From assembly GCA_938010565.1 (NCBI GenBank), contig CALLUQ010000046.1:1-42289 (forward strand): 42,289 nt of DNA, written 5' to 3'. The DNA comes from an uncultured Flavobacteriales bacterium. Its GTDB lineage: Bacteria; Bacteroidota; Bacteroidia; Flavobacteriales_D; CALLUQ01. The notes under the pieces were generated by a model. That model was not told where the DNA came from. It worked only from the letters and a program-made list of their open reading frames with translations, and searched no databases. Both the position numbers and the translations under genes were made by a program. Below are positions 1 through 42,289 of the stretch, piece after piece (the stretch's first letter is position 1; each line of letters begins with the position of its first letter).

Positions 1-74
1 TAAAGCAAATTAAAGAATAAATCAGCGATTAATAAATTAGCAGAAAAGCGTATTTTCATTTCTACGCAAATAGC

Positions 75-162
75 TGTAATATCTATGCGTAATTCGCTAC
101 AAGATTCTTCTACTTAAATAATTGTAAATATCTATGTGTAACCCGCTATAAGGCTCATCTAC
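75..162. repeat. Imperfect direct repeat, two ~39-nt copies at ~48-nt spacing
   Basis: tgtaatatctatgcgtaattcgctacaagattcttctac (75-113) versus tgtaaatatctatgtgtaacccgctataaggctcatctac (123-162). Confidence 0.7.
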
Positions 163-296
163 GTATAAAGGCGGATATGATAAAAAACGATCCGGATATT
201 TTTATTGATAGCCCGGTTTTTACCTGTTTTTCTAGTTTCTTAAAAGAGGTATTGCTCCTAACTTCTTTTGGCAAAAGTAATTTGTGAACCACTCTC

Positions 297-1278
297 ATTG
301 GCCTGAGCAGTTGTGCGGGGTACCCACTGCTCTATGGAGTGAGCGAAACGACCCGGCACCCACCTTAACTCCTTTATTTGCACAGGAATCTACCGGACAC
401 CGCGCCATGCCATACCCACCCATGTTTATCACCACTTGGGTCGTGAAACCACGCAATGGAACAAGTGGGTCGCCTCAACAGCTTCAGCCTTGATTTTTGG
501 TGCTTTTCATCAAGGAAAAGCACAAGACAGCCCCCCCCTTCTAACCGCCCGGCCTAAGCAGTTGTGCGGGGTACCCACTGTGCTATGCAGTGCGCAAAAT
601 GACCCCGAACCCACCTTAACTCCTTTTGTTGCACCGTACTCAACCGGACACCTAACTATTTCATACCCAACACAATCCATCACCGCCTGGGTCGTGAAGC
701 CGCGCAATAGCGCTAGTGGGTCGCCTCAACAGCTTCAGCCTTGATTTTTGGTGCTTTTCATTAAGGAAAAGAACATGAAACCTCCATATCCTTATCGATC
801 GGCCTAAGCGGTTGTGCGGGGTACCCACTGTGCTATGCAGTGAGCAAAACGACCCGGCACCACCTTAACTCCTTTTGTTGCACCGCACTTAACCGGACAC
901 CGAACTATTTCACACCCACCCAAATCCATCACCGCTTGGGTCGTGAAGCCACGCAATAGCGCTAGTGGGTCGCCTCAACAGCTTCAGCCTTGATTTTTGG
1001 TGCTTTTCATCAAGGAAAAGCACAAGAAAGCCCCCACCTTCTAACCGCCCGGCCTAAGCGGTTGTGCGGGGCACCCACTGTGCTATGCAGTGAGCAAAAC
1101 GACCCCGAACCCACCTTAACTCCTTTTTTTTCACCGTACTCAACCGGACACCGCGCTATTTCATACCCACCCATGTCCACCACCGCGTGGGTCGTGAAAC
1201 CACACAATGGAACAAGTGGGTCGCCTCAACAGCTTCAGCCTTGATTTTTGGTGCTTTTCATTAAGGAAAAGAACATGA
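297..1278. repeat. Tandem array of four ~250-bp non-coding repeat units
   Basis: ttgtgcgggg(t/c)acccactg recurs at 311, 562, 812 and 1062 (periods 251/250/250). Each unit ends in gcctcaacagcttcagccttgatttttggtgcttttcat(c/t)aaggaaaag. Confidence 0.95.
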
Positions 1279-1448
1279 AAGACCGCTACCATAGCCAATT
1301 ATTATGCTGGCTTGAACAAGCATCTTGTAAAAGGCAAATAAACCGATTTGGTTCCGGCTTGTCCGAGCTAGGCGCTACGAAGCGATTTTTCAAACATTTC
1401 TCAATAAAATCAATACTTTAAGTAACTGTTAGAAGTTGCCTTTCCAGA

Positions 1449-2198
1449 CTATTTTTTCAAAAATTGGGAAAGTTTACTCAAGGGCTTTCGGATCATGGTA
1501 AAAGGACCCGGGCGGAGGCCGTTGATCGCCCATGCCAGCCGATCTTCTTTGTTGGCTGCAAGACGGTTTCGCAAAGAGATATTGCTCTGGCCTCCAACGC
1601 GCATTCTGGTAATCGTTTTTGGCAAATAACTCAACGAAACGCCTGCTTTGTGGATCATGCGCAACATCAGTTCATAATCGGCACTGCTTCGCAATTGCAG
1701 ATTATAGCTGCCGTACTGCTCATACATGGCTCTGGAAAGAAAAAAGGTAGGGTGGGGAGGCATCCACCCTTTTTTGAACGCCCCTTTTCGGTACGGACCG
1801 GAAATCCATCTTCGGGTTACTTTATCGGTGTTGGCCCGGTCAACATACACCAGATCGGCATAAAGTGCTTCGGTTCCTTCGGCCTGAATGCGGGCCACCA
1901 CTTCGGAGATCACTGTCGGGTAGGCATAAAGATCATCCGCATTCAGGATCCCTATCAAATCACCGGTAGCCCTGGCCACTCCTTTGTTCATGGCATCATA
2001 AATCCCTTGATCTTTTTCTGAAACGATGGTTGTGATCCGATCCTTGTAGCGGCGAACAATGTCCATCGTCTTATCCGACGAGGCTCCGTCAATAATAATG
2101 TATTCGATAGAATGATAATCCTGATCCACTACCGATTGAATCGTCGCTTCAATGGTGTCGGCTGCATTGTAAGCGATAGTAATGATGGAAATTTTCAT
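1449..2198 (-). CDS. Glycosyltransferase family 2
   Basis: MKISIITIAYNAADTIEATIQSVVDQDYHSIEYIIIDGASSDKT...GILNADD is a GT-A family 2 N-terminus. The ATG at 2198 overlaps the upstream stop (ATGA); the longer ORF start in the track is unlikely. Confidence 0.92.
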   Translation of the reverse strand: MKISIITIAYNAADTIEATIQSVVDQDYHSIEYIIIDGASSDKTMDIVRRYKDRITTIVSEKDQGIYDAMNKGVARATGDLIGILNADDLYAYPTVISEVVARIQAEGTEALYADLVYVDRANTDKVTRRWISGPYRKGAFKKGWMPPHPTFFLSRAMYEQYGSYNLQLRSSADYELMLRMIHKAGVSLSYLPKTITRMRVGGQSNISLRNRLAANKEDRLAWAINGLRPGPFTMIRKPLSKLSQFLKK

Positions 2199-2770
2199 GA
2201 CATTTTGCGCTCTTTTACTTTTGTGGCAGGGTTTCCCTGATAAATGCCGTAAGCTTCCAGGTTTTTGGTTGCAACGGACCCTGCCGATAAAACCGAATGA
2301 GAATGACAGGTAACACCCGGAGCCACCAAGCTTTGTGCTCCTGCCCAGGCTCCGTCTTCCAGGTGAATGCCTTGTACCATCAGGTCGAAGGTGTGTTTTT
2401 TGTAATTGTGGTTGCCGCAAAGCAGCATAGCCCCCTGAGAAACACAACAATGAGCACCGATCTTCACTTCGCCCAAGTTATCGATCCATACGGCTTCTCC
2501 AATCCAGGTATACGCCCCTATTTCGAGTTTCCAAGGGTATTTTATATTGACCCTGGGTTTGATCACCACACCGCGACTAATTTTTGCTCCAAAAAGTTTC
2601 AACACACCTACTCTCAACCCATTAAAAGGGTTCCACGGGTTGAGTAAAAAGACGATGTTGAAAAAATACCACAACCCCCGTTTGACCGGATTGCCCGGAC
2701 GGTACCAGGAGTTATCGAAACGCGATAAATCGGTTTTTTCAGGATCAGTCATGTTTCCGGAATTAAGCAT
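2195..2770 (-). CDS. wcaF: Putative colanic acid biosynthesis acetyltransferase (WcaF-like, left-handed beta-helix)
   Basis: FDNSWYRPGNPVKRGLWYFFNIVFLLNPWNPFNGLRVGVLKLFGAKIS...IGAYTWIGEAVWIDNLGEVKIGAHCCVSQGAMLLCGNHNY matches the WcaF/hexapeptide pattern. Start could also be 2752. Confidence 0.85.
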   Translation of the reverse strand: MLNSGNMTDPEKTDLSRFDNSWYRPGNPVKRGLWYFFNIVFLLNPWNPFNGLRVGVLKLFGAKISRGVVIKPRVNIKYPWKLEIGAYTWIGEAVWIDNLGEVKIGAHCCVSQGAMLLCGNHNYKKHTFDLMVQGIHLEDGAWAGAQSLVAPGVTCHSHSVLSAGSVATKNLEAYGIYQGNPATKVKERKMS

Positions 2771-3917
2771 TTTTGAACAATAAACGATTGCATTCCACAT
2801 CGGCAGGCGGGCACATGGCTTCGCGGCCAAAGGCTGTAGCGGCTTCCGACATTTTTTGAAAGGTGGGTTCATCCATTTCAATGCAATTTTCAAGGACCTG
2901 CAAAAAGTTGGTTTCTTCTGCCAGAGAAAACTCCCAGCCTATGTTTTTTGCCTGTAATCCGCGCCAGGGCGTCTGATCGCTGATCACTACCGGACAACCA
3001 TTCACAAAAGACTCCACTATTACATGGCCATAGTTTTCGTTGAACGTTGGCAGCAGTAAAAAATGGTAGTGCTGCAAAGTGGGCCCTACCTGGTGATAAG
3101 GCAATTCTCCTTTGTATTGTATGTGAATCCTTTCGGTATTTTGGATCAGGGCCTGGCATTCGTTCCAATAGGCGGCCTCATCCACCGGGCCGTAAATATC
3201 GAATTGAACCGCATGCCCTGTTTTGGTTTTGTTGATCCAGTTGATGGCTGCTTTGAGGTTTTTCTTTAAGGCAATCCGCGATAAAAAGAAAAAACGGGCT
3301 TCTCCCGGTTTTTTTTCGTACGAACGGGCATCGGCAGATACATCGGGCAAAGCAATGTTTCTGGCTACCACAACCTTGGAGCGGTTCCCAAAAATACGTT
3401 TGATCTCTGTTTCCTCCAATGCTGTGGAAGCATGCCATGTCACCTCATCGTATAAACCCATTGCTTTTGCTATACGAATGAAAGCATGCTTTTTCAATGC
3501 TTTGATCTTGAGCGCCCCTTCTCCCAGCATACCACGAGGGGCAAGTACCACCTTGTGTCGCATTCTTTTGAGCTTTAAAGCCAACAGCGGCAACAGGGTA
3601 AAGCGATAGGAAAAAAAACTGTTAAAGTAAAGTACATCTGCGTTACACGCTGCGATGAGTTGTTGGAAATAACGGCGGTTCCGATTTTCGGGACTGAGGT
3701 AAATAACCCGGGCTCCTTCCTGTTCCACCCATTGGTCGGAGGGAACTTCGGTATAAGGAGTAACGGATCCAAAATCGGAATTGCTTGTTACAATGGAAAA
3801 TTGAAAGTCTTTTCCCAATACTTTTACCAGATTTGCTACCGAACGGATGGGGCCACCTGCCTTATAACCGGGAAGGTACCAATCCACAAAAACCAATATG
3901 TGGCGTTCAGGCTTCAA
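2763..3917 (-). CDS. Glycosyltransferase family 4/1
   Basis: VDWYLPGYKAGGPIRSVANLV N-terminus; LLLPTFNENYGHVIVESFVNGCPVVISDQTPW GT-B C-terminal nucleotide-sugar motif. Confidence 0.9.
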   Translation of the reverse strand: MKPERHILVFVDWYLPGYKAGGPIRSVANLVKVLGKDFQFSIVTSNSDFGSVTPYTEVPSDQWVEQEGARVIYLSPENRNRRYFQQLIAACNADVLYFNSFFSYRFTLLPLLALKLKRMRHKVVLAPRGMLGEGALKIKALKKHAFIRIAKAMGLYDEVTWHASTALEETEIKRIFGNRSKVVVARNIALPDVSADARSYEKKPGEARFFFLSRIALKKNLKAAINWINKTKTGHAVQFDIYGPVDEAAYWNECQALIQNTERIHIQYKGELPYHQVGPTLQHYHFLLLPTFNENYGHVIVESFVNGCPVVISDQTPWRGLQAKNIGWEFSLAEETNFLQVLENCIEMDEPTFQKMSEAATAFGREAMCPPADVECNRLLFKNA

Positions 3918-5787
3918 TGTTGTGCTTTTGCATCCAGTTTTCCAGTACGATCAGCGGCCACAGGCGCGACCAGCTAACACTTGGGTTTCCTTCTAAAAAC
4001 TTCCTCCACAATTCCTGCAAAGGTTTTTCAAGCATAATGCCGCGCTGCCCCAGGTTTTTGATAGCGGTTTCGGCCATGGGTTTCAAATCGCCTTTGAGCC
4101 AGTCTTTCCAAGGTAAAACAAAACCCATTTTAGGGCGGTTGACAATTTCATCGGGCAAAAGGTCGCCTAAACTTTCCACCAAAAGCTGTTTGGGCGAGTG
4201 CGGATATTTATACCGGTCAGGAATATTCAATACAAATTCGATCAGGGTATGATCGAGGAAGGGTACACGCACTTCCAGAGCGCTGGCCATGCTCATCTGA
4301 TCGGTGTCGCGCAGCAACACATGCTGCATATACGTATGCATTTCAAGGATAGAGACCACACTTAAGCCCGGAAAACGATAGCCTTCTGTTTCATAAGCCG
4401 CAAGGGTACCGGCGATGTGTTTTACCTGGTTGGCAGGTAATGCATTCCTTCCGGTCAGTTTTCGAACAGAAGCATCCAGCAAAACCTGACGCGATACGGG
4501 GTAGATATGATCGATATCAAAATAATCCAACTGCAGGAGTTCTGCGGTTTTATTCGACCCCATGCCGGGGCGGATCTTTTTTAATGCTTCCCCTCCTATC
4601 TTCCGGGCAAACTTGGGAAAACTGAGCAACCACTTTTTCTTTTCCAATTCCAAAGCCCGTTTAAAAATATCATATCCTGCAAACAACTCATCGCCTCCCA
4701 ATCCGGAAAGTGCCATGGTAATTCCGGCTTCTTTGGTGGCTTTGGAAACAATGTATGAATTGGGGCCATCGCCACTGGGGTGGTCCATTGCATTCAATGC
4801 ATCCGGGAGGGCTTGTAAGAAATCATCTGCCGTAAGGCGGATTTCCGTATGGTCGGTTTTGAATTTTTCAGCAATTATACGGGCATATTTTGCCTCACTG
4901 AATGCTTCTTCGTTAAACGTTACCGAAAAGGTTTTCACCGAATGGGTGGCCACCTGGCTCATCAAACCTACCACTGCACTGGAATCGATACCTCCCGACA
5001 AAAAGGCACCAAACGGAACATCTGCTACCATGCGACGTTCCACCGCACCACAAAGCAGATCCCGCACCTTATGTTGTAATCCCGAAGGGGTATAATCGCC
5101 CGCTATATTGCGCCGTTGTGCGGTCATTTCCCACCAGGGTGCAATGGTTACATCTTCTTCGCTGATCCGGATGTAATGGCCGGCGGGTAAAAACTGTACA
5201 TCCGTAAGGATGGTCTGCGGCGTATGCACGGTCTGATAGCGCAGATAATCGATAAATGCTTCTTGGTTGAGTTTACGAGCCACCTGGCCAGACGCCAACA
5301 TGGCACGCATTTCGGAAGAAAAAACGAGCTGATCGTCTGTTTTATGAAAGTACAATGGTTTGATGCCCAAGCGATCGCGTACAAGGTGCAATTCTTCTTT
5401 GTTCCGATCCCAAATGGCAAAAGCGAACATGCCGTTGAAACGAGGGAGTGCATCCAACCCCCACTTTTGCCAGGCAGCCAATACTACTTCCGTATCCGAA
5501 TAGGTCCGGAACTGAAAATCACCTTCCAACGCTTTTCGGATCTCCCGGTAGTTATAAAGTTCACCGTTGTATACGATAGTGAGGGCTCCTCCTGCAACCG
5601 ACATGGGTTGGCGGCCGGCTGAACTCAGATCAAGAATACTCAACCGGCGATGGCCTAAAACCACATTCCGATCTTGATAAATGCCAGAATCATCCGGACC
5701 ACGATGGGCCAGCGCATCGTTCATTTTGCCAACTGTCTCCTTCGCTATCCGCCCATCGTAACGAAATATGCCGTTAATTCCACACAT
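3907..5787 (-). CDS. asnB: Asparagine synthase (glutamine-hydrolysing)
   Basis: MCGINGIFRYDG (N-terminal Cys nucleophile), HRGPDDSG, and SGGIDSSAVV PP-loop. Confidence 0.96.
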   Translation of the reverse strand: MCGINGIFRYDGRIAKETVGKMNDALAHRGPDDSGIYQDRNVVLGHRRLSILDLSSAGRQPMSVAGGALTIVYNGELYNYREIRKALEGDFQFRTYSDTEVVLAAWQKWGLDALPRFNGMFAFAIWDRNKEELHLVRDRLGIKPLYFHKTDDQLVFSSEMRAMLASGQVARKLNQEAFIDYLRYQTVHTPQTILTDVQFLPAGHYIRISEEDVTIAPWWEMTAQRRNIAGDYTPSGLQHKVRDLLCGAVERRMVADVPFGAFLSGGIDSSAVVGLMSQVATHSVKTFSVTFNEEAFSEAKYARIIAEKFKTDHTEIRLTADDFLQALPDALNAMDHPSGDGPNSYIVSKATKEAGITMALSGLGGDELFAGYDIFKRALELEKKKWLLSFPKFARKIGGEALKKIRPGMGSNKTAELLQLDYFDIDHIYPVSRQVLLDASVRKLTGRNALPANQVKHIAGTLAAYETEGYRFPGLSVVSILEMHTYMQHVLLRDTDQMSMASALEVRVPFLDHTLIEFVLNIPDRYKYPHSPKQLLVESLGDLLPDEIVNRPKMGFVLPWKDWLKGDLKPMAETAIKNLGQRGIMLEKPLQELWRKFLEGNPSVSWSRLWPLIVLENWMQKHNIEA

Positions 5788-5791
5788 ATAC

Positions 5792-6844
5792 TTATAATTG
5801 CGCCGAAAGTAAAGTTTGTGCCCAGATCTCCGGTGTAAGTCTTTTTGATATTTCTACACTGGCTTTTGCCATTTCATTTAATTCTTCGTCTGTTTTTTCT
5901 ACCATCCGTTGCATTTGCTGCAACAGTGCTTTTTTGTTTCCGGCTTCAAAAGCATAACCGTTTTGTTCCGGTTCGAGAAAAGTAGCAACGGCTCCTACTT
6001 TATGGCTACATATCAGCGGAAACCCGGCAGCAGCAAACTCGTGTACGGTTACTGCCCATGGTTCTTTATGGCTGGGTAGTATAAAAACACCTGTTTCTGC
6101 AATAAAACGTTCCATTTCGTGTGGTTGTACAAACCCAAAATGCCGGATGCGCTCATCTTTCGCTCTCTGATCCCATGCATCACCCGTTCCCAAACAATAC
6201 AATTCCCAGTTGTTGGGCTGCTGTTGGTGCAATTCCAGAAATGCTTCCCACATATCAAAAATACCTTTAAAATCGACGTAACGTCCGATGTAGAGAAAGC
6301 GGTGGGGAAAAGCGGCTTGTTTTTGGGCACGGTTCTTTTCGTAATAAAGAGAAAACAAAGCATGATCGGCCGTGTAAAAGCCGGTCATGATCCGTTTTTC
6401 GGGAAACCCCATTTTTTTTGCAAACACCACCTGTGGCGCTCCCGGAACCCATGCATGGGTAAATTTACTTTTAAGGTAAAAAGGACTGATCAGTGCAGCG
6501 GCCCATTGTTTGGCATCGCCACGCCAATGGTTATCGAGTGTAAGTACACAAGGAATCTGCTTCCCGAAAGCTTTCACCGTTTTTAAATATCCTTTATCCA
6601 TCCAACCGGAACAAACCAGAATATCGGGATCAATCTTACGGGCCAGGTCGGTTAAGGAATCGTCGTTGTAATCTTCCCTCGGATAAAAGCGAATGGAACT
6701 GTTTTCTGCAAACTCAAAAGGAGCTTCTTTGTTCACAGGCCAGCGCACAACGTGTATTTCAGCTCCTTGCTCTAACAGAGCATTCAAACCGGCTAAAAAA
6801 TAACCTGCGAGTTCGGTGTATAAAAAAAGGACTTTTTTCTTCAA
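5792..6844 (-). CDS. Glycosyltransferase family 4
   Basis: FLYIGRYVDFKGIFDMWEAF...GVFILPSHKEPWAVTVHEFAAAGFPLICSHKVGA (GT4 E-x7-E-like region). Confidence 0.88.
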   Translation of the reverse strand: MKKKVLFLYTELAGYFLAGLNALLEQGAEIHVVRWPVNKEAPFEFAENSSIRFYPREDYNDDSLTDLARKIDPDILVCSGWMDKGYLKTVKAFGKQIPCVLTLDNHWRGDAKQWAAALISPFYLKSKFTHAWVPGAPQVVFAKKMGFPEKRIMTGFYTADHALFSLYYEKNRAQKQAAFPHRFLYIGRYVDFKGIFDMWEAFLELHQQQPNNWELYCLGTGDAWDQRAKDERIRHFGFVQPHEMERFIAETGVFILPSHKEPWAVTVHEFAAAGFPLICSHKVGAVATFLEPEQNGYAFEAGNKKALLQQMQRMVEKTDEELNEMAKASVEISKRLTPEIWAQTLLSAQL

Positions 6845-6947
6845 AATAAAGTATTACAGGGCATCAATCAGTAAGTGTACAAAGATAAATCCCTGGTTGA
6901 AAGCAAAAAATAAATCTGATGCCATTCCTGCCCGTAAAGTTGGAAGC

Positions 6948-7883
6948 TTATTCCGCCTGATCGAGATAAGCAAGCAGGTAAGGCTTTAAGGCTTTTGCCA
7001 TTTTTCGGTGGCCCGATGCAAGCAGGTGAATGTGATCGTGATAATCTTCGTTGGTTAAACCGGTTTCCAGACCTGAAACCAGGAGGGCTCCCCGGTCAGC
7101 AAGCATTTCCTGTAGTTGTTTTCCGTTGCTGTTAAAGGCTTTTTTTTGGTTTTCACCCTTTTCAGGATGCAGGTAAACGACCAGTTCAAGGGAGTGGTTT
7201 CCGGCATATTGAATGAGCCCTTCCCAACCCGGATTAACGGTGCTGTCATCAAACCCATCAAGGTAGGCATATTCGTTGTAATTGGTGCTCCATTGTCGGA
7301 TCTTTGGCCAGATATAACCCGACCAGCCATCCGTAAGTGCCAGCAAAGGTTTACGATCGGGCCAGGCCCGGTGTTGGCCCACAACTTTACGAAAGTGCCG
7401 GTTGTCGTATAAATCGTGGCTGCTGAAAACCAGCACCAGCATTCCGGCATTAAAATGGCCGTAATGTTGGAGGTAAGCCAGTGCATTGTCGGGCCCCCAA
7501 CTGGGTGCCGAGATGTTCAGAACCCGGTTGGAAGCATCTCTTGTCTGTTGTAATTCCTTTTCAAGAATGGAGGAAGAAAGGCTGTCTTGATCTACATGGT
7601 TGCCCCCAAAAATAATGGAGTCGCCTATTTTCAGGATGCGTTTTTTATCCGAGTTTTTCAACGGTTTGCTTCGCATGGAATAGCGGTTGGTGGCAATCCG
7701 GTTCCCAAACCGATATGCTTCCTGATCGGGTGCCAGTATGTATTCGTAGCCTTTTGCTTCTATAAATACGGCGGTATCGCCCAGCCCTACCGCATACCGT
7801 GCAATGCTCTCGGCTACCAACAATAATACCACCGGTAACAATACCGTCAGGTATATCCTTCTCTTTCTGTTTTTGGTACTCAT
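6948..7883 (-). CDS. Membrane-anchored SGNH/GDSL-like hydrolase
   Basis: N-terminal TM segment; ILKIGDSIIFGG (block I GDS) and DYHDHIHLLASGHRKMAKAL (block V DxxH). Confidence 0.7.
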   Translation of the reverse strand: MSTKNRKRRIYLTVLLPVVLLLVAESIARYAVGLGDTAVFIEAKGYEYILAPDQEAYRFGNRIATNRYSMRSKPLKNSDKKRILKIGDSIIFGGNHVDQDSLSSSILEKELQQTRDASNRVLNISAPSWGPDNALAYLQHYGHFNAGMLVLVFSSHDLYDNRHFRKVVGQHRAWPDRKPLLALTDGWSGYIWPKIRQWSTNYNEYAYLDGFDDSTVNPGWEGLIQYAGNHSLELVVYLHPEKGENQKKAFNSNGKQLQEMLADRGALLVSGLETGLTNEDYHDHIHLLASGHRKMAKALKPYLLAYLDQAE

Positions 7884-9229
7884 GAGCGTGAAAGTATGCT
7901 GTTATGGTCAGGATCGGCAAGGGGTTCCGGGGGAGTGTCTTCCGGTTTGGAGGTCGTGTTGAATTCCTCCTGGGTAAACAAAGTAAGACACACCAGTAAA
8001 ATGATGGTGTAGGGGTTTAATGATGCGGAAAGCCAGGGCTCAAATGAAATGGTAAACAACACTACAATCATTGTTGGAATAGAAAGGTGGGTGTTTTTTG
8101 CCGCTTTGATAAACAGGAGGAAAAAGGACCTGAAAAAGGCCGCAAGCCCGATCAAACCGGTATTCAACCAAAAAATAAGATAGGTATTGTGCACTCCTCC
8201 TTCGTGGCCCAGGCGGGAAAGGTAATCAGCGTTTGAACGCATCAGGTGTAAATCGTATGAAAACCCTCTACCCATAAAAAAATAATGTTGAATGGCATCC
8301 CAGGCAAACAGCCAGGCAACGAGCCGACCGGAGCCTGACTCCAACGATTTAAGGCGAAAGTAGCTTTCCAGCCCCAGGGATTGAATGATTGAAATAAGGT
8401 TGGCCGAAATGACCTGATAGGCTAAAAAAGTAGCGATCACTACAACCAATCCAACCCCTGCGGAGATTTTAAAAACCCTTACAAGAAATAAGAATATAGT
8501 GATGGATATTAAGGAGTTGCGACTACCGCTCCAAAGCAAAGAAATGACAAGAAGCAGATAAAATATACGTTTCTCGTTCTTGACGAACAAATCGGGATAA
8601 TATGTATCGGATGCATAGAACAAGAGGAAGGATACGACAAGAAAAAGCCCCATTCCGTTGGGATTTCCAAGGATCCCGCGAAAGCGGGTTCCGTGTGAAA
8701 CCGCAACTTTGGGGTCGATAAACCACCAGATCACGCCCAATGCCAACACCAGAATTGAGGCGTAAATTAACTCTTTAAAAATAACGGAGCCTCTTTCGCG
8801 ATAAATTTTGGTAATGAAATTGGGAGCAACTAAAAAGATCAGAGCGTAAGAAATGGTTCTTTGTAAACCGGAACCAAAAGTAGGAGATGCATACAAACTA
8901 ATGAGGGCCAGCACAAAAAAAGGAATGAACCGGGCAAAAATATGATTCATGGGCATGAATTTCTTCCTGTCAACATAAAGGATCATACCCAAAAAAATGA
9001 TGTAAATGTTCTTGATGGTTTTGGCCCAAGCCATACCGGGCTCCAAGCTATCGGAAAAGATGAGAATGAGCCAAAAGCCGATAAAAAGCTCGGAATACAT
9101 TTCGGCACGCCAAAACAAAATAAGGCTTAAAACAATGAGCCCGTATACGATCGGTCCGCCATAAATACCAACGGTTACCCACAAAAAAATTGCGGTTAAC
9201 AGGGTAACGTTATTTCGTATGATATCCAT
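7880..9229 (-). CDS. O-antigen ligase/polymerase family membrane protein
   Basis: Multi-TM protein with RFRGILGNPNGMGLFLVVSF, WSGSRNSLISI and GHEGGVHNTYLIFWLNTGLIGL, typical of the Wzy/WaaL family. Confidence 0.88.
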   Translation of the reverse strand: MDIIRNNVTLLTAIFLWVTVGIYGGPIVYGLIVLSLILFWRAEMYSELFIGFWLILIFSDSLEPGMAWAKTIKNIYIIFLGMILYVDRKKFMPMNHIFARFIPFFVLALISLYASPTFGSGLQRTISYALIFLVAPNFITKIYRERGSVIFKELIYASILVLALGVIWWFIDPKVAVSHGTRFRGILGNPNGMGLFLVVSFLLFYASDTYYPDLFVKNEKRIFYLLLVISLLWSGSRNSLISITIFLFLVRVFKISAGVGLVVVIATFLAYQVISANLISIIQSLGLESYFRLKSLESGSGRLVAWLFAWDAIQHYFFMGRGFSYDLHLMRSNADYLSRLGHEGGVHNTYLIFWLNTGLIGLAAFFRSFFLLFIKAAKNTHLSIPTMIVVLFTISFEPWLSASLNPYTIILLVCLTLFTQEEFNTTSKPEDTPPEPLADPDHNSILSRS

Positions 9230-10954
9230 TTATCCTTTTCGGTGAAGAAAAGCCTTGAGATGCTGCTTAAACTGTTCCGGACGCTGGCGCACAAAGCGAC
9301 GCAAGATCGCTATGTTTTGTTTCCATTCTTCCCGGGTTACGGGTTTTCTCCACCGCGCAAGATGCCGGCCGATAGCGCCATCCAGTTGTTTTTCAAGTTG
9401 TTGTATGATCCGTTCGGCCCGCTCCGGATCGAACTGTTGCTGCAACATGTTATCTGCTCTGGATCCCAAAAATTTTCGGTACTCAGGAACCGCAGACAAG
9501 GCTTTGAACAACTGGCTTACATGCGACCCGGAAGCTTCCAGATGCCGAAACATGTCGGTATAAAATGCCGTAGGTGAAGTATAGCCTAATCCGTAGTCCA
9601 TATCAAAGATCATCCAGTACCACTTTCCGGAAGGCAAGCCCGGTACCCGAACCGAATCGGCCAGGCGGAAATAACGCACATTGTTATTCGGCCAGTCGGT
9701 ATTGGCAAAAAAAGTTTCGGCCAGCACAAAATCGGTAAACGAAGCAATGTCTATGGCTTCGGTTACCCGGCTGTAAGCAACCGGATCGTTCAGGTCGTTC
9801 TTTTTTACAAAATGCATCAAAGCTTTCCATTCGGCTGCTTGTTCGGCATCGCCATTTTCGTAGATGCCGTTCTTTTCCAGTACGGAAAATGCTTTTTCTT
9901 CCAACCCAAACCGGGCCAGAAAGTAATCATCGCTAAACCGGTCCCGGATGTTATGGATGCCCCAGTATACTCCATTAAGGTAAAGTTCTACCGGTTGAAA
10001 ACGCTGACAAATAAGGTGGGAGCCTTCCAACATAAGTTGAGCCAGTGCATCCCTAAAAAGGGTGTGGCCCCAATCGTTTCCGCTGTTCCGGAGAATGAAT
10101 TCGGTGAAATTGCGTTGCGCATCGTTTTTAAACAAGGGCAAATGAAAGGAAGGGCTGCCGTACTTATTCCTGGCGTATAAACGAATCGATTTCTGAGGGA
10201 AAGCCCGGGTTGCATTGCCGTTGATGCGAACGCCCGCATCCGAACTCCATATTTTACGGCCGTTCGGGTTGTAGTATTCAAAACGGACTTCCCGCTCCCA
10301 TCGTTTGCCCCGTTGATGGTAATTGGCAGCCGCATCCCACCACTCAATATCCCATTTTTGCTTGGAAGCCCGGAAATTGGCATTGCTCCATTCCGTATTT
10401 CCTGCATGGTAAATGCCCCGTGCATGGCCAAAAAGGTTTTCCGTATGTGTAGACAACGCTACCAAAGGAAGACCGGAGGGTTCGCGGAAAAAATACGTTT
10501 GTGTTTGGTAAGGGCTGAGGCGTTTGTTCCCTTTAAAAATTGCTGCACGAAGGGTAAAGGCCTCTTTTTTTTCTTTGTAAGGCCGTTTCCACTTGCGTGA
10601 TGTGTTTTTCAGTTCGATGTCCGGAACCTGATGCAAAATGGTTTCGCTACACAACGGCTCCTCAACAATAGCGGAAGTAGCATCGGGCAAGGCGCCGTCA
10701 ATGGTATAGCGTACCACTGCGCCGGGCGATACGTTTTTATGAAACTCCAGGCAAATGGAAGTGGCGTAAAACCCACCTTCCAAGTTTAAGGCCGGTGCCC
10801 GTTCGGAAGTAACCTCTGCTGGCAAAGTAGCCAAGGCTCCTCCTCCATCCGGTTGCCATCCGTTTTGATAACCAAAGAAACCCATCACAACCGATCCGGT
10901 TAGCATGAGCCAAAGTAGGGGATCTTTCCAATATGTTTGGTACTGTCTTTCCAA
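9230..10954 (-). CDS. CotH kinase family protein with N-terminal chitobiase-C-like segment
   Basis: VRYTIDGALPDATS segment; then GVRINGNATRAFPQKSIRLYAR, NTDWPNNNVRYFR and WYWMIFDMDYGLG, which are CotH family motifs including the D-x-D metal site. Confidence 0.88.
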   Translation of the reverse strand: MERQYQTYWKDPLLWLMLTGSVVMGFFGYQNGWQPDGGGALATLPAEVTSERAPALNLEGGFYATSICLEFHKNVSPGAVVRYTIDGALPDATSAIVEEPLCSETILHQVPDIELKNTSRKWKRPYKEKKEAFTLRAAIFKGNKRLSPYQTQTYFFREPSGLPLVALSTHTENLFGHARGIYHAGNTEWSNANFRASKQKWDIEWWDAAANYHQRGKRWEREVRFEYYNPNGRKIWSSDAGVRINGNATRAFPQKSIRLYARNKYGSPSFHLPLFKNDAQRNFTEFILRNSGNDWGHTLFRDALAQLMLEGSHLICQRFQPVELYLNGVYWGIHNIRDRFSDDYFLARFGLEEKAFSVLEKNGIYENGDAEQAAEWKALMHFVKKNDLNDPVAYSRVTEAIDIASFTDFVLAETFFANTDWPNNNVRYFRLADSVRVPGLPSGKWYWMIFDMDYGLGYTSPTAFYTDMFRHLEASGSHVSQLFKALSAVPEYRKFLGSRADNMLQQQFDPERAERIIQQLEKQLDGAIGRHLARWRKPVTREEWKQNIAILRRFVRQRPEQFKQHLKAFLHRKG

Positions 10955-10963
10955 GAGGTAGCC

Positions 10964-11401
10964 TTAAGAAACTTTTTTATCCAAAAAGAAAAGTACAGCG
11001 GTTACCAGTACATACCCAATGCTCAAAACAACGGCAAACCCCGATCCCATACCCAAACCCAGGATCAACACCAAAAAAAGATAAACCCATTGCCGAACAT
11101 TGCCGGCAATGATCTTAAAGCGCAACAAAGTAAGCAGTGCGGCAAACCCAATGGCCAGCGGAATGGAGAACCGGATGATGCTGATGGCTACAGCGGTGCT
11201 TATCGCAATTAAGATCAATTGTTTGGCAAATTGCTTGTCCTCCGTATTCTTAGCCGAGCCTCGCCAGTACAGCCGATGAAAAAGCCAGGCCCATAGCCCT
11301 GTGAGGAACAATAAAAAAAGATAGTTGGGAAGGTCTGCCATCGAAAAACCGGAGAGGTTGTCTGCAACAAATGCCTTGATCCATTGGGTTATATTGTCCA
11401 T
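10964..11401 (-). CDS. DUF4956-like membrane protein
   Basis: ~145 aa with several TM segments; RFSIPLAIGFAALLTLLRFKIIAGNVRQWVYLFLVLILGLGMGSG resembles the DUF4956 core; adjacent to CotH. Confidence 0.62.
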   Translation of the reverse strand: MDNITQWIKAFVADNLSGFSMADLPNYLFLLFLTGLWAWLFHRLYWRGSAKNTEDKQFAKQLILIAISTAVAISIIRFSIPLAIGFAALLTLLRFKIIAGNVRQWVYLFLVLILGLGMGSGFAVVLSIGYVLVTAVLFFLDKKVS

Positions 11402-11486
11402 GGGTTCAAAAGTAACATATTCGCTCCATTTTTACCATTATAAAAAATAGGTTTAATTTGTAGGCCTTACTTGTTTAGATTTAGTT

Positions 11487-12431
11487 ATGGGAAGAGTATT
11501 AGTTACGGGTGGCGCCGGTTTTATCGGAAGTCATCTGGTCAAAAGCTTGGTTCGATCCGGACATGAAGTAGTGGTGGCAGATACGTTACTGCGCGGCAAT
11601 AAGATCGAAAAGTCCATTTTTAACAACCTTGAGTTCCACAAAGCCGATGTGCGGGATCATGCTAAAATGAATGCGTTGGCCAAAGGGACCGATCTCATTT
11701 TCCATTTTGCTGCTGTTTTAGGAGTGGATGTGGTTGCAGACAATCCGGTTACTACCATGGATACGGAAGTAATTGGCCTTCGAAACATTACGGATGCAGC
11801 AGTTACCAATGGCATCGGGAAGATCATTTATGCTTCTACCAGTGGGGTTTACGGTCATTCGGCCATCGAGAAAAGTTTCAAGGAAAATATCCAGCTCGAT
11901 CCGAGAACCAGCTATGCTATTGCGAAACGATACAATGAAATTTATCTGGCTGCATTGCATGAAGAAAAAGGGCTGGAGTCTCTTTCCCTTCGTTTTTTCA
12001 ATGTTTACGGGCAACATCAGGACAACCGTATGGTGGTTCCCCGTTTCTTTGAGCAAGCCATTGCCAACCAGCCTTTAACTGTTTTTGGGAACGGGCAACA
12101 AACCCGCGACTTTACCTACATTGACGATACCATTGAAAGTTGTATCCGATTGATGGATAAGGTCAGAGGGCGCGAAATTTACAATATTGGTTGTGAAGTG
12201 GAAACCAAGATCCTTGACCTGGCGGAAAAGATCATTGCCATTACGGGTTCTTCTTCTACCGTCCAATACATTGATGCTCCGAAAAAACGGTACGATTTTG
12301 AAATTGAAAGGCGCTGTGGCAATTCGGTTAAATTGTTTGATGCCATCAACTACAAACCGCAGGTGGAGCTGTTGGAAGGACTGAAAAAAACCTACACCGA
12401 TCACTACCAATCGGAAATACAAACGATTTAA
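11487..12431 (+). CDS. NAD-dependent epimerase/dehydratase (extended SDR, UDP-sugar type)
   Basis: VLVTGGAGFIGSHLVKSL Rossmann motif; YAIAKRYNE (YxxxK); RFFNVYGQHQ; FGNGQQTRDFTYIDD. Confidence 0.93.
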   Translation: MGRVLVTGGAGFIGSHLVKSLVRSGHEVVVADTLLRGNKIEKSIFNNLEFHKADVRDHAKMNALAKGTDLIFHFAAVLGVDVVADNPVTTMDTEVIGLRNITDAAVTNGIGKIIYASTSGVYGHSAIEKSFKENIQLDPRTSYAIAKRYNEIYLAALHEEKGLESLSLRFFNVYGQHQDNRMVVPRFFEQAIANQPLTVFGNGQQTRDFTYIDDTIESCIRLMDKVRGREIYNIGCEVETKILDLAEKIIAITGSSSTVQYIDAPKKRYDFEIERRCGNSVKLFDAINYKPQVELLEGLKKTYTDHYQSEIQTI

Positions 12432-12582
12432 ACCGATCGCCGATTTCTTTTTTTACCATAACCCTGCCATCGGTAGGAAAATTACTGAAAAAAGGACCTC
12501 CCCTTTCCGATACATAGGGTCTGCTTTTTTTCATAACTAAACCTCCCCTTTTTTATATCGAAACTCACGTTATTTACTTTAT

Positions 12583-12660
12583 GAACCGCCGCATACGGAA
12601 CCGTACGTACAGTGGTGCGAAAGGACAGGCAGGGGAGTTAACCCTTATCTTCCTACTCAG
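12583..12660 (+). ncRNA. Probable group II intron 3'-end remnant (domain V and VI-like)
   Basis: gaaccgccgcatacggaaccgtacgtacagtggtgcgaaaggacaggcaggggagttaacccttatcttcctactcag matches, from memory, the segment that usually follows group II intron RT ORFs (GAACCGCCG...CGTACG..GGTGGTG..AGG...CCTACTC). No RT ORF is nearby. Confidence 0.6.
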
Positions 12661-12681
12661 CTTTATCCTCAATCTTTCGAT

Positions 12682-14406
12682 TTATTCCTCAATCAGGGAA
12701 ACAACAAGGCTGTCATTCTCTTTGGCAACATTCACAAGCCCATGATCTCTAAGGCCTTTTATACTCTTATCCCATTGTTTATTACTTAACTGAGATTGTA
12801 CTTTCAGCTCATTTAGTCCCATTTGCTTCGTCTTTGATAAAATGTCAAAAACGCTCTTTTCATTGTCATTCAATTCAGGTCCTTTTTTTGCTCCGAACAC
12901 CTCCGGTTTCATTTGCGGGAAAAACAACACTTCCTGGATCGAAGAATTGTTGGTCATAAACATGGTAAGGCGATCGATCCCAATTCCCAAGCCTGAGGTG
13001 GGAGGCATGCCGTACTCCAAAGCACGCAAAAAGTCTTCATCGATAAACATGGCCTCGTCATCTCCTTTATCCATAAGGCGGACCTGTTCCTCAAAGCGTT
13101 GGCGCTGATCAATGGGATCGTTGAGTTCGGAATAGGCATTGGCCAGCTCCTTTCCACAGATCATGAGTTCAAAACGTTCCGTAAGTTCCGGGTTGCTCCG
13201 ATGCCTCTTACACAAAGGCGACATTTCTACGGGGTAGTCGTAAATAAAAGTGGGCTGGATATAGTTGGCTTCGCATTTTTCCCCAAAAATTTCATCGATG
13301 AGTTTTCCTTTTCCCATCGATCCGTCCACATCGATGCCCAGATCGGAACAAGCTTGGCGGAGTTGCTCTTCGGTCATTCCCGTAATATCAACACCGGTAT
13401 ATTTTAAAATGGCCTCCTGCATGGTTACCCGTGCATAAGGAGGTTTAAAATCAATACAATGTTCGCCAAAGGTTACTTCGGTGGTTCCATGCACATCTTT
13501 TGCAATCCGAGCCAGCATATTCTCGGTAAATGCCATCATCCATTTGTAGTCTTTAAAGGCGACATACACTTCCATCTGGGTAAACTCAGGGTTATGGGTT
13601 TTATCCATGCCTTCGTTCCTGAAATCCTTGGCAAATTCGTAAACCCCTTCAAATCCTCCCACGATCAAACGCTTCAGATACAGCTCATTGGCAATACGCA
13701 AGTAGAGCGGAATATCCAATGCGTTGTGATGGGTAATAAAGGGACGTGCGGAAGCACCACCCGGTATGGCCTGTAAAATGGGGGTTTCCACCTCCAGGTA
13801 ATCAAAACTGTTGAGGTAGGCCCGCATCGAATTCATGATCCGGGTACGTTTTATAAAGGTATCACGCACCTCGTCGTTCACCACCAGATCGACATAGCGC
13901 ATCCGATAACGCAACTCCGCATCCGTAAAAGCATCGTGTGTGTTTCCTTCGTCGTCTGTTTTTACAGCCGGAAGCGGCCGCAAGGCTTTGGAGAGGAGAT
14001 CGAATTTTTTCACAAAAACCGACGTTTCACCTACCTGGGTTTTGAAAACATGGCCTTCCACCCCAATAAAATCACCCCGATCAATGAGGCGTTTAAATAC
14101 TTCGTTGTAAAGTGTTTTGTCCTCACCGGGGCACAACTCATCCCGATTGAAGTAAAGTTGGACCTCACCGGTATGGTCTTTCAGTACGGCAAAAGAAGCC
14201 TTGCCTTGTATCCGTTTAAACAGAAGTCGGCCCGCTACTTTTACGGCCTCAAAACCAGTGCTGTTTTCCGTATAGTTGTGGGTGATGGAAGCAGCGGTAC
14301 AATTGGCATCGTACATGGCTGCCGGAAAAGGTTCGATCCCCAGTTCGCGAAGCCGGGCCAGATGCTTACGCCGTTGTATTTCCTGCTCACTCCGTTCGGT
14401 ACTCAT
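12682..14406 (-). CDS. lysS: Lysine--tRNA ligase, class II, with C-terminal extension
   Basis: RMRYVDLVVNDEVRDTFIKRTRIMNSMRAYL, VETPILQAIPGGASARPFITHHNALDIPLYLRIANELYLKRLIVGGF, GMPPTSGLGIGIDRLTMFMTNNSSIQEVLFFPQMKPE. Confidence 0.97.
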   Translation of the reverse strand: MSTERSEQEIQRRKHLARLRELGIEPFPAAMYDANCTAASITHNYTENSTGFEAVKVAGRLLFKRIQGKASFAVLKDHTGEVQLYFNRDELCPGEDKTLYNEVFKRLIDRGDFIGVEGHVFKTQVGETSVFVKKFDLLSKALRPLPAVKTDDEGNTHDAFTDAELRYRMRYVDLVVNDEVRDTFIKRTRIMNSMRAYLNSFDYLEVETPILQAIPGGASARPFITHHNALDIPLYLRIANELYLKRLIVGGFEGVYEFAKDFRNEGMDKTHNPEFTQMEVYVAFKDYKWMMAFTENMLARIAKDVHGTTEVTFGEHCIDFKPPYARVTMQEAILKYTGVDITGMTEEQLRQACSDLGIDVDGSMGKGKLIDEIFGEKCEANYIQPTFIYDYPVEMSPLCKRHRSNPELTERFELMICGKELANAYSELNDPIDQRQRFEEQVRLMDKGDDEAMFIDEDFLRALEYGMPPTSGLGIGIDRLTMFMTNNSSIQEVLFFPQMKPEVFGAKKGPELNDNEKSVFDILSKTKQMGLNELKVQSQLSNKQWDKSIKGLRDHGLVNVAKENDSLVVSLIEE

Positions 14407-14427
14407 AAGGCTTTCCGTACTAAAAAA

Positions 14428-14523
14428 TTAAAGGTTGGCAAAGATAATAAAAGCCATGGCTAAAGCGGATGTGAGCGTTACGAAGATGACGGAAGGGAGG
14501 TTAACGGAGTGGCCACCTTTCAT
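14428..14523 (-). CDS. Possible 31-aa hydrophobic small protein
   Basis: MKGGHSVNLPSVIFVTLTSALAMAFIIFANL*, a single predicted TM, directly upstream of lysS on the same strand. Confidence 0.3.
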   Translation of the reverse strand: MKGGHSVNLPSVIFVTLTSALAMAFIIFANL

Positions 14524-14667
14524 GCCGGTTCGTTCTACGAGTTTATTTAATCCCTTCCAGTCGCCTGAAAGCAAGTCGGTTATAAAATATTCCTTAATAC
14601 CCGTTCAATCAGACCGAAAATTTCTCTACTATTTTGTACTTTTCCGTTCCCAAATAAAACCGTTGTA

Positions 14668-15651
14668 ATGGATAAATTAATTGCCGCTTTTGCACAACAA
14701 TTGCGTGATGCATTGGCTATCGGAAGAGCCGCTGATCTCCCGGCCTGGTCGGGTACGATCCGGAATGTAACGGTATCAGGCCTTGGTGGTTCTGGTATCG
14801 GCGGAGCCATTGTCAGCCAATTGACCTCGGACGATGCCGAAGTACCTGTTTTGGTGAACAACAACTATCACTTGCCCGCTTACATTCGTGAACAAAGCCT
14901 GGTGGTCGTTTCTTCCTATTCCGGGAATACGGAAGAAACCATCAATGCTTTTCAACAGGCTTTAGACCGGAATGCCGAAATAGCCTGTATTACTTCGGGT
15001 GGCAAAGCACTCGCCCTGTCGCAACAACATCAGTTGAACCACATCGTGATTCCGGGCGGCAACCCTCCTCGTTCCATGCTCGCCTTTTCTCTGGTACAAC
15101 AGTTTTTTATTCTTAAGCATTATGGCATCATTTCGGAAAGCTACATCAGTGACCTGGAAAATGCGGTGGTGTTAATAGAAAAGGAAGAAGAGGCCATTCG
15201 TGCCGAAGCAAAAAAGGTAGCTGCTTTTCTCCACAAAAAAATACCTGTGATCTATGCCGAAGCACGTTATGCAGCTGTTGCGACCCGTTTTCGCCAGCAA
15301 CTGAACGAAAACGCTAAAATGGTTTGCTGGCATCATGTTTTGCCCGAAATGAACCACAACGAACTGGTGGGATGGGCCGGTGGCTCCGAAGAACTTGCTG
15401 TGGTTATTCTGCGCAACGAAGACGATGATTTCCGAACCCAGGTACGCATGGATATTTCCCAAAAGATCATCGGCCGGTATACTTCCAACATCATGGAAAT
15501 TACCTCCAAAGGAAACTCCAGGGTAGAGCGTTCTTTGTACCATATTCACCTGGAAGATTGGGTTTCTTATTACCTCGCGGAGATGAAAGCCATTGATGCC
15601 GTTGAGGTGGATGTAATTGCTTACCTTAAAACCGAACTTGGAAAGGTCTGA
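14668..15651 (+). CDS. SIS-domain bifunctional phosphoglucose/phosphomannose isomerase
   Basis: VSGLGGSGIGGAIVSQL, VVSSYSGNTEETINAF, PEMNHNELVGW. Confidence 0.9.
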   Translation: MDKLIAAFAQQLRDALAIGRAADLPAWSGTIRNVTVSGLGGSGIGGAIVSQLTSDDAEVPVLVNNNYHLPAYIREQSLVVVSSYSGNTEETINAFQQALDRNAEIACITSGGKALALSQQHQLNHIVIPGGNPPRSMLAFSLVQQFFILKHYGIISESYISDLENAVVLIEKEEEAIRAEAKKVAAFLHKKIPVIYAEARYAAVATRFRQQLNENAKMVCWHHVLPEMNHNELVGWAGGSEELAVVILRNEDDDFRTQVRMDISQKIIGRYTSNIMEITSKGNSRVERSLYHIHLEDWVSYYLAEMKAIDAVEVDVIAYLKTELGKV

Positions 15652-15652
15652 T

Positions 15653-16369
15653 ATGCCTGAAGTGCATTTTCACTCCCTCGGCCTTCGGGATTATAAAGAA
15701 GTATGGGATTATCAGGAAGCCCTCTTTAAAAAAACGGTTGACCTGAAGATCAGAAACCGGAAAAGCCCTGAGGGTGAAAGGGTTTCTACGCAAAACCATT
15801 TGCTGTTTTGCGAACATCCGCACGTTTATACGCTGGGCAAAAGTGGCAAGCCCGAAAACCTCCTGATCGATGAGGCAGGTTTGAAAAACAAAGATGCTGC
15901 TTATTATAAGATCAACCGTGGAGGAGATGTTACCTACCACGGCCCCGGACAGTTGGTGGCTTACCCCATTTTTGATCTGGATCAGTTTTTTACCGATATT
16001 CACAAATACCTTCGGTACCTGGAAGAAGCCATCATCCTTACCCTTGCCGATTTCCATATCGAAGCCGGGCGGGTGGAAGGTTTAACCGGAGTATGGCTGG
16101 ATGGCGACAACCCTGAAAAAGCACGTAAAATTTGCGCTATGGGTGTAAAGTGCAGCCGTTGGGTTACTATGCATGGGCTGGCGCTTAACGTTACCGCCAA
16201 CCTCGATTATTTTAACGGCATCGTTCCTTGTGGGATAGAAGATAAAGCCGTAACTTCCATGCACTTGGAAACTTCATCCGAAGTAAGTGTGGCTTTGGTG
16301 GGGGATCAGTTGCAAAAACACCTGGCCAACTTGTTTGGTTATGTGTACGTTGGGAAAGTCATTGCTTAA
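15653..16369 (+). CDS. lipB: Lipoyl(octanoyl) transferase
   Basis: HPHVYTLGKSGK, RGGDVTYHGPGQLVAYPIFDL, KICAMGVKCSRWVTMHGLALNV. The ATG at 15653 follows the upstream stop directly. Confidence 0.96.
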   Translation: MPEVHFHSLGLRDYKEVWDYQEALFKKTVDLKIRNRKSPEGERVSTQNHLLFCEHPHVYTLGKSGKPENLLIDEAGLKNKDAAYYKINRGGDVTYHGPGQLVAYPIFDLDQFFTDIHKYLRYLEEAIILTLADFHIEAGRVEGLTGVWLDGDNPEKARKICAMGVKCSRWVTMHGLALNVTANLDYFNGIVPCGIEDKAVTSMHLETSSEVSVALVGDQLQKHLANLFGYVYVGKVIA

Positions 16370-16398
16370 CCTACACTTTTGTTATCCGTTTTTTCAGC

Positions 16399-17571
16399 AT
16401 GAAAAAGGCCCTAAAATATACAGGGCGAGGCTTTCTTGCTCTGCTTATTGTTGTGAATCTGGTGATTGTTTTTTCCGGTCGTTTTTACATTTATAAAGGC
16501 GTTTGGTATACCTACTTTCGCGGAGTGGCCGGTCCGCAAATTGATGAAGCCCATATTTTCGAAAACCGCACCGTTGAAAATGCAGCCCCACAACCGTGGT
16601 TATTCCATGCTTCCTACAAACAATCAAAATTGAGTAAACCCGCTCTTGAGCGACATGCCAAACTGCAATCTGCCGGCCTGGTGATCATTAAAGACGGGCA
16701 TTTGCTTTTTGAACAGTATTTTAATGATTTTACTGCCGATTCCAGAACCCACTCTTTTTCCGTCGCAAAAAGCATTGTAGGAACTTTGATCGGTTGTGCC
16801 CTGGAAGAGGGCGCCATTGGTAGTCTATCCGACCCTGTTGGAAAATACCTTTCAGGATTTAAGGAGGGAAAAAAAACCTCCGTCACCCTGGATCATTTGC
16901 TTACCATGAGCAGCGGCCTGAACTGGTCCGAAAGCGGTAGCAACCCTTTTTCCGACAATGCAGAGGCTTATTACGGATGGAATTTACAAAGCATAGTAGA
17001 TAACCTTGAGGTAACCGAAACTCCGGGAAGATCCTGGAGGTACCTGAGCGGAAATACCGTTTTACTGGGTATGGTGCTGGAAAAAGCAACGGGCAAAACC
17101 TTGAGCCGGTACGCTTCTGAAAAATTATGGAAACCCCTACATGCCGAACATCCTGCGCTCTGGAACATGGACGCTCCCGATGGCCTCGAAAAATCCTATT
17201 GCTGTTTTTATGCAACCGCCCGCGATTATGCCCGTTTCGGACAACTGATGCTAAATGATGGCAACTGGAACGGACAACAATTGGTGAAAACCGAATACAT
17301 CCGCAATGCTTTTGCCGATAATGGGCTGGAAGATGTGATCCGCAAAAGAAAAACAGGCAGCTATGGCCGACACTGGTGGCGTGAAAAGTACCGCGGAAAA
17401 CGGATTTATTATGCACGTGGTTTAAACGGTCAGTATATATTTGTGATCCCGGAAATGAATGTCGTAGTCGTCAGAACCGGCCGTAAACGCCTTCCGGTAA
17501 CGGAAAACAATCATCCGGCCGATATTTACTATTGGCTTGATGATGCCTTTGAACTAACCGGAACACCATGA
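16399..17571 (+). CDS. Serine hydrolase, beta-lactamase class C-like
   Basis: HSFSVAKSIVGTLIG (SxxK), LTMSSGLNW, SWRYLSGNTVLLGMVLEKATGKTL, YARFGQLMLNDG. Confidence 0.9.
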   Translation: MKKALKYTGRGFLALLIVVNLVIVFSGRFYIYKGVWYTYFRGVAGPQIDEAHIFENRTVENAAPQPWLFHASYKQSKLSKPALERHAKLQSAGLVIIKDGHLLFEQYFNDFTADSRTHSFSVAKSIVGTLIGCALEEGAIGSLSDPVGKYLSGFKEGKKTSVTLDHLLTMSSGLNWSESGSNPFSDNAEAYYGWNLQSIVDNLEVTETPGRSWRYLSGNTVLLGMVLEKATGKTLSRYASEKLWKPLHAEHPALWNMDAPDGLEKSYCCFYATARDYARFGQLMLNDGNWNGQQLVKTEYIRNAFADNGLEDVIRKRKTGSYGRHWWREKYRGKRIYYARGLNGQYIFVIPEMNVVVVRTGRKRLPVTENNHPADIYYWLDDAFELTGTP

Positions 17572-17586
17572 ACAATACGGCAGCCG

Positions 17587-18006
17587 TTGGCCGTATTTAT
17601 GCCTATGAAAAAAGATATTCTCAACCCGAAAGTAGAAGACGTGGCCGTAGCAATAGTTCCGGAAACCGAAACAGGAGAAGAGAGTTGGTATGTGTATGTG
17701 GTTAATATGAAAGAACATGCCATTCATACGGTGTTGGTTTCTTCAAAAGGCTATGGCATTCATAACGGAAAAAAAGTTCGTACCTCAAGCCTCAGTCATT
17801 TTTTTGAACAGATTGAGAAGTTAAGTTGCCGGAAAGTAGAACTGATCCCCGAAAACCTGATCAGCCTCAGCAATGAATATTGGGTAAGTTTCTACATTGA
17901 GCGACAGATCTACGATCGCAAATATGTGTTCCTTGCCGAAAGCCTTACTTCCGATAACCTGATCGAAATCCCTATCCTGGGAAAAAAAGGAGTGATGATC
18001 GGGTGA
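17587..18006 (+). CDS. Conserved Bacteroidota hypothetical protein
   Basis: EDVAVAIVPETETGEESWYVYVVNMKEH...LVSSKGYG...LSNEYWVSFYIERQIYDRKYVFL...IPILGKKGVMI; recalled conserved family of unknown function. Confidence 0.75.
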   Translation: MAVFMPMKKDILNPKVEDVAVAIVPETETGEESWYVYVVNMKEHAIHTVLVSSKGYGIHNGKKVRTSSLSHFFEQIEKLSCRKVELIPENLISLSNEYWVSFYIERQIYDRKYVFLAESLTSDNLIEIPILGKKGVMIG

Positions 18007-18286
18007 GGGTTCCGTTTTTAATTATCCATCAGAAGCAAGCTCCGGCAGCAGGTGTTGGCCACACCATATAAAAGCGCATCATCGTGCCAACCCTTCCGGT
18101 TTTTGGTTTGTTCTTTGCCATGGATGAAAGGATGGGCATTACCATGAATGACACCCGCGTATATTAGTCCGAACAAGGTGTTTTTGCCGATACCTGTCTG
18201 AGATAAAAGTTCGGATTTATAAAATACATGGAAAAACGGATTGCTCAGGGAATTAAATTGCGCTATTTTTCGACAAAGCATAACCG

Positions 18287-19018
18287 ATGCGTAATATTGA
18301 AAAACTCCGGCTCGAACACCTTCTTTTCCTGGACATTGAAACCGTTCCTCAGGCCGCCGGTTACAGTAGCCTTGATGAAAACACCCGATACCACTGGAAC
18401 AAAAAAGCCAACATCCTTAGCCGTGGCGAAGAGATGACTCCGGAAGCACTCTATGAGCGAGCAGGCATTTATGCGGAATTCGGAAAAATAGTCTGCATTT
18501 CCGTGGGTTTCATCTTACCCGGAGAAGGTGGGCCCAGGAAATTTCGTTCCAAATCGTTTGCCGGCCACGATGAAAAAAAACTGCTGCAGGACTTTTGTAA
18601 CTTGTTAAACAACCATTATCACAGCGATCAGTATTTGCTTGTTGCCCACAACGGCAAAGAGTTCGATTTTCCTTACATCGCTCGCCGTGTTCTCATCAAC
18701 GGATTAAAATTGCCTTATGTGCTGGACATTGCGGGTAAAAAGCCCTGGGAGATCCGCCACCTCGACACCATGGAGCTTTGGAAATTTGGCGACTATAAAA
18801 GTTTTACCTCTCTCGATCTTCTCACTCACGTATTTGGCATTCCAACGCCAAAAGGCGATATTGATGGCAGCCAGGTGGGCCGTGTTTACTGGGAAGAGGG
18901 CGACGTGGACCGGATTAAAACATATTGCCAAAAAGATACCTTAACCGTTGCACAGTTGCTTCTGAAATACCGGGGAGAAGAGTTGATCGATGCAATCCAT
19001 TTTCATGTAGCGGATTAA
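18287..19018 (+). CDS. Predicted 3'-5' exonuclease, PolB exonuclease-domain related
   Basis: LLFLDIETVPQ (ExoI D-x-E), LLVAHNGKEFDFPYIARR (ExoII), YCQKDTLTVAQLLLKY (ExoIII). Confidence 0.85.
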   Translation: MRNIEKLRLEHLLFLDIETVPQAAGYSSLDENTRYHWNKKANILSRGEEMTPEALYERAGIYAEFGKIVCISVGFILPGEGGPRKFRSKSFAGHDEKKLLQDFCNLLNNHYHSDQYLLVAHNGKEFDFPYIARRVLINGLKLPYVLDIAGKKPWEIRHLDTMELWKFGDYKSFTSLDLLTHVFGIPTPKGDIDGSQVGRVYWEEGDVDRIKTYCQKDTLTVAQLLLKYRGEELIDAIHFHVAD

Positions 19019-19044
19019 TCCGAAGCACTTTTTATTTTTGTGCC

Positions 19045-19569
19045 ATGTGTCGCCTTTTTTCGCTGGCCGTTTGTATCTGCTTTTGGACTTGTACCGATGA
19101 TGAAACGCTTCGGGATACTGCCGAAGTTCCTGATGCATCCTTCTGTTCGGCTCTGAGTTGGCTTTTTGAAGCTCCCCACGATGGTCTTGCTCAATTCCGG
19201 ATCGGCGATAGTGTTCCGAACACCGATCCGTTTCTTGTAGCCCGCCTGATGGATACCACTACCTTACAACTGGGCCATACAACGGCCATTTGCATTGTAA
19301 AAAGGGCTTATCAGAGCGGTCGTTTATTCAATATACGCGCCGAAATTAGTGGTCATCCGGCAAATCTACACATCCGTTTACTTCGCTGCATCCGCGAAAA
19401 AATCGATCAAAAATTCGCACAAACGCCTGCAAAATGCGGGTTTGCCTTTTTGCTGTTGAAACAAAAGGGGCGCCCGGCAATCGAATTGAGCATTACCGAT
19501 GAAACTTTTGAAAACAATGCCCCCCAAATCACCATTATGCAAACCCTGCATCACATCAAAACGTTGTAA
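19045..19569 (+). CDS. Putative lipoprotein of unknown function
   Basis: MCRLFSLAVCICFWTCTDDE, signal/lipobox-like start; continuous frame to 19569. Confidence 0.45.
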   Translation: MCRLFSLAVCICFWTCTDDETLRDTAEVPDASFCSALSWLFEAPHDGLAQFRIGDSVPNTDPFLVARLMDTTTLQLGHTTAICIVKRAYQSGRLFNIRAEISGHPANLHIRLLRCIREKIDQKFAQTPAKCGFAFLLLKQKGRPAIELSITDETFENNAPQITIMQTLHHIKTL

Positions 19570-20036
19570 AATTTTAGCCCTCTGCTTGCCAGGCTGCCGC
19601 ATAAGACAGACTCTTCAGTGGTGTCTTTCACCAAAAAACGCTTCCTGTTCGGGTTTTGTGTAGCGGTTTTACTTTTGTTGAAACTCCATCCGTAACCCCC
19701 TCATCAAATCGCCCGAATTTCAAACAAATTAGCAGTACGCTTGCTTCGAATAAAGGGTTTGTTTACCATGAAATACATCTGTCGCAGAACAAGAAATGGA
19801 GCATAGTACCGTTTGTGTTTACCTTTGTTGTTATATCTGCGTAAGCATAAAAGACCCCGAAAGGGTTGCATCGCTTTTTCAAATTTCAAACGATATAAAG
19901 GAACATGCCCTTAGCAAAAAGCTGAAAAGCAGTTGTCTTTGAAGTAGTTCCTTCTTAAAAAAACAACGGGTTCATCCGCCGGAAACAGGGTTCCGGGGAA
20001 TTTCTTTGCGCAACCCCCCGAATGCTCTTATATTTA

Positions 20037-20060
20037 GGTCCTCCTGGAAATTTGAGGACT
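20037..20060 (+). promoter_or_regulatory. Possible SD-sequestering leader hairpin
   Basis: GTCCTC (20038-20043) pairs perfectly with GAGGAC (20054-20059); the right arm contains the GAGGA purine tract ~9 nt before the ATG at 20068. Confidence 0.4.
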
Positions 20061-20067
20061 AAAGAAT

Positions 20068-21882
20068 ATGGAATTACATCCCTTGCTTGAAATTCGGAAC
20101 CTAGTGACCGAGTTCCAAACAGAAGACGAAATTGTAAAAGCTGTCGACAACATCAGTTTTACATTGAATAAAGGTGAAACCATTGGCATTGTCGGAGAGT
20201 CGGGTTCCGGAAAATCGGTTACCTCTCTATCGGCCATGCAGTTGATCCCCAAACCTCCGGGGCGAATAACCGGCGGAGAGATCATTTTTCATTCCGACGA
20301 TGGCCCGAAAGATCTTCTCAAGCTTCAGGAGCGCGATATGCGTTCTTTTCGTGGCAACGAAATTGCCATGATCTTCCAGGAGCCCATGACTTCTCTGAAT
20401 CCGGTATATACATGTGGAAACCAGGTGATGGAGGTGATCCTGCTGCACCATGGTGCTTCCAGAGTAGAAGCCAAAAAAGAAACCATCCGGCTTTTTGAAG
20501 AGGTAAAATTACCCCGTCCGGAGGCTATTTTTGAAAGCTACCCGCATCAACTTTCCGGTGGTCAGAAGCAAAGGGTGATGATTGCCATGGCCATGTCCTG
20601 CCACCCTTCCGTACTCATTGCAGATGAGCCGACTACTGCATTGGATGTAACGGTTCAGAAAACCATTCTTGAGCTGATGAACGATCTGCAAATTCGGCAC
20701 AATATGGGTATTTTGTTCATCACCCACGATTTGGGAGTAATTGCAGAGTTGGCCGATCGTGTAATTGTGATGTATAAAGGCCACATCGTAGAGCAAGGCA
20801 AAGTGCTTGATATTTTCAACCACCCTCAACATCCTTATACCAAAGGTTTGTTGGCCTGCCGGCCTCCGTTAAATAAACGACTGACCAAACTGCCGACCGT
20901 AAGCGATTTCATGCATGAAGATGACCAAGGGCAGATGGTCGAAATTCATAAATCGGTAAAAGAAATGATTGCCGAACTGGTGATTACCCCCGAACAGTTC
21001 AAGGCGCGTCATGAGGTCCTTTACAAAAAAGAACCGATCCTTGAGATCAAAGGTTTAAAAACCTGGTTTCCGGCAAAAAAAAGTTTATTCAGCCGTACCA
21101 AAGCTTACGTAAAAGCGGTAGATGATGTAACCTTCAGTGTATATCCGGGCGAAACGCTTGGTTTGGTTGGAGAATCCGGTTGTGGTAAAACTACACTGGG
21201 CCGCACCATTCTGAAACTGATACCACCCAGCGAAGGAAATATCATTTACAAAGGGCAAAATATTACCCATCTCTCCACCAGAGAAATGCGGGAATACCGC
21301 AAAAACATGCAAATTATTTTTCAGGATCCGTATTCATCGCTTAACCCACGCATTACCATTGGCGAGGCAATTATGGAGCCCATGAAAGTACATGGCGTTT
21401 TTGAAAACGATGCCCGACGCAAAGAACGGGTGATTGAACTGCTGGTACGGGTGAGTCTGAAAGCCGAACATTTTAACCGTTACCCCCACGAATTTTCAGG
21501 CGGACAACGACAGCGGATATGCATTGCCCGAGCATTGGCGCTTAACCCGCAATTTATCATTTGTGATGAGTCGGTTTCGGCTTTGGATGTTTCGGTTCAG
21601 GCACAAGTATTGAACCTCCTGAACGAACTTAAATCGGAATTCAACTTTACGTATATCTTTATCTCGCATGACCTTTCGGTGGTTAAATTCATGTCGGACC
21701 GGATGGTTGTAATGAACTCCGGAAAAATTGAAGAGATGGGATTTGCCGATGATATTTATATGCACCCGCAAACGGAATATACCCGAAAACTCATCGATTC
21801 CATTCCAAAAGGACAGCTTGAAGACATCAAACGAAACATCGAATTAAAACGCGAAGCACGGTTGTCCAAACCTTCTTCCTGA
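20068..21882 (+). CDS. Fused dipeptide/oligopeptide ABC transporter ATP-binding protein (DppD-DppF/YejF type)
   Basis: Two Walker A motifs (GESGSGKS, GESGCGKT), two LSGGQ-like signatures (LSGGQKQR, FSGGQRQR), two Walker B/H-loops. Confidence 0.96.
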   Translation: MELHPLLEIRNLVTEFQTEDEIVKAVDNISFTLNKGETIGIVGESGSGKSVTSLSAMQLIPKPPGRITGGEIIFHSDDGPKDLLKLQERDMRSFRGNEIAMIFQEPMTSLNPVYTCGNQVMEVILLHHGASRVEAKKETIRLFEEVKLPRPEAIFESYPHQLSGGQKQRVMIAMAMSCHPSVLIADEPTTALDVTVQKTILELMNDLQIRHNMGILFITHDLGVIAELADRVIVMYKGHIVEQGKVLDIFNHPQHPYTKGLLACRPPLNKRLTKLPTVSDFMHEDDQGQMVEIHKSVKEMIAELVITPEQFKARHEVLYKKEPILEIKGLKTWFPAKKSLFSRTKAYVKAVDDVTFSVYPGETLGLVGESGCGKTTLGRTILKLIPPSEGNIIYKGQNITHLSTREMREYRKNMQIIFQDPYSSLNPRITIGEAIMEPMKVHGVFENDARRKERVIELLVRVSLKAEHFNRYPHEFSGGQRQRICIARALALNPQFIICDESVSALDVSVQAQVLNLLNELKSEFNFTYIFISHDLSVVKFMSDRMVVMNSGKIEEMGFADDIYMHPQTEYTRKLIDSIPKGQLEDIKRNIELKREARLSKPSS

Positions 21883-22071
21883 TCTGTTTCCAAGTTTTGT
21901 TGCACCATGCTTGCAGCAACATTCTCTTTAGATCTGTTTTGAAAACCTTTATCCATTGTTTTGTGGCGAATTAACACATTCTTGTTGGAGCCCTAGAACA
22001 TCTATCTGATTTATGAATTGATTTTTTTCCGTAAAATCATTGCGTAGGTGATAGTAACCTTTGATCTATAA

Positions 22072-23481
<1,410 letters not shown>

Positions 23482-24067
23482 CAACATAACAAACGATCTT
23501 TTGCCTGACTTTTCCTCCATCGCGATATGATTCAACGATTGGGCTTGTGTTTTCGACACCAAAACATTGAATTTATTTCTGAGTATAAAATTGATCCGTT
23601 GTCTGAGTATGGGCTGACCAACTGATTTCTTTTGGTTCTTTTTAGTCATTTTACTTTTCGTTTTTGTCAACCGTAAGGCAGGAAAAAGGGGGGCTTTTTT
23701 CGATCCTTCCCTTTTTAAGGGGCTGATTTTTTTGATGTACGGGTTCACCAACTCATCTTCATCCGGCGTATCCGGCATGACGAGCAAAGCGCAGTCGATG
23801 ATTACCGATCATCTCGCCATTCCCTCCAAGGCGTACAACGAACAGGGAAAAGAGTATCGCACAAGGCACCCTTTGTTGCTATGTAACATGGAATCATTTT
23901 AAATGCGTTTCTCCTGGTTTTATCATCTGCAGGTTTTCCGGAGGTTTTGAAAAGTCTTTTCGATGAAGTAACTTGCCAGAAGCAGGCCCTAAAGCACAGG
24001 GAATAAGTGCAATCGTGTTTATCCGGGCCTGAGGCTAATAAAAATAGAAATCAAATCCTGCTTTAAG

Positions 24068-25462
24068 ATGAAAAACATTACCCGATGGCTCTTTACAGTT
24101 GTACTTCTGTCGTTTTCAACTTTGTTGTTTTCTCAGCAAGACACACTCATCCTTAGAAGTGAGTTTGAAAAGGCAGGAGATGAAATTTATGATCTTGACG
24201 ATGTTAACGAAGGCAGCATCACTTATTCGATAATATCGGGAAACGACTCTCTTTTTTACGGGATCAATTCCACAACAGGAGTTATAAGCATCTCCAATGT
24301 TATTCCGGATACATTTAACGTGGTACGAATGGATACTCTTGTTATTGATGCATCGGGAAATCAGTATACGGTCAGGATTGTTGACGGTTATGATTTTATC
24401 ATCCAAAATTTAGACCACACGTATCATGTTCTTGATGAACATTCGGAAACTTATATTGACAGCTCGAATGAATGGACAGCCTTTAATAATTTGTGGGGCA
24501 GAGGAACTGCGGTTCCGAACGTCGATTTTCGGATTGCAACAATACACAAATCCAATCTTCCTGATTCCACCATCCTGATTTGGGATACTCCCTCTAAAGC
24601 CAGAGAATATGGCGGTGCTTCCGTTTGGTGTTACCACAACATTTTCTATGGCAACCGGAAAAATACAAGAGAAGATCTATCACTCTTTCCATTTCAGATC
24701 AGCACACTGGATTCTTTGTCAATCGATTTTGAGTTTGAACAGTTGTTTGGCGACGACCAGTATAAAATTGCCATGAATATGTTTATGACCGACGAGTCTT
24801 ACCTGACTAGTTTTTCAAAAAACGACGGTGATTTTTTCTTTGTTTTTGACCAAAAAGGAACCTGGATCCCGCCCTACCCTTATGCTTTACCCGATTCTAC
24901 CATCCTGGGAAAGCTTTTTGCGTTAAGGTATCATGATGAGCATAAGGGAGCGTTTTATGAAAGGAGAAGAGTGATTGTAAAAAACCACCAGAAGTTGCTT
25001 CAGGGTGTTTTGGATATAAACCATCTATTCACAAGGTTTGCTGATGAAGGATGGTTGGACCTGAACCAATACATTTACCATCTGCAATTGGGAATTGAAG
25101 TTACGGAAGGGTATGGGGCCGTAAGGATAAATAAATCGGACATCCATTTATCTCAAACCTCACAGGCCATTCCGGTATCTGTTTCCGATGGCAGCAGCTC
25201 ATCTTCAGAGGTCGCATCAATTGATGCCGGCAAACCGAATGCTTACCCTATTCCGGCAGACCGGTTTCTTTTTGTGCAAGGAAGAACGGAAGATATGAAC
25301 CACATAACGTTGTTCAATTTGCTGGGCGAAAAAATCGTTACCGAAACGAATCCTTTAGCAAATGGAACCGTGTGTATGGATGTCAGCACTCTGAAACCGG
25401 GAATATATATACTGAAAACCAAAACGGCCACCCGCAAAGTACAAATTTCACATACCCCCTGA
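24068..25462 (+). CDS. T9SS-secreted protein with cadherin-like N-terminus and possible GH12-like central domain
   Basis: Signal peptide MKNITRWLFTVVLLSFSTLLFS; cadherin-like GSITYSIISGNDSLFYGINSTTGVISI; NEWTAFNNLWGRG; C-terminal AYPIPADRFLFV...NLLGEKI...LKPGIYILKTKT (T9SS type A CTD). Confidence 0.75.
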   Translation: MKNITRWLFTVVLLSFSTLLFSQQDTLILRSEFEKAGDEIYDLDDVNEGSITYSIISGNDSLFYGINSTTGVISISNVIPDTFNVVRMDTLVIDASGNQYTVRIVDGYDFIIQNLDHTYHVLDEHSETYIDSSNEWTAFNNLWGRGTAVPNVDFRIATIHKSNLPDSTILIWDTPSKAREYGGASVWCYHNIFYGNRKNTREDLSLFPFQISTLDSLSIDFEFEQLFGDDQYKIAMNMFMTDESYLTSFSKNDGDFFFVFDQKGTWIPPYPYALPDSTILGKLFALRYHDEHKGAFYERRRVIVKNHQKLLQGVLDINHLFTRFADEGWLDLNQYIYHLQLGIEVTEGYGAVRINKSDIHLSQTSQAIPVSVSDGSSSSSEVASIDAGKPNAYPIPADRFLFVQGRTEDMNHITLFNLLGEKIVTETNPLANGTVCMDVSTLKPGIYILKTKTATRKVQISHTP

Positions 25463-25468
25463 AAACTC

Positions 25469-25629
25469 GTGTTAAGTCAGGTGTACAGTGTCGTATAAGT
25501 TGCCGATATTTTTGTTCCGGACAATGCGAAAAATAGGAGCCTAGTGTGTAGCTAAGAGATTATTCCTCAAAGAAGCCCGGGATAAAAAAATCAAAACTTG
25601 GTGCAGCTAAAGTAGGCTTGACTTAACAC
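25469..25629 (-). mobile_element. MITE copy 1 (161 bp), IS630-associated TIRs
   Basis: GTGTTAAGTCA...TGACTTAACAC terminal inverted repeats; flanked by CTC|...|TCG; inverted near-copy at 41994-42152. Confidence 0.9.
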
Positions 25630-25767
25630 TCGTTCTGCAATGCTTTAAAGAACCGTTCGGAGCAAGTAATCCGAATCAATCAACCGTATTCAGCGCAATC
25701 GTTCATTGCTTGTGTTCTACGGGTGTTCTGTCAGGCTCAGTTTACACAGAGTCGCCCTGCATCCGGC

Positions 25768-26775
25768 TTACAAAAACAAGCCCTTTTCCAGCCCCAACCA
25801 TTCCAGTGTACTGTTGTGCATAATATCTTCTATCACTTCCACCGGTAAGTCCGATTCTTCGATGAATTTTCCAATTTCCAGATCGCCCAGAGGAAAAGGA
25901 TAATCCGTACCCAAACAAACCTTTTTCGAACCCTGTAGTTTCAAAATATACTTCAGTGCATCTATGTCATGTGTAATGCAATCGACCCAAAATTTCCGGA
26001 GGCATTCCCGCGGGTTTACGTTATTATCGATGGCTACCAGATCCGGACGACAATTAAACCCATGCTCAATACGGCCGATCGTTCCCATAAAAGACCCGCC
26101 GGCATGAGAAAAACACACGCGTAGATCAGGCAATTTTTCAAAAATACCACCAAAGATCATGGAACACATCGCACGCGAGGTTTCAGCCGGCATTCCTACA
26201 AGCCAGGGCAGCCAATACCGCTCCATCAGAGATTTTCCCATCATGTTCCAGGGGTGTACCATAACCGCCATTCCCAGATCCCGGCAAGCTTTAAAAATCG
26301 GAAAGAACGCTTCTTCATTCAAGTTTTTATCGTTCACATTCGACCCGATCTGTACCCCAACCAAGCCCAACTCCTTACAGCGTTCCAACTCCTTAATGGC
26401 CAGATCCGCATCTTGCATCGGAATGGTTCCGAGCCCAATATAATGCTTCGGGTTATCTTTCACCACTTCCGCAATATGATCGTTAAGAAACTCCGACAGG
26501 TAAAGACAATCGGCAGGTTTTGCCCAGTATGAAAACATAACCGGAATGGTGCAAACCACCTGCACTTGCGTATGATAAGGCTCGTATTCTTTTATCCGGA
26601 TGTGTTCGTCCCAGCAATTTTCATTGATCTCCCTGAAAAACTTGCTGTCCTGCATCATTCGTGCCCATCCCTTGCGATGGTGATCCAGATGAATAAATCC
26701 TCCGTACCCAAATTTATCCGCAAATTTGGGAATATTCCTTGGGAGGATATGGGTATGCATATCAATTTTCAACAT
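25768..26775 (-). CDS. Amidohydrolase family, ACMSD-like decarboxylase
   Basis: KIDMHTHILP, VMVHPWNMMG, RVCFSHAGGSFMGTIGRIEHG, CLGTDYPFPLGD. Confidence 0.88.
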   Translation of the reverse strand: MLKIDMHTHILPRNIPKFADKFGYGGFIHLDHHRKGWARMMQDSKFFREINENCWDEHIRIKEYEPYHTQVQVVCTIPVMFSYWAKPADCLYLSEFLNDHIAEVVKDNPKHYIGLGTIPMQDADLAIKELERCKELGLVGVQIGSNVNDKNLNEEAFFPIFKACRDLGMAVMVHPWNMMGKSLMERYWLPWLVGMPAETSRAMCSMIFGGIFEKLPDLRVCFSHAGGSFMGTIGRIEHGFNCRPDLVAIDNNVNPRECLRKFWVDCITHDIDALKYILKLQGSKKVCLGTDYPFPLGDLEIGKFIEESDLPVEVIEDIMHNSTLEWLGLEKGLFL

Positions 26776-26784
26776 AACGTTCGG

Positions 26785-27315
26785 CTATTTGGATGTAGGT
26801 CTGAATTCTTTGATCACCTCTTGGTTACATTCGAGATAAGGGCCTTCCAACAAGTCGATGCAATAAGGAATAGCCGGAAAAACAGCATCCAGGCATTCGC
26901 GGATCGACTTGGGCTTGCCAGGCAGGTTTACAATTAAGCTTTTCCCCCGTATGCCAGCCGTTTGGCGAGACAGAATGGCGGTAGGCACATACCGAAGGCT
27001 CACTTGCCGCATCCGTTCGCCAAAGCCAACCATCATTTTTTCGCAAACCGCCTCAGTTGCTTCAGGGGTTACATCCCGAAATGCCGGGCCTGTTCCTCCT
27101 GTAGTTACAATGAGGCAACAACCTACTTGGTCAGCCAGTTGGCACAATGCCGCTTCAATTTTGTCCTGCTCATCCGGAATCAGCATAACGTGCTTTTCCC
27201 ACTCCGAAAGCAAGTAGTCGTTGAGGGTATCTTCTATCGCCCGGCCCGACAGATCTTCATAAATTCCGGCACTTGCACGGTCAGAAACCGTTACAATTCC
27301 AATGTGTATATCCAT
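26785..27315 (-). CDS. mog: Molybdopterin adenylyltransferase (MogA/MoaB family)
   Basis: IGIVTVSDRASAGIYEDLSG, LIVTTGGTGPAFRDVTPEAT, GIRGKSLIVNLPGKPKSIRECLDAVFPAIPYCIDLL. Confidence 0.93.
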   Translation of the reverse strand: MDIHIGIVTVSDRASAGIYEDLSGRAIEDTLNDYLLSEWEKHVMLIPDEQDKIEAALCQLADQVGCCLIVTTGGTGPAFRDVTPEATEAVCEKMMVGFGERMRQVSLRYVPTAILSRQTAGIRGKSLIVNLPGKPKSIRECLDAVFPAIPYCIDLLEGPYLECNQEVIKEFRPTSK

Positions 27316-27321
27316 CCCTCT

Positions 27322-28293
27322 TTAATTTTTCATCGTGCGGGCGTAATCCTTGGCAAAATAGGTCAGGATAACGTCGGCACCGGCCCGCCGGATGCTCAGA
27401 AGCATTTCGGCCATTGCCTGTTCATAATTCAACCATCCGTTGCGTGCGGCAGCCACCAGCATGGCACACTCACCGCTCACATGGTATGCAGCAACCGGAA
27501 GGTTAAAATGTTGTTTAAGATCGTGGATAATATCGAGATAACACAAAGCCGGCTTCACCATCAGAAAATCTGCTCCTTCTTCCACATCCAAAGCGGCTTC
27601 CCGAAGCGCTTCGGCACGGTTTGCCGGATCCATCTGATAGGTTTTTTTATCCCCCAACTTTGGTGCGGAAGCCAATGCATCACGGAAAGGGCCGTAAAAT
27701 GCACTTGCATATTTTGCCGTATAAGCCATAATCCCTACCTCTGTAAAACCATCACCATCCAACGCTTTCCGGATAAAAGCCACACGCCCGTCCATCATAT
27801 CGGAAGGTCCGATAATATCAATCCCTGCCTGTGCCTGAGCCACTGCCATCTTTCCCAGTATCGGGAGGGTGGCATCGTTGAGGATCTTCCCGTTTTTCAC
27901 CAAGCCATCGTGGCCATCGGAACTGTAAGGATCCATGGCCACATCGCTGATCAGACAGGTTTCGGGAAAACGTTCCTTTACAGCCCGAATGGCTTTCAGA
28001 TAGAAATTTTCCGGATGGTAACTGTGGGTGGCCTCCCGGTCTTTCAGATGCTCATCCAATGCCGGAAACAACACAAAAGAACGCAAGCCCAACTCCAAAC
28101 ACGATTCCACTTCTTTGAGCAACTCATCGGTAGATAAACGATAATTTCCCGGAAGAGAAACCACTTCGTTCCGAATGCCTTTGCCATCCACTATAAAAAG
28201 CGGATATACCAGATGGGAAACTTCCAAATGGGTTTCCCGTACCAAATCACGGACCGCCGGAGATATCCGGTTCCGTCGAGGACGATTGCGCAT
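27322..28293 (-). CDS. hemB: Porphobilinogen synthase
   Basis: YPLFIVDG, SDVAMDPYSSDGHDG, IIGPSDMMDGRVAFIRKALD, YQMDPANRAEALREAALDVEEGADFLMVKPALCYLDII. Confidence 0.97.
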   Translation of the reverse strand: MRNRPRRNRISPAVRDLVRETHLEVSHLVYPLFIVDGKGIRNEVVSLPGNYRLSTDELLKEVESCLELGLRSFVLFPALDEHLKDREATHSYHPENFYLKAIRAVKERFPETCLISDVAMDPYSSDGHDGLVKNGKILNDATLPILGKMAVAQAQAGIDIIGPSDMMDGRVAFIRKALDGDGFTEVGIMAYTAKYASAFYGPFRDALASAPKLGDKKTYQMDPANRAEALREAALDVEEGADFLMVKPALCYLDIIHDLKQHFNLPVAAYHVSGECAMLVAAARNGWLNYEQAMAEMLLSIRRAGADVILTYFAKDYARTMKN

Positions 28294-28297
28294 GATC

Positions 28298-28486
28298 TTA
28301 ACTATATTTCAACCAACCGTTGAAAGGCACAAGCAAGGTTTTTCCCAACTTGTAACCGCCTCTAATGTAAGCGTAATTTTGAGAATGCGGATGGAAAATT
28401 TTCAGCGGTGCAAGGTCGGGTACCTCAAGCCAAGGCAAGGTAATGCTTTCCGCCGAATCTCCGCCTGAGATCGGAGGGTGCCGCAT
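28298..28486 (-). CDS. Small protein of unknown function
   Basis: MRHPPISGGDSAESITLPWLEVPDLAPLKIFHPHSQNYAYIRGGYKLGKTLLVPFNGWLKYS (or TTG start at 28501); packed between the ABM gene (stop 28513) and hemB (ATG 28293) on the same strand. Confidence 0.45.
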   Translation of the reverse strand: MRHPPISGGDSAESITLPWLEVPDLAPLKIFHPHSQNYAYIRGGYKLGKTLLVPFNGWLKYS

Positions 28487-28512
28487 CGGACCAGGGGGCA
28501 AGGTAGAGGGCT

Positions 28513-28848
28513 TTATCGTGTTTCTTCCGGTGCTTCAAATCCATAATCCCGTTCCACCCGACAAACCCGGACTTTATACGTCTGGTACCAATTACTCATC
28601 CCCTTTTGTTGGGCCACAAGGTGTTCATACTGGTTTTTCCACCGGCGGATCGACTCCAGGTCTTTCCAATAAGAAATCGAAATTCCCAATCCATTCCGCG
28701 CCGCTTCATAACCCAAATAACCTTTTTGCACCCGGGCCAGGTCCAACATACGGCCGGCCGTTTCGCCATACCCTTCCGGGCCGGGCTTTAATGTACTGGA
28801 AAAAATAACCGCGTAATAAGGCGGTTCGGGTGTTTCGGCTATCAACAT
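28513..28848 (-). CDS. Antibiotic biosynthesis monooxygenase family protein
   Basis: YYAVIFSSTLKPGPEGYGETAGRMLDLARVQKGYLGYEAARNGLGISISYWKDLESIRRWKNQYEH; ABM ferredoxin-like fold pattern. Confidence 0.9.
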   Translation of the reverse strand: MLIAETPEPPYYAVIFSSTLKPGPEGYGETAGRMLDLARVQKGYLGYEAARNGLGISISYWKDLESIRRWKNQYEHLVAQQKGMSNWYQTYKVRVCRVERDYGFEAPEETR

Positions 28849-28880
28849 AAGATCCGGATCAGGCCTTTAAGATAACGTTT

Positions 28881-29281
28881 TTAGCAGCCGTTTTTGCTTT
28901 TCCAACCTAAAAACCTGACTGGTTCAGGTACCTTAAACTGCTCTTGTTTATCCCATTTTTCTTCGAAGAAATACGTATGACTTATTTCTTCTAAATCACT
29001 TCGATAAATGTCATTAAGAGCTGTAGGGGTTTCACCATTTTCTCTTTTAATGCCTGTTGCGACTGACGACTTAACGATCCGTTTTCTTAGCTGACTTGAA
29101 TCAAAACCACTTGCATTGAATAAAAAAAACCGGATGGCAAAGCGTTAAAATCTATTTCGTTTTGGCTTCTCTGATCGATATAGCGTTGAGCAAACTTTTC
29201 AACAAAGGCATCAAAAACCTTTCGGTCATATTTTTTAAACTGATGCACCCGTCCGTAACCAACCTGTGTACTAACTTACAA
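28881..29281 (-). pseudogene. Frameshifted relic of an unidentified protein
   Basis: Minus-strand fragments STQVGYGRVHQFKKYDRKVFDAFVEKFAQRYIDQRSQNEIDFNALPSGFF and, in another frame, SGFDSSQLRKRIVKSSVATGIKRENGETPTALNDIYRSDLEEISHTYFFEEKWDKQEQFKVPEPVRFLGWKSKNGC*. Confidence 0.45.
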
Positions 29282-32200
29282 TTAGTTTTTCTTCGGGAAA
29301 TCCGGAGGCCCGGGAACGGTTTTGTTTTGTTTTTCAATTTCACCGAGCAGGTGTTCCACTGCTTTTTTCAATTGCACATCGTTGCCGTGGTATTCCTCGT
29401 AAGGATCTAGGGGTACTTTGATATCCGGTTCAACACCATGCCCTTCAATGATCCATTTTGACCCATCGGTTGAATAATGAGCAAATTCCGGCTTGTGAAG
29501 CGTTCCTCCGTCTATAAAAGGAAGGCTGCCGCGGATGCCCACTACGCCGCCCCAGGAACGTGTCCCAATCAGTTTTCCAATGCCGTAGTGGCGAAATTGA
29601 TAGGAAAATAAATCTCCATCTGAAGCCGAATACATATCAATCAGGCAGGCCTTCGGGCCCACAACCATGGGGTTGGGTGTGGCAACCCCCGCTTCCGAGC
29701 CTCTGGCTACTCCGATGAACCCGGGTTCGCGGCGTAAACGTTCTATAATGATCGAGCTAACGTTTCCTCCTCCGTTGCTACGAACATCAATCAGCATTGC
29801 ACGTTTGTCGGTTTGGGCGTAGAAATAGCGAGCAAATTGGTTGAGCCCGGTCGTTACCATGTCGGGGATATGCACATAGCCGATTGTACCCTCCGACAGT
29901 TCGTCTACTTTTTTCAGGTTGTTTTCCACCCATTCGTAATAGTACAATTGCGATTCATCGCCGATCGGTTTAACAATTATTTTCCGCGCACCTTTTGTCG
30001 AAGGAACTTCATTGACTTCTATTTCAACATACTGCCCGGCTTTTCCGATCAATGCTTGCGACAAGTGCCCCATATCTGCGGTGGATCTGCCGTTGATGGA
30101 AATGATATATTCGCCCACATGAACAAAAACTCCATCTGCCTGTAAAGGCGATTTTAGATCCGGGTTCCAACTGGCTCCGCCAGGGATGTGTTCGATTTTA
30201 TAAAAGCCATTTTTGTGCCGCGAATAACGTGCTCCAAGTAAACCAAGCCGGATGCGTTCCGTATTGGGTCGGTCGCCCCCACTTACATAAGCATGGCCTA
30301 CATTCAGCTCTCCGATCAACTCTCCGATGATGTAATTCAGGTCATTGCGGTGTTTTACATAAGGAAGCAAAACACCGTATTTGGTACGCATGGCCTCCCA
30401 GTCGGTTCCATGCATTGCAGGATCGTAGAAAAAATCCCGCATCTGACGCCAGGACTCGTGGTAAATTTGTGCCCATTCTTCGGATGTGTTGACCCGCATC
30501 TTCATACCCGATAGGCTTACCTTGTTTTTCAACTCCAGCCGGCCCTCGGGAGCCGGTTCAATAAAGTATTCGCCGTCTTTTTCGATCATTACGTTTTCGC
30601 CACTGGCCGAAAACGTGAAGTAGGGATACGCTCCCATGGTCTCCTCTTTCTTTTCTTTCAGATCAAAAAATTTCATCTTACCGGAGCTTTCCATACTGAC
30701 GAAATAGTAATAAATGCCCCCTTTTACAGGGGAAAGAGCCCTATAATATCCTGCGCTTACCGGAAATTGTTCCAAGCGGTCAAAAATTCCATCGGCCTCA
30801 AAAACGGTGGTATTTTCAGTTTCCGGCTCTTCTTTTGCTGCTTCACCGGCAGCAGTTTCATCGTTTTCAACAGGGAAAAGAACCGCTGCTTTTTTGTTCA
30901 ACCTTACCGCATAGATCCGTTCCGAATCCCTGTAAAAATAGTTTTTGTCAATACCATCGTATCGTGCATTAAAATCGCGGGAAGAGATGAAAAAAACGTA
31001 CTGTCCGTCGGAACTGAAGCATGGCGAATGGATTTCATAAAATCCTTTGGTAAGTGCGTTGGTTTTCCTATTTTCAATGTGGTATAAACGAAGAATGCTT
31101 TGTCCTGTGTTGTTGGGCTCAGTGTAAGTGATCCGTTTGCTATCGGGAGAAAATGCAAAATCAACAATCTCCCAATCTTTGCTTTTGGCAATTTCTTCCT
31201 TTTTTGAAGTGGCAACATGCACCAACCAAAGGCGCATGCTCCGATCGTTGTAAGCGATAAACTTGCAATCCGGCGACCACACCAAATGGTATTTATATGC
31301 CCCTCCTCCGGAAGTAACTGCCCGTGCAGGAGAGCTGCCATCTTGTGCCTGAACATATACTTCGTCTTCGCCGCTTTTATCGGAAACAAAAGCAATCCAT
31401 TTTCCATCCGGCGACCAGGCCGGGCTTCTGTCATTGGCATTGGAAGAATGGGTCAGGTTCCGGGTTACTCCGCTGTTTGCCGGCAAAGTAAAAATATCGC
31501 CCCGTCCTGCCAAAACAATGCGTTTTCCATCGGGGGAAATGTCGTGGCCATACACGTGTTCGGAAGCATCCGCCTGCATGCTCCTGGTGGCTTGAAAATC
31601 ACCGTTAATGGTAACCGTTATTTTTTCCTGCTTTTGGGTATTGAGGTCGTAAATGTAGAGGTAACCGCCATTTTCAAAAGCGATGGCATCTTTACACAAA
31701 GAAGGAAATTTGATGTCGTATTCCGTAAAGGAGGTAACTTTTTCCGTTGTTCCGGTTTCAGTATCATACACAAACAGGTTCATGATCCGGTCTCTGTCCG
31801 AGAGATAATACACTTTGTTTTTCCAGTACATGGGCATTACATCCTGAGCATCGTTGTTCGATATGTTCTCCGTTTTATGGGTTTGAGTATCGTACACCCA
31901 GATGTCGTCGGCCATTCCGCCTCTGTAGTATTTCCAGGTACGGAATTCCCGGAATATCCGGTTATAAGCGAGTTTACTCCCATCGGTGTTATAGGAACAC
32001 CAACCGGCCACCGAAAAGGGCATTTCTTCCGAAAGGTCGCCGCTTAAAGGTGCTTTGAAAAGCTGGCCTTTAAAAGCATTAAAAGTGTAACGTCGGGAGC
32101 GGTAAATCACTGATTGATCATCCGGTGCCCAGCCCATTACAATGTTGTTGGGCCCCATGCGGTCGGAAATATCATCGCGTCTTAAGGTAGCGGTATAGGT

Positions 32201-32515
32201 GAGCCGTTTTGGAACACCGCCCTGCGAAGGAATGAAGTACACTTCGGTATTGCCATCGTACTGGCCGGTAAAGGCGATCCGGCTTCCATCGTGCGAAAAC
32301 TTCGGAAACATTTCATACCCCGGGTCGTTGGTTATTTTATGTGCCTCGCCGCCACTTCGGGCTACGGTATATAAATCTCCGGCGTAAGAAAAAACCACTT
32401 GTTGCCCGTGCACAGCAGGAAAGCGAAGCAACCGGGCTTCATGAGTGTTCTGAGCATTTACCAAACCGGCAGCTGCAATTGCAATGCCTGTTGCAATCCA
32501 ATTTTTCAAATTCAT
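29282..32515 (-). CDS. S41 family peptidase, tricorn protease homolog
   Basis: WD40/TolB-like propeller repeats (FSHDGSRIAFTG, WSPDGKWIAFVSD), PDZ-like segment, C-terminal SNGGGNVSSIIIERL and S41 core. Confidence 0.95.
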   Translation of the reverse strand: MNLKNWIATGIAIAAAGLVNAQNTHEARLLRFPAVHGQQVVFSYAGDLYTVARSGGEAHKITNDPGYEMFPKFSHDGSRIAFTGQYDGNTEVYFIPSQGGVPKRLTYTATLRRDDISDRMGPNNIVMGWAPDDQSVIYRSRRYTFNAFKGQLFKAPLSGDLSEEMPFSVAGWCSYNTDGSKLAYNRIFREFRTWKYYRGGMADDIWVYDTQTHKTENISNNDAQDVMPMYWKNKVYYLSDRDRIMNLFVYDTETGTTEKVTSFTEYDIKFPSLCKDAIAFENGGYLYIYDLNTQKQEKITVTINGDFQATRSMQADASEHVYGHDISPDGKRIVLAGRGDIFTLPANSGVTRNLTHSSNANDRSPAWSPDGKWIAFVSDKSGEDEVYVQAQDGSSPARAVTSGGGAYKYHLVWSPDCKFIAYNDRSMRLWLVHVATSKKEEIAKSKDWEIVDFAFSPDSKRITYTEPNNTGQSILRLYHIENRKTNALTKGFYEIHSPCFSSDGQYVFFISSRDFNARYDGIDKNYFYRDSERIYAVRLNKKAAVLFPVENDETAAGEAAKEEPETENTTVFEADGIFDRLEQFPVSAGYYRALSPVKGGIYYYFVSMESSGKMKFFDLKEKKEETMGAYPYFTFSASGENVMIEKDGEYFIEPAPEGRLELKNKVSLSGMKMRVNTSEEWAQIYHESWRQMRDFFYDPAMHGTDWEAMRTKYGVLLPYVKHRNDLNYIIGELIGELNVGHAYVSGGDRPNTERIRLGLLGARYSRHKNGFYKIEHIPGGASWNPDLKSPLQADGVFVHVGEYIISINGRSTADMGHLSQALIGKAGQYVEIEVNEVPSTKGARKIIVKPIGDESQLYYYEWVENNLKKVDELSEGTIGYVHIPDMVTTGLNQFARYFYAQTDKRAMLIDVRSNGGGNVSSIIIERLRREPGFIGVARGSEAGVATPNPMVVGPKACLIDMYSASDGDLFSYQFRHYGIGKLIGTRSWGGVVGIRGSLPFIDGGTLHKPEFAHYSTDGSKWIIEGHGVEPDIKVPLDPYEEYHGNDVQLKKAVEHLLGEIEKQNKTVPGPPDFPKKN

Positions 32516-32772
32516 AATAGATCATGCGTTGTTATTTCATCCTTGCGGGCCTTAGGAACCGGATCGTAACCGTGTGTTCCCCAAGGATGACATTTGGATA
32601 ATCGTTTCATTCCGAGCCAGACCCCCTTGAGTGGTCCCCATTCCTTGATCGCTTCGATGGTGTATTGCGAACAAGTGGGCTCGTGGCGACACGAACCCGG
32701 AAAAAGCGGCGAAATGGTCCATTGATAAAGCCGGACCGGAAAAATAAAAATCGTGCAAATTATTTTTTGCAT
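32512..32772 (-). CDS. yidD: Membrane protein insertion efficiency factor
   Basis: LYQWTISPLFPGSCRHEPTCSQYTIEAIKEWGPLKGVWLGMKRLSKCHPWGTHGYDPVP. Confidence 0.96.
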   Translation of the reverse strand: MQKIICTIFIFPVRLYQWTISPLFPGSCRHEPTCSQYTIEAIKEWGPLKGVWLGMKRLSKCHPWGTHGYDPVPKARKDEITTHDLL

Positions 32773-33095
32773 GGTTGCAAGTATACACATTTCGGTGCTG
32801 ACTTAAAGAGTTTGCTTACAGGCTTTAAACACAATGTTGTCTGAAATGTTGTTTTTCATGCACCTTCCCAGAGCCGGGTTTTCTTGTTGTAGTACTCCGG
32901 ACCAACGGCCTCCCGGCAAAGCAAAACAGCAACAAACGCTTGCCCGGAGGTCATTCGTTGGCGAAGGGCATCAACAAAAAAACAGGCGGTTTACGAAATC
33001 AATGCCCATCCGTTTTTGGAGGAATGGAAAAAACAACACGGCATGCTGCGGTTACGGAAAACAAGTGGAGGTGCAAACCGGAAAATCAAAGGCAC

Positions 33096-34157
33096 TCATT
33101 CGATATGGATATACCCCGGGATCACTCCGGTTTGAAAAGAATCCAGTAACGTACCGTTGTCCTTGTATCGGAAAGTCCATCCCCGCTGGGAATAATCAAT
33201 CGCATCGGTTACATAAAGCTCGTGTGCTACAAAGTCGTAATTAAAACCGTAAAACAAATGTGCTGCTGCCGGAATGAGCGGAAAGCCAGGCAACGTTTCG
33301 GCACTGATGTCCATTTGATAAATGCCTTCGTTTAGCCAGTAAAGTTGATCTCCCGTGTTGTTGATGCACAATGAGCCCGGAGATTCGTAAACAGATGAAA
33401 AAGTAAAACGAGCTTCTACGGTCCGTGTTACAGGATCGATGCGCAAGAGTTCCGGTATGCTTTCCAAATACCCCCCGCTGCACAAAACCCAAAGTTTACC
33501 GGTTGCATCCAGGCAAAAACTATCCGGCGAACGGCCTGTTGCAATGCTGTCTTCCAAAACATCGGTTTGCGGATGGATCACCATCATCTGATCGCTCGTT
33601 TTGTTGGCTACCCACACTTTTCCGTTGACGAGTAGCATCTTTTCGGTCCAACCTGCCACGTCGATTTTGCCGGTTACGGTATGGTTACCGGTATGAATGA
33701 TCCATACGCCATCGGCATACAAATCGCTCACGTAGGCTTTTCTGGGGCTTACTTCCAGCATAAAACGGGGGCTTGTTAGTCCTGTTATCGTGGCCTGGTG
33801 TTCCAGGGTACTCCGGTTTACCACTTCAATTTTCCCGGAATTATTTACTACAATGTACAGCGAACCATTCCGTACGGTTACGGACTGGGCCACATCGCCC
33901 AAAGGTTGTTGGTTCACACATTGGTAAACAGCGGAGTACGCTTCTTTTCCGACAGGGTCATAAACGCTCAGGCTGGCATTACCTCCCTGGAAATTCCCTT
34001 CATTTACCACCCATATTTTACGTCCGGAAGGCAAACATGCCCCTCCTTCAGGGGTTTCCATATCGGTTTGCGGGCTCGGGTCCGGGTTCTTTTCGCAGGA
34101 GATCCATCCGATCATTCCCGCCAGAACCAGGATCCGCTGAAATCGAAACATCATCAT
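33096..34157 (-). CDS. BtuG-like YncE/DUF5074 beta-propeller surface lipoprotein
   Basis: Lipobox MIGWISC; propeller repeats (VVNEGNFQGGNASLSVYDP, GSLYIVVNNSGKIEVVNRSTLE, YVSDLYADGVWII); adjacent to btuB in a riboswitch-linked operon. Confidence 0.8.
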   Translation of the reverse strand: MMMFRFQRILVLAGMIGWISCEKNPDPSPQTDMETPEGGACLPSGRKIWVVNEGNFQGGNASLSVYDPVGKEAYSAVYQCVNQQPLGDVAQSVTVRNGSLYIVVNNSGKIEVVNRSTLEHQATITGLTSPRFMLEVSPRKAYVSDLYADGVWIIHTGNHTVTGKIDVAGWTEKMLLVNGKVWVANKTSDQMMVIHPQTDVLEDSIATGRSPDSFCLDATGKLWVLCSGGYLESIPELLRIDPVTRTVEARFTFSSVYESPGSLCINNTGDQLYWLNEGIYQMDISAETLPGFPLIPAAAHLFYGFNYDFVAHELYVTDAIDYSQRGWTFRYKDNGTLLDSFQTGVIPGYIHIE

Positions 34158-34162
34158 ACGGG

Positions 34163-36067
34163 TTATTTTTTCTTTATCAGGTTAAGTTTTAACACCCCTT
34201 GGTAGTGGATCCCCGGCATGGGGCGCCAGGCAATGGCCTGATACGGAACATCAAACAGGTTTTTCACCATGAACCGAATGCTTTCCAGGGGTTTGTTTTT
34301 TCGGTGGGGATGAAATTGAAACCCGATATCGGTAAGGGCATAACCGGGCAACCAGGTACGGTTGTCTGTGGTAATGTAGCGTTTTCCGGTATAAGACCAC
34401 CCGATGGTGGCCGTCCAATTGCGCTGTCCGGCTGAAGCTTGCCCGTTGGCATTGTGTACGGGTACATACAAAAGCTGTTTACCTGTGGTTACATCTCCCG
34501 GTATCGCACTTTCTATGTTTTCAGACCGGGTGTAAGTGTAGTTTCCTGCGGAGGAAAAATGCCAGCGGGTGCTTTTATAGTGCCAGTTAAAATGGCCTTC
34601 CCAACCGCGGTTGTTCACCTTTCTTAAATTGTTGGCTTCCCAAAAAGAACCGTTAGGCGCCCACAATATCCAGTTGTTTATCCACGATTGAAAGGCGGTG
34701 GCTTCGAAAGTAATCACATGTTGGTTGATGTGGTTTTCAAATTGCACCCCACCTTCCACGGTGTAACCCAACTCCGGCTTTAGTCCCGAGTTTCCTCCGG
34801 GCCACCAAAACAAATCGTTGAAATTGGGCGCATGAAAATTCCGTCCGGCATTGGCTTTTAAGTACCATTCGGGTTTTTTGCTCAGTTGAAAACGGCTTCC
34901 GTGGGAAAAAACAAACGGAGCCAACGCAAAGTCGAGGTGTTCCTGCCGGATCAGCCAGGTGGTTTCCCATCGTTTCAACAACCGTTTTTCAAGCTGTAGC
35001 AAAGCCATAAAGTGAAAACGTTCTGCAACGGAAGAAAAGCCATCGGATCTTGCCTGATGGTAGTTCGCACTTACCGTTCCTTTCAAACGTTGTTCTTTTC
35101 CCCAGTGCCAAACCGGCTGCCATTGTTGGGAAAAAAACAGCGTTTGGGTTTCGGAAAAAAGATCGGCATTTTTATCCTGGTAGTTGAGCCAGCCGAGTGC
35201 CCATCCGGTATACCAGGTTTCATACCCGTTTTTCTTCCGGTTTACAAACCGGTTAACCAGCCGCAGGTTTTTATCTTCCTGAAATTGCCGGGTAGCGTCT
35301 TGCAGTAAGGTGGGGGGAATGCGCCGGTAGTTTTCGATGTAAGAAATGTTTAACGACCATCGTTTGCCCGGGTTCTTCTGTTTCCATACTTCCTGCATAA
35401 GGCCCCACTGGTAGACGTAAGCATGGTTCCGGATCTGTTTTTCTCCGGTGGCCGGATCTTCGCCGTAAGGAAACCGGTTTTTAGCGTCGAGGATATAAAA
35501 ACGGGTTTTCATTCCGCTTTTACCATTGGAGCGGCGGTAAATGGCCCCGGCTCCATTCCGGCCAAAAGCACCGTGCTCATAGTATCCTTTTATATCCATT
35601 CCCTCCGCTGTATCCGGCACGTTATGCAGCACAACTCCACCTCCCAGGCCTCCGCTGCCATCCGGCAACGAGGCCAATCCGTGGCGCACTTCCACCTCAT
35701 CCGTAAACCAAACGGGTAAAAGTGAAAAATCGGTTACGCCGTGGGTGATACCATTGATGGGCATTCCGTTGAAATACACCTGGGTATGACTGGCTCCCGT
35801 TCCCCGGAAACTGATGGTTGCCAACGCTCCTGGCCCATACGATTTTATGAATACGGGCGTTTGTGTTTGCAATACTTCCGCCAGGGATGTTCCCCCGCTC
35901 AGGAACCGAAAGCAGGAACGATCCGGTTTTGTGATCCTGAAAGGTACCGAAGGCTGAGTTTTGGTGGCCTGTACTTCTACTTCTTTTAATACCAGGGAGT
36001 CGACAGGCTGAGCAACAAGTGGAAAAGCCGACGTAAAACAGAACAGTATAAAACAGTAACCTTTCAT
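34163..36067 (-). CDS. btuB: TonB-dependent receptor, BtuB-like
   Basis: Plug domain SLAEVLQTQTPVFIKSYGPGALATISFRGTGASHTQVYFNGMPING; outer-membrane barrel ending ...HYQGVLKLNLIKKK; cobalamin locus context. Confidence 0.9.
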   Translation of the reverse strand: MKGYCFILFCFTSAFPLVAQPVDSLVLKEVEVQATKTQPSVPFRITKPDRSCFRFLSGGTSLAEVLQTQTPVFIKSYGPGALATISFRGTGASHTQVYFNGMPINGITHGVTDFSLLPVWFTDEVEVRHGLASLPDGSGGLGGGVVLHNVPDTAEGMDIKGYYEHGAFGRNGAGAIYRRSNGKSGMKTRFYILDAKNRFPYGEDPATGEKQIRNHAYVYQWGLMQEVWKQKNPGKRWSLNISYIENYRRIPPTLLQDATRQFQEDKNLRLVNRFVNRKKNGYETWYTGWALGWLNYQDKNADLFSETQTLFFSQQWQPVWHWGKEQRLKGTVSANYHQARSDGFSSVAERFHFMALLQLEKRLLKRWETTWLIRQEHLDFALAPFVFSHGSRFQLSKKPEWYLKANAGRNFHAPNFNDLFWWPGGNSGLKPELGYTVEGGVQFENHINQHVITFEATAFQSWINNWILWAPNGSFWEANNLRKVNNRGWEGHFNWHYKSTRWHFSSAGNYTYTRSENIESAIPGDVTTGKQLLYVPVHNANGQASAGQRNWTATIGWSYTGKRYITTDNRTWLPGYALTDIGFQFHPHRKNKPLESIRFMVKNLFDVPYQAIAWRPMPGIHYQGVLKLNLIKKK

Positions 36068-37074
36068 TATTCCTGCCTGGTGAGTAAAGCAACTGCACGG
36101 CGATGGGGCCCAAGGAGCTCGATCAGATACAAACCCGCCGGAAGTGCTTGCAGATCAAGCCGCATTTCACTTTGATGCCCTGAAACCGTATACTGCTTTA
36201 AGCGCATTCCCGTAGTACTGTAAATGGTCATTTTCCGAAATTCGCTATCCGGTCCCCAACTTACTTTTACGGTTTGCCTGAACGGGTTGGGGGAAAGTTG
36301 GATCACGGGCTTTGAAACCGAAGGAACGCCGAGCGGACTCCGGTGAATGACTCCTACTGCATCTACATCCACTCCCCCGGAAGGAAAGGGTGTGGGGAAA
36401 GGGTCGTTGACTTTATTCCCATGCGCATCGTAGCTGGCAAAGAGGGGGTCCAGGCTTCCTACCACATCCACCACTCGAACATGCGTAATGTGCTGCACGT
36501 TGAGGCCGGGTGTTCCTGCCAATTCATGCAGGTCAAAAGGCACCCCATAGCCGGACCGGTACTTTCCTGCAAAATTATATAGTTGGGTGGCATCCATCAA
36601 ACCGAATGCATCCAACTGTTGGTGGGTGTCTACTTCCGTTATGGCCGGGAAACGGGTAAAATTCCGGCCATCGGAACTTACCTCCACAAAACCCAATTCC
36701 AGAAAATGGTCGCTGAAACTGTTTTCAAAAACGGCAAAATCGGGCCCTGTTCCATCCCGTATCCCATCGGCAAAAAAGAGGGTCAGTGTTCCGCCGTCGC
36801 CAAGGCTTACCACGCCGTTCTCTCCGGGCCTTCCAAGCGGAGAAAGCGCATTTCCGAAGGTAGGATAACCCGAAGATGGGTCGCCGATCACCTGATAGCC
36901 CCGGTTCACTTCTGCGGATGTGGCCCAGGAAGTAAACACCAATGCATCTTTATGAATGGCTGTGGAGCCGGGCTGTCCGGCAGGCGGGGCAAAACTTCCC
37001 TGACCGTATGTTGTGCCCAACCCCCAAACACACAACATGCACCATCTGTATCTGATCCGTTCAAACATCGTCAA
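36067..37074 (-). CDS. T9SS type A CTD secreted protein in cobalamin locus
   Basis: GDGGTLTLFFADGIRDGTGPDFAVFENSFSDHFLELGFVEVSSDGRNFTRFP; C-terminal LSPNPFRQTVKVSW...IYSTTGMRLKQY...LPAGLYLIEL. Confidence 0.85.
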   Translation of the reverse strand: MTMFERIRYRWCMLCVWGLGTTYGQGSFAPPAGQPGSTAIHKDALVFTSWATSAEVNRGYQVIGDPSSGYPTFGNALSPLGRPGENGVVSLGDGGTLTLFFADGIRDGTGPDFAVFENSFSDHFLELGFVEVSSDGRNFTRFPAITEVDTHQQLDAFGLMDATQLYNFAGKYRSGYGVPFDLHELAGTPGLNVQHITHVRVVDVVGSLDPLFASYDAHGNKVNDPFPTPFPSGGVDVDAVGVIHRSPLGVPSVSKPVIQLSPNPFRQTVKVSWGPDSEFRKMTIYSTTGMRLKQYTVSGHQSEMRLDLQALPAGLYLIELLGPHRRAVALLTRQE

Positions 37075-38363
37075 TGTTTCAACCAGCGGCCAATGCGTAT
37101 GCCTTCCGGGCCGTGTAACTTCACAATATACCCTCCTTTTTCAAGATTTTTTGTATCCACCCAAGCCTGGCCGGAAGGTGCCTGTATGGTTTGTTGATGC
37201 ACCACTCTGCCGTTGAGATCGGCAATGGTGAGCCGGGAAGCTCCCTGAATGCCGGAGAGGTTAAATCCGTTTTTTGATGGATTGGGAAACAGGTTTAAAA
37301 CGGTTGCGGAGGTTTCATCCACACCAAAAGTAAACACATAACGAAAGGCGATATTTTCGGGAGAAATGCCCAACTCTACCGAATCGATCAAGGCGTTGGA
37401 AGCATCGTAGATCAACATTCTTCCGTAGGTATTATAATCGGTTTGGGTGAGGTAATAATTTCCCGACAGGCTATCGCGGTCAAAAGCAGCGGGATGAAAG
37501 ATGGCGGGTTGTGCCAGGGCATCGGTTTCCGTGGTAAGGTTGCGGCTGGCAATCCCTGCACTTTCTCTGAAATAAACGGTTCCGTTTTGGTGGACCAGGG
37601 AGTTCCCGGCTCCGCTGATCACCATGATGCCTCCCGTATAGTTGGTATGCGTGAAAACATCTGTTGCGGGGTTGTACGTACCCAGTGTTCCGCTGAGCGG
37701 ATTGAAGGTATAGAGTTTATCGTCGTATATGACAAAAGGCCCCGCCTCGCTTTCGTTGTTGTTCATCTCAATATCGCGTACATGGGTCAGGTGGGTGAGG
37801 TCGACCACTGCAAGGTAGCCGGCACTATCGGTCCAGGTACCCGAAGTCAGGTTCTGGCCCACATACAAGTTATTGCCTATTACACCCAACCCGCTTACTC
37901 CTGTAGCGATCCCGGTAATGCCCTGAACAAAAGAGAGATCCGATTTGTTATATACCTGAACGTTATGGTCTGACGCACCATACCAGGCCCCTACCATAAG
38001 GTAGTGTTCTGTGGTGATAAAGCTTTTGGCGCTGTAACCGGAACCGTATCCTGCCAAAGAGTCGAACCCGGCGGCATAAAGGCGCATTTTGTTGGACAAA
38101 TCGTATTTGATGATGGAGTCTTCCGAAAGGACATAACAGGCATCTCCTTCAATGAGGATGTCCTGAGCGCTTTGGTTGTAAATGGTATCAAAATCAACAT
38201 AGGTCGTGCTGTTGAGGTCGTAACTGCCAACGGTTACATAATCGGTTGGCGTGTTAAACTCAAAGATGCCGCTGTTTACCACAATTACTTCGCTGAGGTA
38301 GACCGGTTGGGCCATTACAATACCCGTAAAAAGGCTAAATACTGCACTGTACATTTTTTTCAT
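37071..38363 (-). CDS. T9SS type A CTD beta-propeller (DUF5074/YncE-like) protein, first gene after riboswitch
   Basis: MKKMYSAVFSLFTGIVMAQ signal; propeller-like repeats (LSEVIVVNSGIFEFNTPTDYVTVGSYDL...GNNLYVGQNLTSG); CTD LFPNPSKNGFNLSG...IADLNGRVVHQQ...LEKGGYIVKL. Confidence 0.85.
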   Translation of the reverse strand: MKKMYSAVFSLFTGIVMAQPVYLSEVIVVNSGIFEFNTPTDYVTVGSYDLNSTTYVDFDTIYNQSAQDILIEGDACYVLSEDSIIKYDLSNKMRLYAAGFDSLAGYGSGYSAKSFITTEHYLMVGAWYGASDHNVQVYNKSDLSFVQGITGIATGVSGLGVIGNNLYVGQNLTSGTWTDSAGYLAVVDLTHLTHVRDIEMNNNESEAGPFVIYDDKLYTFNPLSGTLGTYNPATDVFTHTNYTGGIMVISGAGNSLVHQNGTVYFRESAGIASRNLTTETDALAQPAIFHPAAFDRDSLSGNYYLTQTDYNTYGRMLIYDASNALIDSVELGISPENIAFRYVFTFGVDETSATVLNLFPNPSKNGFNLSGIQGASRLTIADLNGRVVHQQTIQAPSGQAWVDTKNLEKGGYIVKLHGPEGIRIGRWLKH

Positions 38364-38518
38364 GATCCGTTTTTTGTTGTGTGTAAATGCGTTTCGGGCA
38401 GAAGCAGACGGTTCCGTATACTCATGGTACAAACGTTTGTATGGCATGCAGTTGAATAAACATCGTGACCAAAACTTTTATCCCGAAAGCATTGATTTAT
38501 ATTTTTGTAATAAAGTCT

Positions 38519-38683
38519 TGGCAGGTCTTCTGACTTTCTCCTTTGCCTTGCGCCTTCCCTTTCCTTCAATGGAAAAGTGGCTTTTGAATGCAGGCAACTG
38601 TGCGGGAGATTACAGCAGCGGGAACTGTTCAGGATTTACACCTGATTCCCTTTTCATCCCATGTATGGGAACCAAAAGCATGG
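38519..38683 (-). promoter_or_regulatory. Cobalamin (B12) riboswitch
   Basis: Minus-strand GGGAATCAGGTGTAAATCCTGAACAGTTCCCGCTGCTGTAATC...GCCACTT...GGGAAGGCGCAAGGCAAAGGAGAAAGTCAGAAGACCTGCC matches the cobalamin riboswitch consensus, including the B12 box. Confidence 0.96.
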
Positions 38684-38710
38684 CTAAGGTAAGGGATTTT
38701 TATGAATGGA

Positions 38711-39715
38711 TCATTTTTTTACCGCGGGGCTTTTGACCTGAAGTCGGGCCAGGTGGGTACACAATTTCGAAATGGAATGAAACGCTTGCCCCTGACATTG
38801 CCATTGCAGTCCTTTTCTATTTCGGGAAACCCGGATCTCGGTTCCTTCGAGTGAAATCCCTTTCCGAACGAGTGCCAGTCGGGTCCAGATCAGGGCTTCT
38901 TCCGGTGTTCCCGTTACTTCAATTTCGGTTTTTTTCCGGTGGGATTTGGAGAAAACACCCCGGCGCAGGTCGAAGCGAATGTCGCCCTTTGCAAAATGTT
39001 GGTCCAAAAGCCCGTTGAGGGCCAGTTCTTCCGGCATTCCGAAGGCGGTTTCATCGCCTTTGCCAAGAATGAGTAATTGATCGGCAAATTGCATCACCAT
39101 TTCAATTTCGTGGGTAGAGATCAGGATTGCTTTTTTTTCTTGTTGTGCCAGTTTTGCCAGAAAGTCCAGCATTTCAATACGACCTGAAACATCCAGAAAA
39201 GAAGTGGGTTCGTCCAATAAGATCAGGGGTGTATCCTGCGCAAGGCAACGTGCAATGACCAAACGTTGCCGCTGCCCATCGCTTAAAGCGTACAAGGGTT
39301 TATCGGCAAATGCGTTGGTTTTGGTAAGGGCGATGGCTTTATCGATGGCTTGCCGGTCGGTTGGGGTTAAGCGGCCCATCCAGCCGGTATGCGGATAACG
39401 ACCCATTTCTACCAGCTCTCTTCCCGTTAGTTGGCCGGAAGGCATTTGTGTCAGTACAATGCTGAGTATTTTCGCCCTTTTATCAGGAGCGATCCGGGCA
39501 AGGGGTTGGCCGTTGATCATCACTTCTCCTGACAAGGCCTTTTTGAGTCCGAACAGGGTATTCAAAAGGGTTGATTTACCGCTTCCGTTGGGCCCGAGAA
39601 CCGCCATAAATTCGCCCGCCTTCAATTCGAGGTTCAGGTTGCTTTTTACCCGATGTACTCCGTTTTTCCGGGAGTGTCCGATTTGCAGCTGATATGTTTT
39701 CAGAACCGGTACCAT
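38711..39715 (-). CDS. btuD: ABC transporter ATP-binding protein (BtuD/FecE-like)
   Basis: GPNGSGKSTLLNTLFGL Walker A, ALSDGQRQRLVIARCLAQDTPLILLDEPTSFLDV; C-terminal extension. Confidence 0.92.
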   Translation of the reverse strand: MVPVLKTYQLQIGHSRKNGVHRVKSNLNLELKAGEFMAVLGPNGSGKSTLLNTLFGLKKALSGEVMINGQPLARIAPDKRAKILSIVLTQMPSGQLTGRELVEMGRYPHTGWMGRLTPTDRQAIDKAIALTKTNAFADKPLYALSDGQRQRLVIARCLAQDTPLILLDEPTSFLDVSGRIEMLDFLAKLAQQEKKAILISTHEIEMVMQFADQLLILGKGDETAFGMPEELALNGLLDQHFAKGDIRFDLRRGVFSKSHRKKTEIEVTGTPEEALIWTRLALVRKGISLEGTEIRVSRNRKGLQWQCQGQAFHSISKLCTHLARLQVKSPAVKK

Positions 39716-40761
39716 TAGAAGGAGTGATGCAGGTTTTTCTTTTTCAAAATGACCCAGATCACAACGGGTGCTCCAAATAAAGCCGTAACCGCGTTGATGG
39801 GAAGGGTTTGGTTAAGCCCGGGCAATTCGGCAAGCATATCGCAAATCAGCATTACAGCCATGCCCATCAGCATGGTTGCCGGAATAAGCAAACGGTGGTT
39901 GGATGTACCCAATAATGCACGCACCAGGTGGGGTACTGCCAAACCTACAAAAGCAACCGGACCACAAAAGGCCGTAACGGAACCGGCCAGCAAACCGGTG
40001 GCGGTGATGGTAAGCAAGCGCAGGTTTTTCACATTTACGCCCAGGCTTTCGGCATACGTTTCGCCAAGCAACAAAGCATTGAATGATTTCTGAAGTATAA
40101 AGGTGAGCAACAGGCCTGCGGCTACGATCGGGGCGAACAGTGCCAACTGGCCCCAACTGACGCTTTTAAGGCTGCCAAAGGTCCAGATGACATAGGATTC
40201 GATGAGTTCCGGAGGGCTGAAGTATTGCAAAACGCTTACCAAAGCACCGGTAAGGCTACCAAACATCAAACCCACAATGAGCATGGTTAACGGATCGCGC
40301 ACACGGCCTGCCATTAAGATAATGAGCAGCATAACGAATGAAGCGCCAACAATTGCGGCGGCGGCCATGGTGGTTGAACCCGTTAACCCGCCTTCGGAAA
40401 ACCACCTTATAGAGAAAAAGCTTCCGGCCATCATTGCCAGTGCAACGCCCAAGCTGGCTCCCGAACTGATCCCTAACACAAAAGGGCCGGCCAGCGGGTT
40501 CCGGAACAGGGTTTGCATTTGCAAGCCGGCCACAGAAAGGCCGGCACCAGCCAACAGGGCCGTAATTGCTTTGGGTAAGCGGATATCGAATAAGATGAGT
40601 TCCCAACTTGTTTTACTGGCTGTTTTCCCAAGCAGCATACGGATGATCTCGCCCGCCGGAACAGCAACAGATCCCAAGATCAGATCGGCCAGAAACAGCA
40701 CTGCCAAGGCGATCGTGATGACAAGCATCCAAAGCACAGTATGATGGTTTTGTTTATTCAT
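39715..40761 (-). CDS. btuC: FecCD/BtuC family iron/cobalamin ABC permease
   Basis: RLPKAITALLAGAGLSVAGLQMQTLFRNPLAGPFVLGISSGASLG; CGPVAFVGLAVPHLVRALLGTSNHRLLIP. Confidence 0.94.
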   Translation of the reverse strand: MNKQNHHTVLWMLVITIALAVLFLADLILGSVAVPAGEIIRMLLGKTASKTSWELILFDIRLPKAITALLAGAGLSVAGLQMQTLFRNPLAGPFVLGISSGASLGVALAMMAGSFFSIRWFSEGGLTGSTTMAAAAIVGASFVMLLIILMAGRVRDPLTMLIVGLMFGSLTGALVSVLQYFSPPELIESYVIWTFGSLKSVSWGQLALFAPIVAAGLLLTFILQKSFNALLLGETYAESLGVNVKNLRLLTITATGLLAGSVTAFCGPVAFVGLAVPHLVRALLGTSNHRLLIPATMLMGMAVMLICDMLAELPGLNQTLPINAVTALFGAPVVIWVILKKKNLHHSF

Positions 40762-41923
40762 CGGGCAATTGCTGGTAATAGATCAACTGGTGATCGGGGA
40801 GGAGTTGCGGATGCATAATATGGATCAGGTCGGCCAGAATGAGGTCGGGCCGGTAGGTTCCGCTTTCCCAATAATCGTTGCCTCCCGCTCTGTTCGCCCT
40901 TGCGTTGTTGTTGTACACTTTTTTCTGCTGAAATGCATCAAATCTACCGTATCTTTCGTCGACACTTTTTAAGTGGCTGAGGCTGCTTGCAGAAGAAGGG
41001 TTGAGCCATAAGCCGGCATGCAGTGAGCGCTCCATTACCACTTCCAGTGACAGGGGTATGCTTCCCGTTCCGGCATGATCGCCCCAATCGTATCGGGCAC
41101 CGGCATCTTTGAGAAACCGGGCGGCAAAACTTTCTCCGGCTGGCACATGCCAGGTTCCTTTAAAACCCGACCCCATCAAAACCCGTGGTTTTTTCTCTGC
41201 TTTTTCACTCAGGATTGCCAGTTTCAGGTAGCGCTGCTCAATGATGCGGAACAGGCTGTCGGCCAATGGTTCTTTATCGTAAAATGCAGCGATGTATTTG
41301 ATCCATTCTGCTTTGGCCAGCGGGTGGGTTTCCTGCCACTCTACATTCATTACAAAGGGGATCCGGGCATCTTTTAAGGCGTTAGTTTTGGAGGTGGTAT
41401 TTTCCATCGTGGAAAGCATCATCAGATCAGGCTCCAACATGATAATTTTTTCGATGTTTAAATGGCCCATGTTGCCCACTTCGCTTATTCGACCTGCCTT
41501 TCCTGCCTGCACGATGGCGGGATCAAAGAGATAGTCCAGCTCATCTACGCCCACCAGGTGTTTTTCCAGCCCTAGCTGAAGCAGTGCCCCCACGTGGGTG
41601 GCCGACATGCTGATGGTGCGTTTTACCGGAGTATTGATGCGGGTAAAACGGAGCAAACTATCGGGCAACCGAACCCCACGGTGCGCAAGTACATAGGTTT
41701 CCATCAATGCACTGTTTTTCCACGGGCTATACACCCGCAACCGCTTAAACTTTTCGAAACAATCCAAGGTAAACCCCCGGGCATACCTTATTTCCGTAGG
41801 GCTACAGGTGCTGTATTCGTGTTGGGAAAGCACATGGGTTTGGTTCTGAATTTCGGGCTCCGGTTCTCTGCATGCTCCTGCCAGCATGCTAAAAAAAAGG
41901 AAGTAAAAGAGGTTTCGTGTCAT
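40754..41923 (-). CDS. btuF: ABC transporter substrate-binding lipoprotein (BtuF-like)
   Basis: Lipobox MLAGAC; MSATHVGALLQLGLEKHLVGVDE...NIEKIIMLEPDLMMLS, periplasmic-binding protein (helical backbone) family. Confidence 0.88.
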   Translation of the reverse strand: MTRNLFYFLFFSMLAGACREPEPEIQNQTHVLSQHEYSTCSPTEIRYARGFTLDCFEKFKRLRVYSPWKNSALMETYVLAHRGVRLPDSLLRFTRINTPVKRTISMSATHVGALLQLGLEKHLVGVDELDYLFDPAIVQAGKAGRISEVGNMGHLNIEKIIMLEPDLMMLSTMENTTSKTNALKDARIPFVMNVEWQETHPLAKAEWIKYIAAFYDKEPLADSLFRIIEQRYLKLAILSEKAEKKPRVLMGSGFKGTWHVPAGESFAARFLKDAGARYDWGDHAGTGSIPLSLEVVMERSLHAGLWLNPSSASSLSHLKSVDERYGRFDAFQQKKVYNNNARANRAGGNDYWESGTYRPDLILADLIHIMHPQLLPDHQLIYYQQLPDE

Positions 41924-41993
41924 TGCCTTCGGCTCTGTGTAGCGAAATTAAGAAATTACTGAAGCGGCCGAAAATTCGCAGATGGTTATACTA

Positions 41994-42152
41994 GTGTTAA
42001 GTCAAGCCTACTTTAGCCGCACCAAGTTTTGATCTTTTTATCCCGGACTTCTTTGAAAAAAAATCTCTTAGCCATACTAAGCTCCTATTTTTCGCATTGT
42101 CCGGAACAAAAATATCGGCAACTTATACGACACAGTACACCTGACTTAACAC
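41994..42152 (+). mobile_element. MITE copy 2 (159 bp), inverted relative to copy 1
   Basis: GTGTTAAGTCAAGCCTACTTTAG...CCTGACTTAACAC; near-identical reverse complement of 25469-25629; flanked by CTA|...|TAG. Confidence 0.92.
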
Positions 42153-42154
42153 TA

Positions 42155-42289
42155 GTGTCAAGTCAATCATTAACTGACGGATAAAGTCGTTTTAGTTTAA
42201 TTCTTGATTTTTCAGTAGTAAACTGCCAATTTATCTTGGATTCACGATTGTTTCTGTGCTTGCACCAGGCATTGACTTGTTGTGTTAAG
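42155..42289 (-). mobile_element. IS630-family insertion sequence, right end only (truncated by window)
   Basis: TIR-like GTGTCAAGTCAA directly after a TA; encodes the transposase C-terminus on the minus strand. Confidence 0.8.
42163..42289 (-). CDS. IS630-family transposase, C-terminal fragment (5' end outside window)
   Basis: Minus-strand translation ...LTQQVNAWCKHRNNRESKINWQFTTEKSRIKLKRLYPSVND* matches the characteristic IS630 DDE transposase C-terminus (W.FTT..ARIKLKRLYP). Confidence 0.85.
   Translation of the reverse strand, partial: LTQQVNAWCKHRNNRESKINWQFTTEKSRIKLKRLYPSVND

Follow-up and report, generated by a model that had tools for sequence, protein, structure and literature searches.

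A DUF4956-CotH gene pair without an adjacent VTC gene opens a Wzy-type polysaccharide operon and recurs in related genomes

The window analysed here, a stretch of 42,289 nt, is the entire contig C46 of a 3.02 Mb draft genome (completeness 91.6%) and carries a polysaccharide operon that is opened by a gene pair encoding a short DUF4956 membrane protein and a CotH-family kinase-like protein, hereafter CotH1. The arrangement is real, conserved and derived, and is best filed as a variant of the pel accessory module, like which it appears to work. Our preferred reading of the sequences, to which we assign about an even chance, is that the pair represents a VTC-less form of the CotH-VTC-DUF4956 module on a Wzy operon and acts on a glycan, a carrier or an assembly protein, most likely by phosphate transfer. 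CotH, VTC and DUF4956 recur together beside exopolysaccharide genes, and a lineage that lacks VTC and the DUF4956 tail and retains the membrane domain and an intact CotH splits this module into parts. Such a split predicts a working core made up of the DUF4956 transmembrane domain and CotH, with the cytosolic tail as the partner of VTC, and it raises the question of which phosphate donor serves a kinase outside the cytoplasm.

On the minus strand, the gene order is short DUF4956, CotH1, Wzy, SGNH hydrolase, GT4, AsnB-like, GT4, WcaF-like and GT2 (Table 1), with 9 bp between DUF4956 and CotH1 and 0 bp between CotH1 and Wzy. The preliminary description of this DNA had placed the pair next to an O-antigen ligase/polymerase and glycosyltransferases, and profile matches of the polymerase, the feature expected of a Wzy-dependent locus, and of the GT4 and GT2 proteins bear this out. 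Neither a flippase nor an initiating transferase was detected among the scanned window proteins, and the operon runs toward the contig end. A Pfam scan of the SGNH-type window protein gave no match; an ortholog matched Lipase_GDSL weakly (E 0.019). The GT2 gene probably starts at an internal codon of its annotated frame. Divergently oriented, and 85 bp from the DUF4956 start, lies a sugar epimerase gene whose orthologs flank the operons of three relatives.

Table 1 Features of the operon and its flank in the window
Feature	Position	Strand	Basis or remark
GT2 glycosyltransferase	1449..2450	-	PF00535 E 1e-27, domain from residue 88
WcaF-family polysaccharide O-acetyltransferase	2195..2893	-	NF007797 224 bits, cut-off 192
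GT4 glycosyltransferase	2763..3917	-	PF00534
AsnB-like amidotransferase	3907..5787	-	PF00733 E 2e-85; TIGR01536 above its cut-off
GT4 glycosyltransferase	5792..6844	-	PF13692 E 5e-19
Membrane-anchored SGNH-type hydrolase, 311 aa	6948..7883	-	Conserved GDS and D-x-x-H motifs
Wzy/O-antigen-ligase-type polymerase, 449 aa	7880..9229	-	PF04932 E 2.5e-13; conserved beside CotH1
CotH1, membrane-anchored CotH-family kinase-like protein, 574 aa, TTG start	9230..10954	-	PF08757 E 1e-43; Foldseek 5jd9/5jda
CotH1 metal-binding-type D-x-D (D451, D453), predicted	9596..9604	-	Invariant 27/27; aligned to WDYD of 5jd9
CotH1 catalytic-loop-like motif NTDWPNNN (N418, D420, N425)	9680..9703	-	Invariant 27/27; aligned to NFDGFVHN of B. 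cereus CotH
CotH1 N-lobe motif R250...QK255 (putative phosphate/nucleotide-binding Lys)	10190..10207	-	R250, K255 invariant 27/27
CotH1 predicted N-terminal membrane helix (residues 12-31), positive side ahead	10862..10921	-	AlphaFold2 helix 12-31
Short DUF4956 membrane protein, 145 aa	10964..11401	-	PF16316 partial match; all-helical model
Divergent NAD-dependent sugar epimerase/dehydratase	11487..12431	+	PF01370 E 8e-58

Two further observations concern the ends of the operon. The sequence TACTTTTG at window positions 11407-11414 (minus strand), which fits the Bacteroidota -7 box TANNTTTG, ends 5 nt ahead of the DUF4956 ATG, and the DUF4956-led transcript may for this reason be nearly leaderless. 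Near the contig end, positions 300-1279 hold a tandem array of ~3.9 copies of a 251-bp unit. Because a similar translated stretch (FTTQAVMD.VGYEIVRCPVE) stands at the start of contig C155 (L180:3-299), this array may belong to a dispersed repeat at which the assembly broke off.

CotH1 matched PF08757 far above the cut-off (150.6 bits, cut-off 23.8), with residues 242-560 covering profile positions 1-320 of 322, and an AlphaFold2 model retrieved 5jd9/5jda as the best Foldseek matches (E 5.5e-12, TM 0.72 by target length), with the B. cereus CotH structure aligning to CotH1 over the catalytic loop and the D-x-D motif. These results corroborate the CotH assignment made in the preliminary description, as well as its statement that the protein keeps the D-x-D stretch WYWMIFDMDYGLG and NTDWPNNN: both were found, and R250, K255, N418, D420, N425, D451 and D453 were unchanged in all 27 operon CotH1 proteins compared, at roughly 30% identity. 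The window's genome has six CotH matches in total. Kinase-fold relatives such as SelO and SidJ catalyse different reactions, and a second CotH protein encoded in the operons of relatives (CotH2) has lost the canonical D-x-D, so that non-canonical CotH forms exist in this system. It is conceivable by analogy that CotH1 uses its fold for another transfer, such as AMPylation or transfer from a different phosphoryl donor, or only for binding or scaffolding; we give little credence to this idea, against which stands the retention of every canonical residue in 27 of 27 sequences.

Nearly all operon CotH1 relatives carry a single N-terminal transmembrane segment after K/R-rich residues, whereas the helix of the window protein itself falls just below the hydropathy cut-off used. 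Given this pattern and the positive-inside rule, we infer that the kinase-fold domain lies outside the cytoplasm. To our knowledge, ATP is not expected in the periplasm, and such a location would make the phosphate donor problematic for a kinase model. One conceivable solution is that the DUF4956 transmembrane domain and CotH1 constitute a VTC-independent, ATP-free extracytoplasmic kinase unit, in which DUF4956 would pass or position a phosphoryl donor (polyphosphate or a lipid-linked phosphate) and CotH1 would phosphorylate the nascent polysaccharide; we regard this proposal as a long shot.

The DUF4956 partner is the transmembrane half of its family only, judging from its alignment. In the HMM search that the preliminary description had proposed, CotH1 passed PF08757 and the 145-aa protein did match DUF4956, but only over the N-terminal half of PF16316 (profile positions 15-112 of 169; E 2.9e-6) and at 27.5 bits, below the gathering cut-off of 30.6. 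A profile built from eight short relatives retrieved full-length DUF4956 proteins (best E 1.4e-12), which argues against a chance resemblance, and the short protein is 30-33% identical to the DUF4956 forms of VTC-containing operons described below (type I). Its alignment with the full-length type I proteins continues through the last transmembrane helix and then ends; the C-terminal cytosolic (ACT-type) domain is absent, and no remnant was found in the 9 bp before the CotH1 start. The label "DUF4956-like" thus stands for the transmembrane domain and has to be withdrawn for the cytosolic half, which is lost. The structure model was all-helical (mean pLDDT 68) and returned nothing in Foldseek at E below 0.9. 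Truncation by a frameshift or an assembly error was rejected: 21 operons share the VTC-less form, and in the window 9 bp separate DUF4956 from CotH.

Used as a query, the 145-aa protein found matches in 18 of 120 relatives, the window's own genome counted, and these matches split into long (~230-260 aa) and short (~127-160 aa) forms; all six short forms outside the window lay beside CotH and Wzy genes. A single CotH sequence as query of genome contigs retrieved no relatives, and the search was repeated with an alignment. Surveys with a Wzy alignment located the gene in 41 of 399 genomes from the window's order, which the names of public loci set in or near Flavobacteriales, and in 2 of 396 genomes of a phylum sample, one of the two being the window's own. 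Local profile scans sorted the loci into three types, leaving out L128, which shares a contig with L193. Type I comprises a full DUF4956, VTC, CotH1, Wzy, CotH2 and a phosphoesterase-like gene in six Bacteroidota loci (L066-L071), one of them cut at a contig end after Wzy. Type II combines a short DUF4956 with CotH1 and Wzy and has no VTC (21 loci in 20 genomes including the window's, all in its order; the DUF4956 start of L061 is masked by N), and most of these loci also have CotH2 and the phosphoesterase-like gene. Type III, with 22 loci, some of them on short contigs, has Wzy without CotH or DUF4956. In type II, DUF4956 and CotH1 are adjacent and co-directional with gaps of -88 to +12 bp; most type I loci have ~700-740 bp between the two, filled by the VTC gene. 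The preliminary description had made its reading depend on conservation of the pair with polysaccharide genes in other genomes, and the 21 VTC-less operons document exactly this. A chance juxtaposition of CotH and DUF4956 was rejected in view of the conservation of the pair across relatives.

Since one ~1 kb deletion would account for both losses, parsimony suggests that a single event of this kind removed the DUF4956 tail and VTC jointly. In the CotH1 tree, which is unrooted and has long branches, a single branch (SH-aLRT 98) separates the type II sequences from the others, so the joint loss probably occurred once. The type II operon would accordingly be the derived form and a type I-like operon the ancestral one, a direction of change that rests on parsimony because type I and type II CotH1 are only ~30% identical and because of the same properties of the tree. 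Tail and VTC need not be functionally linked to have been lost together, since a single deletion suffices as an explanation. Over all loci compared, VTC adjoins 72 of the 78 full-length DUF4956 genes and not one of the 19 short ones in uncut loci (a twentieth, L094, is truncated where its locus ends; Fisher p 2.5e-15, which we do not count as independent evidence, since a single event is compatible with the tree). DUF4956, VTC and CotH also lie close together in several Bacillaceae and Balneolales loci, which may or may not be pel loci, and elsewhere CotH2-like proteins occur in DUF4956-VTC arrays, as in L246, L247 and L252, where the three genes stand side by side without CotH1 or Wzy.

No VTC gene is present anywhere on contig C46, in agreement with the preliminary description as far as operon and contig are concerned; for the genome the statement does not hold, as contig C65 carries a VTC gene directly followed by a full-length DUF4956 (250 aa), with no CotH in the stretch read. 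The VTC-less operons suggest that the pair can work without VTC. A VTC encoded elsewhere could nevertheless serve it, and since all 20 type II genomes keep such a gene at another site, polyphosphate made there is a possible donor. The pair might even still depend on polyphosphate, which the distant VTC and full-length DUF4956 would provide in trans, with only the gene location changed. This explanation, which draws on the 20 of 20 genomes and on the VTC-DUF4956 neighbourhood on C65, appears improbable to us, as a distant VTC also occurs in most surveyed genomes without any such cassette, including most type III genomes, and as the short DUF4956 lacks the domain expected to meet VTC.

The additional genes of the relatives bear on what the pair may act upon. 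CotH2 is a diverged CotH of ~750-870 aa in most loci (L059-L065, L066-L071, L182-L203) in which KWSFRIK-like and SxDWSD motifs are retained but EPVxYES replaces D-x-D; the one member tested contains a beta-helix domain. The gene after CotH2 matches metallophosphoesterases weakly. The two co-occur, and both are absent from the window operon and from L212; a search of the window's genome (91.6% complete) yielded no phosphoesterase-like gene of this kind. Relocation of CotH2 within this genome was rejected, as the CotH2-like match on C29 is distant (324 bits versus 793-1241 for the operon forms) and lacks the operon-type motif. Away from the operon, the window's genome encodes a 977-aa CotH2-like protein with altered catalytic-loop residues (L181:6552-9485). 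As has been proposed for pel loci, CotH1 could instead be a regulatory kinase whose target is not the glycan but a protein of the machinery that assembles the polysaccharide (Wzy, a co-polymerase or a surface protein). We consider this unlikely, though it deserves attention: in Bacillus, the CotH that has been characterised acts as a protein Ser/Thr kinase on CotB and is inactive as D228Q (PMC7821199), and a CotH mutant of S. intermedius continues to produce Pel, though at a lower level (PMC12345266). On the other hand, an unsystematic look at the operons revealed no obvious candidate for a dedicated substrate, for instance a protein with Ser-rich repeats, and the extracytoplasmic CotH2 and phosphoesterase-like genes of the relatives fit polymer tailoring at least as well.

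In the mechanism we favour, a single N-terminal helix would anchor CotH1 and place the kinase-fold domain outside the cytoplasm, and the short DUF4956 would be the membrane partner of CotH1. At the outer face of the inner membrane, the target of the pair would be the glycan as Wzy extends it, the carrier of this glycan or an assembly protein, and the pair would act most likely through phosphate transfer by CotH1, whereby the polymer would be tailored or its amount controlled. In the ancestral operon, the ACT-type tail of DUF4956 would probably have been the docking site of a cytosolic VTC; tail and VTC may then have gone in one deletion, and the residual core would have kept working.

Compared with known systems, the window pair shares only the DUF4956 family with the stand-alone VTC-DUF4956 pair on C65, which differs in its full-length DUF4956, its adjacent VTC and the lack of CotH in the stretch read. 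With Bacillus CotH (5jd9/5jda), a spore-coat protein kinase, CotH1 has in common the kinase fold, the catalytic-loop Asp/Asn and the D-x-D motifs; in contrast, CotH1 is predicted to be membrane-anchored, has an extra N-terminal beta-rich region and is ~12% identical over the fold alignment. Proximity of CotH and DUF4956 to exopolysaccharide genes is already known in Gram-positive pel loci: Whitfield et al. 2020 described CotH, a polyphosphate polymerase, DUF4956 and DUF4832 beside them (PMC7112168), and in S. intermedius CotH is described as secreted and DUF4956 as having four transmembrane segments and an intracellular ACT domain (PMC12345266, 2025). The same study reported the three-gene CotH/VTC/DUF4956 arrangement as not found outside Pel loci; contrary to this statement, our type I loci show it in Wzy operons. 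The window, in turn, has no adjacent VTC and differs from the pel module (SIR_1592-1594) in its Wzy-type operon, its Bacteroidota host and a DUF4956 without the ACT-type tail; the likeness consists in an extracytoplasmic CotH (predicted here) and a membrane DUF4956 together with exopolysaccharide genes. In S. intermedius, the level of Pel and aggregation changed when the gene for CotH or that for DUF4956 was deleted, whereas the VTC mutant still aggregated and no difference was reported for it (PMC12345266), data that by analogy would agree with CotH and DUF4956 being the parts of the module that matter.
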